Source of the DNA: Balneolaceae bacterium
GTDB lineage: Bacteria > Bacteroidota > Rhodothermia > Balneolales > Balneolaceae
Direction of reading: 5' to 3'
DNA length: 64,000 nucleotides
NCBI GenBank assembly: GCA_006969905.1
Contig: CP030887.1
Coordinates: 1,966,001 to 2,030,000 of the forward strand
Shown here: positions 1-64,000 of the stretch, piece after piece
How positions within the stretch are numbered: position 1 is the first letter of the stretch
Layout: every line of letters starts with the position of its first letter
The notes under the pieces: model-generated
The model's database searches: none
Seen by the model: the letters and a program-made list of their open reading frames with translations, nothing else
Told to the model about the DNA's origin: nothing
Position numbers and translations under genes: made by a program

Positions 1-9
1 CCATATAGC

Positions 10-2121
10 ATGATTTACAATAGGTTACCCCAACAGGTATTAGTTTTTTTAATTATTCTATTCTCAGCTTTTCTAAGCTCGTGTAAAAATAACGACACTC
101 AGTTGGTGGTTGATCCGGTAGCAGACGGAGAACTGAAATCAACATTTCCACGCATTGGCTTTTCGGAAGAAAAGAAGGAAAAGCTGGAGTCAAAAAAGAA
201 CTCGGATCAGTGGGTTGATTTGATCACCAGGATGAGTAACCAGGCAGATGGAGGATCCGAACAATACGGTTTTGGAGCCTACCATTTTGCGGTGGCCTAC
301 GCGGTTACCGGAGAGCAGAAATATGCACATACCGCCAGGGAGATGATTTTCCGGGTAATTCACGAACCTGATTATTGTAACCTCACAAGCACCTACCTTC
401 GGGCTCCGGGTTGTACCGGCCAGGTTGCATTTGCTGCAGATATACTATTCAGCGAATTATCTGACGAGGATAAAGAAGAGATCTTTGATTACCTCGAAAC
501 CGCTGCGAGTGGCATTGTTAACCTGGAGGGCTGGAGCGGCTGGGGATGGCAGGATGGTAACCCGGCATTTAAAGAGTTGAATAATTTTTATCCGGGCCAT
601 GTTCAGACAATCCTGAATTATGCTTTGCTGGCTTACAATCACAGGGAATTAGCACGCGGTTATTATAAAATGATTGTAGAAGAAGAATTGCCCCGGGCTT
701 TTGATATGATCAGGGAGGAACTGGCGGGTGGCCACGGAGCAGAAGGTACATGGTACGATGACAAGATGTTCGGGCATTACGCAGAAGTAGTACTTATGCT
801 GCGTGAGGCTACCCAGGGCAAGGTAGATTTTGGAAAGGAGTACGCAGATGTATTTGCTGATTACGCAACCTGGAGGCTCTACTCTGTTATGAACAGGAGG
901 GAAGAAAATGGCGAGCCGCAGCTTTATGATACACCAACAGGAGATCAGCCTGCCGTGGATGAAGCTAAAATCATCGACCTGGCCCGCCTGAGGCTCTGGT
1001 TATTCTCAGATGTGTTAAAAGACACTGACAGATCTGAGGTAGCAGCTTATATCCGCTACTTTGATGAAAATATAGATTTTGAAGTGAAAGGCTATCAACG
1101 TGAGTACCAATTGCATTACTTATTGCATTTCACTGATGAAGCAGGAATGGCAGATTTTACACAGGTACTTCCTGCATATTGGTATTCTGCAGGAAAAGGA
1201 GTGGCACAATACAGAACCGGCTGGGATGAAAACGCAATGGCTGTGACTATCCATTTTTCACCGAGCCAGGGCCAGCGTAACAGCCATTGGCACTTTGGAG
1301 AAGGAGCTTTCTATATATGGTATAAAGGCTGGCAGGCCGATCATCTGAACCGCGTAGAAGGTAACGGTATCCGCCAGTTTACCGGGTTGATGAATACCCT
1401 GCTTGTTAATTCAAACGATGAAACACAAGGCAGGGGAGATGCCCGTGTGTTAGCTTTTAAAGGAGAGCCTGATTTCATGATGGTAAAGGGTGATGCGAGT
1501 GAAATGTACTCGGAAAGCCTGGGTAAATTTGAGAGAACCCTGATCGTATCCGGTCACATGATCAGCATTTATGATCATGCGGAAAAACTGAATGCCGAAG
1601 ATGAAATAAATTTTATTGTAAACAACCAAAGCGGTTTTTCGATTGAAGGGAACCGGTATACCGCTCAAAACCTGGAAGGGCAGTTGGTGATTGAAACTAT
1701 GTTTCCAACGGGAATGGCTGGGAATATTACATCAGAGGCCAGCCAAAGGACAATGGGCATACAGGTAAACCTGAACTCTTCCGGGTCAACGCTCAATACG
1801 CTTCATGCTTTGCAGGTTGGCGACAAGGGTTCGGTACCTGCCGTTGTTTCTGAGGTACAAGACGGATGGTTTTATGGCACCTTCTTCAAAGGTGCGGATG
1901 CATCTTATGTACACATGATAAATGTCAGTAATCAGGGGGCTACGGGTTTGAGTTACGAGTTGGATGCAACGCACAGTATCAAACACGTTATAGCAGGGCT
2001 TAACGAAGGCGATTACCAGGTTTTGCAGAACGGGCAAACTTTAACTAACGCAAAGGTGGGAGAAGATGGAGTGCTCTCTTTCAGTTCCCCAGCCGGGGGG
2101 ATATTTAACATAGTGGAGTAG
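10..2121 (+). CDS. Heparinase II/III-like polysaccharide lyase, lipoprotein
   Basis: A 703-residue predicted exported lipoprotein: hydrophobic segment at residues 9-22 followed by lipobox LSSC with Cys25. Residues about 80-340 look like the alpha/alpha toroid of polysaccharide lyases and 395-700 like the beta-sandwich of heparinase II/III-like proteins, with the stretch starting at Ser425 (SHWHFGEGAF) matching the conserved start of that domain. Such enzymes cleave uronic-acid-containing polysaccharides by beta-elimination; the substrate cannot be told. The reading frame is open to the window edge, but the signal peptide placed at the first ATG supports this start. Its usual neighbours would be other carbohydrate genes, which are outside the window. 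Family call is by eye from domain architecture. Confidence 0.75.
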   Translation: MIYNRLPQQVLVFLIILFSAFLSSCKNNDTQLVVDPVADGELKSTFPRIGFSEEKKEKLESKKNSDQWVDLITRMSNQADGGSEQYGFGAYHFAVAYAVTGEQKYAHTAREMIFRVIHEPDYCNLTSTYLRAPGCTGQVAFAADILFSELSDEDKEEIFDYLETAASGIVNLEGWSGWGWQDGNPAFKELNNFYPGHVQTILNYALLAYNHRELARGYYKMIVEEELPRAFDMIREELAGGHGAEGTWYDDKMFGHYAEVVLMLREATQGKVDFGKEYADVFADYATWRLYSVMNRREENGEPQLYDTPTGDQPAVDEAKIIDLARLRLWLFSDVLKDTDRSEVAAYIRYFDENIDFEVKGYQREYQLHYLLHFTDEAGMADFTQVLPAYWYSAGKGVAQYRTGWDENAMAVTIHFSPSQGQRNSHWHFGEGAFYIWYKGWQADHLNRVEGNGIRQFTGLMNTLLVNSNDETQGRGDARVLAFKGEPDFMMVKGDASEMYSESLGKFERTLIVSGHMISIYDHAEKLNAEDEINFIVNNQSGFSIEGNRYTAQNLEGQLVIETMFPTGMAGNITSEASQRTMGIQVNLNSSGSTLNTLHALQVGDKGSVPAVVSEVQDGWFYGTFFKGADASYVHMINVSNQGATGLSYELDATHSIKHVIAGLNEGDYQVLQNGQTLTNAKVGEDGVLSFSSPAGGIFNIVE

Positions 2122-2124
2122 TCC

Positions 2125-2165
2125 GCCACGTTGTAGATGAAGAGCGGATGGGACTCATCTACAAC
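2125..2165 (+). repeat. Hairpin repeat, left copy
   Basis: An 11-base perfect inverted repeat, GTTGTAGATGA at 2130-2140 and TCATCTACAAC at 2155-2165, around a 14-base loop. The same element with the same loop length recurs at 9595-9635, where one stem pair has changed from T-A to G-C on both arms. The first 24 bases of the two copies differ at that single position. It lies directly after the heparinase-like gene, at the left edge of the accessory block. Confidence 0.75.
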
Positions 2166-2187
2166 AGTTTTGTGTATGAAAAGTAGC

Positions 2188-2208
2188 GCCTGCCTATCGG
2201 CAGACAGG
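2188..2208. repeat. Short palindromic repeat (CTGCC...GGCAG type)
   Basis: An imperfect palindrome built on CTGCC-TATC-GGCAG in the non-coding interval after the left hairpin repeat. It sits inside a wider, weaker inverted pair formed by a GAAAAGTAG stretch near 2178-2186 and a CTAACTTTTC stretch near 2221-2230. It resembles short GC-rich intergenic palindromes common in Bacteroidota genomes. No coding potential is convincing in 2122-2310. Confidence 0.4.
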
Positions 2209-2310
2209 GATTTTTACACACTAACTTTTCAGAAAGCAAGATACTTAATTAAAAACGAAAGCGATTCAGGTTTCGCACCCAAACCGCTATCTTTATATAC
2301 GCGGTCGTAC

Positions 2311-3378
2311 TTAGTACTTGTTTGATTTTCTTGTTTTCTTATAGTGTTTTATCATTTTTCCGAAATTTTTGTCCTTTCTGCGTTTTTCAGCTACAGTTGA
2401 TTCATAGTGTTCTTTTTCTCGTTCCATTTTCAAAAAATTCTCGAAATGTGATTTCTCTATCTGTCCATTCTCTATCGCTAATTGAACCGCACAACCACTT
2501 TCTGAGGTATGGGTACAATCCGAAAACCTGCAATCTTGTGACAGGTCGTATATAGCTTCAAATGTATTTTCCAGTCCGTCTGAACTATCAGTGATACCCA
2601 CTTCCCGCATTCCAGGATTGTCGATAAGTATGGCTCCATTTGTTATTGGAATTAATTCACGATGTGTTGTAACGTGCTTACCTCTATCAATGCTTTCACT
2701 AATAGAGGCTGTTTTCATTCGACTTTGTCCAATCAGGTTGTTAATCAGTGATGATTTTCCCACACCTGATGAACCAAGAAGACAATATGTCTTTCCTTTA
2801 TAGAGAAGTTTTTCCAATTTATCTATTCCAGCCTTTGTTTCATTACTTACGTGAATAACTGGTACATTTTCAATTCTGATTTTTATTTTGTTGAGCAAAT
2901 CATTCAGGTTCTGCTCGTCCGTTAAGTCCGTTTTGGTTACAACTATTATAGGCTCAATCTTGGAACTGTAGCAAAGCGTTAAATATCTTTCCAATCGGTT
3001 AATATTAAAATCCCTGTTTACCGACTGCAGGATTAATCCATAATCGATATTGCTGGCAATTATTTGCAACTCACCAAACTTGTTTACAGCTTGTCTGGAA
3101 AGAGTTGAAAACCTGGGTAGAATACTATGAATAATTGCAAAATTAGGTTCATGATTTATCAACGAAACCCAATCACCTACAGCTGGAAAATCTTTACGGC
3201 TTTTGGCAGAAAACCTTAAATTTCCTGTAATCTCTGCTTCAAATTCACCTTTTTCATTCTTTACAATATACCTTTCCTTGTGTTCGGCTATTACACGTCC
3301 AATTTCAAAATCACCAAGAGAATTCTTTAAAATATAGTCTTCAAATTCCTTAACATATCCTAAATCGTATATATTCAT
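2311..3378 (-). CDS. rsgA: RsgA-like ribosome small subunit-dependent GTPase
   Basis: A 355-residue circularly permuted GTPase. An N-terminal OB-fold-like region (about 20-90) precedes the G domain, where the order is G4 TKTD at 148-151, P-loop GSSGVGKS at 202-209 and G3 DNPGMRE at 253-259. A zinc knuckle follows with Cys283, Cys288, His290 and Cys296. RsgA family members help mature the 30S subunit and release RbfA. The gene follows the acetyltransferase with an 11-base gap, so the two are probably co-transcribed. Being inside a cassette-like block and beside a second rsgA 5' remnant, it may be an accessory copy rather than the housekeeping one; that needs the rest of the genome to decide. 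Confidence 0.88.
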   Translation of the reverse strand: MNIYDLGYVKEFEDYILKNSLGDFEIGRVIAEHKERYIVKNEKGEFEAEITGNLRFSAKSRKDFPAVGDWVSLINHEPNFAIIHSILPRFSTLSRQAVNKFGELQIIASNIDYGLILQSVNRDFNINRLERYLTLCYSSKIEPIIVVTKTDLTDEQNLNDLLNKIKIRIENVPVIHVSNETKAGIDKLEKLLYKGKTYCLLGSSGVGKSSLINNLIGQSRMKTASISESIDRGKHVTTHRELIPITNGAILIDNPGMREVGITDSSDGLENTFEAIYDLSQDCRFSDCTHTSESGCAVQLAIENGQIEKSHFENFLKMEREKEHYESTVAEKRRKDKNFGKMIKHYKKTRKSNKY

Positions 3379-3389
3379 ATTGTTTTGAT

Positions 3390-4001
3390 TTAAATATTAA
3401 TGGGAAATTTTGGTTGCCCCTTTTCTTTTTCTGGAAAAAGATTTTCAAATTCTAGAAAATCAGTTTCATTGACTTGAAATGCTTCGTCATCAAAAAATCT
3501 ACCTGTAATTTCATTTAATCCATTTTTTTGAAGTTCTAAAGCCATAAATTGAGGGAAATTCTGACCTTCTTTTGTGGTGATACCGTACTTGCGTGCATCA
3601 TCAAACCCAAAGCGATGATAGTAATTGGGGTCACCAAATAAAATCATACCCTTATAAGCTAATTCTTTTGCCACAGTAATAGAATGCTTTAAAAGCTGAG
3701 TGCCAATGCCCATTTTTTGCATTTCAGGTAAAATGGCAAATGGACCAACACAAAGGATCTCATGTTCCTTATGTTGATTATCAACAACTTTCGCCTTGCT
3801 TGAGATAATATGTCCCACAATCTTTTTATTGTAAATAACGAGTAAATCAAGTTGTGGTATGTACTCTTTACTTTTGCGTAAATTATGTAAGATGAAGTGA
3901 TCTGTACATCCAGGTGTAAATAAATTCCAAAATATTTCTCGGGTAAAATTCTCTGTATAATTATATTCTGTTTTCTTTGTTTGTCTAATGGTTATTTGCA
4001 T
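3390..4001 (-). CDS. GNAT family N-acetyltransferase (YhbS-like)
   Basis: A 203-residue GNAT fold protein. The acetyl-CoA pyrophosphate loop QKMGIG is at 95-100, after the beta strand CVGPFAILPE, and the GDPNYYHRFGF signature at 123-133 is typical of the YhbS-like subgroup. The acceptor substrate is unknown. The start ATG overlaps, in another frame, a short stretch that looks like the beginning of a second rsgA gene (4054-4101), as if this gene had replaced the rest of it. It is immediately upstream of the RsgA-like gene on the same strand. Confidence 0.85.
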   Translation of the reverse strand: MQITIRQTKKTEYNYTENFTREIFWNLFTPGCTDHFILHNLRKSKEYIPQLDLLVIYNKKIVGHIISSKAKVVDNQHKEHEILCVGPFAILPEMQKMGIGTQLLKHSITVAKELAYKGMILFGDPNYYHRFGFDDARKYGITTKEGQNFPQFMALELQKNGLNEITGRFFDDEAFQVNETDFLEFENLFPEKEKGQPKFPINI

Positions 4002-4053
4002 AATCTTTAAAATTACGTGTCTTTATTTTAACTAATTTGATTTTTAGGACAAG

Positions 4054-4101
4054 TCTATATTTTTCGAAGTAATCATTATATCCTAAATCTTGAAGTTTCA
4101 T
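4054..4101 (-). pseudogene. rsgA 5' remnant
   Basis: Reading leftward from the ATG at 4099-4101 gives a peptide beginning MKLQDLGYNDYFEKYR, which parallels the start of the intact RsgA-like protein in this block (MNIYDLGYVKEFEDYI). The similarity ends after about 16 codons and the frame closes inside the start of the acetyltransferase gene. The CTAATGGGC motif at 4117-4125 stands 16 bases upstream, as at other presumed cassette starts. I read it as a truncated rsgA copy; chance similarity over 16 codons is possible but less likely. Confidence 0.55.
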
Positions 4102-4129
4102 CGTTTCTATGTATTCCTAATGGGCTTTG

Positions 4130-4924
4130 CTAGTTTAATTTAATTACTTTGGTTGTGCTGTTTACCAAAGTTTCAAACCGATTCAATTCTTCACGGTTTT
4201 TTATTTCATAATGCATGGGAATAGCAATTTTGGGTTTAATTTGATTTACAATCTCAGCAGCCTCCTCCTCATTCATCGTTAGGTTATCTCCTCCAATAGG
4301 AACCAAAGCAACATCAATACCACTCAATTCTTTCATTTCAGGGATATAGTCTGTATCTCCTGCATGATAAATTCTTAAACCATTTTTTGATGTGATGACA
4401 TAGCCCACATTTTCTTTTGATTTAGGGTGGGCTTTAATCCATAAAAAAACCGGTTTTGTATTGTATGCAAAAATTGTTTCGATGCTAAAATCTTCAAATT
4501 GTAATTGTTGATCAGGTTTTACGATCTGGATTTCGTTTTTGACATCTCTTAATTTTTTTGCGGCTCCTTTCGAACAAATAATCTCTGTTTCATCTTTTAA
4601 AAGGGCTTCAATATCTGTTGAAGAGAAATGGTCAGGGTGAGCATGAGTTATCAAAATATAGTCTGCTGGTTCTGCATTCTTAACTTTTACAGGGTCGATG
4701 TAAATAACCTTATTATCAATTTTCAGCTGAAAACTCGATGGGAAAAAGTGTGACTTGTTTACTTTGATAGCTCCCCAGGTTGTTAACGTTGTATTTTCTT
4801 CTATAGTTATTTTTTGGGGAATAGGATTTCTTTCCTCGCTTATCTTCACTTTTACCATGGTACAACCTTGATTAATTGATAAAGCCAAGCAGAGTATTAA
4901 AAAGTATAATCTGTTTGTCTGCAT
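4130..4924 (-). CDS. MBL-fold metal-dependent hydrolase (UlaG-like), exported
   Basis: A 264-residue metallo-beta-lactamase fold protein with an N-terminal hydrophobic signal ending near Cys21; the lipobox is poor, so lipoprotein status is uncertain. The metal site is visible as HAHPDH at 94-99, HAGDTD at 187-192 (Asp190) and His238 in PMHYE. The compact layout resembles the UlaG/L-ascorbate-6-phosphate lactonase-like branch rather than class B beta-lactamases. The TetR gene lies upstream on the same strand and a perfect palindrome 48 bases before the start could be its operator. The substrate is unknown. Confidence 0.85.
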   Translation of the reverse strand: MQTNRLYFLILCLALSINQGCTMVKVKISEERNPIPQKITIEENTTLTTWGAIKVNKSHFFPSSFQLKIDNKVIYIDPVKVKNAEPADYILITHAHPDHFSSTDIEALLKDETEIICSKGAAKKLRDVKNEIQIVKPDQQLQFEDFSIETIFAYNTKPVFLWIKAHPKSKENVGYVITSKNGLRIYHAGDTDYIPEMKELSGIDVALVPIGGDNLTMNEEEAAEIVNQIKPKIAIPMHYEIKNREELNRFETLVNSTTKVIKLN

Positions 4925-4971
4925 TTGTAATGGAATATTTTCACAAAAATAAATACCACAAATGTCAAACT

Positions 4972-4989
4972 TTAGACGGTTCCGTCTAA
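4972..4989. promoter_or_regulatory. Probable TetR-type operator
   Basis: Perfect inverted repeat TTAGACGG-TT-CCGTCTAA between the end of the TetR gene and the start of the MBL-fold gene. Length, symmetry and the AGAC/GTCT half-sites are typical of TetR/AcrR operators. It could also act as a weak hairpin at the end of the TetR transcript, though no T tract follows. Confidence 0.55.
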
Positions 4990-4990
4990 T

Positions 4991-5536
4991 CTAATTCCTT
5001 TTTGGTTTTTGGAAGAGGAGCACCATTTTCCGGATATCCGCAAAATATGCTTTTAGCCAATCACGGTTTAAGGTCTCATGGGTAATTTGCAGATAAAAAT
5101 TTTCCAAACTAAGATGTAACACCATTTTAGCCAGGGGGCTATTTCCTGATAAAGAAATTATGTTTTTCCATACTGGTAATAATCCCTGAATTGAGAATTG
5201 ATTTATTTGAGATAAACACTTTTTGAACGCTTTATTGTCTCTGTGAATTCTTAATTGACGATTGAAGAGCAGGTCAGTTTTATGTTCGATAATAACAGAT
5301 ATTAATTCTTCTTCAGTTTTAGTATTTGATTCCTTTGCAGAAATATTTTTTGCTCGTCTTAAATGTAATTCCAGCAGACTTTCAGTAAAAACCTCTAAAT
5401 CAGCAAACAAATGATAAAATGAAGACTTATTCTTACCGACCTCTTTAGATAACCTTTCTACCTTAAGTCCATTTGGACCTTCATGAGCAAAACATTTGTA
5501 GCCTGTTTCTAACCATATTTTTTCTATTTCTCTCAT
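4991..5536 (-). CDS. TetR/AcrR family transcriptional regulator
   Basis: A 181-residue regulator. The N-terminal helix-turn-helix covers about residues 23-45 (LKVERLSKEVGKNKSSFYHLF), with the SFYHLF recognition-helix end typical of TetR proteins. The C-terminal two thirds is helical and would bind an unknown ligand. It is followed by a palindrome and the MBL-fold gene on the same strand, so it probably controls that gene. It lacks the CTAATGGC motif seen before some other genes of the block. Confidence 0.88.
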   Translation of the reverse strand: MREIEKIWLETGYKCFAHEGPNGLKVERLSKEVGKNKSSFYHLFADLEVFTESLLELHLRRAKNISAKESNTKTEEELISVIIEHKTDLLFNRQLRIHRDNKAFKKCLSQINQFSIQGLLPVWKNIISLSGNSPLAKMVLHLSLENFYLQITHETLNRDWLKAYFADIRKMVLLFQKPKRN

Positions 5537-5551
5537 TTAAAGATGAAGAAA

Positions 5552-5612
5552 AGTGATTCACTACTAAAGTACAAGCATCTTCTCACGCATAGAAATTTTA
5601 GCGAGAATCACT
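5552..5612. repeat. Spaced inverted repeat
   Basis: AGTGATTC at 5552-5559 pairs with GAATCACT at 5605-5612, enclosing 45 bases with further weak pairing. It lies directly upstream of the TetR gene. It could be a decayed recombination hairpin or part of the promoter; nothing decides between these. Confidence 0.35.
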
Positions 5613-5653
5613 AAGGTCATATCAACATTGGTCGGGAATATTGATCTTTGATT

Positions 5654-5680
5654 TTTGAATACAGCTCAAAGTATATTCTC
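5654..5680. repeat. Dispersed 27-base repeat, copy 1
   Basis: A 27-base stretch centred on GAATACAGCTCAAAGTAT that recurs with one mismatch at 11383-11409 upstream of dapD. It contains a small TTTGA/TCAAA stem. This copy lies between the TetR and MerC genes. No known element was recognised. Confidence 0.6.
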
Positions 5681-5705
5681 TATGTTTAATTTTTCCATCT
5701 GTTCC

Positions 5706-6110
5706 TTAGTCACTATCTACACAACAATGATCTGTTTTGCAATGACAATACCTGCGGTTGTACAAATGTAGTATTACCAGAAATGTAGCAGCGAAGTAAG
5801 TAACAGCTTCAGAAAGTTCCAGCCAACTGAATTGCTCGTTCACAATTACCAGGGAGAGTACAACCCAGCTTACCCAGAACAGAGGTTTCATGAAACTGCG
5901 TGAAGTTGTCTGGACGGAACGGTATACAGCAAAAAATGAAATAATTAAAAAAGCATAGTTAATCGAGACCCACCACGTTGGAGCTTCACCACTGTAATCA
6001 GCAGAACCAGCCATTGCTACAAATAGAAAAGGGGTGGCGAAGCAATGAAGCATACATAAAGTACCAGCTAATGCGCCTAAAGAATCGGATTTATTAATCG
6101 TTAAATTCAT
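5706..6110 (-). CDS. MerC domain membrane protein
   Basis: A small four-helix membrane protein of the MerC family, about 134 residues from the chosen ATG. The first helix carries LCMLHC (Cys19, His22, Cys23), the conserved metal-contacting pattern, and the tail is rich in Cys and His (YCHCKTDHCC). MerC proteins are linked to mercury or other heavy-metal uptake. An in-frame ATG at 6147-6149 would add 13 residues but lies only 13 bases from the operator, so the internal start is preferred. It is divergent from a Fur-family gene, and in Bacteroidota such pairs suggest zinc or other metal homeostasis. Confidence 0.85.
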   Translation of the reverse strand: MNLTINKSDSLGALAGTLCMLHCFATPFLFVAMAGSADYSGEAPTWWVSINYAFLIISFFAVYRSVQTTSRSFMKPLFWVSWVVLSLVIVNEQFSWLELSEAVTYFAATFLVILHLYNRRYCHCKTDHCCVDSD

Positions 6111-6162
6111 CAAATAGTTTTCTTGAATAAAAAGGGAACAAATATACATAATTACTTGCTAT

Positions 6163-6177
6163 TGCAACACAGTTGCA
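6163..6177. promoter_or_regulatory. Probable Fur/Zur-type operator
   Basis: Palindrome TGCAAC-ACA-GTTGCA located between the divergent merC-like and Fur-family genes, 12 bases before the latter start. Its position suggests that the Fur-family protein represses both genes through this site. Confidence 0.6.
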
Positions 6178-6189
6178 TTAAAATTAACA

Positions 6190-6570
6190 ATGGGCATTAC
6201 ACGTAGAACAAAGTCAGTTGATTTATTGCTTGCTGAGTTTGATAAGGAATCAGGAGCAATTTCTGTAATTGAATTAATCGAGCGTCTTAATTATAAGATT
6301 AACAAGACTACCATCTATCGTGTGCTTGATAAGTTAGAGGACGACGCTATTCTGCATTCTTTTCTGGATAGCAATGGAAATAAGTGGTACGCAAAATGTG
6401 AAGGTTGCTCAAAGCACCGGCATTATGACGTTCACCCTCATTTTGAATGCATGGACTGTGGAAAAGTGGATTGTTTACCTGTCGAAATTTTGATCCCGAA
6501 CATAAAAAATCGCCAGATCGAAAGTTCTCAAATACTGATTAAAGGTAAATGCGAGGAGTGTGTTGGGTAA
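6190..6570 (+). CDS. Fur family metal-responsive regulator (Zur-like)
   Basis: A 126-residue winged-helix repressor. The DNA-recognition region KTTIYRVLDKLE is at 39-50; the metal sites are the HPHFECMDCGK segment with His82, His84, Cys87 and Cys90, and the C-terminal CEEC with Cys121 and Cys124. This is the usual Fur/Zur pattern with a structural zinc. It is the only rightward gene of the accessory block and is divergent from the MerC gene, with a shared palindrome between them. Whether the signal is zinc, iron or another metal cannot be told from sequence. Confidence 0.88.
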   Translation: MGITRRTKSVDLLLAEFDKESGAISVIELIERLNYKINKTTIYRVLDKLEDDAILHSFLDSNGNKWYAKCEGCSKHRHYDVHPHFECMDCGKVDCLPVEILIPNIKNRQIESSQILIKGKCEECVG

Positions 6571-6615
6571 CGTGGCTAAACTGCGTTTTAATGCAGTTTA
6601 GGTGATGTTGTAAGC
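6568..6615. repeat. attC-like imperfect hairpin
   Basis: The perfect stem CTAAACTGC (6576-6584) and GCAGTTTAG (6593-6601) encloses an 8-base loop and extends imperfectly outward to TAACGTGGC on one side and GTTGTAAGC on the other. These outer boxes are the same as at other putative sites of the block. It overlaps the fur stop codon and lies between oppositely oriented genes. There is no T tract, so a simple terminator is less likely. Confidence 0.5.
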
Positions 6616-6621
6616 CGTTTT

Positions 6622-7197
6622 TTATCTAAACTGTTTTGATTTCATCTGTAAACTAGCGTTTTCAACGATTTCCGAAATTCGTTTATTTCTTGTGTTATCT
6701 CTCTTAGCTGAAACTACCCAGTATAGAAGCACTTTTTTAGAAGATTTATTTAGACTTTCAAAGTATTGCATTGCTCCTTTCTGTATTCTAAGTTCTTGTT
6801 CCAGGTCTTCAGGTATCTCTAGCCTTTCAACAATATCTAGAATTGCCCAAGAATCATTTTCTTTTGCAATTTCAATGCTTTTATAACCAGCTTCTTTCAT
6901 AAGTTTCTGATCAATTAGGTTTTTTATTTTATCCTTATTTACTTTTGACCAATTACTTTTCGGCTTTCTTTTACTGAAATATTGTTTGAATCGCTCTTTA
7001 TCAATTGTCTTTTTTGTACTGTCAATCCAGCCAAAACAAAGTGCTTGGTCAACAGATTCACTCCAACTAAGGTTGAAATTTGGATTGCTTTTTTTATAAA
7101 AAACCAACCAAACGGCATCCTTTCTTTTATGATTCAATTCAAGCCATTCTCTCCATTCTTCTTCACTTTTCGGACAAATTTCTTCCGCTTCTTTCAT
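6622..7197 (-). CDS. YdeI/OmdA family protein
   Basis: A 191-residue protein of the YdeI/OmpD-associated family. It shows the family start CPKSEEEWREWLELNH, the core SWSESVDQALCFGWIDS at about 44-60, then the RFKQYFSKRKPKSNWSKVN segment. Members have been linked to peptide or phage susceptibility in some bacteria, but their biochemistry is not settled. It stands alone between two putative recombination motifs with CTAATGGC 11 bases upstream of its start, as expected for a single-gene cassette. Confidence 0.85.
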   Translation of the reverse strand: MKEAEEICPKSEEEWREWLELNHKRKDAVWLVFYKKSNPNFNLSWSESVDQALCFGWIDSTKKTIDKERFKQYFSKRKPKSNWSKVNKDKIKNLIDQKLMKEAGYKSIEIAKENDSWAILDIVERLEIPEDLEQELRIQKGAMQYFESLNKSSKKVLLYWVVSAKRDNTRNKRISEIVENASLQMKSKQFR

Positions 7198-7207
7198 TCT
7201 GGTTTCT

Positions 7208-7231
7208 CTAATGGCAAACAGTGTTGTAAGC
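7208..7231. repeat. Cassette-junction motif pair
   Basis: CTAATGGC at 7208-7215 followed by GTTGTAAGC at 7223-7231. The same pair, with GTTGTAAGC reversed and abutting, occurs at 9497-9511. Here no long hairpin is present, so this could be a degenerate attC-like junction between the YdeI gene and the hydrolase operon. Confidence 0.45.
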
Positions 7232-7275
7232 GTTTTTATATCACAATAACTTTAGACACCCTCTAATTCTCTATA

Positions 7276-7746
7276 TTACTTAGTTTGCCTAGGTTTAGAC
7301 TTTCTGTATCGCATGATAACAATTGTCATGGAACCAAGAATAAAGCTCGGTATAATTTGAACAAGTGTTCCATAAATCGCATGATTTAACAATACTTGTG
7401 GTAAGGTATCAAAATATAGACCGTAATGAGTCCCTAATCCCCATGTGATATCAACCCACCAGGCTGCAACGACAGTAAGACGTGAAATAGGTGAAAAGAT
7501 TGCTAAACTGATCAGTATAAGTAGGTATGGTTTCTGCTCATTATGTAGTTTAATTCCCCAATACACAGAAAAGGCTAAGGATAGCCAAAGAAGTCCAATT
7601 AAAAATATTGTGGATTCAGGAAGACCAGCAAGTTCAAGCAGAAAACGAACAGGGGTTACAAAAATGCTAATGATTATAGGCATTTTCGCAAGATCAAAGG
7701 CTTGTTGAAGAGTACCTTGTTTGTTGCTTAATTCCATTTTAGACAT
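7276..7746 (-). CDS. Membrane protein of unknown function
   Basis: A 156-residue protein with about four hydrophobic segments, near residues 17-36, 44-66, 73-95 and 118-146. I do not recognise a family. Its start overlaps the end of the alpha/beta hydrolase gene by 8 bases, indicating translational coupling, so the two probably share a promoter. A second ATG three codons in would remove the overlap. Confidence 0.7.
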   Translation of the reverse strand: MSKMELSNKQGTLQQAFDLAKMPIIISIFVTPVRFLLELAGLPESTIFLIGLLWLSLAFSVYWGIKLHNEQKPYLLILISLAIFSPISRLTVVAAWWVDITWGLGTHYGLYFDTLPQVLLNHAIYGTLVQIIPSFILGSMTIVIMRYRKSKPRQTK

Positions 7747-8701
7747 TCTGTTGTTTCAACCATTTTAGAATTGCTTGAGTTGTTTCTTCTGGTTTTTCTT
7801 GTTGAATACAATGACCACAATCTAGACTAATCACTTCTACATTAGGAACGAAATCTGTCAGGCTGTCGGACTTAGGAATCATATCCTGTTCACCATAAAT
7901 CATGAGTGTAGGATGTTGAATGGTTGGGTTTACATTTGCCAGTAAATGCCAATTTCGGTCAAGGTTTCTGTACCAATTAATAGCTCCTGCAAATCCTGAT
8001 GTTTCGAAAGCAGAAATATAAATAGCCAGCTCACTTTCACTCATTATTGGTTCGCCAAGTGGTTTTTCGGATCTTGCAAGATTAATCATTAACATTCCTG
8101 GCTCTGGCGGTGCAAGGGGTACGTTCTTTCTGAATAAATTTCGAAGGAAATTAGTTTTGTTTTCATCTAGTATAGCATCTGCGACTCCTTGTTGGCGATT
8201 AAAGTGAACGAAATAATTATCTTCTCCGAAAATTTCCTCCATCCACTCAATCCAAGGTTTTTCTCCACGAACCTGATAAGGTAAAGCCAAGTTTATTATT
8301 TTGTTTACTCGTTCAGGATGTAATAATCCAAGGCTCCAAACAACATTTGCCCCCCAATCATGACCAACAAAAGTGGCATTTTCATAGCCATAGTAATCGA
8401 GTATTGCAATCATATCATCCGTTAAATTTACAATGTCGTACTCCGTTATTTCAGTTGGACAAGATGAGTTACCATAACCACGCTGATTTGGAGCAATGAT
8501 ATGATAGCCGGCTTTAACAAGTTCGGGAATCTGAAAACGCCAGGAATACGCAATCTCTGGAAAGCCATGGCAGAGTACAATAGGTTTACCTGTATTTTGT
8601 CTGCCTGCTTCGAATACTTCGAGTTCTACACCATTGACTGAAATCATTTTGGGGTCCGGAAATCCAATCGATTGAATCTCTTTGATAGTTACATTCTTCA
8701 T
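7739..8701 (-). CDS. Alpha/beta hydrolase, epoxide hydrolase-like
   Basis: A 320-residue alpha/beta hydrolase. The oxyanion motif HGFPE is at 45-49, the nucleophile Asp115 lies in GHDWG, the acid is probably Asp273 in GEQDMIP, and the base His297 in CGHC. A lid Tyr is likely in the NWYRNLDRNW segment near 242-251. An Asp nucleophile with HGxP points to epoxide hydrolases or haloalkane dehalogenases, the former being favoured. Its promoter region contains a site shared with another operon next to a WYL regulator, so it may respond to the regulator encoded upstream. Confidence 0.88.
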   Translation of the reverse strand: MKNVTIKEIQSIGFPDPKMISVNGVELEVFEAGRQNTGKPIVLCHGFPEIAYSWRFQIPELVKAGYHIIAPNQRGYGNSSCPTEITEYDIVNLTDDMIAILDYYGYENATFVGHDWGANVVWSLGLLHPERVNKIINLALPYQVRGEKPWIEWMEEIFGEDNYFVHFNRQQGVADAILDENKTNFLRNLFRKNVPLAPPEPGMLMINLARSEKPLGEPIMSESELAIYISAFETSGFAGAINWYRNLDRNWHLLANVNPTIQHPTLMIYGEQDMIPKSDSLTDFVPNVEVISLDCGHCIQQEKPEETTQAILKWLKQQNV

Positions 8702-8751
8702 TATTTTTAATGCTTATAATTAATTAATGATACAAATGTAAGGTCGACCTG

Positions 8752-8767
8752 TGACAGCCTTATGGCA
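8752..8767. promoter_or_regulatory. Putative WYL-regulator site, copy 1
   Basis: TGACAGCCTTATGGCA, 51 bases upstream of the hydrolase start. Thirteen of 16 positions match the site at 15750-15765, which lies 50 bases upstream of the DinB operon. Both operons neighbour a YafY/WYL-type regulator gene, so this is a plausible operator. Confidence 0.5.
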
Positions 8768-8781
8768 AGGGTCAAATAGAG

Positions 8782-9471
8782 TTAATGATATTTGTCAAAA
8801 TATTCTTGTAAAGTCATATTATGAGGCTCAAATTTTTCCGATAAAATTTCCATTTTTTGAATTCTGTCAGGACGAAAAAATCGAAATTCCTTGCGTAAAC
8901 GACACCAAGCAATCAAATACCAATTTTCAGCACTCAAAAGGGCAAAAGGCTCTATCAACCTTTTAGTAGCAGTTCCTTCTTTATTGACATATTCTATACT
9001 CACCAATTTGTAACTGGTAAGTGCATTTTGTAAATCTGATAAATTATTACTGTTCCGTTCTTGATTTATGACTTGGTCATATTGAGTTCTGTTGGTAAGT
9101 ATATTTGCTTTGTCTTTGATAGTATATCTAAGAATTGATTTTATTTTATCAATCGCTTCCGAATAGTCTTTTACAAATGAAGCATCTTTATTTTTTAAAA
9201 CTAACTGTTCTGCAAGTATTAAAGCATTTGCTTGTTGTTCTGTGAACATTACAGGAGATATTCTAAATCCCTCCATTAAAGTGTACCCTTTTCCTTCTTC
9301 TGTCAAAATAGGGACACCTGCTCTTTCTAATGCTTTTATATCTCGGTAAATAGTTCGTTTACTGACATCAAATTTTTCAGAAAGAGTTTTAGCTGTCAAT
9401 ATTCTTTTGGTTTGCAGTTGTGTCAAAATTGCAGTCAATCTTGAAATTCTCTTGATGTCGTCTCCTTCCAT
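8782..9471 (-). CDS. YafY-type HTH/WYL transcriptional regulator
   Basis: A 229-residue regulator with an N-terminal HTH_11 domain (about 7-60, containing SKRTIYRDIKALERAGVPI) and a C-terminal WYL domain (about 145-220, containing RLIEPFALLSAENWYLIAW). WYL proteins are ligand-responsive regulators. It lies upstream of the hydrolase and membrane-protein genes on the same strand. A second, longer WYL regulator is encoded at 16393-17346 beside another operon carrying the same upstream site. CTAATGGC stands 26 bases upstream of the start. Confidence 0.9.
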   Translation of the reverse strand: MEGDDIKRISRLTAILTQLQTKRILTAKTLSEKFDVSKRTIYRDIKALERAGVPILTEEGKGYTLMEGFRISPVMFTEQQANALILAEQLVLKNKDASFVKDYSEAIDKIKSILRYTIKDKANILTNRTQYDQVINQERNSNNLSDLQNALTSYKLVSIEYVNKEGTATKRLIEPFALLSAENWYLIAWCRLRKEFRFFRPDRIQKMEILSEKFEPHNMTLQEYFDKYH

Positions 9472-9496
9472 TTAGGATATGTTGATTTTGTTTTTT

Positions 9497-9602
9497 CTAA
9501 TGGCTTACAACGTGGCTGGGCTAAGTACAGTGGTTATACCATTGAATTTAGTCCAAGTTGGGATGAGTTGCTACGCAACTTTGTACTTAGCCCAGCCACG
9601 TT
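9497..9602. repeat. attC-like site with 21-base perfect arms
   Basis: A 21-base perfect inverted repeat, left arm 9509-9529 and right arm 9582-9602, encloses 52 bases that contain a smaller hairpin AGTTGC-TAC-GCAACT (9566-9580). The arms end in GCCACGTT boxes, with GCTTACAAC at 9503-9511 and CTAATGGC at 9497-9504 outside. Two outer boxes ending in AAC/GTT, long imperfectly filled arms and a total near 100 bases are the general design of integron attC sites. No covariance search could be run. Confidence 0.6.
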
Positions 9603-9635
9603 GGAGATGAAGAGCGGAGCGAATTCATCTCCAAC
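9595..9635 (+). repeat. Hairpin repeat, right copy
   Basis: GTTGGAGATGA at 9600-9610 and TCATCTCCAAC at 9625-9635 form an 11-base stem around a 14-base loop. It is the partner of the copy at 2125-2165; the single stem difference is compensated on both arms. It overlaps the end of the attC-like site and marks the right edge of the accessory block. Confidence 0.75.
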
Positions 9636-9761
9636 ATAGGAATATAGCGCACTGAGTTCCTCATATCCCAATTACATGTTTAATAGTTATTCCTCATATT
9701 CTTGTAAATAGCAGGAATACGATGAATAAAACAGATTTAATCACAAAGTACAAACATACGC

Positions 9762-11102
9762 TTACTCTGCATCCTGCAGTAATGTTTTCTTACCTGTCTC
9801 AAAGTTTTTGGTAATAACTGCCCGGTCATATTCTTCTCCCAGCACAGTGTATGCTACATAGGTCAGCGTATTATCCTCAACAGAAATTACCTGGAAGAAC
9901 TGGGTTTGCTCGCCGGCTTTATCCCGTTGGTATCCATCGGTTGCATAAGCTTTCATTTGCTCATCGTCTATCCTGTACTGTTTTGGGCCGCTCACAGAAG
10001 TGACGTACATGGTTCCAATATCACCGGAGGTTTCACCATCGGTATTTCTAACCGGGATATGGCCTCTTGCGTAAGTATGATCATGACCATTAAGTACAAG
10101 GTCAACCCCATATTTATCGAGTAACGGTTTCCAGTGATCGCGGGCAAACTGGAAGTTTCGACCCTTAGCTGGTGAAAATACAGAGTGATGACAGGTAATG
10201 ATCTTCCATTTAGCCGTGCTGTTTTTTAACTGGTTTTCGAGATACTCCGTTTGTTCTTCGAGTTGATCAGCAGAATTTAATACGATGACTTGTATATCCT
10301 GGTAATTTACAGAATAGACCGTCTCGTGAAGTTTCGGATCCAGGCCTTGTTCAACCGGAAGGGTAAATTGTGGTCGCCATTGAATGGATAGTGTTCTGGG
10401 TCGCAATTGCGAGGTTCGCATGAATTCATGATTCCCGACAACAGGTATGGCTGTCCACTGGCTGTGGATGAAACCTCCGGCTTTAAACCATTGAGCCCAC
10501 TCATAATCCCGGTGTGCATAATTCACAAGATCGCCGGCATGGACTACAAAAGATGCATCAGGAGCTGTTTGATAAGCCATTCGAATTACCCGGGACCAAT
10601 GATTGAGTATATCATTCTGTGCATCGCCAAAGTAAACGAATTGAGTGGGGGCGTATTCAGCTTTAGCTGTACGAAAATGAATCCACTCTGACCAGTGTTC
10701 GTCACCATCACCCACTCTGTAGGCATACAGCATATCTGGTTTTAGTCCTTCAAATACCACGCTGTGATAGTGGACAATTAGTGAATTATTATCCTTGTAT
10801 AAACCGAGATCAAATTCTTCTGTAGTTGCATTTACCGTGATTGCATTCTCAGTAAATTTTGAGTTTTCAGTTGCTTCTGCGATTTGCGCAACTGCCCCGG
10901 AAATGCTGGTATCCGTACGCCATGTTACGGCACGGGTGGTTGCAGGATCACCATTAAAAGTAAGTATAATCCGATCCGGATCTTTACTGGGGATTTCCCA
11001 GTGATGCAAACCATCATGATCATGAGTATGCTGAGCTACAACAGGGAAAGTTAAAAAGCATACTAATAAAGCCACACAAAAAGCTAAATAACAGGATCTC
11101 AT
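9762..11102 (-). CDS. Purple acid phosphatase-like metallophosphoesterase
   Basis: About 446 residues from the chosen ATG, with a signal peptide ending near VVAQ. An N-terminal fibronectin-like domain (about 35-145) precedes a calcineurin-type phosphoesterase domain. Metal ligands can be seen in GDAQ (Asp160), AGDLVNY (Asp191), GNHEF (Asn224, His225), CHHS (His305) and NGHDHTY (His340, His342). This is the two-metal site of purple acid phosphatases, acting on phosphate esters outside the cytoplasm. An upstream in-frame ATG at 11150 would put 16 residues before the signal peptide, so the later start is preferred. It reads towards the accessory block but has no visible coupling to it. Confidence 0.87.
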   Translation of the reverse strand: MRSCYLAFCVALLVCFLTFPVVAQHTHDHDGLHHWEIPSKDPDRIILTFNGDPATTRAVTWRTDTSISGAVAQIAEATENSKFTENAITVNATTEEFDLGLYKDNNSLIVHYHSVVFEGLKPDMLYAYRVGDGDEHWSEWIHFRTAKAEYAPTQFVYFGDAQNDILNHWSRVIRMAYQTAPDASFVVHAGDLVNYAHRDYEWAQWFKAGGFIHSQWTAIPVVGNHEFMRTSQLRPRTLSIQWRPQFTLPVEQGLDPKLHETVYSVNYQDIQVIVLNSADQLEEQTEYLENQLKNSTAKWKIITCHHSVFSPAKGRNFQFARDHWKPLLDKYGVDLVLNGHDHTYARGHIPVRNTDGETSGDIGTMYVTSVSGPKQYRIDDEQMKAYATDGYQRDKAGEQTQFFQVISVEDNTLTYVAYTVLGEEYDRAVITKNFETGKKTLLQDAE

Positions 11103-11150
11103 GAATTTTTTTTCCCCCAGTATATGGATTCGGTTTTTAATGATGTTCAA

Positions 11151-11456
11151 AATATAGGATTAGGTATAACATAAGAAAATCAAAAAGGAGTATCTTCTGA
11201 TTTACTAGCCCAAGGTAGCAGATTTCTATTAATTGTATATTATTAGTTGTCTCGCATACAAAAATTATTCTTGTTTATTTACTAGTATCTCTGGCTTATT
11301 TCGGAAATCAAAACTTAAAAATTGGCATGCTTTTTATTTCCTACCAAAATGGATTTAGAGTATCGATTTTTGATACTTGGAATTTGAATACAGCTCAAAG
11401 TATCTTCTCCGATCAGATTTCTAATACGACATTATTCTAAAAACACAACTCAGTCC
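11151..11456. other. Intergenic region between phosphatase and dapD
   Basis: About 300 bases with no convincing gene. It must hold the divergent promoters of the phosphatase and dapD. A GATACTT/AAGTATC inverted repeat (11372-11378 and 11398-11404) surrounds the second copy of a dispersed 27-base repeat. Confidence 0.6.
11383..11409. repeat. Dispersed 27-base repeat, copy 2
   Basis: Matches 5654-5680 with one mismatch, about 50 bases upstream of dapD. In this copy flanking bases add a GATACTT/AAGTATC stem. Confidence 0.6.
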
Positions 11457-12203
11457 ATGAACTACGAAGAAATTTTAGACAAGCTTGAAACCGGGGAACT
11501 CCGCTCAGCCAATAAAACCGAAAACGGCTGGGAAGCCAATATTGAGGTGAAAGAGGGAATTCTTGAATCTTTTAAGAACGGGACCAATACTTCGTATGAA
11601 GGCATTTATGAGGGTTTCGTGGACAAGCATAATTTACCTCCAAGATTTTTTGAGCCGGTAGACGGTGTACGTTTGGTACCGGGTGGTTCTTCGGTACGGA
11701 GAGGTTCGTATGTGGCCCCCGGGGTAATCATTATGCCCCCGGCTTATATAAATGTGGGGGCGTTTGTGGATGAAGGCTCTATGGTGGACAGCCATGCTTT
11801 GGTAGGTTCCTGTGCCCAGGTTGGGAAAAATGTTCACCTTTCGGCAGGAGTACAAATAGGGGGAGTACTAGAACCGGTAGGAATGAATCCGGTGATTATT
11901 GAAGATGACTGTTTTATCGGGGCAGGGGCAGTAATTGTGGAAGGCATCCTGGTTAAATCAAAGGCTGTGATTGCGCCTGGCGTTGTGCTTTCTAAATCCA
12001 TTCCGGTGTATGATGCAGTAAAAGAAGAAATAAGAGAACGCGGTGCCGCAATTCCTGAGGGAGCAGTTGTGATTCCCGGAACCCGTCCCATGAAAAGTGA
12101 ATGGGCTCAAAGTGAAGGATTAAGTATGGCTTGCCCCATCATTGTGAAATACCGGGATGAAGGGAGTGATGCTTCGCTGGAGCTGGAAGATGCGTTGAGG
12201 TAA
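11457..12203 (+). CDS. dapD: 2,3,4,5-tetrahydropyridine-2,6-dicarboxylate N-succinyltransferase
   Basis: A 248-residue left-handed beta-helix acyltransferase. After an alpha-helical N-terminus, hexapeptide repeats run from about 75 to 190 (VRRGSYVAPGVIIMPPAYINVGAF and onward), with the DapD-typical stretches MVDSHALVGSCAQVG and GGVLEPVGMNPVIIEDDCFIGAGA. It transfers a succinyl group from succinyl-CoA in the diaminopimelate route to lysine and peptidoglycan. It is somewhat shorter than the E. coli protein at the N-terminus. The DUF481 gene follows at 43 bases. Confidence 0.92.
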   Translation: MNYEEILDKLETGELRSANKTENGWEANIEVKEGILESFKNGTNTSYEGIYEGFVDKHNLPPRFFEPVDGVRLVPGGSSVRRGSYVAPGVIIMPPAYINVGAFVDEGSMVDSHALVGSCAQVGKNVHLSAGVQIGGVLEPVGMNPVIIEDDCFIGAGAVIVEGILVKSKAVIAPGVVLSKSIPVYDAVKEEIRERGAAIPEGAVVIPGTRPMKSEWAQSEGLSMACPIIVKYRDEGSDASLELEDALR

Positions 12204-12246
12204 GAAGCGAATACCTAATAATCAGGAAACTTCTAAGTAAAATAGA

Positions 12247-13011
12247 ATGAAAAAGGTTCTCAGTTATTTATTCCTTTTTCTTTATCCCATTTTTGTTTCA
12301 GGACAGGGCAACGATAGTGACACGCTTAAACTAAAAGCAGATTTATCTTTGACCGGTTTTTGGCAGGCAGGAAATGTGGAAACCGTAATATTCCGCGCTA
12401 AATCAGAGGTGAATTACAGGCCCTGGAAGAAATGGCTGTATACAACCCGCAACTCTTATGTGTACCAGGAGTTCGGGAGGGTAAAAGCAGATGAGGATAT
12501 TTTAAGCCTGAACTTCTTGTACTTCAATCCGGAAAAGAGAATACATCCCCTGGTCTTAGGTTTTGTAAGCACAAACTTTAGAAGGGAAATTGATTTACGT
12601 TATTTGTTTGGTGCCGGTGCAACCGTCAAAGTCCTGAATAATAAAAAGAACAGGCTCACTTTTTCGATTACTAGTGAGTATGAGAAAACCGATTTCAGGC
12701 GGGCTAGTTTTAATCGGTCAGAGTATAATGGAAACCAAATTATTGATACGTTTCGTGGCACTATTTGGGTAAATGGGAGATATCAATTATTTGAAAATAA
12801 AGTGATTTTGAGTCATGAGAGTTACTATCAACCTTCTTTAGAGCAGGCCAATAATTTTCGCTGGCAGGCAGATATAGGTATGGAACTCCCCGTTTGGAAA
12901 TTTCTGAACTTTAAAATCAACTATCTTCAGACTTTTGAAAGCATTGTAATTGCCAATCAAAAACGAGAGGATCAATTTTTGACATTTGGTTTTACCCTGA
13001 AAAGCTATTGA
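12247..13011 (+). CDS. DUF481 family outer membrane protein
   Basis: A 254-residue protein with a signal peptide (about 1-19, ending FVSG) followed by alternating beta strands to a terminal Tyr, as in small outer-membrane barrels. The pattern of repeated aromatic-ended strands and the FWQAGNVET start fit DUF481 (YdiY-like, salt-induced) proteins. Function is unknown. It may be co-transcribed with dapD, but no functional link is evident. Confidence 0.72.
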   Translation: MKKVLSYLFLFLYPIFVSGQGNDSDTLKLKADLSLTGFWQAGNVETVIFRAKSEVNYRPWKKWLYTTRNSYVYQEFGRVKADEDILSLNFLYFNPEKRIHPLVLGFVSTNFRREIDLRYLFGAGATVKVLNNKKNRLTFSITSEYEKTDFRRASFNRSEYNGNQIIDTFRGTIWVNGRYQLFENKVILSHESYYQPSLEQANNFRWQADIGMELPVWKFLNFKINYLQTFESIVIANQKREDQFLTFGFTLKSY

Positions 13012-13022
13012 CCAGTTTTACA

Positions 13023-13072
13023 AAGCCAGCTTCAATACATCTTTACAAAACTCAAGAGATTTTGTCTGGCTT
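13023..13072 (+). terminator. Possible terminator after DUF481 gene
   Basis: Nested stems AAGCCAG (13023-13029) with CTGGCTT (13066-13072), and ACAAAA (13045-13050) with TTTTGT (13060-13065), starting 12 bases after the stop codon. The T-rich tail is broken, so efficiency is uncertain. Confidence 0.4.
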
Positions 13073-13164
13073 ATATTTATTGTTTAGCAAAAGTGCATTT
13101 TGCCCTATTTGCTAATCCCTCCAATCTATAATGGGAATACCTTTCAAATAGCTCAACTCTATAC

Positions 13165-14145
13165 TTATTTCTTTTTTGCCAGCATTATCCACCAGCCAAT
13201 CTCATAATCAGCTCCTGTATAGTATAAGTATTCATCTCCGGTTACAGGATCAATGGTTATTTGAGGCGCTATTATTTCATCTTTTTCAAGAGAAGGCTCT
13301 TGTTGTATAAGGATAGGGTCCGGTAATTCTTCCCACGGGCCGAATGGATGAGAAGCCCTGGCATAATAAATAGCTTCTTTGTCCTTAAATGAACCGGTTC
13401 TTACAGAAACAAATTCGTTTTCGCTTATTTTGGTTATTTGTCCTTCCATTCCAATTCTTGTATCCACTATTTGGTAATCTGACCAGGAGTATCCTTCATC
13501 AGTTGAAGTGGCACCTATAACCCATACTTCAGTAACTTCATCCGGTGAATTGTTCCATCCCAGGAAAACCATGTAAAGTTTCTCTTGATACTCTACTACA
13601 CTAGGCGATGTTATTAAGTATACGTTCTTTCCTGCCAGGCTACCCCGGGGAACTACCGGCTTTTCCATTTGGGTATATGGCCCTTCTAACTCATCCGCTT
13701 CTGCTAAATAAACTTCAGATTGATAGGAATTCTCATCTGCATATCCGATATAATATATTTGATGTTTTCCTGATGAAGTTTTTCTATAAAAGGCTGTTTC
13801 CTTACTTATGTCTTTACCAGATGGGCCAACCTTAGAGAGAAGTTCATTTTGCTCCTCCCAGCTGGTCAAACTAGAACCATCAGCTAATTTTATGGAGGCA
13901 ACTCCTTCAACATCACCCGTATAGATCATCTTTAGCAAACCAGTTTCATCATAAAAAACATGGGGGTCGCTAGCAACTTGATAATTTTCGGTTGGTATTA
14001 TATCTCTGAACACAGGATTCTCAGAAACCCGGTTCCATTCAGAAATTAATTCGTCTTTTGAAACTGAATTATCATTTTCGCAAGAAGTAAGCGTAAAAAG
14101 AATAACTGAAATCTTTAAAAAGTTTGCTAAATGCTTCATGATCAT
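13165..14145 (-). CDS. GH43-like beta-propeller lipoprotein
   Basis: A 326-residue predicted lipoprotein (hydrophobic segment then LTSC with Cys22). The rest shows repeating blade-like units such as SDPHVFYDETGLLKMIYTG, ETAFYRKTSSGKHQIYYIGYA and SPSVVEYQEKLYMVFLGW, characteristic of five-bladed propellers of glycoside hydrolase families 43/62/32. The acidic residues near Asp60 and Glu117 may be catalytic, but alignment is needed. The role is likely glycan processing at the cell surface. No carbohydrate operon surrounds it. ATG at codon 3 is an equally good start. Confidence 0.62.
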   Translation of the reverse strand: MIMKHLANFLKISVILFTLTSCENDNSVSKDELISEWNRVSENPVFRDIIPTENYQVASDPHVFYDETGLLKMIYTGDVEGVASIKLADGSSLTSWEEQNELLSKVGPSGKDISKETAFYRKTSSGKHQIYYIGYADENSYQSEVYLAEADELEGPYTQMEKPVVPRGSLAGKNVYLITSPSVVEYQEKLYMVFLGWNNSPDEVTEVWVIGATSTDEGYSWSDYQIVDTRIGMEGQITKISENEFVSVRTGSFKDKEAIYYARASHPFGPWEELPDPILIQQEPSLEKDEIIAPQITIDPVTGDEYLYYTGADYEIGWWIMLAKKK

Positions 14146-14162
14146 GCTCGATTTTACTACCG

Positions 14163-14270
14163 TATTAGGCTAAATTAGGCTGCTTTCAATGGTGAATTTA
14201 GTGAGGGCAGGAATGAGTTGCCATGCACCTTTTTAGTTTAGCCGGCACATTTGAGAAAAAGGTAGCGAAG
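14163..14270. repeat. Decayed attC-like element
   Basis: GGCTAAATTA (14168-14177) pairs with TAGTTTAGCC (14234-14243) apart from one G-T type mismatch. The interior (TGAATTTAGT...ATGAGTTGC.ATGCA) and the right flank clearly resemble 9541-9620 of the main attC-like site. It has lost the long perfect arms. It lies outside the main array, before a second cluster of accessory genes. The rest of 14146-14410 shows no gene. Confidence 0.5.
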
Positions 14271-14410
14271 TCTTATTCATTAAAAGGCTGAAAGTTATTG
14301 CAGTTATTTCTGCCAAACAAAAACCAAATGTACATGAAGTTAGTTGCACATCTATTACGTTATCCGGGATGTGTTTCGCTTTTTAAAAACTGTGCATCAA
14401 TTAAGCTAAT

Positions 14411-14656
14411 TTACCAAATGGGCATCTCTTTGATTTCAATTCCAAAAACAGAAAGGGCTGTATTAAAAGAAGAGAGATTAAGCTGGTTATAATCAATTCT
14501 TAGTACCCTGTCGTGGTCGTCCATATCCAGGTTCCAGGAAAGGATTCCTTTAGTTTTTTCGAGTATGTAAACCAAACGTGCAGCCATAAGATCATTGCCT
14601 ACATTAGTGCTAAAAACAAGACATTGCACGCAGGTATCAGACTGTATTGGATTCAT
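14411..14656 (-). CDS. Small HMA-like ferredoxin-fold protein
   Basis: An 81-residue protein with pattern strand-helix-strand-strand-helix-strand: CLVFSTNV, then AARLVYILEKTKGILSWNLDMDDHDRVLRID, then FNTALSVFGIEIKEM. This resembles small Bacteroidota proteins with a heavy-metal-associated-like fold but lacks the metal-binding CxxC of true HMA domains. Its ATG overlaps the stop of the reductase gene (ATGA), so the two are translationally coupled. Function is unknown. Confidence 0.68.
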   Translation of the reverse strand: MNPIQSDTCVQCLVFSTNVGNDLMAARLVYILEKTKGILSWNLDMDDHDRVLRIDYNQLNLSSFNTALSVFGIEIKEMPIW

Positions 14657-15204
14657 GATGTCTCTTGGTATATGGGTTTGTAAGTAAGCGTCGTAAAACC
14701 GTTTCCAAATTTTGATGAGGAAAGGAGTTCCAGTTTAAGATCGGCTTTTAGTTTTCCAAAAAGCGGGACGCCTTCTCCCAGAAGTACAGGGATTATGGTA
14801 ATAATAAGTTTGTCTATTAACCCTGCATTTAGAAATTGTTGAATAGTTTTTCCTCCATCAATGTACAAGTGATTGAAACCTTGCTTAGATGCTTTTTCCA
14901 AAATCTCAGGGGGTTCGCCATCCATGAACCGGACTTTCCCCATTAAATGGGCAGGAATAACCCGTCTTTTTTTTGAGAGAACGATTACCGGTTTTTTATA
15001 ATGCCACTCTCCAAAAGAGAGTACCTTATCAAAAGTGAGGCGCCCCATAATAAGGGCATCTATGGATTTCATAAATGCATTATATCCAAAATCCTCACCT
15101 TCGATTGTATAGCCTGGATCATGCAGCCAGTTCACATCACCATCCGGTTTTGCAATAAAGCCGTCTAAACTGGTAGCTATATAAACTGAGCAGTTAGTTT
15201 GCAT
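14653..15204 (-). CDS. Dihydrofolate reductase/RibD-like family protein
   Basis: About 183 residues from the ATG that begins one base past the DinB stop. The start SVYIATSLDGFIAKPDGDVNWL is typical of RibD C-terminal/DHFR-like proteins (YyaP/YwjB type), with a NADPH-binding GG(K)T at about 122-126 and the ITIIPVLLGEGVPLF strand. These proteins are predicted NADPH-dependent reductases of unknown substrate. The 195-residue frame starting upstream would overlap DinB. It is the middle gene of a DinB, reductase, HMA-like operon. Confidence 0.87.
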   Translation of the reverse strand: MQTNCSVYIATSLDGFIAKPDGDVNWLHDPGYTIEGEDFGYNAFMKSIDALIMGRLTFDKVLSFGEWHYKKPVIVLSKKRRVIPAHLMGKVRFMDGEPPEILEKASKQGFNHLYIDGGKTIQQFLNAGLIDKLIITIIPVLLGEGVPLFGKLKADLKLELLSSSKFGNGFTTLTYKPIYQETS

Positions 15205-15205
15205 A

Positions 15206-15700
15206 TCAACGCTCCCAGAAAAACGGGGGTTCAATTCCAAGAGCCCTTAAGTACACATATCCCTGGCCTCTGTGATGAATTTCATTATCAATGATATAAG
15301 CAAGGTGCCACCATACTTTGCCTTCATATTGGCCATATACCATTTCGGTTTCCTGAAAACGTCCGGGTCTGATTTTAGACCAGTATTCATTAATTGTCGG
15401 GGTTGACCAATCCCACATCATGAGAACTTCTTCTTTGGTTTTGGGAAGTTCTTTGAGAGGAGCTTCTTCAATCTCTCCATATTTACCCCACTCACCGGTA
15501 GCAATTCCTTGAGCAGCAGGAACTCCCATAGCAAGCAATTCATGGCATATTTCACCAAAAGATCGCATCCCGCCAATACTAAAGGTAAAAAGCTTATCAT
15601 CGGGAAAAGCTTCTATTACACGACGGGTTAAATTGCGATGCCCCTGCCAGTGCTGTAACAATTCGTCGGTTGTCATAATGATATCCTGAGTACTTTCCAT
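15206..15700 (-). CDS. DinB family protein
   Basis: A 164-residue four-helix-bundle protein of the DinB/YfiT superfamily. The three metal-binding histidines are probably His53 (CHELLAMG) and two from the NEIHHRGQGYVYLR segment (His142, His143 region). Members act as thiol-dependent S-transferases or are of unknown function. It heads an operon with a reductase and a small HMA-like protein. A 16-base site 50 bases upstream matches one before the hydrolase at 8701, and a WYL regulator gene is close by. Confidence 0.88.
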   Translation of the reverse strand: MESTQDIIMTTDELLQHWQGHRNLTRRVIEAFPDDKLFTFSIGGMRSFGEICHELLAMGVPAAQGIATGEWGKYGEIEEAPLKELPKTKEEVLMMWDWSTPTINEYWSKIRPGRFQETEMVYGQYEGKVWWHLAYIIDNEIHHRGQGYVYLRALGIEPPFFWER

Positions 15701-15749
15701 GGTTTCAAAGGTTAGTTAACGTGTTGAGAACCAATGTATAAGCCCATAC

Positions 15750-15765
15750 TGACAACCCTATGTCA
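15750..15765. promoter_or_regulatory. Putative WYL-regulator site, copy 2
   Basis: TGACAACCCTATGTCA, 50 bases upstream of the DinB start, within the longer inverted repeat ACTGACA (15748-15754) and TGTCAGT (15761-15767). It matches 13 of 16 bases of 8752-8767. The regulator at 16393-17346 is the natural candidate to bind it. Confidence 0.58.
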
Positions 15766-15790
15766 GTCATTCAGTTTTTTTAGATGTTTT

Positions 15791-15850
15791 TAACGTTCTC
15801 TGCAAGCTTTGTGGTTATAATTAACCGCCAAGCACGCTAAGTGTCGCAAG
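15791..15850. repeat. Repeat flanking the GxxExxY gene, left copy
   Basis: About 60 bases beginning TAACGTTCTCTGCAAGC and ending in CGCTAAGTGTCGCAAG. It aligns along its length, with about a dozen differences and one single-base gap, to 16332-16390 on the other side of the GxxExxY gene. Rows of CGCTAAG/CCGCAAAG-like words are a known companion of GxxExxY genes. Confidence 0.6.
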
Positions 15851-15951
15851 GGGGAGTGCGTTAAAGTTTTTGGAGAGAGAGTTTTGTAAGGAAATATCAC
15901 AAACATGCTCATACCATAAAACTTGTGACTTATATTAAAACAGGATTATAC

Positions 15952-16329
15952 ATGCATGAAAATGATATTGGGAGAATTATTGTGGATAAAGCACTAAATG
16001 TTTACAAAAACCTTGGGCCAGGATCATTGGAGTCAACGTATCAAATCTGCTTACAACATGAACTCACAAAAACGGGTTTATTTGTTGAAAGAGAAAAAGG
16101 GTTGCCTGTAGTTTATGAAAACGTGAAACTGGATTGTGGTTATAGAATTGATTTATTGGTTGAGAATAAAGTGATCATAGAGATTAAGTCGGTAGATGCA
16201 TTAAATGATATCCATCTGGCACAGATACTTACCTATCTGAAATTGAGTGATAATAAACTGGGATATCTCATAAACTTTAATGTTAAGCTATTAAAAGAAG
16301 GGCTAAAGAGAGTAGTTAACAAGTTATAG
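15952..16329 (+). CDS. GxxExxY family protein
   Basis: About 125 residues from the ATG at 15952. The name-giving motif is present as G24-S-L-E27-S-T-Y30. A PD-(D/E)XK nuclease-like core follows: Asp66 in YRIDLLV, then Glu76 and Lys78 in IIEIKS. The family is widespread in Bacteroidota and Planctomycetes, is often multicopy and is associated with CGCTAAG-type repeats; its role is not known. It is bracketed by two such repeats here. An in-frame upstream ATG at 15925 would add nine residues not usual for the family. Confidence 0.86.
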   Translation: MHENDIGRIIVDKALNVYKNLGPGSLESTYQICLQHELTKTGLFVEREKGLPVVYENVKLDCGYRIDLLVENKVIIEIKSVDALNDIHLAQILTYLKLSDNKLGYLINFNVKLLKEGLKRVVNKL

Positions 16330-16331
16330 CT

Positions 16332-16390
16332 TAGCGTTCTCTGCGGACTTTGCGGATTTTTTAAACGCCAAGGGCGCTAAGAGCCGCAAA
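16332..16390. repeat. Repeat flanking the GxxExxY gene, right copy
   Basis: Counterpart of 15791-15850, starting 3 bases after the GxxExxY stop codon. Its two halves also pair with each other (CTTAGCG near 16330 with CGCTAAG near 16375), so a folded transcript end is possible. Confidence 0.6.
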
Positions 16391-16392
16391 AG

Positions 16393-17346
16393 TCAGGAGT
16401 AATAACAATCTAATTCCTGTACAAGTTTTTTCATGTGCTGCTTGAAAGAATCGGGCTTGATTATCCTGATACTCGTTCCCCAGGTGAGCAGCCAACGGGC
16501 GGTATATTCTATAGAAGGGGTGAGGAAAGTCATTTCTACACCATTATCAGTTACTTTTTCCCAGGCCCAGCCATGCCAGTATTTTTGATCGCCTACATAG
16601 CGTGCTACTTCCTTATCAAACCAAACAGTAATTTCTTTGAACTCTTTTTCACGATGGAGATTCCGCTCATAAAATTCTTTCAGGGTACGCTCTGCTGGTT
16701 GAGGGATTTTTTCTCCGCAGAGTTTATAAGACTCAAACCGGTCAAGACGAAACATTCTATAATCTTTCCTGAGACGACACCAGCCTGCCAGGTACCAGTT
16801 TCTTCCCATAACGAGTAAGCCCAGTGGTTCTACTTTGCGTGAGTTTGTTTCTTCTCCATAGGGGCGTTGGTATTGGATATCAATTAGTTCGTTTTTGAAA
16901 ATTGCGTTCTGCAAAAAAGAGAAAATTTGATTGTCAGAAAAAGCGGCGCTTGCGGGTTCGGGGTAAAGATTGCCAACATGATGATCCATAGCCTCAAAGT
17001 AATCTTTGTCGTCAGGTGGCAGGGTAGAACGTATTTTATCTAATGCAGAATGATAGGCCTGGCCCAACTCAGAATTACTCCAGCGCTGCATAAGGCGCTC
17101 GGCTGCCAAAAGAGACATAGCCTCACTTTTACTGAACATCACAGGTGGCAAATGATAACCGCGAAGAATGTAATATCCTTTTCCGGTTTCTATACCAATG
17201 GGTACTCCTGCCTCTTCCAATGCCTTTAGGTCACGGTAGGCAGTGCGTTCACTAATCCCGTATCGTTCTGCGATTTTATTTATGGGAACATACTTTCTCC
17301 CCTCAAGAAAGATGATGATAGCAGTAAGTCGGTCAATGCGATTCAA
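16393..17346 (-). CDS. YafY-type HTH/WYL transcriptional regulator
   Basis: A 317-residue regulator: HTH_11 domain (about 3-58, SERTAYRDLKALEEAGVPI), WYL domain (about 140-210, RKVEPLGLLVMGRNWYLAGW), and a C-terminal WCX-like extension (about 230-315). It is longer than the 229-residue relative at 8782-9471 because of the WCX part. Its target is probably the DinB operon about 0.7 kb away, which carries a site shared with the other WYL-linked operon. The GxxExxY gene and its repeats lie between regulator and target and look like an insertion. Confidence 0.9.
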   Translation of the reverse strand: MNRIDRLTAIIIFLEGRKYVPINKIAERYGISERTAYRDLKALEEAGVPIGIETGKGYYILRGYHLPPVMFSKSEAMSLLAAERLMQRWSNSELGQAYHSALDKIRSTLPPDDKDYFEAMDHHVGNLYPEPASAAFSDNQIFSFLQNAIFKNELIDIQYQRPYGEETNSRKVEPLGLLVMGRNWYLAGWCRLRKDYRMFRLDRFESYKLCGEKIPQPAERTLKEFYERNLHREKEFKEITVWFDKEVARYVGDQKYWHGWAWEKVTDNGVEMTFLTPSIEYTARWLLTWGTSIRIIKPDSFKQHMKKLVQELDCYYS

Positions 17347-17442
17347 AACAGAAGCAAAATGGTGAAACCAAAGGCTAGCTATTTGAGTGCATTAAAGCAA
17401 GAAGTATACTGCTAGCAATTAATATAAGAGTATGAACTTGGG

Positions 17443-19122
17443 CTAAACTTCCAGTGCCTTATGGGCAATTGCTATTCCGTTCACAAAAGCCTGGATTAAT
17501 GCTTCAAGGGTATCGGGTGAAGCTGCTTTTGCCGTAAATGTATGGCCTTCTTTAGCCAAAGTAAGGGTTACTATAACCAGGGAGTCTGTATCCGGGCTTA
17601 GTATTTCCACATCGTGATCTTTTACCTCTAGGGTCAGGAATGAATCAGTTTCGGCTTTCATTGCAGAAAGAACAGCGTCCATTGGGCCGACACCTTGCTC
17701 AAGAGAGACTACTTCTTCACCGCCATTTATTTTCATTTTTACGGCAGCGGCAACCAACCCATGTTTCCTCATGGTAATTTTGTAATCAACCACTTCAACC
17801 GGGTACTCTAAATCGGTATCAGAATTATAAACCAGAGATTGCAGCGCTTTGATTTCTTCTTCCTTCAGTGTTTTTCCTTTTTTATTCATGCCTGAGACAT
17901 ACTCCTCGTATAGTTTGGCATGATTTTCACTTATACTCGTATTACCTGTAAATAGGTCTCGCGTTTGTCCCCAGCTGCTTTTCTGCAAATCAGGAAAACC
18001 AGATTCTATATATTGTTGAACCCTCTCAAGTTTTGCTGAAAGTACCGGGGAGGACAGAGAGTATTTGGCGACAATATGCCCGGCTTTTAATCCGGTTCCG
18101 GTAAGAACGAACAGGCATTTTGTGCCTTTGAAGGTGTCTAAATTGTTTTTAAAACATGCTAACGGAATGGCACAGGCAGGTTCTGTAAAAATACCTTCTT
18201 CTATAGCCATCTCCTTGAGAGACTCAAGCAATTCATTTTCAGTAGCGGTATAAGCAAGTCCATCAGTTTTTTCAATACCTTCGAGCACTTTGTAGAAATC
18301 AAAAGGATTACCTACTGCTACTGCATCTGCCATCGTGTTTACCTGGTCTTTGACAATCTTTTCTTTTTTGAAAATGCCCTCAACAACCGGAGAGCTTTGC
18401 TCAGGTTGTACAGCTACAAAGCGGGGGATCTTGTTGATCAGTCCCGCAGCTTTCATTTCTAACATTGCTTTGTAGATAGCTGCAAAGTTTGTTCCGGCAC
18501 CTATGGGTACAAAAATAAAGTCATAGTCAATAGGGCCTTGTTCGAGCAACTCGTATGAAAAAGATTTCTGACCTTCCTGGCGGAATACATAATCACCTGC
18601 CAGGTAATAATTTCCCGATTTGGCAAACTCTCTGCACAATTGTTCACAAAGCCGGAAATCACCTTTTATCCGGATAATAGTAGCATCATAAATAGTGGAT
18701 TGTGCCAACTTTGTATCAGGGGTTTTCTCCGGCACAAAAACGAAGCAAGGAATTTTAAAGTAGCAGGCATAGGCCGCTACCGAAGCCGCCATGTTCCCGG
18801 TTGAAGCCAGGCAGATAGCATCTGCACCTAGTTCTAATGCTTTTTGTACTTCAACATAACTCCCCCGGTCTTTAAAACACCCGGTAGGATTTTCCAACTC
18901 CAGTTTGCCATAAACTTCTGCTCCGTACCTTTCTGAAATACGATCCAAGCGTTTTAATGCTGTGGGGTGATTTTTGAGTGGATCAGGAACAATGTTCTTA
19001 AGTGGATACTGCACTTCTTTACGAACCTCATTGTATTCGATAGAAAGTACACCGCCACAGTGTGTGCAATAGGTGGTGGTTTCGCGCTCATCATTCTCCA
19101 TATTGCACATAATGCAGCGCAT
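17443..19122 (-). CDS. thrC: Threonine synthase with LeuA-type regulatory domain
   Basis: About 559 residues. A zinc ribbon opens the protein (Cys3, Cys6, Cys19, Cys22), followed by a fold-type II PLP enzyme with the Schiff-base Lys84 in NPTGCFKDRG, the STGNMAASVAAYA phosphate-binding region and GAGTN near 209. The zinc ribbon and PTGxFKDRG favour threonine synthase over threonine dehydratase. Residues about 441-557 look like the regulatory dimer domain of 2-isopropylmalate synthase, with GVGPMDA at 477-483 and the closing DTLEALIQAFVNGI. This fusion suggests feedback control by an amino acid. The longer frame begins with TTG at 19176; the ATG used has AGGA nine bases before it. Confidence 0.83.
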   Translation of the reverse strand: MRCIMCNMENDERETTTYCTHCGGVLSIEYNEVRKEVQYPLKNIVPDPLKNHPTALKRLDRISERYGAEVYGKLELENPTGCFKDRGSYVEVQKALELGADAICLASTGNMAASVAAYACYFKIPCFVFVPEKTPDTKLAQSTIYDATIIRIKGDFRLCEQLCREFAKSGNYYLAGDYVFRQEGQKSFSYELLEQGPIDYDFIFVPIGAGTNFAAIYKAMLEMKAAGLINKIPRFVAVQPEQSSPVVEGIFKKEKIVKDQVNTMADAVAVGNPFDFYKVLEGIEKTDGLAYTATENELLESLKEMAIEEGIFTEPACAIPLACFKNNLDTFKGTKCLFVLTGTGLKAGHIVAKYSLSSPVLSAKLERVQQYIESGFPDLQKSSWGQTRDLFTGNTSISENHAKLYEEYVSGMNKKGKTLKEEEIKALQSLVYNSDTDLEYPVEVVDYKITMRKHGLVAAAVKMKINGGEEVVSLEQGVGPMDAVLSAMKAETDSFLTLEVKDHDVEILSPDTDSLVIVTLTLAKEGHTFTAKAASPDTLEALIQAFVNGIAIAHKALEV

Positions 19123-19217
19123 GGTATATCCTGAGTTGGAACTTTTCATAGAAGAAACGGGATTAATGTGCGGCAAAAATACAAAGCATTATGCTAGCAA
19201 GAAACTATTATAAAAGC

Positions 19218-19249
19218 GCTTTTTATATATGAATCAATATGTAAAAAGC
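19218..19249 (-). terminator. Weak terminator after the small acidic protein gene
   Basis: An imperfect hairpin GCTTTTTATATAT / ATATGTAAAAAGC lies between the 81-residue acidic protein gene and threonine synthase, both leftward. On the minus strand it is followed by GCTTTTAT, a weak T-rich tail. Confidence 0.35.
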
Positions 19250-19274
19250 TAAGATTCTTTTATCAAAGAAGTGC

Positions 19275-19520
19275 CTAAAGTGGAAGAAGGATGATTTCAT
19301 CAAAGTCCATATCTAGTTCTTCAAAAATAGGATATGCAATTTCTTCAATCTCGTGTTCCGGATAATCCTCCAACCCTTCCAGCTTTACATACAGGGTATC
19401 ATTATGTTCGTCCACAAAGTAACTTACTTCGGTAGACTCAAAACTTTCCTTTAAAGTAGTTATGAGAAGCTGAAGGTATTCTTCAAATGCCTGGTGTTCC
19501 TGTTCTTCGTGGATAGTCAT
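19275..19520 (-). CDS. Small acidic protein, function unknown
   Basis: About 81 residues from the ATG at 19520, rich in Glu and Asp (TIHEEQEHQAFEEYLQLL..., EEIAYPIFEELDMDFDEIILLPL). I do not recognise the family. A longer frame would begin with TTG inside the oppositely oriented anmK gene and is rejected. Regular spacing and an intact frame between two real genes support expression, but only moderately. Confidence 0.55.
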   Translation of the reverse strand: MTIHEEQEHQAFEEYLQLLITTLKESFESTEVSYFVDEHNDTLYVKLEGLEDYPEHEIEEIAYPIFEELDMDFDEIILLPL

Positions 19521-19563
19521 TTTTTGGATTTGTTTCGATGCAAAAATACTCCGAGTTTCTTGT

Positions 19564-20712
19564 ATGCACAAACAACTTTCCAGACTTTCTGAAATAGCAC
19601 AAAAACCTCATCGCCTCATTCTTGGGCTAATGTCAGGTACTTCCCTTGATGGGCTCGATATTGCACTTTGTAAATGCTCAAAATCCAATTTGGAAGTTCT
19701 TGAATTCAGGTCTATAGAGTACTTTAGGCGGGTGAGAAGACGGATTCGGGCTATTCAATCAAAAGAGGAAGTAAGCCTAAAAGAGGTTTGTATTTTGCAT
19801 ACAGAACTGGCAGATGTTTATGCACACTGGATTTTAGATACACTAAAGCAATGGGGTCGCTGGCCTGATGAGATTGACCTGATCGCTTCTCATGGGCAAA
19901 CTATCTATCATCACCCCAGTGAGGATCGTAACAGTACCTTGCAAATTGTGGATGGTGATCATATTGCTGTACATACCGGAATCATTACAGTATCTGATTT
20001 CCGGCAAAAACATACTGCTGTAGGCGGAGAGGGAGCGCCAATTGCTGCACTGATGGACGAGCCTTTATTCCGGCATCAAACCAAGAACAGGTTATTGTTA
20101 AACCTGGGAGGAATCGCCAATTTTACATGGCTTCCTTCCCGAGAAAGCCAGCAGGAAATTCTGACAACCGATACGGGGCCGGCAAATACACTTATTAATG
20201 AAGCAGCCCAGAAATATTTTAATAAAGCATTTGATGAAGATGGTGAGATAGCTAAGTCCGGCAGTTCTAATTCGGAATTACTTAAATACCTTATGCTGGA
20301 GCCATACTTCGGGAGAAAGTTTCCTAAAACTACGGGACAGGAAGACTTCAATTTGACGCTCTTTGAAGAGTTAATGAAAGGATATGAAATTGAGCTCGCC
20401 CCTAAAGATTTAATTGCGACACTTACTCAGTTTACAGTTGAAAGTATAGCCAGTGCGTGTGAGGCTATCATAGGAGATCAGCTATTTCAACTTTATGTGA
20501 GTGGCGGGGGAATTCACAATCCTGTAATTATGAGTGGATTGAAGAAAAAACTTCCCAATGCAACATTTTATCCTTTTGAAGAGCTGGGTATGCACCCCGA
20601 TGCCAAAGAAGCAGGGTTAATGGCTTTTTTAGCTAATGAAATGATACTGGGTAATCCTTTTGAGATAAACGGAGAACAGGTAACGTTGGGTAAGCTTAGT
20701 TTTCCGGGCTAG
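19564..20712 (+). CDS. anmK: Anhydro-N-acetylmuramic acid kinase
   Basis: A 382-residue ASKHA-fold sugar kinase. The family signature GLMSGTSLDGLDIALC is at 21-36, followed by ASHGQTIYHHP and the phosphate-binding LNLGGIANFTWLP and LYVSGGGIHNP strands. AnmK opens and phosphorylates 1,6-anhydro-MurNAc from recycled peptidoglycan to MurNAc-6-phosphate. Its stop overlaps, on the other strand, the end of the glycosylase-like gene by 17 bases, so the two genes converge. Confidence 0.93.
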   Translation: MHKQLSRLSEIAQKPHRLILGLMSGTSLDGLDIALCKCSKSNLEVLEFRSIEYFRRVRRRIRAIQSKEEVSLKEVCILHTELADVYAHWILDTLKQWGRWPDEIDLIASHGQTIYHHPSEDRNSTLQIVDGDHIAVHTGIITVSDFRQKHTAVGGEGAPIAALMDEPLFRHQTKNRLLLNLGGIANFTWLPSRESQQEILTTDTGPANTLINEAAQKYFNKAFDEDGEIAKSGSSNSELLKYLMLEPYFGRKFPKTTGQEDFNLTLFEELMKGYEIELAPKDLIATLTQFTVESIASACEAIIGDQLFQLYVSGGGIHNPVIMSGLKKKLPNATFYPFEELGMHPDAKEAGLMAFLANEMILGNPFEINGEQVTLGKLSFPG

Positions 20713-21610
20713 CATTTTCTACTACTTCGAGGAGGGATTCATAACTGTGAATCAACTTATCCCTGATCGGTTTCCCTTTTTCAAAGATAGTTTCCTGGGC
20801 AAGCTTGTATTCCAATCTGCCCGACTCTGTCTCAATTTTTATAGGTTCCAGCCCGTGATCACGCAAATCATAAGGGCTTGCTTTCATATCAATAGTTCGG
20901 GCTTCGCAGGCCAGCTCAAAAGCTTCAAGAATCAAATCACTGCTGATCCACGGATACAGTTTGAATGCCCATTTATATAAATCCATGTTCGAGTGAATAC
21001 AACCTGGTTGTTCCATGTCAGAGAATAGCTCTCTTGAAAGCACATGCTTATTTAAGGGGATAGCCTCGGGTGTAAAGAAACGATAGGCATCAAAATGAGT
21101 GCAAACTAAGGGTCGTGATTCCACAAAAGCAGCCAGCTTATCAGGTCCCATACGCAACGGAACCTGGTTATGCCTCGGTTTCTCAGCTTTATACACCATT
21201 GCCCATTCATGCATCCCTAAACATCCGAAGGAAGGGCGTGACTGTTGGGTATTCTTAAGCGTGGTAAGAATCCATTGTACAGAGCGTAAACGTTTTTCAG
21301 GAAAAAAGGATAGATCGATCCATGCAATACCATCTTCTACCTTGAGTTCGCTTATTTGGGGGAGACCAGAAGAATTTCCTATTTCCAAAGCTGAACCTAA
21401 TCCCGGAGACCATTTCCTTAATGCAGAAGGGCGAAAGGCATAGTATTCAAACAAAAAATCCATTACAGGTTGTTTCAATTGCCTGGATCTGCGGTCTAAA
21501 TAATCGCCAATTAATGAATCTACTTTTTTTTCATGGAACCTTTTCTTCTGATTCCATTCTGAAAAAGGCAGCACAGTTTTCACATTTTTATGTAACGCAA
21601 CAGTATGCAT
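20696..21610 (-). CDS. 3-methyladenine DNA glycosylase-like protein
   Basis: About 304 residues from the ATG at 21610; a further ATG at 21658 is possible, while the start at 21799 would run into the divergent UbiA gene. Conserved stretches include DFLFEYYAFRPSALRKWSPGLG, CTHFDAYRFFTPEAIPLN, EQPGCIHSNMDLYKWAFKL and MKASPYDLRDHGLEPIKIET. These match a conserved family annotated as 3-methyladenine DNA glycosylase, but it does not show the helix-hairpin-helix of AlkA, so the activity is uncertain. HEWAMVYKAE near the middle is another conserved patch. Confidence 0.68.
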   Translation of the reverse strand: MHTVALHKNVKTVLPFSEWNQKKRFHEKKVDSLIGDYLDRRSRQLKQPVMDFLFEYYAFRPSALRKWSPGLGSALEIGNSSGLPQISELKVEDGIAWIDLSFFPEKRLRSVQWILTTLKNTQQSRPSFGCLGMHEWAMVYKAEKPRHNQVPLRMGPDKLAAFVESRPLVCTHFDAYRFFTPEAIPLNKHVLSRELFSDMEQPGCIHSNMDLYKWAFKLYPWISSDLILEAFELACEARTIDMKASPYDLRDHGLEPIKIETESGRLEYKLAQETIFEKGKPIRDKLIHSYESLLEVVENASPEN

Positions 21611-21733
21611 TCCGGAAGATACGAGGCATTCCGAATGAATGCATTTCCATCTTGACATCTTAATAGTAATCTGTAAGAACTCTTTAGACAGTTTTGTATA
21701 CTCAGAAGCAACAAAAAACCGGAAGAACTCAGA

Positions 21734-22612
21734 ATGAAAAAGGCACCAATACCTAAGCAAGTATGCCACTTTATAATGCACCTGCGCCTGCATTATCAAT
21801 TTTTCATTCTTTCAGGGGGCTACCTGTTAAGCTCTCTGTTTGTTGAACATCTTATTTGGGATCAGTTTTGGTGGCAGTTTATAAATGTTCATGTGTTGCT
21901 ATTTGGGGGGGCAACCGCCTACAATTCTTATTGGGATAAAGATGAAGGTCCCATAGGAGGTTTAAAATCCCCGCCAAAAATGGAGCGATGGATGTGGTTT
22001 CTTTCTCTTTCTATGCAAGTAGGAGGACTTATTTGGGCGTTTAGCATCAGTACCAGTTATGTGATTATCTACGCTGTAAGCCTTATGCTTTTTTGGTTGT
22101 ATTCAACTCCATTAGCAAGATGGAAGGGTAAGCCGTGGTTAAGCATTCTGGCAATAGGCATAAGTACAGGTACCAATTCTTTTTTGATGGGTTACATAGC
22201 CGGCTCAGGCCTTTCTTTATCTTTTAACGAAGGAATAATTGCTTTTGGAGTTGCCTGCATCATTTTAAGTCTGTACCCGGTCTCACAGTTATTTCAGTTT
22301 GAGGAGGATCGTAATCGTGGCGATATAACTTTTGCTATTAAATATGGGTTGAAGGGAGTGAGAAGGCTATATGTGTTACTCTTTCCAATGGGAGTACTAT
22401 TGATTTCATGGTTACTGTATTTAAAAGAAAACTGGATGGGTATGCTGTTCTTTTTTGCCAGTGTACCGGCTTTTATTTATATCAGTATTATACTTTGGAG
22501 GCTTGAAGGTAAAGAACATGAATATGCAAAGGTGATGCGTATTAAGTTTTTGGCATCCCTGAGTTTTGTGCTGTTTATACTATCAATGCTATTGTATAAA
22601 TCAATCATCTGA
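21734..22612 (+). CDS. UbiA family prenyltransferase
   Basis: A 292-residue membrane protein with about eight or nine hydrophobic helices. The first Asp-rich motif is Asn64-SYW-Asp68-K-Asp70 and the second QFEEDRNRGD at 188-197, both needed for magnesium and prenyl diphosphate binding. Typical products are quinone, heme O or carotenoid-type compounds, but the acceptor is unknown here. The gene is divergent from the glycosylase-like gene and followed by a thioredoxin-like gene. Confidence 0.85.
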   Translation: MKKAPIPKQVCHFIMHLRLHYQFFILSGGYLLSSLFVEHLIWDQFWWQFINVHVLLFGGATAYNSYWDKDEGPIGGLKSPPKMERWMWFLSLSMQVGGLIWAFSISTSYVIIYAVSLMLFWLYSTPLARWKGKPWLSILAIGISTGTNSFLMGYIAGSGLSLSFNEGIIAFGVACIILSLYPVSQLFQFEEDRNRGDITFAIKYGLKGVRRLYVLLFPMGVLLISWLLYLKENWMGMLFFFASVPAFIYISIILWRLEGKEHEYAKVMRIKFLASLSFVLFILSMLLYKSII

Positions 22613-22664
22613 ACCCAAAAATGTTCATACCTTATTTATCATATTAAATTATTATTTAAGCGTT

Positions 22665-23285
22665 ATGAATACTGATATTATTAATCCAATTACACAGGAT
22701 ACCATTGATAAAGCCTATTCTTACTCAGAGTACACGAACCTGATATTGAAGCTTCTTGAAGAAGGTAGAACAACCAACGATGACAACAGTGAAAGTATGT
22801 TAGCCTATACCAGGCTCAATATGCAAAGGAGCAGCCGTTGGGATAAGAGGGCCGGTATCGATGATGAGTTAAGATCTATTTTAGAAAATTATCCACGTAA
22901 AATGATCTGGCTTGTGCTAACCGAAGGATGGTGTGGAGATGCCTCACAGATTATTCCATTCTTACATAAGATGGCAGAACTTAGCCCTTCAATACATCTA
23001 AAATTAATTTTAAGAGATGAATACCCTGAGGTAATGGATGCTTTCCTTACAGATGGAGTAAGCAGGTCTATTCCTAAGCTCATTGCATTAGACCAGGAAA
23101 CCCTGGAAGTACTGGGAAGCTGGGGGCCAAGGCCACAAGCCATTCAGCATTCCTATATGTCAAACATCAGAAATCCTGAGTTTGATAATGAGGAAGCAAA
23201 GAAACAGCTTCATTTGTGGTACGCAAAGGATAAAGGAGTTTCAGTTCAGGAAGAACTGGCAGAGCTTTTACTTGATTGGAAATAG
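22665..23285 (+). CDS. Thioredoxin-like family protein
   Basis: About 206 residues from the ATG at 22665; an upstream TG-type start would overlap the UbiA gene. The centre reads WLVLTEGWCGDASQIIPFLHKMAE, a thioredoxin-like strand-turn-helix in which the usual CxxC is replaced by CGDA, so only one active-site Cys is kept. The later SIPKLIALD matches the cis-proline loop. Such one-Cys proteins are common in Bacteroidota; their role is unknown. A clear terminator follows. Confidence 0.8.
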   Translation: MNTDIINPITQDTIDKAYSYSEYTNLILKLLEEGRTTNDDNSESMLAYTRLNMQRSSRWDKRAGIDDELRSILENYPRKMIWLVLTEGWCGDASQIIPFLHKMAELSPSIHLKLILRDEYPEVMDAFLTDGVSRSIPKLIALDQETLEVLGSWGPRPQAIQHSYMSNIRNPEFDNEEAKKQLHLWYAKDKGVSVQEELAELLLDWK

Positions 23286-23290
23286 AAATA

Positions 23291-23321
23291 AAAAAGGCAG
23301 CCATGATTAGGGCTGCCTTTT
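23291..23321. terminator. Bidirectional intrinsic terminator
   Basis: AAAAAGGCAGCC / GGCTGCCTTTT stem around an 8-base loop, between the thioredoxin-like gene and the convergent BNR gene. A- and T-rich flanks let it work in both directions. Confidence 0.85.
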
Positions 23322-23339
23322 AAGTAGAAAGCTGTTTGA

Positions 23340-26117
23340 TTATTTAATCAAAGTCATCTTTTTGATATCTGAAAAAGAATTTCTTCCATCATTGGAAATA
23401 GCACTAATCCTGTAAAGGTAAATACCACTGGCAAGATTACCGGCATCAAAGGTAAGTTCGTGTTCTCCTGCATTTTTCTGTTGACCACTAACTAAAGTTG
23501 ATACTTTCCGCCCATTCACATCATATACTGAAATGGTGACTCTGGCACTGGCTGGCAGTGAGTAACTGATGTTCGTAGTTGGGTTAAATGGGTTGGGGTA
23601 GTTTTGTTTCAAAGTAAAAGCAGAGGGAACTTCATTCTGCACTACTTCCTCATTAGAAACTAAATTATTTGCGGTACCAATAAAAATACCTCTACCATGT
23701 GTGCCGACAGCAAGAGTATAATCGCTACTCCTGTAATCAATATGTTCTGCTATAGAACTGCCAATAACATTTGTTCCTTCTTTGGTCCAAACAGTAGCAT
23801 CTCCATTTAGAAGGTTAGTAGAATAAACGCCCACACTGGTTCCAACTACAAAAACTTTAGACAGGCTTCCTTCTACTATTGCAGCTGATCTTATTGACGG
23901 TCCTAATTCTGATTCATTTCCTTCGAGGTTACCTTCTATAGAAGTCCATGTTTGTCCAGCATTGGAGCTATAGTAAATGCCTTTAACACTATAGTTAGAT
24001 AAAACTACAACTAGTTCATCGCCATTTAAAGGATTAACTGCTATATCATTTACATTTGCCCCGGATTCAGCACCGGGAATATTTATTTCTACCGGAGATT
24101 GTGCTCCGCTATCCCATCTTAAAACCTTAGGAGCTTCATTTCCTGCTGAAGCCCCAATGTATAATCTATTTGAAGGATTAGTTTCTGTATAAGAAAGCGC
24201 AGTAATCACATGATTTGCAAGAGTAGCGATAGTAGTTTTAGCCCAGCCTGTTTCAACTCCGTCATTATCAAAATTTGGGAATGATTCAGCTTGTGTAGTT
24301 ATAAATAAGTCTCCGCCATCAGGATAAGCTATTACATTTTCATTACTGGGATTAACTTCAAATGGATGGATAAATCTTTGTTGAGTTGCTGCATTAGGAT
24401 ATATAACAGACCAATCGGTGCCATCTGTAAAAGGATTAAGAGGCTCTCCTTCATTATCGATACCAACTCTTACAAGAAACCCTCTTTGAGATGAAACATA
24501 CATATAGTTTTCTCCTATGTAGGCAAAGGAACCATCACCGCTCGATATATCATTTTCGGTTTCGTTTGGATCATTTAGTCGAAAATAGGGAGACCCGTTA
24601 TCCTGAGTACCTCCTACTATTCTTGTATCTCCGGCATTTCTAGGGATTGCAACGGTATAAAATTGGGTAACATTATATCCTTCGTCTTTGGATACCCAGG
24701 TTATTTCAGGGCTTTTAATATTATTTGTTACACTTATCCCTCCATCATGGGCACTCCATAGCTTATCAGGGGAGTTAGGATCAAAGAAGAGTGCATGGTT
24801 ATCCGGATGATGATTTTCACCTGTATAACCCCCGATCCAATCTGATGTCGAATTTACAGCTGTAGCAAACCCATCGAATGACCGATATAAACTAACCCCT
24901 CCAAGTAATACAAAACTCTCATCTGTAGGTGATACTGCCACCGTCATATTATAGTCACCCTGCGTAACTACCGTTTCCCGAAAAACACCAAATTCAGGAA
25001 TATTAGCTGAAAGATCAGTGGATTCACTGTTTGAAACATTGACTTTATGAAGCGCCAAAACTTCAACGTCTTCTTCACTATCAAAAGTACTCGTTCTTAA
25101 AGTTCCTGTGTTTGTAAATATATAGGCAATATTCTCGTTTGATGGAGCGAAATCAACCACACTACGCGTGTAGGTTTGAGGAAAAGTATTAGGTGTTACA
25201 TTAGTCCATCCGGTACCATTTGTTGTGGAATAAAAAACACCCGGGATTCCGGTACCACCTGCCGTGTTTTCTGAAGCGATCATGATTATGTTACCTTGAG
25301 AATCGATGTCAAAATCCAGATACCTGTGAGCACCCGGAGCTCCGTAAATATTATTGAAATTTATTCCATCAGTTGACCTAAAAAGGCCGAAACCATTGGT
25401 TGCAACAAATACATGTCCATTAGCAGGGCTTACTTTCACATTAGTAATAAAGTCGTAAGCAGAATTCCAGAATGCATCATTTACGCCCAGTTCGCTTGCA
25501 GTTAAATTTGTCCAGGAATCTCCTCCATTAGTTGACTTCCATATCCCGGTACCAAAATAAGAAGGGCCATTTTTTCCTCTTGCCGAATTCCCGTCAAACT
25601 CGCCAGCGGTATAATACCATATATTAGTATTTGTTGGATCTTGAGCTAATGATGTGACACTAAGATTTTCATTAGGATCGGAAGTTTGAGTCCAGGAATT
25701 ACCACCATCAGTAGATTTCCAAATGCCTCCTGAGGCTCCTCCCGCCAGCATAGTATTCCCTGTTGCATCAGCTATATCAAGCGCAAATGCACGTGTTCTA
25801 CCGCCAACCACGTTTGGCCCTGCTTCAACCCAGTTGAATAATTCTGTAGCTCTAGCTTTTAAATTACTGGATATATTGTTTGAGAAATCAAGTTCACGTG
25901 CCCTTGCATTATTCGGGATTGTATTAGTATTGGGATCTCTTGTCATATTGAAAAAGTAATCGGCTCTGGCTTTGTTGTCTAATGCTTTTTCAAGTGTAGA
26001 CTCGCTCTCTTCATCTTCTAAAACTGCATAGTGATTGGCGATAGGAATTATAGATAACAGAATTAGTGAAAGTACCAGAACAATAAATGATCCTGTTTTT
26101 TTAAAAAGAATATTCAT
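23340..26117 (-). CDS. Type IX-secreted BNR-repeat (sortilin/Vps10-like) protein
   Basis: About 925 residues from the ATG at 26117, which is followed by a signal-type hydrophobic stretch (SFIVLVLSLILLSIIPIA). Several Asp-box-like turns are visible (STDGGNSWTQT, STNGGDSWTNL, SSNAGQTWTSI), typical of sialidase/Vps10-like beta propellers. The last 85 residues are a type IX secretion sorting domain starting QNYPNPFNPTT and ending GIYLYRISA...KKMTLIK. It is therefore predicted to be exported and anchored or released at the surface. The ligand or substrate is unknown. It is downstream of, and 4 bases from, a small lipoprotein gene. Confidence 0.85.
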   Translation of the reverse strand: MNILFKKTGSFIVLVLSLILLSIIPIANHYAVLEDEESESTLEKALDNKARADYFFNMTRDPNTNTIPNNARARELDFSNNISSNLKARATELFNWVEAGPNVVGGRTRAFALDIADATGNTMLAGGASGGIWKSTDGGNSWTQTSDPNENLSVTSLAQDPTNTNIWYYTAGEFDGNSARGKNGPSYFGTGIWKSTNGGDSWTNLTASELGVNDAFWNSAYDFITNVKVSPANGHVFVATNGFGLFRSTDGINFNNIYGAPGAHRYLDFDIDSQGNIIMIASENTAGGTGIPGVFYSTTNGTGWTNVTPNTFPQTYTRSVVDFAPSNENIAYIFTNTGTLRTSTFDSEEDVEVLALHKVNVSNSESTDLSANIPEFGVFRETVVTQGDYNMTVAVSPTDESFVLLGGVSLYRSFDGFATAVNSTSDWIGGYTGENHHPDNHALFFDPNSPDKLWSAHDGGISVTNNIKSPEITWVSKDEGYNVTQFYTVAIPRNAGDTRIVGGTQDNGSPYFRLNDPNETENDISSGDGSFAYIGENYMYVSSQRGFLVRVGIDNEGEPLNPFTDGTDWSVIYPNAATQQRFIHPFEVNPSNENVIAYPDGGDLFITTQAESFPNFDNDGVETGWAKTTIATLANHVITALSYTETNPSNRLYIGASAGNEAPKVLRWDSGAQSPVEINIPGAESGANVNDIAVNPLNGDELVVVLSNYSVKGIYYSSNAGQTWTSIEGNLEGNESELGPSIRSAAIVEGSLSKVFVVGTSVGVYSTNLLNGDATVWTKEGTNVIGSSIAEHIDYRSSDYTLAVGTHGRGIFIGTANNLVSNEEVVQNEVPSAFTLKQNYPNPFNPTTNISYSLPASARVTISVYDVNGRKVSTLVSGQQKNAGEHELTFDAGNLASGIYLYRISAISNDGRNSFSDIKKMTLIK

Positions 26118-26121
26118 AGTG

Positions 26122-26523
26122 CTATGCTTTTGTAATATGGATAAGCTTCCAATTCGATTGATCAGCAAATTGCTGTATTTGTTCTTCATAATTAAAGAGT
26201 CCTGTTTTTTTATTTCCAACTAATAGATCATTTTCAAACTTTTCATTGTTGAGTCTCATTAGATGGATACTTTCTTTCTGAATAGAAGGAGTTGAAGAAC
26301 CAACTTTGATTACATTTATAAACTTAATTTTGTAAATAGAAGTATTCTTGTCCTCAGCGGGGGTGACTTCAATCACTTCGAATTCTACCAGTGCAGTTCC
26401 CGGTGACATTGTATCGACAACGGGATCAAGCTTTTTTTGGTCGTTTTCAGAGCCCTTCTTTGATGAACCACAATTTGTAATGATCAAAGAAGTGAAGAGT
26501 ATAAAAGCAATCTTAATTGACAT
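26122..26523 (-). CDS. Small lipoprotein, partner of the BNR protein
   Basis: A 133-residue protein with signal peptide and lipobox ITNC (Cys18). The rest has a beta-rich look (ALVEFEVIEVTPAEDKNTSIYKIKFINVIKVG), with no recognised domain. Its stop lies 4 bases before the start of the large secreted protein on the same strand, so they form an operon and may work together at the cell surface. Confidence 0.75.
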   Translation of the reverse strand: MSIKIAFILFTSLIITNCGSSKKGSENDQKKLDPVVDTMSPGTALVEFEVIEVTPAEDKNTSIYKIKFINVIKVGSSTPSIQKESIHLMRLNNEKFENDLLVGNKKTGLFNYEEQIQQFADQSNWKLIHITKA

Positions 26524-26588
26524 GAGATATTGATTATATGTTCAGCTAATCTTTTGTAATTTTAATTCGACCAAAGTAATGGAATGGT

Positions 26589-27698
26589 TTGAAAAAAACA
26601 TTTCTAAAAAATATCGCCCAAACCAGTGATTCTCCTATCGGAATTGAAGTCAGCCATGCTGAAGGGCCCTATATTTATACAACAGATGGCAAACGCTATA
26701 TAGATTTTATTTCTGGAATAGCAGTAAGCAGCCTTGGGCACAGTCACCCAAAAGTGACAGAAGCTTTGCATGGGCAAATTGATAAACACCTTCATGTAAT
26801 GGTATATGGAGAGTTTATTCAAAAACCCCAGGTTGATTTTGCTGAGTTGTTACTTAATCACCTTCCTTCAAATTTTGAACAGATTTACTTAGTTAACAGT
26901 GGTACTGAAGCCAATGAAGGGGCTTTAAAACTTGCAAAAAAATATACTGGGAAAACGGGCTTGGTCGCTTTTAAGAACAGCTATCACGGCGATACTCACG
27001 GATCACTTAGTGTTACGGGAAGGGATATTTACAGGAATCCATACCTGCCTTTATTACCAGATGTAGGTTTCGGTGACTTTAATTCTGACAAGGCTCTCGA
27101 GTTAATCACTTATGATACTGCTGCTGTAATTCTTGAACCTATACAAGGGGAGGGTGGAATTATACCAGCCAAAAAGGAATGGTTAAAATCTATCAGGGAA
27201 AAATGTACTGAGGTAGGAGCGCTTTTAATTTTCGATGAGATACAAAGTGGATTCGGAAGAACAGGTAAGTTGTTTGCCTTTGAGCATTACCAGGTTGAAC
27301 CCGATATTTTATGTATGGCTAAAGCAATGGGAGGAGGAATGCCCATTGGTGGTTTTGTTTCATCCACTGAGATATTTCAAGCATTCAAATATGATCCGCC
27401 TCTTAATCATGTAACCACTTTTGGGGGACATCCTGTAAGTTGCGCTGCTGCCTATGCTAACCTTAAAGAATTGCTTGAAGGTGGATATTTCAATAGAGCA
27501 AAAAAAATAGAATCGATTACTAAACAAAAATTGAAAGGTAAAGGCATTGTTGAAGTTAGAGGAATGGGAGCCATGCTGGGTCTTCAGTTGGAAAGTAGAG
27601 AGCTAACCCAGGCAGTTGTAGAGGATTGCTTCAATATTGGTTTGCTTTTGGGATGGACCTTACATTCAGATACATTGATACGATTAGCCCCCCTTTGA
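26589..27698 (+). CDS. Class III aminotransferase, C-terminus cut by a frameshift at poly-C
   Basis: A 369-residue PLP aminotransferase related to acetylornithine/GABA aminotransferases: VNSGTEANEGALK at 102-114, FDEIQSGFGRTG at 215-226 and PLP Lys245 in CMAKAMGG. The frame stops right after IRLAPL, at six Cs (27688-27693). One extra C would restore APPLIIEDELL and further residues to a TAA at 27764-27766, giving about 392 residues with the normal family end. So this is either a sequence error, a phase-variable tract or a recent mutation. The aldehyde dehydrogenase downstream suggests a GabT/GabD-like pair, but the amino donor is not determined. Confidence 0.85.
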   Translation: MKKTFLKNIAQTSDSPIGIEVSHAEGPYIYTTDGKRYIDFISGIAVSSLGHSHPKVTEALHGQIDKHLHVMVYGEFIQKPQVDFAELLLNHLPSNFEQIYLVNSGTEANEGALKLAKKYTGKTGLVAFKNSYHGDTHGSLSVTGRDIYRNPYLPLLPDVGFGDFNSDKALELITYDTAAVILEPIQGEGGIIPAKKEWLKSIREKCTEVGALLIFDEIQSGFGRTGKLFAFEHYQVEPDILCMAKAMGGGMPIGGFVSSTEIFQAFKYDPPLNHVTTFGGHPVSCAAAYANLKELLEGGYFNRAKKIESITKQKLKGKGIVEVRGMGAMLGLQLESRELTQAVVEDCFNIGLLLGWTLHSDTLIRLAPL

Positions 27699-27766
27699 TT
27701 ATCGAAGACGAACTTTTGAATGATGTTCTGAATATAATATCAGGTCGTATTTCTAAACATGTATAA
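27688..27766 (+). other. Lost 3' end of the aminotransferase in the +1 frame
   Basis: After the C6 tract the alternative frame reads on for 24 more codons with an acidic helix typical of the C-terminus of class III aminotransferases, and ends at TAA 27764-27766. The in-frame stop of the annotated gene is TGA at 27696-27698. Confidence 0.7.
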
Positions 27767-27807
27767 GATGATACATCAGTCTTAAAACGGAGATAGAGAA
27801 AGAATTT

Positions 27808-29169
27808 ATGAAGACAATTAACCCAGCTACAGGAAAACTCATTCGGGAATATCCTGAAATGGACATGAATGAAGTATCAGAGATCATATCCAGCGCTAAT
27901 GCTGCTCAAAATAAATGGGCAAGAAAAAATTTTTCGGAACGGGCAACTTTCCTCAACAAAATCGCAGAGCTGCTCAAGGAAAGAAAGCAACAGCTTGGGA
28001 ACTTAATGACCCAGGAAATGGGAAAACCTGTATCACAATCAACCGGGGAAATTGAAAAGTGTGCCTGGGTTTGTGAGTATTATGCGAAGCACGCCGAACA
28101 GTTTCTAACAGATAGGGAAGTTGAAACTGATGCGACTAAAAGCTACGTGACTTTCAATCCCCTGGGTATTGTTTTAGCCATTATGCCATGGAATTTTCCT
28201 TTCTGGCAGGTATTACGATTTGCGGCCCCGGCGCTTATGGCAGGTAATGGGGTAATTCTAAGCCATTCTGAAAATGTAACAGGCTGTGCTTTAGAAATTG
28301 AGAAGCTGATTCGTGATTCAGGTATTCCAAAAGGTTTGTTCAGAACCATTCTGGTACAAAATGAGAATATGAAGCCCGTGATTCAGCATGAGGGAATTGC
28401 AGCAGTAACATTGACCGGTAGCGCAAAGGCAGGCAGAATAGTAGCCTCTCAGGCTGGTGAAGCACTCAAGAAGACCGTATTAGAGTTGGGAGGTAGTGAT
28501 CCTTCCATCATTCTGTCAGATGCTGATATCAGCAAATCCGTAGAGAGTTGTGTTAACTCCCGGTTGTTAAATTCAGGCCAAACTTGTATCGCTGCCAAAC
28601 GATTCATCGTAGTTGAAGATATTTATGATGAGTTTATCTCAGAGTTCCGGCAATTGATGGAGTCCAAAAAAATGGGTGATCCTTTTGAGGAAGGAACAGA
28701 TATCGGCCCTATGGCAAGAGAAGATTTGAGGGATCAATTACATGAACAAGTAGAAAAAAGTGTAGCAAAGGGAGCAGAATTAACACTTGGAGGATATAAA
28801 CCAGATGTATCCGGGGCTTTTTACCCGGTAACTATTTTGGAAAATGTACAAAAAGGAATGCCCGCTTATGAAGAAGAATTATTCGGGCCTGTAGCGTCTG
28901 TCATAAAAGTGAAGGATGAAGAAGAGGCCGTCAGGGTTGCAAATGATTCGGTATACGGATTGGGGGCTTCCATCTATTCCGGGAATGAAAAAAGAGCTGA
29001 GCAAATAGCTGCCCAACAACTTGAGGCGGGGTGTTGTTTTATAAATGATTTTGTAAAATCTGATCCCAGGTTACCTTTTGGCGGGATTAAGCAATCAGGT
29101 TATGGCAGGGAGCTTGGATTATTCGGAATCCGGGAATTTGTGAATATTAAAACGGTATATGTGAAATAA
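27808..29169 (+). CDS. NAD-type aldehyde dehydrogenase, succinate-semialdehyde-like
   Basis: A 453-residue ALDH. Catalytic residues are Asn129 (MPWNFPFWQ), Glu226 (ELGGSDP) and Cys260 (NSGQTCIA). The PWNFPFWQ and SGYGRELGLFGIREFVNIKTVYV stretches fit the SSADH-type subgroup of short ALDHs. The residue expected to be a Lys contacting the cofactor is Ser152 here (GVILSHSEN). It follows the aminotransferase, and together they could degrade an amine to an acid. A hairpin terminator follows. Confidence 0.87.
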   Translation: MKTINPATGKLIREYPEMDMNEVSEIISSANAAQNKWARKNFSERATFLNKIAELLKERKQQLGNLMTQEMGKPVSQSTGEIEKCAWVCEYYAKHAEQFLTDREVETDATKSYVTFNPLGIVLAIMPWNFPFWQVLRFAAPALMAGNGVILSHSENVTGCALEIEKLIRDSGIPKGLFRTILVQNENMKPVIQHEGIAAVTLTGSAKAGRIVASQAGEALKKTVLELGGSDPSIILSDADISKSVESCVNSRLLNSGQTCIAAKRFIVVEDIYDEFISEFRQLMESKKMGDPFEEGTDIGPMAREDLRDQLHEQVEKSVAKGAELTLGGYKPDVSGAFYPVTILENVQKGMPAYEEELFGPVASVIKVKDEEEAVRVANDSVYGLGASIYSGNEKRAEQIAAQQLEAGCCFINDFVKSDPRLPFGGIKQSGYGRELGLFGIREFVNIKTVYVK

Positions 29170-29170
29170 C

Positions 29171-29191
29171 TGAAGCCCAAAAAGGGCTTCA
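29171..29191. terminator. Terminator between convergent genes
   Basis: Perfect stem TGAAGCCC / GGGCTTCA around five As, just after the aldehyde dehydrogenase stop and before the convergent amidohydrolase end. No long T tract. Confidence 0.65.
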
Positions 29192-29207
29192 TGTGCAGGT
29201 TTATTGG

Positions 29208-30497
29208 TTACTGTTTATAGATAACCCCGTTTTTCATTACAAAGCTGACATTTTCCATTGTACTAATATCTTTAACCGGATTTTTATCCACAGCTACCAG
29301 GTCAGCCAGTTTACCCGCCTCGATACTTCCGATCTTGTCTTGCATACCTAATACAGTTGCAGCTGTCATAGTTGCACTCTTTATGGTTTCCATTTCAGGC
29401 ATACCCGATTCTACCATATAGCCGAATTCGCGACCATTTAAGCCATGAGGAAATACCCCTGCATCTGTACCAAAGGCTATTTTCACTCCTTTTTTATAGG
29501 CCCGTGCAAATGTATTTTGAATCATAGGCCCGATTTCCAGGGCTTTGGGTACTACAAGTTCTGGGTAATATCCATCCACTTTTGCTTTATCAGCTACCCA
29601 TTTGCCGGCAGAAATGGTAGGTACATAATAAGTGCCATGTTTGATCATTAATTCCATCACTTCTTCTGTCATTTTGGTGCCATGCTCGATAGTAAGGACT
29701 CCGGCTTCAACCGCTCTTTTCATTCCTTCAGCTCCATGAGCATGTGCGGCTACATGCATTCCATATTCTTTAGCAGTTTGTACTATGGCATCCAATTCAT
29801 CTTCAAAAAACTGTGGGGCATCGCTTGATTTTGCAACGCTGAGTACCCCACCCGTAGCGGTTATTTTTATGTGATCGGCTCCGTTTTTATAGCGTTGACG
29901 TACGGCTTTCCTGGCTTCATCAACACCATTTATTACACCTTGGTTTGGGCCCGGATCGCCCATCAGAAGTTTATTTCGTCCATTTGTAGGATCTGCATGT
30001 CCACCGGTGGTGGCGATGGATTTACCAACTGTAATTACCCTGGGCCCGATTACATATCCTTTGCTTATGGCATCTCTCATGGATATGTTTACCCCGGAGC
30101 CGCCCAGGTCACGGACTGTGGTGAACCCGGCCATTAAAGTTTTTTCAAGAAATACTGTTGATCTGTATGCTAAATCTGCATCATCTAGCGTAAAGGGCTC
30201 GATATAACGGGTAGGGCTGGTTTCTCCTTCTAAGTGAACGTGCAAGTCAATAAGTCCGGGTAGTACTGTTTTATTCTTTAAATCGATAACAGTGTCATTA
30301 TTCCGGCCATTTGTATAACCGTTTTCTACTGATATGATCTTATCTCCTTCAATTATAATACTTACTTCTCTCTGCACCTCATCAGATTTGCCATCAACCA
30401 GGTTTCCTGCATGAATTATAGTACGTTGAGCGTTTGCTTCTAATGTCCCAAGCAGTAAAATGAGAAGCATATAAAATGTTGTAGCCTTGAATTTCAT
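29208..30497 (-). CDS. Amidohydrolase family protein, exported
   Basis: A 429-residue metal-dependent hydrolase with a signal peptide (about 1-23, ending EANA). Metal ligands can be read in DLHVHLEG (His86, His88), [17 protein letters not shown] and FGTDAG, with a probable carboxylated Lys in HIKITATGG. This is the imidazolonepropionase-like/Xaa-Pro dipeptidase-like group of exported amidohydrolases, often prolidase-type or of unknown substrate. It is transcribed alone. Confidence 0.88.
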
Positions 30498-30565
30498 GTT
30501 AGTTCAATAATTATTTAGTGTAGAGACGCTGAATATATATAAAAGACTTGAAGAAATAGAATGCC

Positions 30566-30592
30566 CGGAGTTTCTAAAAACTCCGTCTTTTT
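30566..30592 (+). terminator. Terminator-like hairpin before the sigma factor promoter
   Basis: CGGAGTTT (30566-30573) pairs with AAACTCCG (30578-30585) over a 4-base loop, followed by TCTTTTTT. It lies at the beginning of the longest open frame for the sigma factor, so the translation start must be further downstream. No plus-strand gene precedes it, so what it terminates is unclear. Confidence 0.6.
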
Positions 30593-30624
30593 TGTAATTA
30601 TTAAAATCCGGGATACGACTTACC
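30591..30624 (+). promoter_or_regulatory. ECF-like promoter block, copy 1
   Basis: TTTGTAATT, 15 to 16 bases, then ACGACTTACC, with identical total length to 31831-31864. The two elements are placed as -35 (TGTAAT) and -10 (CGACTTA) elements of an ECF sigma promoter. Located immediately before the sigma gene, it may be autoregulated. Confidence 0.5.
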
Positions 30625-30656
30625 TTGTACATATCGCGCGAAATAAATTTTACCAA

Positions 30657-31157
30657 TTGCAAAAGTCCAAACAAGAACCGGAGTTCATCAAAAAAGTTAA
30701 TGAGTCACAAGGTATAATACATAAGGTGTGTAGTATTTACTGTGATGAAGAAGAGGACAGGAAAGATCTTTTCCAAGAGATATTGGTACAATTATGGAAA
30801 TCTTATCCTTCATTTCGTGGAGATTCAAAATTTTCATCCTGGATGTACCGTGTAAGTCTGAATGTAGCGATTTCATATCTCAGAAAATCAAAAGTACAAA
30901 AAGAAGATGTTGCTTTGCCAGCTTCCTTTGACGCAATGTCAGTGGAAGAAAGCGAACAAAGCCTTGATTTGGAAAAGCAGTTGCTTAGGAAAGCAATTCA
31001 GCAACTTAATGATGTTGAGAAAGCTATTATGATGCTTTATCTGGAAGAAAAAGGAAACGAAGAAATCGCTGAGGTGATGGGGATTAGCCAAAACCATGTG
31101 CGGGTTAAAATGACACGTATCAGAACGAAACTAAAAGAAACCCTTAATACGAGTTGA
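30657..31157 (+). CDS. RNA polymerase ECF-type sigma factor
   Basis: About 166 residues from a TTG at 30657. Region 2 shows DLFQEILVQLWKSYPSFRGDSKFSSWMYRVSLNVAISYLRK and region 4 LNDVEKAIMMLYLEEKGNEEIAEVMGISQNHVRVKMTRIRTKLK. The only ATG further upstream, at 30561, lies before the hairpin and promoter block, so it would be untranscribed. The start EPEFIKKVNESQGIIHKVC is the normal N-terminus for the family. A membrane protein gene follows one base after the stop and is a likely regulator. Confidence 0.85.
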   Translation: MQKSKQEPEFIKKVNESQGIIHKVCSIYCDEEEDRKDLFQEILVQLWKSYPSFRGDSKFSSWMYRVSLNVAISYLRKSKVQKEDVALPASFDAMSVEESEQSLDLEKQLLRKAIQQLNDVEKAIMMLYLEEKGNEEIAEVMGISQNHVRVKMTRIRTKLKETLNTS

Positions 31158-31158
31158 T

Positions 31159-31806
31159 ATGGAACTGGAAGAATTAAAATTTATCTGGAAAGAGCAGAAA
31201 GAAAAAGAATTGGAGTCTTATAAGGTTCAAGTTGACGAAATAAGAGGGTTATTAGGTAGAAAGTCCCAGTCCGCAATTTCCAAGATCAAGCAAACTCTAA
31301 GGGTTAAGATTGCCATTACCGGGATAATGGGAACTTTTTGTTTAGTGATTTCAGGGTTAACTTTATTCTCTTTTCTTGAAGAAGCCGTCTTTTTTGAAGG
31401 GTTTCTCTCAATGAAGGAAGAAGGGATTTTGTATCTGGTTTTAGGAACCTGTCTTACTACTATTTTTGTATTTAATATTTTTAGCCATATACGCATCTCT
31501 GATTTTGAACAGTCTTCTCTTCCTATTAAAGAGACCATTGAACATGTAATAAAGATCATTAAAGGGACTATGAATCTTGGTATGTATTCCGATCTTGTTG
31601 TTAGCCCAGTCATTCTTGCTTTTTTTGCTTATGCTTTGATCTACCAGAAAAATATGATTGATACAGGCTTTCCTGCTTTAGTAGTGTCCTTGGTTTATAT
31701 AGCAGGGCTTTTGTTTAGCTATTACATGAATAAGTGGGCAATGCAACGCAGATTTGGAAACGATTTGGATCGGCTTAAGCGCTATCATGAAGAGCTAGAG
31801 CATTAA
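31159..31806 (+). CDS. Membrane protein, probable sigma factor partner
   Basis: A 215-residue protein: a charged N-terminal segment (MELEELKFIWKEQKEKELESYKVQVDEIRGLL) followed by four hydrophobic helices at roughly 50-70, 92-112, 148-165 and 172-190. It is one base downstream of the sigma factor gene. Bacteroidota ECF sigma genes are often followed by a membrane protein that begins MELDELK... and acts as or with an anti-sigma factor. No ZAS or other known anti-sigma motif is visible. Confidence 0.7.
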   Translation: MELEELKFIWKEQKEKELESYKVQVDEIRGLLGRKSQSAISKIKQTLRVKIAITGIMGTFCLVISGLTLFSFLEEAVFFEGFLSMKEEGILYLVLGTCLTTIFVFNIFSHIRISDFEQSSLPIKETIEHVIKIIKGTMNLGMYSDLVVSPVILAFFAYALIYQKNMIDTGFPALVVSLVYIAGLLFSYYMNKWAMQRRFGNDLDRLKRYHEELEH

Positions 31807-31830
31807 TAATATCCGGAAGAAATTTTATCA

Positions 31831-31864
31831 TTTGTAATTCTAATAGGTTAGGGAACGACTTACC
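31831..31864 (+). promoter_or_regulatory. ECF-like promoter block, copy 2
   Basis: Same 34-base layout as 30591-30624: TTTGTAATT at the start and ACGACTTACC at the end. Located 25 bases upstream of a 63-residue membrane protein gene, a likely second member of the regulon. Confidence 0.5.
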
Positions 31865-31888
31865 ATGCAAAAGTTCTAATAAGTAAGC

Positions 31889-32080
31889 ATGGAAACAGAA
31901 TATTCGTCGCATAGACAAAACACTCATAAAAACAGGTTATTATGGTTGGGCACTATGCTGATGGTTGCAGGTACATTTTCATTCAGCAATTACGAAAAGT
32001 TTGGAGATGTATTTACGTTAATTGGTGCGCTAATTATTCTTGGCAGCTGTTATTGGATAAGGAGAATGAGAAAGTCTTAG
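31889..32080 (+). CDS. Small two-helix membrane protein
   Basis: A 63-residue protein with two hydrophobic helices (LLWLGTMLMVAGTFSF and VFTLIGALIILGSCYWI), a charged N-terminus and a basic tail. It was recognised partly because the ECF-like block precedes it. It may be a stress-response membrane protein controlled by the neighbouring sigma factor. I do not recognise the family. Confidence 0.6.
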   Translation: METEYSSHRQNTHKNRLLWLGTMLMVAGTFSFSNYEKFGDVFTLIGALIILGSCYWIRRMRKS

Positions 32081-32115
32081 AACACTTTTAGATTCATTAT
32101 TCTGACTAATCGCCT

Positions 32116-32123
32116 TATCTTTG
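32116..32123 (+). promoter_or_regulatory. Possible Bacteroidota -7 box for nadE
   Basis: TATCTTTG fits the TAnnTTTG primary promoter box of Bacteroidota and lies 23 bases before the nadE start. The matching upstream TTTG box is not clear. Confidence 0.35.
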
Positions 32124-32145
32124 TTCGCAATTAACGATTTACTAC

Positions 32146-33858
32146 GTGAACATACGCCTGGAACAACTCAATCCTACTATTGGTGATCTTACCGGTAACA
32201 AACACCTTATTCTGGAAGCTATCAAAAAAGCTACAGAAGAGGGTATAGATCTACTGGTGTTGCCGGAACTGATTGTATGTGGCTATCCGCCTTTGGATTT
32301 ATTGGAACGTGAGATATTTCGCGAAATGTGTTATCAGGTCAACCAGGATGTTATTGAGGCAGTTGGCAACATCACAGTAATTTTTGGTTCAATCACCGAA
32401 AATCTTTCCGGGATTGGGAGAAAATGCTTTAACTCAGCAATAATTGCTAAAGACGGCAAAGAAATCGGACGTGTTCATAAAGCTTTACTTCCTACTTATG
32501 ATGTTTTTGATGACTTGCGATATTTTGAACCCGGCACCGAATTTGAACCTGTATTAATTGATGGAATTCCCTTTGGAGTTACAGTCTGCGAGGACATTTG
32601 GTTTAATGACAATGAAATCAATTACCATACTTACGCAGTAAATCCGGCAGAGGTATTAGCAAAGAAAGGAGCTCAGGCAATTATTAATGTATCTGCATCT
32701 CCTTTTACAAAAAGCAAGCCCATAAGCAGGGTAGGGATGCTCCAAAAACATGCAAAAGAACTAAAACTTCCACTATTCTATGTAAACCAGGTTGGAGCAA
32801 ATACTGAGCTTATCTTTGACGGAGACTCTCTTGCCCTTGATAGTTCAGGTACCATTATCAATAGGGCAAAACGATTTGCGTCTGTACACATAGATCTGGC
32901 TTATGATTTTTCAACCCAGAAAGTGAGGAAAAGTGATGAACACCATGCCCGGTCGGATGCACCAAATCCTGTTGAAAGCATGTTTAATGGCTTGGTACTT
33001 GGTATCCGGGATTATCTTCGAAAATCGAAAGCAGCGGATAAAGTAATTCTGGGATTAAGCGGAGGAATTGACTCTGCTTTAGTTTGTACATTGGCAACTG
33101 AAGCATTGGGGAAAGAGAATGTGGTAGCCGTTACTATGCCATCCCAGTTTTCTTCAGCAGGCAGTGTGGAGGATTCTCAAAAGTTAGCAGAAAACCTGGG
33201 CATTAAACTAACTCAAATATCTATTAAGCCCATTTTTGATTCTTTTCTGGAGCAGTTAGAACCAGTTTTTGAAGGAACTGATATAAATGTTGCGGAAGAA
33301 AACCTGCAAAGCAGAAGCCGTGGTGATGTGCTGATGGCTATTGCAAATAAGTTTGGCTATATGCTTTTGAATACAGGAAATAAATCTGAAACAGCAGTAG
33401 GTTATTGTACGCTTTATGGGGATATGGCTGGTGGCCTTGGAGTGATTTCTGATCTGTATAAAACAGAAGTCTATAAAATGTGCAGATGGCTGAATGGGGA
33501 GTACTATCAAAAAGAAGTGATACCACAGGCCATTATTGATAAGGAACCCAGTGCAGAATTACGTCCCGATCAGAAAGATTCAGATTCTTTACCGGAGTAC
33601 GGAACTTTAGACGCTATTCTGGAATACTATCTTGAGCACCAGCTCTCGAGAGAGGAAATTATTCAACACGGTTTTAAAGAAGAATTAGTAGACCGTGTTC
33701 TTAAATTAGTCGATATCAATGAACACAAAAGATATCAGGCGGCGCCTGGTTTAAAAATATCAGCCAAGGCATTTGGAGTTGGGAGAAGATGGCCTATTGT
33801 TCAGGGTTGGACAGGTCAGGAGAAAATGTTAAAAACAAAAGTAAATCAAAGGCAATAA
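32146..33858 (+). CDS. nadE: Glutamine-dependent NAD+ synthase
   Basis: A 570-residue two-domain enzyme with a GTG start. The nitrilase-type glutaminase domain (1-265) has Glu41 (LPELIVCGYPP), Lys112 (HKALLPTY) and Cys148 (VCEDIW); the synthetase domain (285-565) has the ATP pyrophosphatase loop SGGIDS at 305-310. It amidates nicotinic acid adenine dinucleotide to NAD using ammonia from glutamine. The C-terminal GRRWPIVQGW end is usual for the family. It is preceded by the small membrane protein and followed by the envelope-gene run. Confidence 0.94.
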   Translation: MNIRLEQLNPTIGDLTGNKHLILEAIKKATEEGIDLLVLPELIVCGYPPLDLLEREIFREMCYQVNQDVIEAVGNITVIFGSITENLSGIGRKCFNSAIIAKDGKEIGRVHKALLPTYDVFDDLRYFEPGTEFEPVLIDGIPFGVTVCEDIWFNDNEINYHTYAVNPAEVLAKKGAQAIINVSASPFTKSKPISRVGMLQKHAKELKLPLFYVNQVGANTELIFDGDSLALDSSGTIINRAKRFASVHIDLAYDFSTQKVRKSDEHHARSDAPNPVESMFNGLVLGIRDYLRKSKAADKVILGLSGGIDSALVCTLATEALGKENVVAVTMPSQFSSAGSVEDSQKLAENLGIKLTQISIKPIFDSFLEQLEPVFEGTDINVAEENLQSRSRGDVLMAIANKFGYMLLNTGNKSETAVGYCTLYGDMAGGLGVISDLYKTEVYKMCRWLNGEYYQKEVIPQAIIDKEPSAELRPDQKDSDSLPEYGTLDAILEYYLEHQLSREEIIQHGFKEELVDRVLKLVDINEHKRYQAAPGLKISAKAFGVGRRWPIVQGWTGQEKMLKTKVNQRQ

Positions 33859-33861
33859 CCA

Positions 33862-33887
33862 TTAAACTCTTCTGTTGAGGAGTTTAA
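33862..33887 (+). terminator. Possible terminator after nadE
   Basis: TTAAACTC (33862-33869) pairs with GAGTTTAA (33880-33887) around a 10-base loop, four bases after the stop codon. The run of T is not strong, so read-through into the next gene is possible. Confidence 0.4.
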
Positions 33888-33961
33888 ACTAACTAACGCC
33901 TTTTTACATATCTAAAGCACAGATTCAGTATTATTAAACAAGATTTTAAACAGACGGAAAT

Positions 33962-35950
33962 ATGCAGATTAGTATAAGATTAACAGTAGTTGTATTCTTC
34001 TTTTTAGGAAGTATCTCACTACAAGCCCAAGACTCTACAAAAATTAAGCTTGAAAAAATTCCTGTCAGGCTTCTTCCTGTTGATAACCCTTTTGAAGCCA
34101 GGGAGATTGAACGTAAAAGCAATCTGCAGCCGGCTAACATTACGCTAGATAATTTCCAGAAAGATGTAGTACGAAGAATAGCTGATGTATATCAGCTCCA
34201 CGTGTTGAGCCTGGAAGCCCAGTTGAATGAAGACCTTATTGAAGCGGAGACATATATTAATGAGGCTGTTGAAGCTTCTCAGGATTTACTGGATGATTAC
34301 CCGGAAATACGGATGGACCGCCGTTTTGCAGAGCTCTCACGGGTTGTAGTTTCAGAATACAGAAGTTTTTATGGAATTACAGAATCTGTAAATGAACCTG
34401 AAGGCGAGATTTTTGCTATCCAGGAAGAACTTTTCTCCGATGATGATGCTTTTTTAGATACAGACTTCAGCCTTCCAAAAGATATTACGTTCTCCAATCT
34501 TGATGTTCCTCTTATACAAAACAGGTATGTAACAAATAGCCTTGTTTATTATACCATTAAGCGTCCCGAAGTAATGGAGCTTTGGCTGCAGCGAGCTGAA
34601 GTTTACATGCCTATGATCGAGCGTATTTTTAAAGAAGAGAAACTCCCTCTCGAACTCTCTTACCTGGCTTTTATCGAAAGCGGGTTAAATCCCAAAGCAA
34701 GAAGCTGGGCATCTGCTGTAGGTATGTGGCAGTTCATAGCAGCTACGGGAAGAGTGTATGGCTTAGAGATTAATTGGTGGATAGATGAGCGGCGTGATCC
34801 TGAAAAAGCAACTCGTGCAGCTGCCCGGCATCTAAGAGATTTATATGCAATTTGGGGTGATTGGCATCTGGCTATGGCAAATTATAATATAAGCCCGAGA
34901 GGTTTAAACCGTGCGATTCGAAGAGCCGGGGGTAAGAAAGATTATTGGGAAGCTTATCCCTATTTACCCAGAGAAACCAGGGGGTATGTTCCGGGATTTA
35001 TTGCTACAGCTATGATCGGATTGAATCCTGAGGAATTCGGGTTCGAATCAAAATATGAGGGTGATCCCTACAATTATGATGTAGTGGAAGTAGATGGCCT
35101 GATGCCATTAGATGCGCTTGCAAAAGCAGCCGGGGTAACTACTCAGGAACTTAAGGATTACAATCCTGAGCTTTTACGCTGGGCTACACCTCCTGGGAAT
35201 AAATACCCGCTTAAAATTCCCACTGGAGTAAAAGAGGAATTTATCGCAGCATATAAAGACATCCCGAAGGAAGATTTAGCTGAAAGTATTTCGATGCACA
35301 CTGTACGAAGTGGTGAGTCAATAGGGCTAATTGCGCGGAAATATGGAACAACTGTTCGTGGTATTTATGCGAGTAATGAGAACTTGGGTAAAGTTATTTA
35401 CCCGGGACAAAAGCTGGTCATCCCCCTTCCAAAAGGGAGTGCAGGTAAAATATCTGCTAATCAACCTACAAATTTGACTAACACAAGTCGTACCCGTTCT
35501 ACTTCCAGACCAAGTACTCCTGCCAATACCTCTAAAATGACATATAGGGTAAAGACAGGGGATACTATTGGGCATATTGCTGAATGGTATGATGTCCGTG
35601 CATTTGAGATTCGTGCATGGAATGGTATTGGAAATACTATCAGGGTAGGTCAAAAGCTTTCTATCCATGTCCCGAATCAGCATAAAGATCACTATGCTAA
35701 AGTGGACAAAATGTCGTTCAGGGAAAAGCAAAACCTTGAACAAAAACAAAGAAGAGGAGAAAATATACTTTTTGCTTCTTCAACTTCTACTAATAGCGGT
35801 TATGTGACGTATACGGTAAAAAGGAATGATACTTTAGGTGAAATAGCTGAAAATTTTGGAGTATCAACTTCAAGCCTGAGAAGGTTAAATGGCATAAGCG
35901 GGTCAAGAATTTATGTGGGACAGGTCTTAAAAATTAATAAGGTGAATTAA
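33962..35950 (+). CDS. Membrane-bound lytic murein transglycosylase with three LysM repeats
   Basis: A 662-residue exported protein (signal to about 22, ending LQAQ). The SLT domain is about 215-345 with catalytic Glu239 in FIESGLNP and the GMWQF and AMANYN motifs. Three LysM repeats are near 446-488, 527-570 and 616-659, and bind glycan strands. It cleaves peptidoglycan to 1,6-anhydro-MurNAc ends, the substrate recycled by AnmK elsewhere in this window. Family is MltD-like. It heads the long envelope run reaching to 43953, with the next gene starting two bases after its stop. Confidence 0.93.
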   Translation: MQISIRLTVVVFFFLGSISLQAQDSTKIKLEKIPVRLLPVDNPFEAREIERKSNLQPANITLDNFQKDVVRRIADVYQLHVLSLEAQLNEDLIEAETYINEAVEASQDLLDDYPEIRMDRRFAELSRVVVSEYRSFYGITESVNEPEGEIFAIQEELFSDDDAFLDTDFSLPKDITFSNLDVPLIQNRYVTNSLVYYTIKRPEVMELWLQRAEVYMPMIERIFKEEKLPLELSYLAFIESGLNPKARSWASAVGMWQFIAATGRVYGLEINWWIDERRDPEKATRAAARHLRDLYAIWGDWHLAMANYNISPRGLNRAIRRAGGKKDYWEAYPYLPRETRGYVPGFIATAMIGLNPEEFGFESKYEGDPYNYDVVEVDGLMPLDALAKAAGVTTQELKDYNPELLRWATPPGNKYPLKIPTGVKEEFIAAYKDIPKEDLAESISMHTVRSGESIGLIARKYGTTVRGIYASNENLGKVIYPGQKLVIPLPKGSAGKISANQPTNLTNTSRTRSTSRPSTPANTSKMTYRVKTGDTIGHIAEWYDVRAFEIRAWNGIGNTIRVGQKLSIHVPNQHKDHYAKVDKMSFREKQNLEQKQRRGENILFASSTSTNSGYVTYTVKRNDTLGEIAENFGVSTSSLRRLNGISGSRIYVGQVLKINKVN

Positions 35951-35951
35951 T

Positions 35952-37586
35952 ATGAAATACCTCAGCAGGTTACTACCATTAGTACTGCTATTGCTTGTAG
36001 GTATTGCCTTTGTTCCTCAAAAGGCAGATATCTATTTCTTGATAAAAAAGAATTTTTCCATTTTCAGTAAGTCTTATGAAAATGTATCCTTGGAGTATGT
36101 AGATCAGGTTGATCCGGAAATGTTAATGCGTACAGGCTTAGACGCAATGATGGAAACCTTGGATCCTTACACAGCCGTCTATAACGAGTCTCAGAATGAG
36201 CAGGCAGAGATTCTTTCACGAGGTAACTATGCAGGCATTGGTATAGAAGCAGGCTATCGTGATGGGGAAATTGTTATTATTGCACCTACCGAAGGTGGCC
36301 CTGCTGATCGAAAAGGGATGAGAGCAGGAGATGTTATAATTGCAGTTGATGGAGTTTCCACAGAAAGTTTGCAGCCGGAAGAAGCACAAATTTTAACTGT
36401 TGGTGAAGTAGGCTCTTCTGTAGTTATTACGATTAAACGTTTTGGAGTGGATCAACCCCTGGATTTTGAGTTGGTCAGGGAACGAATCGAAATTCCGAAC
36501 GTAACCCATTCAGGGTTAATAGGAGATAATGAAGATGTTGGGTACATACGCCTGGCACAATTTGGAGAAAGATCTGCCGAAGAAGTACGGGTTGCCATGA
36601 AGGAACTGATGGATGAGAAAGAGTTGGAAGGTTTAGTTCTAGATCTTAGAGACAATCCAGGCGGTATTTTGCAGGAGGCAGTTGCCATAATTGATAAATT
36701 TGTGGAACCAGGTTTAACCGTTGTTGAGAATAGAGGAAGAATCGCTGAGTATAATCAGATATTTCAAACCCGAGAGCCAGTAATGTTTGATAAACCTGTT
36801 TTGGTTTTAATGAACGGGGGGAGTGCAAGCGCAGCTGAAGTGGTAGCAGGGGCATTACAGGATTTGGATCGAGCGGTTGTAGTAGGTGAACAGAGTTTTG
36901 GAAAAGGGTTGGTACAGATTGTTAAGCCTCTTCCATACAATACATCCATGAAAATAACGATTGCCCGATACTATATTCCCAGCGGAAGGAGTATACAATC
37001 TATTGATTATACCCATCAGGGAAGAAACTCAGGCGTAGCAAAAAGTAAGCAAGCAGGTAAAGTATTTAAGACCCGAAACGGAAGAGAAGTTTTTGAAGGC
37101 AGGGGTATTGAACCGGATGTGGAGGTGCCGTTAGGTGAACCAAGTTTACTGCAAATAGCCTTATTGCAAAAAGGGAGCTATTTCGATTTTGCAACACGCT
37201 TTCACAGAGAGAATGCAGGTTTGGATTTTGAGCAGTTTCCGCAAAATATATTCACAGAATTCAAGATTTTTTTAGAAGAATCTGACTTCAACTATACCAC
37301 GGATAGTGAAGAATTGTTGGTCACCTTAGGCCAACAAATGAGTGATTCTGAAGAAGTTTCAGAAAGCATTGACGAAATCAGATCAATAATAGAACAAGAA
37401 AAAAAACTGCTACTCGAACAAGAAAGGGATCAAATAGAACAAAAGCTTTTTGAAGAGATCCTCTACAGGTTTAAGGGGCAAAAAGCCAGGACTATTGCGT
37501 CGTTGAAAACGGACAAACAGGTGAATGAAGTGCTTACCCTTATCAATAATCCAAATAGAATCGAAGCCATTTTAGGCAACAACTAA
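35952..37586 (+). CDS. Carboxyl-terminal processing protease, S41 family
   Basis: A 544-residue protein with an N-terminal membrane segment (about 7-22), a PDZ domain (about 90-170) and the S41 catalytic domain: Ser293 in NGGSASAAEV and Lys318 in SFGKGLVQ form the Ser/Lys pair. DLRDNPGG at 231-238 is characteristic. The last 120 residues are charged and coiled-coil-like. Such CtpA-type enzymes trim or degrade periplasmic proteins. It lies between the lytic transglycosylase and the PHP gene on the same strand. Confidence 0.92.
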   Translation: MKYLSRLLPLVLLLLVGIAFVPQKADIYFLIKKNFSIFSKSYENVSLEYVDQVDPEMLMRTGLDAMMETLDPYTAVYNESQNEQAEILSRGNYAGIGIEAGYRDGEIVIIAPTEGGPADRKGMRAGDVIIAVDGVSTESLQPEEAQILTVGEVGSSVVITIKRFGVDQPLDFELVRERIEIPNVTHSGLIGDNEDVGYIRLAQFGERSAEEVRVAMKELMDEKELEGLVLDLRDNPGGILQEAVAIIDKFVEPGLTVVENRGRIAEYNQIFQTREPVMFDKPVLVLMNGGSASAAEVVAGALQDLDRAVVVGEQSFGKGLVQIVKPLPYNTSMKITIARYYIPSGRSIQSIDYTHQGRNSGVAKSKQAGKVFKTRNGREVFEGRGIEPDVEVPLGEPSLLQIALLQKGSYFDFATRFHRENAGLDFEQFPQNIFTEFKIFLEESDFNYTTDSEELLVTLGQQMSDSEEVSESIDEIRSIIEQEKKLLLEQERDQIEQKLFEEILYRFKGQKARTIASLKTDKQVNEVLTLINNPNRIEAILGNN

Positions 37587-37588
37587 AT

Positions 37589-38440
37589 ATGGCAGATAAG
37601 GCAGATCTGCATATTCATACCACATGTTCTGACGGAAAGCTAACGCCTGAACAGGCTGTTTTGATAGCTTCAAAAAAGAAACTCAAAGCTTTATCTATCA
37701 CAGACCATGATACATTTAAGGGGTATCATTTGGCAAAAGAAAAAGCGAAAGAATTAGGGATAGAGTTAATTCCGGGGGTAGAGATTACTTCAACTTTCAA
37801 AGGTCGGGAGTGCCACCTTCTTGCGTATTACTTTGAACCTGAAAGTGAGTATTTTAAAAACTTTGTTTTGAAACAAAGATACACCAGGAAAAATCGTATT
37901 AAAGGGATTATTGATAAGCTAATTAAAAATGGTATTGATATAACCTACGATGAAGTATGGGCATTGGCAAACGGTGCTAATATCGGCCGCCCTCATGTCG
38001 CAGAAGTATTAATAAATAAAGGTTATGTTAGTTCTATTCAAGAAGCGTTCATGAGATATTTAAGCGAAGAACAACTCGACGGTATAGAAAGTGAATATCC
38101 TTCAATTCAGGAAGCTATTGAAATGGTAAAATCTGTTGGTGGTGCGGCTATACTGGCGCATCCCGGCAGGTTTTATTCTTCTGAAGAAGTAAAAGAGCTT
38201 ATTGATTTAGGACTGGATGGTTTAGAATGTATACACCCCAGCCATAACTGGCAGACTCAACTAAAATATGCTGAGTTGTGTGAGAAAAACTCATTGCTAA
38301 AAAGTGGGGGCAGTGACTATCATGGTGGTATAGATGATGGTTATACGAATGTTGGAGTGGTGTCTGTTGCTATGAAGTATGTGAATCGAATAAAAAAAAT
38401 GACGGATCAAAGAAAAAAGACCATAGAAGTAAAGGATTGA
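37589..38440 (+). CDS. PHP-domain phosphoesterase (YciV/RNase AM-like)
   Basis: A 283-residue PHP-fold protein with ligands His8, His10, Asp15, His40, Glu65, His76 and the late AHPGRF and GSDYHGG motifs. This set is that of the trinuclear-metal 3',5'-nucleoside bisphosphate phosphatase/5'-3' exoribonuclease group (YciV/RNase AM). It starts two bases after the protease stop. The gene's place among envelope genes is positional; no functional link is evident. Confidence 0.88.
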   Translation: MADKADLHIHTTCSDGKLTPEQAVLIASKKKLKALSITDHDTFKGYHLAKEKAKELGIELIPGVEITSTFKGRECHLLAYYFEPESEYFKNFVLKQRYTRKNRIKGIIDKLIKNGIDITYDEVWALANGANIGRPHVAEVLINKGYVSSIQEAFMRYLSEEQLDGIESEYPSIQEAIEMVKSVGGAAILAHPGRFYSSEEVKELIDLGLDGLECIHPSHNWQTQLKYAELCEKNSLLKSGGSDYHGGIDDGYTNVGVVSVAMKYVNRIKKMTDQRKKTIEVKD

Positions 38441-38441
38441 T

Positions 38442-38915
38442 ATGAGTACAGTTTATTTTGAAGCCGGAACAAAACCAAAGAATGTAAAAGTTGGAATTGT
38501 GGTTTCCCGCTGGAATTCAGCTATTACTGAAAAAATGCTTAAAGGTGCTTTAGAAGCACTCAAAGGAAATGGCATTGACGAAAGCAATATTGTTGTTGCC
38601 CGATGTCCTGGTTCTTTTGAGCTGCCACTTGCCGTGAAATATATATTTGATACTCAGAAAGTAGATGGTGTTGTAGCCCTCGGAGTCGTAATTAGAGGGG
38701 GTACTCCTCATTTCGAATACGTTTGCGATGCCGTTACAAGAGGCATTACTGATTTAAATCTTTCCTATGGTAAACCGATAGCCTTTGGAGTACTCACTAC
38801 AGATGATGTAAAGCAAGCCATGGAAAGGGCTGGAGATAAAGGAAACAAAGGCGGGGAGGCCGGATTAGCATTATTGGAGATGCTTGCTTTGGAGCAAAAA
38901 TTGAGAGATTCCTGA
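38442..38915 (+). CDS. ribH: 6,7-dimethyl-8-ribityllumazine synthase
   Basis: A 157-residue lumazine synthase. SRWNSAITEKMLKGAL near 22-37, the CPGSFELPLA substrate loop at 55-64 and His90 in GGTPHFEYV are conserved. It condenses 5-amino-6-ribitylamino-uracil with 3,4-dihydroxy-2-butanone phosphate in riboflavin synthesis. It overlaps the transcription run closely (one base after the PHP gene). Other riboflavin genes are not in the window. Confidence 0.95.
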   Translation: MSTVYFEAGTKPKNVKVGIVVSRWNSAITEKMLKGALEALKGNGIDESNIVVARCPGSFELPLAVKYIFDTQKVDGVVALGVVIRGGTPHFEYVCDAVTRGITDLNLSYGKPIAFGVLTTDDVKQAMERAGDKGNKGGEAGLALLEMLALEQKLRDS

Positions 38916-38984
38916 TTAGTTTACCTTGCTATATGAGGATTAAAAGGCTAATTTTATAAGCTTGTAATAGACCTGCTAAAAGCG

Positions 38985-39812
38985 TTGAAAAATCTAACAT
39001 TAACAAATACCGTTCAAACCCAAGAGGACAAGGACAAACAATGTGAATTGCAAAAATCAGGCGAAATCCCTGAGCATATTGCAATTATCATGGATGGTAA
39101 TGGAAGATGGGCAAGAAGCAAGGGTAGTATAAGGCTTCATGGCCACAAAGTAGGTGTAGATTCTGTTCGTGACATAACGGAATCTTGCGCACAACTTGGG
39201 GTAAAGTACCTTACACTATATGCCTTTTCAACAGAAAACTGGGGCAGGCCTTCAGCAGAAGTTCGAGGCTTAATGAGATTGTTGGTTTCATCGTTAAGGA
39301 AAGAGGCCGAAAATCTCCATGAAAATAATATAAGGCTTGTTACTATCGGGCAGCTTGATCGGTTTCCTGAAGACTGCCGTAAAGAATTGCAGGAAGCGAT
39401 AGAATTGACTCAAAATAATGATCGTCTTCAGCTTTGCCTTGCTCTTAGCTATTCAGGACGATGGGATATCACAGAGGCAGTTAAAAAAATTGCAACCCAT
39501 GTTAAAGAAGGCCGCTTAGATCCATCCCTGATCAATGATCAGATGATTACAGACCATCTTTCCACTGCTGAAATCCCGGATCCGGATCTTATAATTAGAA
39601 CAAGTGGTGAATATCGAATAAGTAATTTTTTGTTGTGGCAACTGGCTTACTCTGAATTGTATATGACTGAGCAGTTTTGGCCGGACTTCCGCAGAGAAGA
39701 GCTATACAAAGCAATACGGTCTTTCCAATCTCGTGATAGGAGATTTGGAAAATTAAGCACTACTAAAGACGAAAATGGGTTAGCTACCCGTTTAGTTGAC
39801 AAATTGAAATAA
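38985..39812 (+). CDS. uppS: Isoprenyl transferase (undecaprenyl diphosphate synthase)
   Basis: A 275-residue cis-prenyltransferase. The diphosphate loop HIAIIMDGNGRWA at 31-43 carries Asp37; later come LTLYAFSTENWGRP and IRTSGEYRISNFLLWQLAYSELYMTEQFWPDF. It makes undecaprenyl diphosphate for cell wall synthesis. The chosen start is TTG at 38985, with a second TTG at 39045 as an alternative; no ATG is well placed before the catalytic loop. Confidence 0.92.
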   Translation: MKNLTLTNTVQTQEDKDKQCELQKSGEIPEHIAIIMDGNGRWARSKGSIRLHGHKVGVDSVRDITESCAQLGVKYLTLYAFSTENWGRPSAEVRGLMRLLVSSLRKEAENLHENNIRLVTIGQLDRFPEDCRKELQEAIELTQNNDRLQLCLALSYSGRWDITEAVKKIATHVKEGRLDPSLINDQMITDHLSTAEIPDPDLIIRTSGEYRISNFLLWQLAYSELYMTEQFWPDFRREELYKAIRSFQSRDRRFGKLSTTKDENGLATRLVDKLK

Positions 39813-39830
39813 GATATCATTAAAGGAAAC

Positions 39831-42317
39831 GTGCCTAACCCATTGAAAAGACTAATTCTAACATTTTCCATACTTTTTATTGTTTTCCTTGCCTCTGGTT
39901 TTATATACGCCCAAAATACATTTGAAATCACAGACCCAACCTTACTGGTTCCCCAGCAATATTCAATTAATGAAGTCACAGTGAGGGGCAATGAAACAAC
40001 GCGGGAACAGTTTATTTTGAATGCGAGCTCTCTTACCAAAGGCTCAATGATTACTTATCCTGGAGATGAAATACCTGAAGCTTTGAAAAGGTTATACAGG
40101 TCTGGTTTGTTCTCTGATGTGAAAATTCTCATCAGTGGAAAGACAGCTACTACTTTAGACTTAGTGATTGAAGTTACCGAACAGCCTCGATTGATTAAGT
40201 TTGATATAAAAGGAGTAAAACGATCACAAAGAAGAGATTTGAGAGATGAAATAAATATTTCACCGGGTGGTGCTATCACCGATGCAACAAAAGCCCAGGC
40301 AGCAAATACCATTAAGCGGTTTTATAAAGAAAAAGGATATTGGGGAACAACAGTAAGCTCTGAAGTAATACCCTCAGAAGAATTAGCCAATAGGGCAAAT
40401 CTTGTATTTACAATAAACCCCGGGAAAAGACTTGAAATCAAAAAAATAGAGTTTATTGGTAATGAAGAATTTTCTGATCGCAAACTTATAAAAAAGCTCA
40501 AGCCATTAAAACTGGATAAGCGATGGAAGTTTTTGAGTAAAAAGGTTTTCAAAAAAGAAGATTTTGAGGAAGGAAAAAATAATGTGCTATCTCATTATCG
40601 AAAGAATGGTTTTACGGATGCCCGGATAGTAAATGATTCTGTTTTTGTTTATAACTATGTGAAAGATTTGGACGGAGTGGGTGTAATTATAGAGATCGAA
40701 GAGGGTCCACAGTATAAAGTTCGGAATGTGACCTGGGATGGGAATACGGTATACACGGACGAACAGCTTTCTTTAGCATTAGGGTTTGAAAAGGGGGATG
40801 TTTTTAATGAAGAAAAATATGAGATGAACCTAAACTTCAATCAGAAAACAAATGCTGATATTAATAGTCTTTACCAGAATATAGGGTACCTGTTTTTCAG
40901 GGCTGTACCAAGCATAACCAGAGTGGCGGAAGATTCATTAGACATCCATTTTGATATCTACGAAGATGAAATTGCAACCATTGATGAAGTTTCATTTACC
41001 GGTAATACGAAAACTCATGATGATGTTGTAAGAAGAACAATAAGAACGATTCCGGGCAATAAGTATAGCCGTGATGCCTTGATCAGGTCTATCCGGGAAC
41101 TTGGAACTCTTGGCTATTTTGATCCTCAAACTATACAACCGGATATTATACCTGATCAGGGTAATAAAACAGTTGATATCAGCTACTCGGTTACGGAATC
41201 TGCTTCAACAGATAACTTTGAGTTTTCCGGAGGTTATGGCGGTCAGGCAATTGGGGCCATTGTTTCAGCTCGTGTAAATTTTAACAATTTCTCAATAAAA
41301 AGAGCTTTCGAAAAGGGAGGGTGGACGCCCATTCCTTCTGGAGATGGGCAACAGGTTTCTCTTGGTGTTCAGGTTACAGGAGGGGGATTCCAGAGCTATA
41401 CTATTGGCTTTTCTGAACCGTGGTTTAGAGGAAGGCCTACTTCCTTGGGAGTAAACCTTTCCTATAATTTTATCGATAATACCCGATTTGGTTCCGTAGA
41501 AAAAACCCGTCTTTTGTCAGCATCAGTTTCATTAGGGAAAAGGCTGAAATGGCCTGATGACTTCTTTTCATTGAGAACCTCATTTGGTTATCAACTTTAC
41601 GATGTGAGTAGCTTCGATAGTTTCCTCCCTGAGGGTATTACCAATTCAATAACAATTGAACAGCGTCTGGAAAGAAATTCTCTGGATAACTTTATATCTC
41701 CAAATTCGGGTTCAAAAATTGGAATTTCAGGAGAAATAGCACTACCGTTGCCAAGCTTTTTTGAATATTATAAAATTAAGACTGATTTTCAGCACCATGT
41801 TCCTTTGGTTGATAAACTGGTTCTTACAAGCCAGGCAAATTTTGGATATATTGGTTATTTGACGGATGACCGAAGGAGCGGTTTTCAGAGGTTCCTTGTA
41901 GGTGGAACGCAGTTACAGCAACGGCAAAGTTTTATCTATGATAATATTGATATGAGGGGTTATCCGGGAGGTACTGTTGAAAGTATTGCACCGGTAGTAG
42001 ATGGGCAAAAAGTAGGGGGTACTATTTATAATAAATATTCACTAGAACTCAGATACCCGGCAGTTTCAAACGAACAACTTCAACTGATTCCCTACACATT
42101 TGTTGATGCAGGTAATTCCTATCTAGATTTTGAAACTTTTGACCCTTTTAATGTAAAACGATCTGCAGGATTTGGGGTTAGGTTATTTTTACCGATTCTT
42201 GGGCTGGTTGACCTCAGCTATGGATACAGGTTTGATGGTGTACCTGGTCCAACAGTGAATACCTCGGTTTTGCCAGGAGAATGGGAATTCTTATTTAACA
42301 TTGGAGCACCATTCTAA
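39831..42317 (+). CDS. bamA: Outer membrane protein assembly factor BamA
   Basis: An 828-residue Omp85 protein with GTG start and signal peptide (to about 28). Five POTRA-like units span roughly 45-118, 120-200, 203-290, 292-370 and 375-462, then the 16-stranded barrel runs to the C-terminal ending FLFNIGAPF. FLVGGTQLQQRQ fits the conserved barrel-lumen RGF region loosely. BamA inserts beta-barrel proteins in the outer membrane. It is followed, with stop/start overlap, by three Skp-like genes encoding likely chaperones for its clients. Confidence 0.94.
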   Translation: MPNPLKRLILTFSILFIVFLASGFIYAQNTFEITDPTLLVPQQYSINEVTVRGNETTREQFILNASSLTKGSMITYPGDEIPEALKRLYRSGLFSDVKILISGKTATTLDLVIEVTEQPRLIKFDIKGVKRSQRRDLRDEINISPGGAITDATKAQAANTIKRFYKEKGYWGTTVSSEVIPSEELANRANLVFTINPGKRLEIKKIEFIGNEEFSDRKLIKKLKPLKLDKRWKFLSKKVFKKEDFEEGKNNVLSHYRKNGFTDARIVNDSVFVYNYVKDLDGVGVIIEIEEGPQYKVRNVTWDGNTVYTDEQLSLALGFEKGDVFNEEKYEMNLNFNQKTNADINSLYQNIGYLFFRAVPSITRVAEDSLDIHFDIYEDEIATIDEVSFTGNTKTHDDVVRRTIRTIPGNKYSRDALIRSIRELGTLGYFDPQTIQPDIIPDQGNKTVDISYSVTESASTDNFEFSGGYGGQAIGAIVSARVNFNNFSIKRAFEKGGWTPIPSGDGQQVSLGVQVTGGGFQSYTIGFSEPWFRGRPTSLGVNLSYNFIDNTRFGSVEKTRLLSASVSLGKRLKWPDDFFSLRTSFGYQLYDVSSFDSFLPEGITNSITIEQRLERNSLDNFISPNSGSKIGISGEIALPLPSFFEYYKIKTDFQHHVPLVDKLVLTSQANFGYIGYLTDDRRSGFQRFLVGGTQLQQRQSFIYDNIDMRGYPGGTVESIAPVVDGQKVGGTIYNKYSLELRYPAVSNEQLQLIPYTFVDAGNSYLDFETFDPFNVKRSAGFGVRLFLPILGLVDLSYGYRFDGVPGPTVNTSVLPGEWEFLFNIGAPF

Positions 42318-42844
42318 TGAAGAAAGCTTTTTCAATTTTATTATTTGTTGTACTGGTTTCTATCCATGTGAAGGCGCAAGATCAGTTAATTGCTTACTTT
42401 GAATCTGATTTTATTTTGTCAAAGATGCCTGAATATAATGGCATTGAGCAGCGTTTAACACTATTGAGTGAATCTTGGCAGGCAGAGATAGCGAGCCTCG
42501 AAAATGAAATACAGCAATTAGAGCAGGATTTTAATGCCAAAGAAATTTTATATACAGACGAAATTCGTGCACAGAAGCGGACTGAAATTAAAGCTAAGAT
42601 AAATGCAAAAGATGCCTACATAGCTCAGAAATTTGGGCCTGAGGGAGAATTTTTTAGTCGTCAGAAAGAACTTTTGGAGCCTATTCAAAGGCAGGTTTTC
42701 GCTGCTGTAAGAGCTGTTGCGCAGAGAAGGGGAATCGATTTTGTTTTTGACCGATCAGGTGATATTTATATGGTATATGCACGAGGTGAATGGAATTTAA
42801 ATGAAGACATCCTCTTAGAACTTGGAATTGAAATTGATAATTAA
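42317..42844 (+). CDS. OmpH/Skp-like periplasmic chaperone (1 of 3)
   Basis: A 175-residue protein with a signal peptide (to about 20) and the OmpH pattern: YFESDFILSKMPEYNGIEQRL at the start, a long charged coiled coil (about 50-120), then VRAVAQRRGIDFVFDRSGDIYMVYA. The ATG overlaps the bamA stop. It would carry unfolded outer-membrane proteins across the periplasm. This copy differs most from the other two and ends before the usual strand set, but still looks full length. Confidence 0.85.
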   Translation: MKKAFSILLFVVLVSIHVKAQDQLIAYFESDFILSKMPEYNGIEQRLTLLSESWQAEIASLENEIQQLEQDFNAKEILYTDEIRAQKRTEIKAKINAKDAYIAQKFGPEGEFFSRQKELLEPIQRQVFAAVRAVAQRRGIDFVFDRSGDIYMVYARGEWNLNEDILLELGIEIDN

Positions 42845-42886
42845 AGTGGCAAGTAAGCCGTTGATAAATAAAAGTGAATTAGAAAT

Positions 42887-43402
42887 ATGACTAAAAAAAT
42901 AATATTTACCTGTATTCTTTTTTTCGGAGTCGTTCAGATTGGGATGGCTCAGGTAAAAATAGGGTATGCAAATCCTCAGGCAATTTTGGACAGTTTACCC
43001 GAGGTAAAGGTAATTGAAAGCCAGATTGTAGCTTTGCTGGAGGCTAAAGATAGCGACTTGGCTATAAAGGCAGACTCTTTACAGCAAATGATTGATACCT
43101 ACGAACAGATAAGGGGTACCCTAAATGATCAGGCTAGACAAAGTAGGGAAGCTCAAATCCTGCAAAAAGAACAAGAGTTTAATACAGCCCGGGAAAGTAG
43201 TCTTTCTGAAGTTCAACAAAGGCAAAATGCGCTACTTGCTCCTGTAAGAGCTAGAATTGCTGAGGCAATCAAAACAGTTGCTGATGAAATGGGATTAGAT
43301 ATGGTTCTTAATGAAGAAACTTCTCAAAGAAGCATTATCATTTTTTATTCATCTGATAGCACTTTAAACATTACAGAAAAAGTTTTAGAAAAATTAAAAT
43401 AA
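42887..43402 (+). CDS. OmpH/Skp-like periplasmic chaperone (2 of 3)
   Basis: A 171-residue protein with signal peptide (to about 22), the VKIGYANPQAILDSLPEVKVIESQ start, a coiled coil rich in Gln and Glu (about 45-120), and the end IAEAIKTVADEMGLDMVLNEETS. It is a paralogue of the neighbours, forming a tandem array after bamA. Confidence 0.88.
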   Translation: MTKKIIFTCILFFGVVQIGMAQVKIGYANPQAILDSLPEVKVIESQIVALLEAKDSDLAIKADSLQQMIDTYEQIRGTLNDQARQSREAQILQKEQEFNTARESSLSEVQQRQNALLAPVRARIAEAIKTVADEMGLDMVLNEETSQRSIIIFYSSDSTLNITEKVLEKLK

Positions 43403-43416
43403 CAAAGTAAATACTC

Positions 43417-43953
43417 ATGGTTAAAACAATAAAATTAGGTTTCTTTCTTCTATTCATTGGGCTTTTCATGACAGAAGCTAATGCACAGGAATTAAAAGTA
43501 GGTTACCTGGATCCGCAGTTAGTTCTTGAAAGAATGCCTGAAATGGCAGCAGTACAAATGCGTATCAAAAACTTCAGGGACCGGAAAGGTGCAGAGATTC
43601 AGCAAAAAGAAGCGGCTTTTGTACAAGCCCAGAATGATTTTCAGCAAAGATCAGGGGTTATTTCTGAAACTGCGAGACAAGAAGGACAAGCAGCACTTGC
43701 CAGGCAATATCAGGACCTTCAAACAGCCACAAATACTGCACAACAAGAAATAAACCAACGTACTAATGAATTACTTGGGCCACTTTTAACCCAGCTACGT
43801 CAGGCTATTGATGCAGTAGCAGCCAGAGAAGGACTATCATACGTACTTAATACTACAACAAGTTCAGGTGATCAGATTATCCTTTATGTAGCCCAAGACT
43901 ATGCAAACAAGTACGACATTACAGATGAAGTAATGCAACAATTAGGCATTTGA
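43417..43953 (+). CDS. OmpH/Skp-like periplasmic chaperone (3 of 3)
   Basis: A 178-residue protein with signal peptide (to about 23), LKVGYLDPQLVLERMPEMAAVQ, a coiled coil (about 45-125) and the ending IDAVAAREGLSYVLNTTTS. It closes the bamA run; a bidirectional terminator begins 14 bases after its stop. Confidence 0.88.
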   Translation: MVKTIKLGFFLLFIGLFMTEANAQELKVGYLDPQLVLERMPEMAAVQMRIKNFRDRKGAEIQQKEAAFVQAQNDFQQRSGVISETARQEGQAALARQYQDLQTATNTAQQEINQRTNELLGPLLTQLRQAIDAVAAREGLSYVLNTTTSSGDQIILYVAQDYANKYDITDEVMQQLGI

Positions 43954-43967
43954 TAATAAAAGCCCAT

Positions 43968-43996
43968 AAAAAAGCCGCATGTTAGCGGCTTTTTTT
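43968..43996. terminator. Strong bidirectional terminator
   Basis: AAAAAGCCGC / GCGGCTTTTTTT around a 6-base loop. It ends the bamA-skp run on the plus strand and, read leftward, the VWA protein gene, whose stop codon it overlaps. Confidence 0.88.
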
Positions 43997-45104
43997 AAGT
44001 AATATTTCTTTTTCGGTTTCGGATATAGTCTTCAAAAATATATCCCCCCAAGTTGTCCAGAGAAGCAAAGTAAGCTTTTCCCTTGTTTGCTTCAGTCATT
44101 TCCCGTACAAAGCTTTGCAGATAAGGATCACTGGCAATCATAAATGTTGTTATATCAATATGCTCCCTTCTGCACTTAACGGCTTCGTCCAACACTTTAT
44201 TCACTATTTTTCTATCTAATCCAAAACTGTTTTTATACAGTTTGCCATTTTCAAACATACAAGAAGGTTTTCCATCGGTAATCATAAAAATCTGCTTGTT
44301 GGCATACTTCTTTCTTTGAAGGATATGACGGGCTCTTTCTAAACCTTGTTTTGTATTGGTGTGGTAAGGCCCCACTTTCAAATAGGGCAAGTCATCAACT
44401 TTTACCTCCCACGCCTCATTACCAAAAACTACAATGTCCAATGAATCTTTTGCATAGCTGGTCATGATTAACTCCGAAAGTGCCATAGCAACTTTTTTTG
44501 CAGGGGTTATGCGATCTTCACCATAAAGAATCATAGAATGACTGATATCAATTAGCAGTACTGTAGCTACTGAAGAATAATGATCAGTTTCGTAAACAGA
44601 TAAATCATCCTCTTCTAATTCAAAACGATCCAGTGAACTATGATGAAGCATATTAAGCATAGTTCCAACCGAGTCAATTTGTCCTATATCATCCCCAGCA
44701 CTCCATTTTCTTGTTTCAGGTTGTCTTTCCAATCCTCTGCCACTATAATGTGTTTTATGGTTGCCAAGTGCTGCTTTATCTAAATTTCTGAATATTTCTT
44801 CAAGTGATTTTTGTCGAATGCTTCGCTCAGTTTTTCGGGTAATATTTATGTTACCCGATTGTGGGTCTTGTTCAATGTAACCTCTGTCTTTTAAGTCTTC
44901 TATAAAATCACTTAAAGAATAATTTTCTTCAAATTGATCTGTAATATTATACTGTTTATCTAACTCAGTAAGCCACCGCAAAGCTTGGGCTACATCGCCG
45001 CTGGAAATAGTTAGAAGCTGCTGAAATAAGTCCCAGAGTGTATCAAATGATGACCTGCCATCCTTAGAAAATCGATCATCCCATTTGTAGTACTTAAAGT
45101 GCAT
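43995..45104 (-). CDS. VWA domain protein
   Basis: A 369-residue cytoplasmic protein. An all-alpha N-terminus (1-110) precedes a von Willebrand A domain with MIDAS motif DISHS at 186-190, Thr249 and ITDGKP at 275-280. Such proteins usually work with a MoxR or Mg-chelatase-like AAA+ ATPase encoded next door, but no such gene is present in this window; the neighbours are skp and rnhB. Function unknown, likely metal-dependent protein binding. The gene appears monocistronic. Confidence 0.85.
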   Translation of the reverse strand: MHFKYYKWDDRFSKDGRSSFDTLWDLFQQLLTISSGDVAQALRWLTELDKQYNITDQFEENYSLSDFIEDLKDRGYIEQDPQSGNINITRKTERSIRQKSLEEIFRNLDKAALGNHKTHYSGRGLERQPETRKWSAGDDIGQIDSVGTMLNMLHHSSLDRFELEEDDLSVYETDHYSSVATVLLIDISHSMILYGEDRITPAKKVAMALSELIMTSYAKDSLDIVVFGNEAWEVKVDDLPYLKVGPYHTNTKQGLERARHILQRKKYANKQIFMITDGKPSCMFENGKLYKNSFGLDRKIVNKVLDEAVKCRREHIDITTFMIASDPYLQSFVREMTEANKGKAYFASLDNLGGYIFEDYIRNRKRNIT

Positions 45105-45176
45105 AACTTTTGAACAGAGTTAAGAACTGTTTCATTCAGTAGTAAGAAAGAAGATAAAATATCTCTAAGTTGCAGT

Positions 45177-45794
45177 ATGGATATAGACCGGCTAAAATTT
45201 GAAAAGAGTCTTTGGAATGAGGGTTACAAGAGGGTTATGGGGCTTGATGAAGTAGGGAGGGGTTGCCTTGCCGGGCCTGTAGTGGCTGCGGGAGTTATCT
45301 TTCCGCCAGGCTTTACGAATGATCATATCAGAGACAGCAAAAAATTGAAAGAAGAAGAAAGACTGGAATTATCGGTGCTGGTAAAAAGAGAAGCCCTTTT
45401 TTACCATGTAGCAGAAGGGAGTTTAGAAGAGATTGAGCGATTGAACATACTATGGGCATCGCTAAATACTATGGAAAAATGTACTCTCTCTAAAGATTCA
45501 AACCCAGATTACCTGATTATTGATGGGAATAGATATTTACCAACATTAGTACCTCATACTTGTTTAATCAAAGGTGATGATCTTTCCATCAGCATAGCAG
45601 CAGCCTCTATACTTGCAAAAACATATAGAGATCAATTAATGAAAAACTTAGCAGTCGATTATCCTGAATTTGGTTGGGAAAATAATGTTGGATATCCGAC
45701 AAAGAAACATAAAGAAGCCTTACTAAAGTACGGATATACAAAACACCATAGAAAGGCATTTAACCTGAGAACCAAAAAAAAATACGGGGAATAG
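45177..45794 (+). CDS. rnhB: Ribonuclease HII
   Basis: A 205-residue enzyme with GLDEVGRGCLAGPVVAAGVIF at 22-42 (Asp24, Glu25), RDSKKL with Asp53, and the later LIIDGNRYLP. It nicks RNA in RNA-DNA hybrids, including single ribonucleotides in DNA. It is divergent from the VWA gene and ends 5 bases from the convergent rodA stop. Confidence 0.95.
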   Translation: MDIDRLKFEKSLWNEGYKRVMGLDEVGRGCLAGPVVAAGVIFPPGFTNDHIRDSKKLKEEERLELSVLVKREALFYHVAEGSLEEIERLNILWASLNTMEKCTLSKDSNPDYLIIDGNRYLPTLVPHTCLIKGDDLSISIAAASILAKTYRDQLMKNLAVDYPEFGWENNVGYPTKKHKEALLKYGYTKHHRKAFNLRTKKKYGE

Positions 45795-45799
45795 CAAGT

Positions 45800-47050
45800 C
45801 TAGCGGTAAATACTGAAATCCCGTTTATAAAAATCCATATTGAGACAAATGGCTAACATAAGAGAATTAGCCAGAAAAGCAGAACCACCATAACTAACAA
45901 AAGGCAAGGGTATTCCAATTACGGGCAGTATACCTGTTGCACTTCCCAGATTAATAAAAAAATGAATGAACAGTACAGAAGCTACACTCACCGTAACCAA
46001 CTGGGCGAATGGGTGGTTGTGGTTTCTTGCCATCCTTAAAAGCTGCACAAAGAGAAAGAGAAATAGAAAAACCAGAACACTTAAGCCAACAAATCCAAAT
46101 TCTTCGCCAATTACACATGATACAAAGTCCGTCCATTGTTCAGGTAAAAACCGTAGTTGTGTTTGAGTTCCCTGGAGGAAGCCTTTACCAAAAAGCCCAC
46201 CGGAGCCAATTGCTGTTTTAGCTTGAATTACATTCCAGCCTGCCCCTGTAGGATCAAACTCAGGATTTGTAAAAGCTTTAATCCGTGCGATTTGATGAGG
46301 TTTCAATATACTTGTTAATGCCAGGTTTACTCCCACAACCGTAATTATTCCTGAAACCAATGATGTTACGGTAAGCCAGGCTCTTTTTTGAATTATAAAT
46401 ATAACAGCTGATAAAACAACAGAGGCTATAACACCATATACCCAATCAAAAACTGATAAATAAAGTATGATAGCAGGCGAAATAATAAATAAAGAAACTC
46501 CATACGGTAATCCTGACCAAAACAGCATAACAGGAATTAAAGACAGAAATACGATAGCAGTACCAAAATCATTCTGAAGAATTACAAGTGTAGTTGGTAC
46601 AAGAATCATAAAGGTTGCTATGAGCGCATAGCGGATGTTTTCGGCAGTGATATCTCTCCGGCTTGTAAGGTAATTAGCTGTTGCAAGAATAGTAGCAATT
46701 TTCATTATCTCACTACTTTGAATTCTTCCCGGTCCAATTCTGATCCAACTTTTTGCCCCGTTAATTTCGGTTCCAATGAACAGGGTAAGAACCATAAGAA
46801 TTAATCCCATTCCATAAAAAAGATAGCTAAGCTGCATATAGTTTCTTGGAGAAGTAAACTGTACTCCAATCACTAAAACTATCGAGATTGCAACCCAAAG
46901 AAGCTGTTTTAAAAAATTGTTCTGTATATAGGAGGGGAGAAATTCGGAGACAGGACCTTGTGTTGCACTATAAATGGCAACCAAACCAATGATAGCCAGA
47001 GCTAGCCAGGTAAATGCTAAGGGCCAGTGTAAGTCTCTGAAGTTATTCAT
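45800..47050 (-). CDS. rodA: Rod shape-determining protein RodA (SEDS glycosyltransferase)
   Basis: About 416 residues from the ATG at 47050, with roughly ten membrane helices. SEDS features include the GINGAKSWIRIGPGRIQSSE-type region near 105-125, QNDFGTA near 165, and the final GIPLPFVSYGGSAFLANS. It polymerises glycan strands in the elongation machine with the neighbouring PBP2. The ATG lies 8 bases inside the mrdA end, indicating coupling. A longer frame uses TTG and is rejected. Confidence 0.94.
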   Translation of the reverse strand: MNNFRDLHWPLAFTWLALAIIGLVAIYSATQGPVSEFLPSYIQNNFLKQLLWVAISIVLVIGVQFTSPRNYMQLSYLFYGMGLILMVLTLFIGTEINGAKSWIRIGPGRIQSSEIMKIATILATANYLTSRRDITAENIRYALIATFMILVPTTLVILQNDFGTAIVFLSLIPVMLFWSGLPYGVSLFIISPAIILYLSVFDWVYGVIASVVLSAVIFIIQKRAWLTVTSLVSGIITVVGVNLALTSILKPHQIARIKAFTNPEFDPTGAGWNVIQAKTAIGSGGLFGKGFLQGTQTQLRFLPEQWTDFVSCVIGEEFGFVGLSVLVFLFLFLFVQLLRMARNHNHPFAQLVTVSVASVLFIHFFINLGSATGILPVIGIPLPFVSYGGSAFLANSLMLAICLNMDFYKRDFSIYR

Positions 47051-48884
47051 TGATTTCAGAATCAGAATTTGCTTCTCGTGGAACAAAATTTAGCACATAG
47101 TTATACACGTAGTTTCGTTCAATTTCTTTCTTGATATATTTCTCTATAACAAGAGAAGCAACAGGTGCGGCTGAAATAGAGGCGAATCCTGCGTTTTCTA
47201 GAAAAACAGTGACTACTATTTCGGGATTTTCGTAAGGTGCAAAAGAAGTAAACCAGCCATGGTCATAACCGTGAGGGTTTTGAGCAGTTCCGGTTTTACC
47301 TGCTACACTTATATCAGGAATGTTTGCATAAAACCTGCCACTACCTTCCAATACAACTTGTCTCATGCCGCGTTTTACGGTTTCAAGGTACGTATCATTC
47401 ACCCAGCTAATTTTTTCTCTTACAGGAGTTTTTAAAACAACCCTTCCATTGGCTTCTTCAATAGCTTCAACGAGGTAAGGTTCAATTTTATAGCCTCCAT
47501 TTACGATAGAACTTGTCATCTGCGCAACCTGAAGGGGGGAGGCTGATATAATTCCCTGGCCAATTCCAAGGTTTATTAAATCCCCAAGCCCCCATTTTCT
47601 CTTTCCAAAATGTCGATCGAGGTAACTACTGTCGGGGATTATCCCCGGGTTTGCACTCGGGAGATCAATAGTATTTGGAACACCAAGCCCAAAATCTTTT
47701 ACAAGTTTACTCCAGTTATTCAAGTTTCCGGACATTGCAATTTTGTCCATCAACGAAAAAAAGTAGGTATTACTCGAAAAAGCGATAGCACTTTCCATAT
47801 TATAATTTCCCGGGTCTGCCAAATCTTTATAGGCTCTGCCCCTGATATACTGCCCGCTATTGTAAATTTCTGTACTTGGAGTAACTATGCCCAGGTGCAT
47901 TCCTGCAATGCCCATTACAGGTTTAAAAGTAGATCCGGGAGGTTGCCTGCTTGAAATAGCCCTGTTGAATAGAGGCTTGGTGGTATCTGAGTTAATCTCT
48001 TGCCAGTATTTGGTATCAATTCTTCCGGCCAGTCGACTGACATCATATTCCGGTGAACTTACGAGGGCAAGGATTGCTCCTGTATTGGGATTCATAGCTA
48101 CTATCGCACCGGTTTTGCCTTCCATTAGTTTTTCAGAGAATAACTGTAAATCTGCATCTATTGTAGTCAATATGTTATCACCTTGTATGGGAGCCTCAGG
48201 TTCTCTGAGCTCAGTGAAATTTCCTAGAGATTGACCAAGTGCATTAACTTTCAGGTAGTTTGTCCCCAGCTCTCCTCTAAGGCTATCCTCATAAATAAGC
48301 TCTAAACCGCTCTTCCCAATTTTATCACCTAAGCGAAGCTGATCGTTATTTCTATAATCGCGTTCGTTGGCTTCTCTCAAATATCCTAAAATGTGAGAGG
48401 CTTTCATTTCCAAGGGATAGTTTCTTTTGCTATCTATTTGATGACCGACTCCTGGTAGCCTCCAAATATTTTCCTGAATTAGTGAAAACGTCGAAAAATC
48501 TACATCAGTAAGTAGTTTAGAAGTTCGATACCATGAATACTTCTGTGCTTCTTTAACCCTGGAAATCACCAGGCTGTCGCTAACTTGTAAAAGAGAAGCA
48601 AGAAGGGGGATATTCTCTTCCTGAAAACTGGAAGGAGTAATGGTAATCGAGTAGATAGGCTGATTATCGACAATAAGCTTTCCGTTCCTGTCAAAGATTA
48701 GCCCACGAGCAGCATCAACATATTCTTGTCGAATAGAGTTACGTTCTCCAAGTTCTTCATAAATCTCATATTCAACTATCTGTAAAAAAAAAGCACGCCC
48801 AAGAACGACCATACATATCCCAACCATAATAACCTGTAAAGCTAAAATGGAAGTTCTGGTTCTATTGGGATTTAGTGACTTCAA
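47043..48884 (-). CDS. mrdA: Penicillin-binding protein 2
   Basis: A 613-residue class B PBP with one N-terminal membrane helix (about 12-34). A pedestal domain covers 45-240, and the transpeptidase domain carries STFK at 318-321, SSN at 370-372 and KTGTAQ at 530-535. It crosslinks side-wall peptidoglycan together with RodA. Start overlaps the end of mreD by 4 bases. Confidence 0.94.
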   Translation of the reverse strand: MKSLNPNRTRTSILALQVIMVGICMVVLGRAFFLQIVEYEIYEELGERNSIRQEYVDAARGLIFDRNGKLIVDNQPIYSITITPSSFQEENIPLLASLLQVSDSLVISRVKEAQKYSWYRTSKLLTDVDFSTFSLIQENIWRLPGVGHQIDSKRNYPLEMKASHILGYLREANERDYRNNDQLRLGDKIGKSGLELIYEDSLRGELGTNYLKVNALGQSLGNFTELREPEAPIQGDNILTTIDADLQLFSEKLMEGKTGAIVAMNPNTGAILALVSSPEYDVSRLAGRIDTKYWQEINSDTTKPLFNRAISSRQPPGSTFKPVMGIAGMHLGIVTPSTEIYNSGQYIRGRAYKDLADPGNYNMESAIAFSSNTYFFSLMDKIAMSGNLNNWSKLVKDFGLGVPNTIDLPSANPGIIPDSSYLDRHFGKRKWGLGDLINLGIGQGIISASPLQVAQMTSSIVNGGYKIEPYLVEAIEEANGRVVLKTPVREKISWVNDTYLETVKRGMRQVVLEGSGRFYANIPDISVAGKTGTAQNPHGYDHGWFTSFAPYENPEIVVTVFLENAGFASISAAPVASLVIEKYIKKEIERNYVYNYVLNFVPREANSDSEINE

Positions 48885-49357
48885 TTGTTATCGCCTTTAA
48901 AAATGAAAAGCATGGCACCCAGTATCGCTGTATAAAAACTGCTGCCTAGCAAAAATATTATTGGAGTGTAACTGATCCCATATACATCTATGAAGTTGCT
49001 AAATCCAAGAAAAAAGATGTTATGAACGAAAGCAATAGCCCAAACTGAAAGGAATACCTGCCATGTCATTAACCTGTTTTCAGAGTTCTTATAAATAAAG
49101 CGATGTGCAATAAAGACCGTTAATACTTTTGAAAACATGTAAGATCCCCAAACATCAAAAAGCATGTCCTGAAAAAATCCCAACCCTGCTGCAAAAAATA
49201 GTGTTTTAGATCGGTCATATCTCATACAAAGCCAAAGCAGAAAGACGAGCACCGGATCAGCAATTGCATTAAAAAGAGTTAAATATTGAAACAGAAGTAA
49301 ATGCGATAACACAAATACTACACCCAGACCGATATGTTTTAATGCCCGGCGCTTCAT
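48881..49357 (-). CDS. mreD: Rod shape-determining protein MreD
   Basis: A 158-residue protein with four to five hydrophobic helices (LGVVFVLSHLLLFQYLTLF, PVLVFLLWLCMRY and others). No strong residue motif, so the call rests on hydropathy, size and position between mreC and mrdA, overlapping both by 4 bases. It would connect the MreB filament to the wall synthesis enzymes. Confidence 0.87.
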   Translation of the reverse strand: MKRRALKHIGLGVVFVLSHLLLFQYLTLFNAIADPVLVFLLWLCMRYDRSKTLFFAAGLGFFQDMLFDVWGSYMFSKVLTVFIAHRFIYKNSENRLMTWQVFLSVWAIAFVHNIFFLGFSNFIDVYGISYTPIIFLLGSSFYTAILGAMLFIFKGDNN

Positions 49358-50196
49358 TCAAAGATCTCGTCATACTTTCGTTGAAGATTCACCAGGCTCG
49401 TATCAGGGCTATGTAGCACGATGAAGCCCTGAGATACATCAAATAAAGAGGTAAAGGGTTTTAAAAAAATCCTTTGTGTCTCTTTACCTGCTTCTGCTTC
49501 TGTACGGGTAACATAACCTATGGGAATACCTTGTGGGAATTGATTACTTGCTCCGGATGTCTCAACTACAAATCCACTATCTACAGGGATGGTTTGTGGT
49601 ACAAAGTCCATTACCAGCTCTGTGATATTATCCCCAGTCCATGATACAATCCCAACCGCTTGATTTTCCTGGATTCGTGCACTTACCCTGAATAGTGAGT
49701 TGAAGTAGGGCATTACCTGAGCAAAGTTTTTGTTGGTAAGTATAACTTTTCCAAGCAATCCATCGGATGTAATCAGAGGCATACCTTCCTCAACCTGGCC
49801 GGATGAACCGGCATTAATTGTAAGGCTGCTATTTATACCGTTGAGTTCTTTTCCAATAATACTAACAGGCTTTAATGTTAAATCTGAATCTTCGCTAAAT
49901 TGCAGCATTTCCCGGAGTTGACGGTTTTCTTGTTCAATAGATCGTAACCTGCTCAACTCATCTTGCAGTAGTATGTTCTGACGCTGTAGGTAAGTATTTG
50001 TATTTAATGCCTGTCGGTAAATGCGAATACTGGAAAGCGGAGTTTGGAGAGCACTTACCAAGGTAACCGAAACCTGGCGTAAGCTATTTAATCCGCCTTC
50101 ATTTCTACTTAACCCTACTGAAAGGGACAACAGAAGAAGGAAGGCAGCTAGTATGTAATCTTTGGCTTCTCCAACTTTTATGAATCTAAATCGCAT
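49354..50196 (-). CDS. mreC: Rod shape-determining protein MreC
   Basis: A 280-residue periplasmic protein with one N-terminal helix (about 14-30), a coiled coil (about 70-105, LQRQNILLQDELSRLRSIEQENRQLREML) and a C-terminal beta domain with GEFPQGIPIGYV-like region (here FPQGIPIGYVTR near 217). It scaffolds PBP2 in the elongation machine. Confidence 0.92.
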   Translation of the reverse strand: MRFRFIKVGEAKDYILAAFLLLLSLSVGLSRNEGGLNSLRQVSVTLVSALQTPLSSIRIYRQALNTNTYLQRQNILLQDELSRLRSIEQENRQLREMLQFSEDSDLTLKPVSIIGKELNGINSSLTINAGSSGQVEEGMPLITSDGLLGKVILTNKNFAQVMPYFNSLFRVSARIQENQAVGIVSWTGDNITELVMDFVPQTIPVDSGFVVETSGASNQFPQGIPIGYVTRTEAEAGKETQRIFLKPFTSLFDVSQGFIVLHSPDTSLVNLQRKYDEIFE

Positions 50197-50207
50197 TCAA
50201 CATTATG

Positions 50208-51272
50208 TTAGGAAATAACAGGACGGTAGTATTCCAGGTCTTCAAGTATGGCTCCTGTTCCCCGAACCACAGCTGTTAAAGGATCCTCAGCAATATGAAC
50301 AGGAAGATCGGTTGTTTCCATAATCAGTTTATCTAAATTCTTAAGCAGGGCACCACCACCGGTTAGCATAATTCCACGGTCTAAAATATCAGCTGAAAGT
50401 TCGGGAGGGGTTTGCTCAAGTGATTTGGTAATAGATTCTACAATAGTATTTACAGATTCCGAAATTGCCTCTCTAACATCTTTTGATGTTATGTGTCGGG
50501 TACGTGGTACACCATTTACCAGGTCACGGCCTTTTGTTATCATTTCAAGTTCTTCATCAAGTGGTGCGGCAGAACCAATCTCGCACTTAATCTTTTCAGC
50601 TGTACGCTCACCAATTAACAGATTATGGTTTCTGCGAAAGTAATTGATGATATCTTCGTTCAATTCATCACCGCCTAATCGGACAGATTGTGCATATACA
50701 ATTCCCGAAAGAGCAATAACAGCAATTTCAGTGGTTCCACCACCAATATCAACAATCATGCTGCCTACTGGTTCATGAACATCTAAGCCAATACCTATAG
50801 CAGCAGCCATAGGCTCATCAACCAAATATACTTCTTTAGCACCCGCGTGTTCTGCACTGTCACGAACAGCACGTCTTTCAACTTCGGTAATACCGCTGGG
50901 TACACAAATAACCATTTGGCGGGTTGAAGAGTACCACTTCATTTTTACTTTTTTGATCATACCCCTGATCATGTGCTCAGCAACTTCAAAATCGGCAATT
51001 ACTCCGTCTCGTAAAGGGCGGACCGTGCGAATATTTCGGTGCGTTTTTTCGTGCATTAACCGGGCTTCGTGTCCGGTAGTAACAGGGATGCCATCCTGGT
51101 TAAGAGCAACTATAGATGGTTCATCTAAAACAATCCCCTGGTTTCTGGCATAGATTAAGGTGTTGGCTGTTCCCAAATCAATTGCTATATCAGTATATAA
51201 AAAATCTAAAAGTCCTTTCTTTTGCTTCTTTTTAGATGATGCAGAATTTGGTATTCCGTAATTGTCAGACAT
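50208..51272 (-). CDS. mreB: Rod shape-determining protein MreB
   Basis: About 354 residues of actin-like MreB. Phosphate-1 DLGTANTLIYA near 33-43 and DIGGGTTEIAV near 175 bind nucleotide; LTGGGALLKN is near the end. A 20-residue N-terminal extension (SSKKKQKKGLLDFLY) precedes the fold. MreB filaments position side-wall growth. The operon mreB-C-D-mrdA-rodA is preceded by purH and purN. The GTG at 51278 is a possible earlier start. Confidence 0.95.
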   Translation of the reverse strand: MSDNYGIPNSASSKKKQKKGLLDFLYTDIAIDLGTANTLIYARNQGIVLDEPSIVALNQDGIPVTTGHEARLMHEKTHRNIRTVRPLRDGVIADFEVAEHMIRGMIKKVKMKWYSSTRQMVICVPSGITEVERRAVRDSAEHAGAKEVYLVDEPMAAAIGIGLDVHEPVGSMIVDIGGGTTEIAVIALSGIVYAQSVRLGGDELNEDIINYFRRNHNLLIGERTAEKIKCEIGSAAPLDEELEMITKGRDLVNGVPRTRHITSKDVREAISESVNTIVESITKSLEQTPPELSADILDRGIMLTGGGALLKNLDKLIMETTDLPVHIAEDPLTAVVRGTGAILEDLEYYRPVIS

Positions 51273-51378
51273 TGCCACTATAGAGGATATTTAAAAATGG
51301 GAGTAAAAATGTATGTGAAAATACAATATTGAAACTGTATTTGCGAATATATAAAAGCAGTAAAAAATAGAATGATTT

Positions 51379-52953
51379 TCAATGTTTAAAATGTCTTTTT
51401 CCTGTAAGAATCATGGTCATTCCGTGTTCATTTGCTTTTGCAATTACTTCATCATCCCGGATGCTTCCCCCGGGTTGAATAACGGCTTTTGCACCTGCTT
51501 TTGCAGCAGCTTCAACTCCATCTGCAAAAGGGAAAAAAGCATCCGAGGCTATAGCTGACCCTTTCAGGCTAAGACCTTCTTTGGCAGCTTTTGCAATAGC
51601 TATTTCGGAAGCATCGACCCTGCTTGTTTGACCTGATCCAATCCCGAGTGTAGCCCCGTTTTTAGCATAGACAATAGCATTCGATTTTACATTTCTCACT
51701 ACATTCCATGCAAATATCAGGTCTTCCAACTCTTCCTTATCAGGCTCACGTTTTGTAACTATCTCAAACTTATCAATATCAGTTGGTTCAGTATCAGTGT
51801 CTTGTTGTAAAGCTCCACCAAATATTGACCGAAATGATGAAGAGTGTACTTCAGTCAGGGCTTTTTTGATCCTTATGAGCCTGCGATTTTTTTTATTTGT
51901 TAGAAGCCTGAGTGCTTCATCCGAAAAAGAAGGAGCAATAACGATCTCAGTGAAGATTTCATCAATAGCTTTTGCTGTTTTGATATCTAATTCTCGATTC
52001 ACAATTATAATCCCTCCAAAAGGAGAGACTGTATCGGTTTTAAATGCTTTCTTATAAGCTTCTGATAATGAATCACTGACACAGATGCCGCATGGGATAG
52101 TATGCTTAATAATAGCACAGGTTGGCTTCTCACTATTGAATGAAGAAATAATTTGAAGGGCTGCGTCCACATCCAGGTAATTGTTATAGCTTAGTTGTTT
52201 GCCATGGAAACAATCAATGATTTCTTCCTGTGTACCATAAACCGCTGCACTTTGATGGGGATTTTCTCCATAGCGAAGCTCCTGGGATAGTGGAAGAGAA
52301 ATAGATAATTGAGGAGATGGTTTTTCACCAACCAAGTCATCAAAGTAATTTGCTATGGCTGAGTCATAGTCTGCTGTATGAGAAAAAGCCCTGCTTGCTA
52401 AACGTTTTCTGGTTTCGAAGCTAATGTTATTATTGTGGTTTAGCTCTCCCAAAAAGGATTCATATTGTCCCGGATCGCTGAGTATGCAAACATGCGCAAA
52501 ATTTTTTGCCGCTGCCCTGATCATCGTTGGCCCCCCAATATCTATGAACTCAGTAGCGATAGCCGGGCTCACGCTCCCCTCGTTGATTTTATTCTTGAAT
52601 GGGTACAGGTTAACTACAACTAACTCTATGGGTAGAATTCCAAGCTTTGCTATTTCATCTATATCGCTTTTGTGGCTAGTTCGGGCAAGGATACCTCCAT
52701 GGATCATTGGATGTAATGTTTTCACTCTTCCATCCAGGCACTCTTCAAATCCGGTAACTTCCGCAACGTCTTTAACAGGTAACCCGGCATCAGAAATAGC
52801 TTTTGCTGTTCCGCCTGTTGATAGTAATTCAATACCATTTGCATGTAAAGCAGATGCCAGTTCTATAAGTCCTGTTTTATCAGAAACCGATAGCAAAGCT
52901 CTTTTTACAGCGAGTGGTTGTTCTGGTAAAGAAGAGAGGGGTTTTAGTGCCAC
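51379..52953 (-). CDS. purH: Bifunctional AICAR transformylase/IMP cyclohydrolase
   Basis: A 524-residue two-domain purine enzyme. The N-terminal cyclohydrolase (about 1-150) begins KRALLSVSDKTGLIELASAL; the C-terminal transformylase includes GENPHQSAAVYG, KHTIPCGICVS and the final GGSIRDDEVIAKANEHGMTMILTGKRHFKH with its His pair. It catalyses the last two steps to IMP. It is one base downstream of purN. Confidence 0.95.
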   Translation of the reverse strand: MALKPLSSLPEQPLAVKRALLSVSDKTGLIELASALHANGIELLSTGGTAKAISDAGLPVKDVAEVTGFEECLDGRVKTLHPMIHGGILARTSHKSDIDEIAKLGILPIELVVVNLYPFKNKINEGSVSPAIATEFIDIGGPTMIRAAAKNFAHVCILSDPGQYESFLGELNHNNNISFETRKRLASRAFSHTADYDSAIANYFDDLVGEKPSPQLSISLPLSQELRYGENPHQSAAVYGTQEEIIDCFHGKQLSYNNYLDVDAALQIISSFNSEKPTCAIIKHTIPCGICVSDSLSEAYKKAFKTDTVSPFGGIIIVNRELDIKTAKAIDEIFTEIVIAPSFSDEALRLLTNKKNRRLIRIKKALTEVHSSSFRSIFGGALQQDTDTEPTDIDKFEIVTKREPDKEELEDLIFAWNVVRNVKSNAIVYAKNGATLGIGSGQTSRVDASEIAIAKAAKEGLSLKGSAIASDAFFPFADGVEAAAKAGAKAVIQPGGSIRDDEVIAKANEHGMTMILTGKRHFKH

Positions 52954-52954
52954 G

Positions 52955-53548
52955 TTAGTTCTTTTTTAATGATTCTAAATGTTTTTGTATGATTTTTGGA
53001 TAGAGGATGTGCTCCTGTTCTAATACACGTTTTGCAAGTTTTGCAGGTGTTTCATCCTCAAGAACGGGTATTTTTGATTGACCAAGAATCGGCCCATCAT
53101 CGTATTTTTCTGTTACTAAGTGCACGGTGCACCCTGATTCTTTGTCACCGGCTTCAATCACGGAAGAATGTACTTTAAGCCCAAAAAATCCTTTACCTCC
53201 GTATTTGGGGAGAAGGGAGGGGTGAATATTCAGAATACGGTTTGGGAATTTTTCTATTACAGATAACGGAATTTTTTTAAGATACCCGGCCAATACAATT
53301 ATATCTGTATCCCAAAATTCGAGTTGCTCTAATAATGAGTCTTCATATTGCTCAGAAGACAAAAAATCATTTGGATTAATAATTACAGAAGGAATCTGGG
53401 AAGCAATAGCTTTTTCTATAGCTCCAATTCCATCTTTATTGCATATCAACCCAACCAACCGGGCATTAAGTATGCCGTTCCGAGTTGCTGAAATTATAGA
53501 TTGAAAGTTTGTTCCTGAGCCAGAGGCAAAAACGGTAATATTCTGCAA
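52955..53548 (-). CDS. purN: Phosphoribosylglycinamide formyltransferase
   Basis: A 197-residue enzyme. GSGTNFQSI at 10-18 binds the substrate phosphate; the catalytic set is in LNIHPSLLPKYGGKGFFGLKVHSSVIEAGDKESGCTVHLV (Asn, His, then Asp). It transfers the formyl group from formyltetrahydrofolate in purine synthesis. It heads the purN-purH-mre set. Confidence 0.95.
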   Translation of the reverse strand: MQNITVFASGSGTNFQSIISATRNGILNARLVGLICNKDGIGAIEKAIASQIPSVIINPNDFLSSEQYEDSLLEQLEFWDTDIIVLAGYLKKIPLSVIEKFPNRILNIHPSLLPKYGGKGFFGLKVHSSVIEAGDKESGCTVHLVTEKYDDGPILGQSKIPVLEDETPAKLAKRVLEQEHILYPKIIQKHLESLKKN

Positions 53549-53624
53549 AAGTAAGGTTTTTCACATGCTAAGGTAGCTGCGAAGATACATAAAGTTTAAT
53601 ATCAATAAACCCTTAAAAAAGAAA

Positions 53625-54713
53625 TTATCCTGGGGGTCCTTGTCCTACTGATTGATCTCTTCGGAATACCTGGTAGTTATTGAAACTCCAGCTAATCTGG
53701 TTGATGGTGATTTTGATAATGGTAGCAATTGGAATGGCAATAAGCATGCCCAGAAGCCCCGCCAGTTCCGCCCCTACTAAAATTATAAATAGGATAGCAA
53801 CCGGATGCATATCTGCTGATCGGGAAAAAAGAAAAGGCTGAAAAACCAGGTTATCTAGCATCTGAACAACAAATATGGCAATCAAACAAACAAGAACAAG
53901 CGAAAAGTCTCCTGTTTCGATAATCGAGATTATGATGGAAAGAATATAGCCAAGAACCGGTCCGAAATAGGGGATTGTGTTTGCAAGGCCAACGGCTATA
54001 CCAACTGAAAGGGAATTATTTAAACCCGCAATCGATAATGTTGCCCAGGAACTTAGTGCCACTAAAATGCTTTGCAATAAAACACTTCTAAAATACAATC
54101 CTAGTCTTTTTTCGATCTTATCAATAAGAGATAAGGTTGTCTCGAAATATTTGTTGGGGACTAAAGTGAGTACATCACGCCGGATCTTACTTCCATCTTT
54201 TAAAAAGAAAAAAGCAGCAAAAGGAATAACCAGAATAGCATAAAAAATATCAGCAAAAACACTGAAAGCATCACTCAGGATAGTTGAGAATTTGTTAAAG
54301 TCAAAGAGTTCGTTGAGAATACGGGATATATTGTTGCTTAAAAATCCATCAGGTATAAATTCATAATCAGTGCTAAGCCGGTTCTCCACTTTTGTAGCAA
54401 TCATCTCAATATTCCGAATATCCAGTTGGCTGGTAAGCCCTACCATTTCTTCGGCAATTTTTGGAATAATATTGGTTGAGATATAAATAAAGACCAGAAT
54501 AACTGTTGTTAGGGTAAGCGTGATGCCCAGGGTTCTGTTTAGCTTATTTCTCTGTAACCAGTTAACAACAGGGTCAAGAACATAACTTAAAATCATAGCT
54601 AAGATCAGGTACAAAAGCAGGGTACCTAGTTTATACAACAGGAACCCTACAGCAAACAATGCACCTAAGCCCAGTACAAATTTTACCGCTTTTTCAAGAG
54701 TAATATTTCTCAT
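53625..54713 (-). CDS. AI-2E family transporter-like permease
   Basis: A 362-residue membrane protein with about eight hydrophobic segments, two of them near the start and a cluster near the end, in the AI-2E/PerM pattern. The conserved end includes NTIPYFGPVLGYILSI and FSRSADMHPVAILFIILVGAELAGLLGMLIAIP. Substrates of most members are unknown; the AI-2 link should not be assumed. It overlaps recX by 4 bases. Confidence 0.88.
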   Translation of the reverse strand: MRNITLEKAVKFVLGLGALFAVGFLLYKLGTLLLYLILAMILSYVLDPVVNWLQRNKLNRTLGITLTLTTVILVFIYISTNIIPKIAEEMVGLTSQLDIRNIEMIATKVENRLSTDYEFIPDGFLSNNISRILNELFDFNKFSTILSDAFSVFADIFYAILVIPFAAFFFLKDGSKIRRDVLTLVPNKYFETTLSLIDKIEKRLGLYFRSVLLQSILVALSSWATLSIAGLNNSLSVGIAVGLANTIPYFGPVLGYILSIIISIIETGDFSLVLVCLIAIFVVQMLDNLVFQPFLFSRSADMHPVAILFIILVGAELAGLLGMLIAIPIATIIKITINQISWSFNNYQVFRRDQSVGQGPPG

Positions 54714-55381
54714 GATTCTATGTGTTTCAGCAGACGATCTATTTCTTTTGAGATATCTGAATAATCGTACCCTTTTCTGATCAAAAAGTCGAATAATTTC
54801 TTTTTCCTCTTTTCAGGTGGTTCCCTCAATATTCGAGCTTTCCTTTTCAATGCTAAATGAGACAGTGCATCTCCTATCTTACTCTCTGTTTTTACACTCT
54901 CCAGCGCAAGGTTAATTGAACCTATATCAATTCTTTTCTTCAGTAACTCCGCTTTAATTTTTTCAGGTCCCCACTTATTGAACTCAAATTTGTCGTGGGT
55001 AAATTTTCTGGCAAATTTATCATTATCGATGTATCCCTTTTGTTCAAGGCTATTAATGGAATCATCTATATGCGTTGTTTCATATCCTTTTTTTAGAGCC
55101 TTTAGTTTTAGTTCATATGAAGCATGATCTCTTCTGGATAATAGGGTGAGCAAGTATTCTCTTACTTTCCAATTCTTTTCTGATTCAATGAGTTTTTGAT
55201 ACAACTCGTGATCAATCTGAGTTCCTATTTTTAACTTGAAGTGGACAATTATTTGGTCAGAAACTCCTATGATAAACTTCTCTTCATTATAGAGAGAGAA
55301 CCTGCTCTTATTTCTTGTTTGAACAACAATTTTTGAAATTCTTGCAGGTAATTTGGGAGTTTTTTCAGGAGTTGATTGCAT
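54710..55381 (-). CDS. recX: Regulatory protein RecX
   Basis: About 223 residues of three-helix RecX repeats: LTLLSRRDHASYELKLKALKKGYE, LEQKGYIDNDKFARKFTHDKF and IRKGYDYSDISKEIDRLL. RecX limits RecA filament formation. It lies just downstream of recA on the same strand, after a terminator hairpin. A GTG three bases upstream is an equal start. Confidence 0.9.
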   Translation of the reverse strand: MQSTPEKTPKLPARISKIVVQTRNKSRFSLYNEEKFIIGVSDQIIVHFKLKIGTQIDHELYQKLIESEKNWKVREYLLTLLSRRDHASYELKLKALKKGYETTHIDDSINSLEQKGYIDNDKFARKFTHDKFEFNKWGPEKIKAELLKKRIDIGSINLALESVKTESKIGDALSHLALKRKARILREPPEKRKKKLFDFLIRKGYDYSDISKEIDRLLKHIES

Positions 55382-55394
55382 CACTCGTATAAAA

Positions 55395-55427
55395 TAAAAG
55401 CCCGGCCTTTCTTAGAAACCGGGCTTT
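55395..55427 (-). terminator. Terminator between recA and recX
   Basis: Stem AAAGCCCGG / CCGGGCTTTT around a 13-base loop, leftward just after the recA stop. It allows recA to be made at higher levels than recX, with read-through supplying recX. Confidence 0.75.
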
Positions 55428-55446
55428 GTAGTGGTCAAGAAAAAAA

Positions 55447-56514
55447 TCAACCTTCTGTTACAGCTTCGGGAGTGGTTTCTTCTACAACATCCGAGGCGCT
55501 GGTGGTAAGTTCATCAATTGATTCACCCCGAAGTTTAGCTCTAACGATTGCTTCAATTTTGTCGCAAAGCTTGGAATCTTCTTCAAGGAACTGCATAGCA
55601 GAATCTGCACCCTGTCCAATGGGTTCTCCATCGTACCTGAACCAACTCCCTCTTTTTTGAATAACATCGAACTCAACAGCCAAGTCAAGAATCTCTGCAA
55701 TGCGAGAGGTTCCTTTTCCATACATGATGTTGAATTCAACTACTTTAAAAGGAGGAGCTACTTTGTTTTTAGCTACTTTTACTTTAGTACGGTTACCTAT
55801 TACTTCATCAGCTTTTTTAATGGCTCCAATGCGACGAATATCTAAACGAACAGAAGAATAGAATTTGAGTGCACGCCCTCCCGTGGTAGTTTCAGGGTTT
55901 CCAAACATAACACCAATTTTTTCGCGAACCTGGTTAATGAAAATACATGCAGTGTGTGATTTATTAACAATACCTGTAATCTTTCTCAACGCCTGCGACA
56001 TTAACCTGGCTTGTAACCCCATATGAGAATCTCCCATTTCACCCTCTAACTCAGCACGGGGCACAAGGGCGGCCACCGAGTCAACTACAATTACATCTAA
56101 AGCTCCGGATCTAATCAGTGTCTCTGTAATTTCCAAAGCCTGCTCACCGCTGTCTGGCTGAGAGACTAACAGTTCATCGACTTTTATTCCGAGGGCTTTT
56201 GCATACCGGGGATCGAAGGCATGTTCAGCATCAATAAAGGCGGCATAACCGCCGTTTTTTTGAGCTTCAGCAATTACCTGCAGAGCCATGGTTGTTTTAC
56301 CACTTGCTTCCGGCCCATAAATTTCTGTAATACGTCCACGAGGTACCCCTTGTACTCCCAATGCATAGTCTACCATAATTGAACCTGTGGAAATTACTTC
56401 CACATCCTGGGTGGCATTATCCCCAAGCTTCATGATGGTTCCTTTGCCATGTTGCTTTTCAATTTGCCCGACTGCAATATCCAGTGCTTTTAGTTTTTCG
56501 TTGTTTTCAGCCAT
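55447..56514 (-). CDS. recA: Recombinase A
   Basis: A 355-residue RecA. Walker [10 protein letters not shown] at 67-75; Walker B region [21 protein letters not shown] near 138-158; loop L2 [23 protein letters not shown] is near 205. An acidic C-terminal tail ([25 protein letters not shown]) is present. It drives strand exchange and SOS activation. A short direct repeat lies upstream at 56596-56614. Confidence 0.97.
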
Positions 56515-56645
56515 GATGCTTCGATTAGTTTTAATTTCTTTTCTGCAATATACGGTGGCAGGGTGTCAGATCGTGTCACTCATAATTCCAGATAAATATA
56601 TGTTCGATATATGTAAGACTCAAATGAAAGTTATTCCTTACAAAA

Positions 56646-57761
56646 TTAATTTTCTGATTTAGCTAAATAATTAATGGGAAGCATATCTGATAGCTTTTCA
56701 AAACCCCAATAACCATCAAATAGAATAGCACGGGGGTTATAGAGAACTCCAGAAATATCTACAAGCGCATAGTCTGTTAATAGGGTAAAAGATGAGTTTT
56801 GTGGTGCAGGAAGTAAACGTTGATTACTAGAAAGAGGACTGATTTTAGAGCGCAAATATGACATATCCTCATATTCATTCTGATAGGTAACATTCAGAAA
56901 GTTGACAAACTCATATTTGTAAGTAGTGCTATCAACCTTGTGAAAGTAAAGGGAGTTTGAAACAGTATCTTTAGAAACATATCGTTCTCGATTTTCTCTT
57001 TTTTCTCCGTATACAAGAAACCCCTCCTGATTGGCATTACCTTCAATTAAAGACTTGGTGAAGTGAAGAAAAGAGCCATTATAAGCGGTTTCTCTGTTTC
57101 TATTCCACTTATTCCGAGTTTTCTTTCGTCTGGATGATAACGGTTCAAAAAATGTTTGGCCTGCAAAAAAATTAGTTCGGTTTTTATAGTCTATTTCAAA
57201 ATAGTCTAGGTAAAAGAAAATCCTATATCCTAAGTCTTTATTTTCTATATCTAAATGTTCATAAGCATAGGCTGTCAGCTTATTGGTAATAGGGTCGTAA
57301 TCAAAGTTAAGTACTTCCTCATTTAGGATTTTGGTTCGATCTGAAAAAGGGCCTCTTCCAATAAATGTATTTCGAAACTGTTCAAAATTTATTTTCCAAT
57401 CTTCGCGATTTGGTTTTACTGTAATCTCATCTAAATCGTATACTTTTTCTTTGAGAGTGATCGTATAAAAATCTGATAACTGCCCTGTTTGTATTTTAAT
57501 TATCTGGCTTTCAAACCCCAAAGATTGAGCCACCAGTTCATAAACGCCATAAGGAATGCCAGTTAGGTTAAAAACTCCATTTTTATCAGATACTGTTCCA
57601 ATTGTTGAGCCATTAATAAAGATTTGTGCCCCTGGAATTATTTCCCCATCTATGGTTTTTATTTCACCTTTAATTTCATACAAATTCTGGGATATAAGTG
57701 CCGAGCTCATAAACGCATTAAGAATTAGTACAGATAAAAAGTATTGTCGTTTACATTTCAT
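56646..57761 (-). CDS. Carboxypeptidase-regulatory-like domain protein
   Basis: A 371-residue exported protein (signal to about 25). Residues 29-115 form the CarboxypepD_reg-like beta sandwich (IKGEIKTIDGEIIPGAQIFINGSTIGTVSDKNG), as often at the N-terminus of TonB receptors. The rest is beta-rich and does not form a recognised receptor barrel. Its start overlaps the kynureninase gene by 11 bases, so it is co-transcribed with the tryptophan degradation genes, although the reason is not clear. Confidence 0.78.
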   Translation of the reverse strand: MKCKRQYFLSVLILNAFMSSALISQNLYEIKGEIKTIDGEIIPGAQIFINGSTIGTVSDKNGVFNLTGIPYGVYELVAQSLGFESQIIKIQTGQLSDFYTITLKEKVYDLDEITVKPNREDWKINFEQFRNTFIGRGPFSDRTKILNEEVLNFDYDPITNKLTAYAYEHLDIENKDLGYRIFFYLDYFEIDYKNRTNFFAGQTFFEPLSSRRKKTRNKWNRNRETAYNGSFLHFTKSLIEGNANQEGFLVYGEKRENRERYVSKDTVSNSLYFHKVDSTTYKYEFVNFLNVTYQNEYEDMSYLRSKISPLSSNQRLLPAPQNSSFTLLTDYALVDISGVLYNPRAILFDGYWGFEKLSDMLPINYLAKSEN

Positions 57762-58935
57762 TTAGTGTTTCATTTAGTTGAATAATTGCACTTTCAATCT
57801 GCCCACTGGTAGTATAGGGTGCAGGGCCAAACCTCAGCATTTGCCCTCTTGCGTCTGTAAATACATTTCTTTCTAAAAGCTTGGCTTGTATTTCCCTGGC
57901 ATAAGGAGAGGTAAGAGATAAAAACCCACCGTTTTCCTCAAGAGGCCGATTATGAGTTAAGCGAATAGTCTCAGAATTAAACTTCTTATCCAGAAAGTGA
58001 TTTTTAAGTAGCTCTACCTTTTGAATGTATTGGCTCCGAAGTACTTCAGGTGTTAATCCCTGTTCCTTAAAAAACTCAACTACTTTTGCTGCTCTGTATT
58101 GAGAGGAGGGATCATAGGTAGCACTTGCAAATCGTTGATTGGAGTAATCATACTCAACAGGGTCTTTGCTTCTGGGTTTATCTAATGAGCTGAAAGAGGC
58201 AAACCAACCGGTAATTGCAGGACGGTACTCGCAATCTTTAGGAAATCGCAGAAAACAATTGGCTTCTCCCCATTGCAGGTATTTGTAACCACCGGTAAGG
58301 ATAAAACAATGCTCCAGGCCTTCTTTTCTTATAGACATTGGAACTACGTTTGTACCGTGGTAATCATCTATTAGCATTGGGATACTATGTGCTTTTGCAG
58401 CTTTAGCTATTTCAGAAAGGTGCGAATTGATCAGGCTCGTTTCAAAATATACCCTGGAAAGCATAATAGCTGAAGTACGATCGTCTATTTCTTCGATTAT
58501 CCGGTTGGAAAAAGACTCGTCCGGATCAGTTGGCACCCATACCATTTCCAAACCTTCTTCCCCTAATCGATGCAACTGGCGAAACAATGAATGAAACTCC
58601 CTGTCAGTTGAAATGATTTTGGGCTTATTTCTGAGGTCAAGGCTGCTCAACCAACTTACAAATAGTATATGGGTACTTTCTTCCCTGCAGTAAAAACCGC
58701 CCGGGTCATCGTAAAAGTCTCTTAGATAATTTCGAAGTATCTCCGTCTTTTGTTCGGCTAGTTCCCATTTCTTGTCAACATATCTGGCCGAATCAAAGAA
58801 GTATTCTTTTTGGCCGTCTAAAGCTACATCCGGCCAGGCCTGGTGCGAATGCCCTGTAAATAGCAATCTCTCTGAAACCTTGAAATGGGAATAGTAAGGA
58901 ATAAGCTGTTCTGCCAGGGAATTAATATCAGTCAT
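57751..58935 (-). CDS. Kynureninase-like PLP enzyme
   Basis: A 394-residue fold-type I PLP protein. Lys218 in GGYKYLQWGEANCFLRFP is the probable Schiff-base residue, with Asp190/Asp191 (LIDDYHG) near the pyridine nitrogen. The order and ending FGPAPYTTSGQIESAI fit kynureninase, which cleaves kynurenine to anthranilate and alanine. The upstream tryptophan 2,3-dioxygenase gene on the same strand supports the call. The formamidase step between them is not encoded here. Confidence 0.84.
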   Translation of the reverse strand: MTDINSLAEQLIPYYSHFKVSERLLFTGHSHQAWPDVALDGQKEYFFDSARYVDKKWELAEQKTEILRNYLRDFYDDPGGFYCREESTHILFVSWLSSLDLRNKPKIISTDREFHSLFRQLHRLGEEGLEMVWVPTDPDESFSNRIIEEIDDRTSAIMLSRVYFETSLINSHLSEIAKAAKAHSIPMLIDDYHGTNVVPMSIRKEGLEHCFILTGGYKYLQWGEANCFLRFPKDCEYRPAITGWFASFSSLDKPRSKDPVEYDYSNQRFASATYDPSSQYRAAKVVEFFKEQGLTPEVLRSQYIQKVELLKNHFLDKKFNSETIRLTHNRPLEENGGFLSLTSPYAREIQAKLLERNVFTDARGQMLRFGPAPYTTSGQIESAIIQLNETLNEM

Positions 58936-58991
58936 AAATCGGAGTGCTTATATAACAAGATTGGAAAGCAAATAGCAGTATAAAAGGTTTC

Positions 58992-59771
58992 TCAAAAAGA
59001 AGCACGAATTGCCCAAAGATCAGGAAATATGGCTCGGTTTAAAGTTTTTTGCAGGTAAGCGACTCCATCCGATCCTCCGGTTCCTTTTTTGGCACCAATT
59101 GTTCGTTCCACCATTTTTACATGCCGGTACCGCCATTCCTGTAAACCTTCATCAAAGTCTACAAGTAGCTCAGCTACTAAAGCCGCTTCCGGGTTATTTT
59201 TCATTACTTCAATCAAAACAGATTGTACTTCTTCAGATGGGTTAAAAATCAACCCCTCATCATTTTCTCTTCTAGGATGAACCGGATATCCTTTTAAAGT
59301 TAGATAATGACAAAAGCTCTCCCAAATGGCAAGCTCATTCAGCCTTTGGTCAATAATCTCTAAATGTTGTGGGGAGTCCGCATGAGCCTCTATTATTAGA
59401 GGGGAGCGAAGCCCGCATAGAATTTCGAGTTCACGAAATTGCAGGGACTGGAAACCGCTTGATTGTCCCAGGAATTTTCGGAAACTGTTAAATTCTAAAG
59501 GGGTCATAGTTTCCAGGATATCAACCTGAGATACCATGGTTTTTAGAATAGTCAAAATACGGCGAAGTACTTTTATCGATGTCCAGGTGTTACCATTTTC
59601 AAATTCATTTTTGAGTTTATCTAATTCATGAAGTATTTGCTTGAACCAAAGCTCATAGGTTTGATGAATGATGATAAAAAGCATTTCATCATGTTCTTTG
59701 GGAGAGGATTTCAATTCCTGTAAACCAAGCAGCTCATCAATTTTTAAATAGTTAGTATAGGTCAGGTCCAT
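58992..59771 (-). CDS. kynA: Tryptophan 2,3-dioxygenase
   Basis: A 259-residue heme dioxygenase. HQTYELWFKQ at 36-45, RKFLGQSSGFQSLQFRELE at 98-116, the axial His217 (WRYRHVKMVERTIG) and GTGGSDG at 230-236 match the TDO family. It converts tryptophan to N-formylkynurenine. It heads an operon with the kynureninase-like gene and a beta-sandwich protein. Confidence 0.95.
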   Translation of the reverse strand: MDLTYTNYLKIDELLGLQELKSSPKEHDEMLFIIIHQTYELWFKQILHELDKLKNEFENGNTWTSIKVLRRILTILKTMVSQVDILETMTPLEFNSFRKFLGQSSGFQSLQFRELEILCGLRSPLIIEAHADSPQHLEIIDQRLNELAIWESFCHYLTLKGYPVHPRRENDEGLIFNPSEEVQSVLIEVMKNNPEAALVAELLVDFDEGLQEWRYRHVKMVERTIGAKKGTGGSDGVAYLQKTLNRAIFPDLWAIRASF

Positions 59772-59822
59772 GGAAATTTTTTAACTATAAATGTATTCAG
59801 ACTTGCTAACTGCTGTATGTTA

Positions 59823-59845
59823 ACAAATGTAAACCGTTCATTTGT
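59823..59845. promoter_or_regulatory. Inverted repeat between kynA and TonB receptor
   Basis: ACAAATG (59823-59829) and CATTTGT (59839-59845) separated by 9 bases, in the divergent promoter region, next to the palindrome TGTTAACA at 59818-59825. It may be an operator for either gene. Confidence 0.35.
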
Positions 59846-59970
59846 ATTTGTAACAGGATGTAAAAATCTTTTAAAGGCTACTGGGTTAAAAACTAAAATT
59901 TTCATCGGGGGAATATTTTAATTAAAATATGATCAGCAAAGGTAACCTTCAATCAATAAGACAGCACTAT

Positions 59971-62900
59971 ATGGAGATTAAAAAGTTACTATCTCTTCTT
60001 TTCATATTAATTATATCTCCTTCAATATTAGCCCAAACTGGAAAAATAAATGGAACTGTTACGGATCAAAATGGTGAACCGTTACCAGGGGTAAATATAC
60101 AAATCGAAGGAACACTTAAAGGGGCTTCAACAGATGTTGATGGTTTTTATACCATATTAAATGTGCTGCCGGGAACTTATACTATCAGGGCTACCTATAT
60201 TGGATTTGCGTCTGTCAGGGTGCAGGATGTTGAAGTAAATGTAAACCTGACAACAACTGTCGATTTTGAACTTTCTGAAGAAACGATAGAGGGTGAAGAA
60301 ATTGTAGTAGTTGCTGAGCGCCCTGTAATTAAAAAAGACGTTGCTGCGAGTGTAGCCAATATCAATACAGAGGATATAGAGTCGCTACCCATAACCAGCG
60401 TAACCAGCGCCGTTGGTTTACAGGCAGGTATTCAGGGGCTTAGTGTAAGGGGGAGCGGGAATGATGAAGTTGCCATAAATTTTAATGGTTTGAACCTGAC
60501 CTCAGGAAGGACAAACACACCGAGAACCGGGATAAGCCTTACCTCCATACAGAATGTACAGGTACAAACAGGTGGATTTAATGCAGAATTCGGGGAAGTA
60601 CGTTCGGGGCTTATTACAGTAACCACTAAAGAAGGGGAAAGAGATCGTTATACTTTAGATGGTTTGGTGAGGGTAACTCCCCCGCAAGCCAAGAATTTCG
60701 GGCAAAGTGTGAATTCACCAAACTCTTATTGGTTACGGCCTTATTTAGACGATGATGTTGCATGGACGGGTACTACCAATGGTGCTTGGGATAGCTATAC
60801 TCAATCTGAGTTTCCTACTTTTAAAGGATGGAATGCAGTATCTGAAGAATTGTTGGCAGATTCTGATCCCGGAAATGACTTAAGCCCCGAAGGTGCACAA
60901 CAGTTATTTTTATGGCAGCATCGGAAGAAAACAGATATTGACGAATCTGATTATGAACTTGATTTCACCTTTGGGGGACCGGTTCCTGTAATTAGTGAAC
61001 GCTTTGGGGATCTTCGCTTTTCCACTTCTTTAAGGGAAACAAAAGAGCATTATTTTATACCATTATCAGAAGAAAATTTTACAGGGCGAACAGTTCAATG
61101 GAAACTGACCAGTAATGTTGCACCGGGAATGAAGCTCTCTATTGATGGATACCATGACAGGTTATCTGGCACAGGAGAAAGTCAGGTTGGGAATCCTGGT
61201 TTTTTTACCAGTGCATACGATATAGCAAGGTTTATGGATAATGTAAGTTTTATAGATACCCGTATTTTTGCCAGTGATTATTGGGCACCGAGAGAAGAAA
61301 AAACAGATGTATTTGGTTTGAAGTTTACCCATAGCCTCTCGGACAATACTTTTTATGAAGTAAGGGTGAGTCATTCTTCTAACAGGTATGATTCTAATCC
61401 CGGAGCATTTCGTGATACATCTAATGTAATTACTATTGGGGGATTACCTTTTGATGAGGGGCCATTTGGGTTTTTTGATGACCAGTCCTCTGGTGTAGGT
61501 TCGGGTATGAGAATGGGTATTGGTATGAGTACTTCCAGAGATACCAGTAAAATCTCAGACCTGCTTGTAACAGCTGAAATTACGAGCCAGTTAAACCGTG
61601 TAAATCAAGTAAAAGCCGGTTTCGAGTTTGTACGTACTCGTAGTGAAGTAAACTATGGATCTTTTGATAAAAACTTTCCTTCCGGCAGATTCATTACTAA
61701 TTGGGATACTACTCCCATTCGGTTTGCTGCATTCGTGCAAAACAAGCTTGAATTCAATGGTATGATTGCAAATGTAGGTTTAAGAGTAACCTATGCAGAC
61801 CCTAACCTAGACTGGTTTAATTTTGATACTTTTGATGACGTATTTATACCGGGTAATGCAGGAAGGCTTGATACTTTATCTACGTCAAGAGCAGATGCCC
61901 AACTAGTCGTTATGCCTCGTTTAAGTGCTTCTTTCCCGATCACAGATAACAGTAAGCTATTTTTTAATTACGGTCATTTTCTCCAATTACCTACACCGGA
62001 AAACCTTTACAGGATTCAGGTAGAACCATTCAGTAATACTATTGTAAGTTTGGGAGCACCGGAAAACGATCTTCCTAAAACAGTTCAGTACGAATTAGGT
62101 TTTGAACAAAGTATTCTTGATCAGTACCTGATAAGGATCAACGGGTACTATAAAGATGCCTCTCAGCAACCCAGAACGGTTACCTATAACGGACGGAACG
62201 GACAGTCTTATAATATCCGGCAGCCTTTTTCCTATGCTGATACCCGGGGATTAGAACTGACTTTCAGGAAACAGCCTTCCAGGATTTTCTGGGGTGAGAT
62301 TAACTACACGTACAGTATTGTAAGCGCAGGTCTTTTTGGAACCCTTCAAATATTCGAAAATCCTTTTGAACAAAGGGAATATGAGAGGACAACAGGTATA
62401 AACGACGTAGCCAGGCCAGTACCTCGTCCATTTGCCAGAATGCAATTATTTTTACGATCACCGGAAGGTTTCGGTCCAGAATTATTTGGAACAAAGCCAT
62501 TTGCAAACTGGAATTTGAGTAGCATTATAGCATGGCAAGCCGGTTTGTACACAACCTATACAGGAGGAGGTTCGGTTCCAGGTATTCAAAACAATTTGCA
62601 GACACGTGATTTCTGGGATACTGAACTCAGGTTGAATAAGAATATAAGATTGGGCAATAACAGAAGTGTTCAGTTCTTTGTAGACATAAGTAATGTTATC
62701 AACAGGAAAGAAATGGATATCAGAAATATGGGATCGGTCGATGGAGTTGATTTCCAGGCTTATATGCGTTCATTACATTTACCGGCTGAGAAATGGGAAG
62801 AAATCGGTTTGCTTAATAGTAGTGTTCCCGGTAGTGATAAACCCGGTGATTACAGGGCTCCGGGAGTAGAATTTGTACCTATCGAGGTAACTGTTGACAT

Positions 62901-63114
62901 TAATAATGTGAGTAACCCAAATACAAGAGCTCTTTATTACAATTCAATAGAAGCAAAGTATTACCAATTTGTTGACGGTTCTTTCGTAGAAGCAGATCAG
63001 GGTTTTGTTAATAAAGTATTGGATGAAAAAGCATATATAAATATGCCAAATCAACGATATTTTAACTTCTTTAACCCCAGAACCTACAGACTTGGAGTGA
63101 GATTCTCATTTTGA
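59971..63114 (+). CDS. TonB-dependent receptor with carboxypeptidase-regulatory-like domain
   Basis: About 1,047 residues from the ATG at 59971 (an earlier ATG at 59929 would precede the signal peptide). Signal peptide to about 22 (ISPSILAQ), CarboxypepD_reg-like domain about 25-110 (ITGTVTDQNGEPLPGVNIQIEGTLKG-type start), plug domain about 120-235 (LQAGIQGLSVRGSGNDEVAINFNGL), and a beta barrel to the terminal Phe (TYRLGVRFSF). It takes up an unknown large substrate across the outer membrane. It is followed after 20 bases by a secreted protein gene. No SusD-like gene is visible within the window. Confidence 0.9.
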   Translation: MEIKKLLSLLFILIISPSILAQTGKINGTVTDQNGEPLPGVNIQIEGTLKGASTDVDGFYTILNVLPGTYTIRATYIGFASVRVQDVEVNVNLTTTVDFELSEETIEGEEIVVVAERPVIKKDVAASVANINTEDIESLPITSVTSAVGLQAGIQGLSVRGSGNDEVAINFNGLNLTSGRTNTPRTGISLTSIQNVQVQTGGFNAEFGEVRSGLITVTTKEGERDRYTLDGLVRVTPPQAKNFGQSVNSPNSYWLRPYLDDDVAWTGTTNGAWDSYTQSEFPTFKGWNAVSEELLADSDPGNDLSPEGAQQLFLWQHRKKTDIDESDYELDFTFGGPVPVISERFGDLRFSTSLRETKEHYFIPLSEENFTGRTVQWKLTSNVAPGMKLSIDGYHDRLSGTGESQVGNPGFFTSAYDIARFMDNVSFIDTRIFASDYWAPREEKTDVFGLKFTHSLSDNTFYEVRVSHSSNRYDSNPGAFRDTSNVITIGGLPFDEGPFGFFDDQSSGVGSGMRMGIGMSTSRDTSKISDLLVTAEITSQLNRVNQVKAGFEFVRTRSEVNYGSFDKNFPSGRFITNWDTTPIRFAAFVQNKLEFNGMIANVGLRVTYADPNLDWFNFDTFDDVFIPGNAGRLDTLSTSRADAQLVVMPRLSASFPITDNSKLFFNYGHFLQLPTPENLYRIQVEPFSNTIVSLGAPENDLPKTVQYELGFEQSILDQYLIRINGYYKDASQQPRTVTYNGRNGQSYNIRQPFSYADTRGLELTFRKQPSRIFWGEINYTYSIVSAGLFGTLQIFENPFEQREYERTTGINDVARPVPRPFARMQLFLRSPEGFGPELFGTKPFANWNLSSIIAWQAGLYTTYTGGGSVPGIQNNLQTRDFWDTELRLNKNIRLGNNRSVQFFVDISNVINRKEMDIRNMGSVDGVDFQAYMRSLHLPAEKWEEIGLLNSSVPGSDKPGDYRAPGVEFVPIEVTVDINNVSNPNTRALYYNSIEAKYYQFVDGSFVEADQGFVNKVLDEKAYINMPNQRYFNFFNPRTYRLGVRFSF

Positions 63115-63134
63115 TAGAGCATAAAATCAGGACT

Positions 63135-64000
63135 ATGACAAGAAAATACACAAAAGCAATTTTATCTTTTTTTATTATTACCCTTATCGGAACTGCTTCA
63201 GCTTTAGCTCAGGTTGAATACCGATGGTTAAGTGTGGGTTCCTTTCATAACTTTTATGGAAGCATTGGTTCAGAGATTGAAGAAGGCTTTATTGATGAAC
63301 AGCAAGGTGGTTGGCAATGGCCTGCCATATACAGAGGGCAGGATGCACAGGCAGCTAAGGCTTTCTGGATTGGAGCAAGAAATTTTACTGATGAATCCGG
63401 TAATAACTACGCCGCAAGAGTAGTCCACGTGGGGCCAAGAGTTACTGGCTTGAGTGAATTTTATCCTATGGAGTTTACTTCTACCAGCAAATTTGCACCT
63501 CCGGAGGTAGTAGTTGATGGTTTAGAGTCTTTTGGAAAGAGCATTGTAAATGATGTTGTTGACCCTTCTATTCCGGCTGATCGTCAGATTGTATCTGTAA
63601 ATAACACCTTGCTGGGAGTTACAGTAACTCGCCGTGCTATGCAATTCAGCCAGCAATATCATGATAACTACCATGTGATAGAATATACCTATACAAATAC
63701 AGGCAATACGGATAATGATCCCGAAATAGAATTGCCCGCCAATACTATTGAGGATATGTATGCCTTTTTCCATTACCGAATGGCTCCCGTAAAAGCGAGT
63801 CGTTATACCATTGGGAATGGTACTGGGTGGGGATTAAATACAATGAATGATCGCAGAGGGGATGGTTTAGTACCCGGTGAACCTGAAACGTTCAGAGCTC
63901 AGTTTGCATGGCATGGAAATTTTCCTCCTTTTACAGCTTATGATAACGTGGGAGGGCCGATTTGGATACCCAATACCACCGGGGGTTGGCTTAGTGAGGC
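63135..64000 (+). CDS. Exported protein, partial, function unknown
   Basis: Open from ATG 63135 to the window edge, 288 codons seen with no stop. Signal peptide to about 26 (LIGTASALAQ). The mature part has a beta-rich look with many Gly and aromatic residues (EYRWLSVGSFHNFYGSIGSEIEEG) and no recognised domain so far. Its place directly behind a TonB receptor suggests a surface partner, perhaps ending in a type IX sorting domain beyond the window. Confidence 0.75.
   Translation, partial: MTRKYTKAILSFFIITLIGTASALAQVEYRWLSVGSFHNFYGSIGSEIEEGFIDEQQGGWQWPAIYRGQDAQAAKAFWIGARNFTDESGNNYAARVVHVGPRVTGLSEFYPMEFTSTSKFAPPEVVVDGLESFGKSIVNDVVDPSIPADRQIVSVNNTLLGVTVTRRAMQFSQQYHDNYHVIEYTYTNTGNTDNDPEIELPANTIEDMYAFFHYRMAPVKASRYTIGNGTGWGLNTMNDRRGDGLVPGEPETFRAQFAWHGNFPPFTAYDNVGGPIWIPNTTGGWLSE

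Follow-up and report, generated by a model that had tools for sequence, protein, structure and literature searches.

The block of mostly leftward accessory genes near the left end of the window (the whole stretch of 64,000 nucleotides of Balneolaceae DNA that was analysed) very probably represents what is left, after decay, of two integron-type platforms that lie in tandem and belong to a separate lineage; direct evidence of recombination is lacking. Sequence anatomy shows that this lineage has a compact tyrosine recombinase divergent from its array, with a conserved attI directly upstream. Its gene cassettes start with GTTxxxxxx and end with xxxxxxAAC, followed by a structure-conserved attC-like hairpin, and a congeneric pair carries near-identical attI and flanks with wholly different arrays. 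The core of the sequence-only reading, an integron-like array with divergent sites, is supported.

Organization of the block

Read outward from attI (9618–9721, minus strand, placed by alignment to congener attI and integrase starts), the minus-strand array begins with a gene-less mini-cassette at 9636–9509. It consists of GTTGGAGATGA..TCATCTCCAAC and an attC with a 21-bp perfect stem, measures about 128 bp, and recurs almost unchanged in six full copies in the genome and more in congeners. Cassette 1 (7276–9471, minus) follows, extends to 7223 and is bounded by GTTGTAAGC (9503) and GCTTACAAC (7223). It encodes a WYL regulator (8782–9471), an alpha/beta hydrolase (7739–8701) and an unknown membrane protein (7276–7746), all on the minus strand. 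Its junction with cassette 2, read from sequence at 7219–7231 (minus), is collapsed: an R'' box (GCTTACAAC) is there, and the hairpin is lost. Cassette 2 (to 6607) encodes a YdeI/OmdA protein (6622–7197, minus; PF13376). Its attC-like site, found by a hairpin scan at 6569–6615 (minus), is laid out as GCTTACAAC-ATCAC-CTAAACTGC..GCAGTTTAG-CCAC-GTT, and its R box pairs with the start of cassette 1.

Past the YdeI cassette lie a Fur-family regulator (6190–6570, plus; PF01475), whose stop codon as read from the sequence falls inside the attC R' box, and, divergent from it, a MerC-like membrane protein (5706–6149, minus; PF03203). An integrase relic comes next, then a TetR-type regulator (4991–5536, minus; PF00440, below cut-off), an MBL-fold hydrolase (4130–4924, minus; PF13483), a remnant of another rsgA start (4053–4101, minus; MKLQDLGYNDYFEKYR, read from the sequence; compare MNIYDLGYVKEFEDYI of the RsgA at 3378) and a GNAT acetyltransferase (3390–4001, minus; PF00583). 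The far end holds an accessory RsgA-type GTPase (2311–3378, minus; PF03193, 173 bits) with an attC-like site identified by covariance model R1 (2157–2312, minus; R'' box degenerate). A truncated mini-cassette (2125–2166, minus; GTTGTAGATGA..TCATCTACAAC + GTGGC) forms the distal end of the array, with 86% identity over 42 nt to the copy at 9595–9636 and copies genome-wide. A second RsgA copy (C1:2216542–2217597) matches the window RsgA at 48%. Some observations weigh against the favoured reading: among RsgA relatives elsewhere, none of 24 stands beside such a site, and the block is decayed. An attC can still be recognised in just two of the gene cassettes, one junction is without a hairpin, and R' and R'' are mismatched at cassettes 2 and 3.

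Recurring boxes and attC-like sites

The sequence-only reading had pointed to three recurring boxes, two of which are enriched in the block. GCCACGTTR matches at 2125(+), 6568(−), 9508(−) and 9595(+), with one more match outside the block; these five in the 64-kb window compare with 0.24 expected, and none of 100 shuffles reaches five. GTTGTAAGC occurs in the block at 6607(+), 7223(+) and 9503(−) and once elsewhere in the window (0.47 expected). The third proposed box, CTAATGGC, is attributable to chance, with two exact copies in the block and one elsewhere against 1.9 expected, a count reached in 31 of 100 shuffles. Boxes equally common in ordinary intergenic DNA would have counted against the array, and for the two enriched types this is not so. 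Two kinds of box can be told apart: GTTGTAAGC/GCTTACAAC are R boxes belonging to gene cassettes, and CAACGTGGC..GCCACGTTG forms the perfect stem in the repeated gene-less mini-cassette.

The hairpins with arms ending in these boxes are genuine. Of the three AAC..GTT sites with pairing arms that a scan of the 64 kb returns, two lie in the block (6569–6609 and 9509–9602), and the covariance model adds the site at 2157–2312; an Rfam scan gives zero matches. The G+C content of the block is 34.9%, compared with 45.9% at window positions 1–2121 and 39.5% at 9762–64000.

Model R1 was built on 20 sites from other genomes, none from the source genome, and nowhere in the 3.49-Mb genome does it match better than at window 2157–2312 (49.5 bits, E 3.1e-7). 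Known attC sites combine conserved structure with free sequence and a fixed unpaired base. The 20 aligned sites carry AACA at one end and GTT at the other, and few more positions are invariant, including one unpaired A opposite a near-invariant C; compensatory changes occur at 14 of 15 stem pairs. Their consensus, AACAATGTATATAAxxxATAGCGG...CCGCTACxxxxxATATACxxACCGTT, is at the sequence level distinct from classical attC. The mini-cassette attC has a perfect stem, so the A/C asymmetry of the gene-cassette sites is absent from it. At 19 attI junctions, 11 show a 9-nt reverse-complement boundary plus hairpin, versus 4 of 1630 random GTT, and in multi-cassette chains the 9-nt boxes change from cassette to cassette. 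Tandem cassettes with folded attC-like sites between AAC and GTT satisfy one of the criteria for an integron in the broad sense.

attI and integrase relics

Judged by alignment, window 9618–9769 holds an attI that runs straight into the opening 16 codons of a recombinase gene. Positions 9618–9768 match the attI and integrase start of a congener (G003) at 79.5% over 151 bp (E 1.9e-32), and the coding relic itself (9722–9769, plus; MNKTDLITKYKHTLTL) is supported by that alignment and by tblastn (75% over 16 aa). The match implies that a platform once stood here, with a recombinase gene that was truncated beyond codon 16. Another integrase-start relic lies mid-block (5540–5608, plus; MKKSDSLLKYKHLLTHRNFSEN); positions 5540–5604 match the G004 attI and integrase start (83%, E 1.3e-12), and tblastn gives 64% over 22 aa. 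This second relic suggests, by inference, that the block is two decayed integrons in tandem. Six further matches of this kind exist in the genome beyond the window pair. The earlier description of an integron-like array "without integrase" is therefore right about the array and needs amending about the integrase, since truncated starts lie at 9618–9769 and 5540–5608 and an intact matching integrase is encoded at C1:2.287 Mb.

Two integron-type systems in one genome

A search for an intI elsewhere, as had been proposed, succeeded: a true integron integrase is encoded at C1:1000596–1001537 (TIGR02249, 426.9 bits), and the cassettes alongside and upstream of it end in classical-looking attC sites (CCTAACGACCCGGCGTTTAAGC). 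Model R1 finds no site in this IntI array (L029).

With the hairpin at 9595–9660 as query, copies are found elsewhere in the genome; three are complete and belong to a single array, at C1:2280–2285 kb. The locus (C1:2279–2288 kb) has the canonical integron layout: a divergent 280-aa tyrosine recombinase reading right (C1:2286824–2287663, intact), a conserved attI, and leftward cassettes. The cassettes are of defence type and encode an NYN/OST-HTH protein, a BsuBI/PstI-type restriction enzyme, a C5 methyltransferase, an AAA ATPase, an Mrr-type endonuclease and one other protein. An integron cassette consists of a gene with GTTxxxxxx on one side and the reverse complement of that box on the other, after which come a hairpin and another GTT. 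Each gene of this array is flanked in that way, for example by GTTAGGCTC...GAGCCTAAC and GTTGTGCCT...AGGCACAAC. The intact compact integrase, 311 kb away on the same chromosome, could in principle act on the window sites, although this is inferred.

The compact integrase

The catalytic residues GLR, K, HxLRH, GH and Y are invariant in 17 of 17 sequences, as required of a tyrosine recombinase. The spacing between GKxxKxR and HxLRH is 58 residues in the array-linked compact enzymes (where both motifs are found), 100 in 8 of 8 IntIs including IntI1, and 68–69 in Xer. The compact integrase therefore lacks the IntI-specific insert of about 42 aa. The IntI-specific domain near patch III is missing; the match to TIGR02249 skips positions 180–238, and its score of 205 bits is under the curated cut-off of 265. 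The best NCBIfam match is the XerA-like NF040815 (218.6 bits, cut-off 220). In the tree, IntIs form one clade (support 100) with the compact enzymes outside it; the array-linked compact integrases group together with weak support (SH-aLRT 80). That weak support, like the missing domain, counts against the favoured reading. For the predicted structure (pLDDT 86), the best matches are XerA and IntI4. The insert is stated in the literature to be necessary for IntI activity (Messier and Roy 2001, cited in PMC9668308 and PMC2426708; also PMC8138268). Since arrays exist with an insert-less enzyme, either other parts fulfil the role of the insert or a different chemistry is at work.

Cassette turnover among congeners

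Two congeneric pairs share near-identical attI and carry different cassettes. Between G001 and G003, the outer DNA is 93–98% alike, similarity stops exactly at the attI GTT and returns 12.6 and 14.5 kb further on; G003 has a mini-cassette inserted at attI. Between G006 and G002, similarity of 97.7% stops at attI and returns after about 3.5 kb. A conserved attI beside the integrase with a changing first cassette is what the broad-sense definition of an integron asks of attI. For the window block itself, none of the seven congeners has the genes that flank it, which leaves no empty site to compare; conserved gene order of the whole block, which would have spoken against a cassette array, is not met within the genus.

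Distribution across Bacteroidota

Compact-integrase relatives (E<=1e-55) are found in 95 of 394 sampled Bacteroidota genomes, and R1 sites (E<=1e-4) in at least 184, about half of the sampled species; the count is a lower bound because no more than eight candidates were scored in each genome. A divergent cassette lineage had been anticipated correctly, and its supposed Balneolota setting was too narrow. R1 sites occur in 87 of 95 genomes with the compact integrase versus 97 of 299 without it (OR 22.6, p 7e-26), a p value that overstates independence because genomes share ancestry. IntI is present in 107 of the 394 genomes and has no positive association with R1 sites (OR 0.63). Around compact-integrase relatives of non-Bacteroidota phyla, 474 kb of sequence yielded no R1 site.

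On IMG/VR contigs, sites occur at 49 of 80 loci, and all 217 of the 217 sites lie on the strand opposite the integrase. Two of these loci (L298 and L335) were read; L298 carries thymidylate synthase and deazaguanine-pathway-like genes (judged from their sequences, with no family search), which we take to be of the sort found in large phages. In a sister branch with longer integrases (344–391 aa), the array lies downstream and is co-oriented with the integrase; an initial view that these "long" integrases have no arrays was wrong.

Alternative explanations

It is highly improbable that the block is an attC cluster displaced from the genome's classical IntI integron (C1:1.0006 Mb). A true IntI with classical-looking sites upstream does make such a source available, but R1, which matches the block, finds nothing in the IntI array, R1 sites are unassociated with IntI across the 394 genomes, and the attI and integrase relics in the window are those of the compact integrase. 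IntI is thus rejected as owner of the block. Almost no credence can be given, likewise, to the view that ordinary terminators, or a MITE-like repeat, amid unrelated transferred genes account for the hairpins, with no cassette system at all. The mini-cassette, a gene-free and near-identical repeat whose stem is long and perfect, would fit such a view, as would the AT-rich transferred DNA in which the block sits. Against this, cassette boundaries are mutually reverse complementary, the unpaired A/C mismatch is conserved within a covarying stem, cassettes are replaced at attI junctions between congeners, and the sites are linked to one integrase family and strand-oriented with respect to it.

An ordinary genomic island, in which the compact integrase would be a Xer-like enzyme that brought the block into the chromosome as a whole, in a single event at one site, could appeal to the XerA-like family as best NCBIfam match and to XerA among the best solved-structure matches. 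The reading remains very improbable, in that boundaries recur at each cassette and not at the block ends alone, single mini-cassettes vary between congeners at attI, and 9-nt boxes change along multi-cassette chains.

Proposed mechanism and relation to known systems

The best supported mechanism is that cassettes are captured and shuffled when attI and folded attC recombine at GTT; it is inferred from anatomy and comparison, and recombination has not been demonstrated. A cassette excised as a circle would be joined to attI through its folded attC, with the recombinase cutting in the GTT, and new cassettes would thus enter beside attI, while attC x attC events might delete or shuffle cassettes. 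In the window, the recombinase genes would have been truncated later, with attI, the array and the relic start codons remaining.

The system shares with IntI integrons (mobile classes 1–3 and sedentary chromosomal) a divergent tyrosine recombinase, an adjacent attI, tandem and mostly same-strand cassettes, GTT/AAC core boxes, and a folded attC conserved in structure more than in sequence. It differs in its integrase of about 280 aa, which lacks the IntI insert (58 residues between two catalytic motifs, against 100) and lies outside the IntI clade, in an attC of another consensus with an A/C mismatch, in gene-less mini-cassettes between gene cassettes, and in a sister branch with a downstream, co-oriented array. 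Because three defining IntI tests fail and the working is integron-like, it is best regarded as an integron variant and not as an IntI integron. A CALIN (the IntegronFinder term for an attC cluster without an integron integrase) is similar in being a site array without a working integrase alongside, but the window block carries relics of its own attI and of a non-IntI integrase. Xer enzymes act at a single dif site, where they resolve chromosome dimers. Archaeal XerA and bacterial XerH-type recombinases resemble the compact integrase in size and catalytic core, with XerA its best sequence match, whereas the compact integrase gene sits at an attI with a cassette array. The "integron-like" subgroup of simple tyrosine recombinases is said to include insert-less proteins, but that paper calls the insert essential for integron function and, in its accessible passages, describes no cassette arrays for such proteins (Smyshlyaev et al. 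2021, PMC8138268).

No description of the compact-integrase lineage was found in the open-access literature, so it is apparently undescribed so far; an unseen paper or preprint may exist. Integron surveys missed it because they seek IntI with its special domain. The IntegronFinder 2.0 study lists one complete integron for Bacteroidetes, in Salinibacter ruber M1 (PMC9024848), in contrast to the at least 184 of 394 genomes with the R1 site type.

Implications

Taken together, the evidence leans, with some reservation, towards a second independent integron lineage whose recombinase lacks the IntI insert and which is a main gene-exchange route in Bacteroidota, with dense arrays in large Bacteroidota phages, gene-less attC-only mini-cassettes acting as array parasites, and the source context of the resistance gene tet(X3); the literature on tet(X) yielded known context only. 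If the compact enzyme does recombine folded sites without the IntI domain, the account of how integrases handle single-stranded attC would need revision, and a minimal enzyme would be at hand for study. The lineage would also account for much of the accessory-gene traffic in Bacteroidota, defence genes included, and possibly for where a resistance gene of clinical importance came from.

Integrase relics and intact platforms

The attI site of the compact integrase recurs as a relic across the chromosome (loci L032:7159, L033:8039, L034:13864, L035:6880-7018, L035:3642 and L036:10947, and window 9618). In most of these relics the integrase is reduced to its first few codons; the L034 relic additionally retains a C-terminal integrase fragment. 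These relic copies are broken close to the start codon, the cause being unexplained. TTTGAATACAGCTCAAAGTATMTTCTC is found twice in the window, at 5664 (behind the second integrase relic) and at 11383 (1.6 kb outside the block), and is perhaps a sequence that formerly lay downstream of the integrase gene.

The intact array (L030 9631-16735) contains many defence-type genes, including a BsuBI/PstI-type restriction enzyme with a C5 methyltransferase, an AAA ATPase, an Mrr-type endonuclease and an NYN/OST-HTH protein. The same genome also carries a true IntI integron (C1:1000596-1001537 and L029 9240-10380), whose attC sites are classical-looking. Of 394 Bacteroidota genomes, 106 have a true IntI scoring above the cut-off, many more than published complete-genome surveys suggest.

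Cassette diversity and spread

Gene cassettes alternate with gene-less mini-cassettes bearing long perfect stems (window 9509-9636; C1:2280411-2284734; C33 of the congener G003; L114:9934 and 12028). A Chryseobacterium plasmid carries a second mini-cassette family, of the same design and unrelated. Mini-cassettes are possibly parasites of cassette arrays.

Longer integrases (344-391 aa; L138-L143, L114, L193-L218) form a sister branch, in which the cassette array lies 3' of the integrase gene in the same direction. In phage-type IMG/VR contigs (L269-L348, e.g. L298, L335 and L309), compact integrases are adjoined by dense arrays, reaching a maximum of about 15 sites per 8 kb. In L298 and L335, small genes are oriented against the usual gene-to-attC polarity.

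On plasmid pHH1107 (L113, FJ012881.1, 5028-7150), a truncated compact-family recombinase (tnpF/‘xerD’) has tet(X3) immediately behind it. The gene is preceded by the attI-like GTTATGTGCC and followed by the apparent beginning of a compact-type attC, TAACAAGCAGTTTTGCAATAGTGGGG, which is incomplete; R1, a covariance model built from 20 attC-like sites of other genomes, gave this truncated site no score. Judged from sequence, the position of tet(X3) between attI-like sequence with truncated recombinase and an apparent attC start suggests that it is a cassette by origin, from a Bacteroidota platform.
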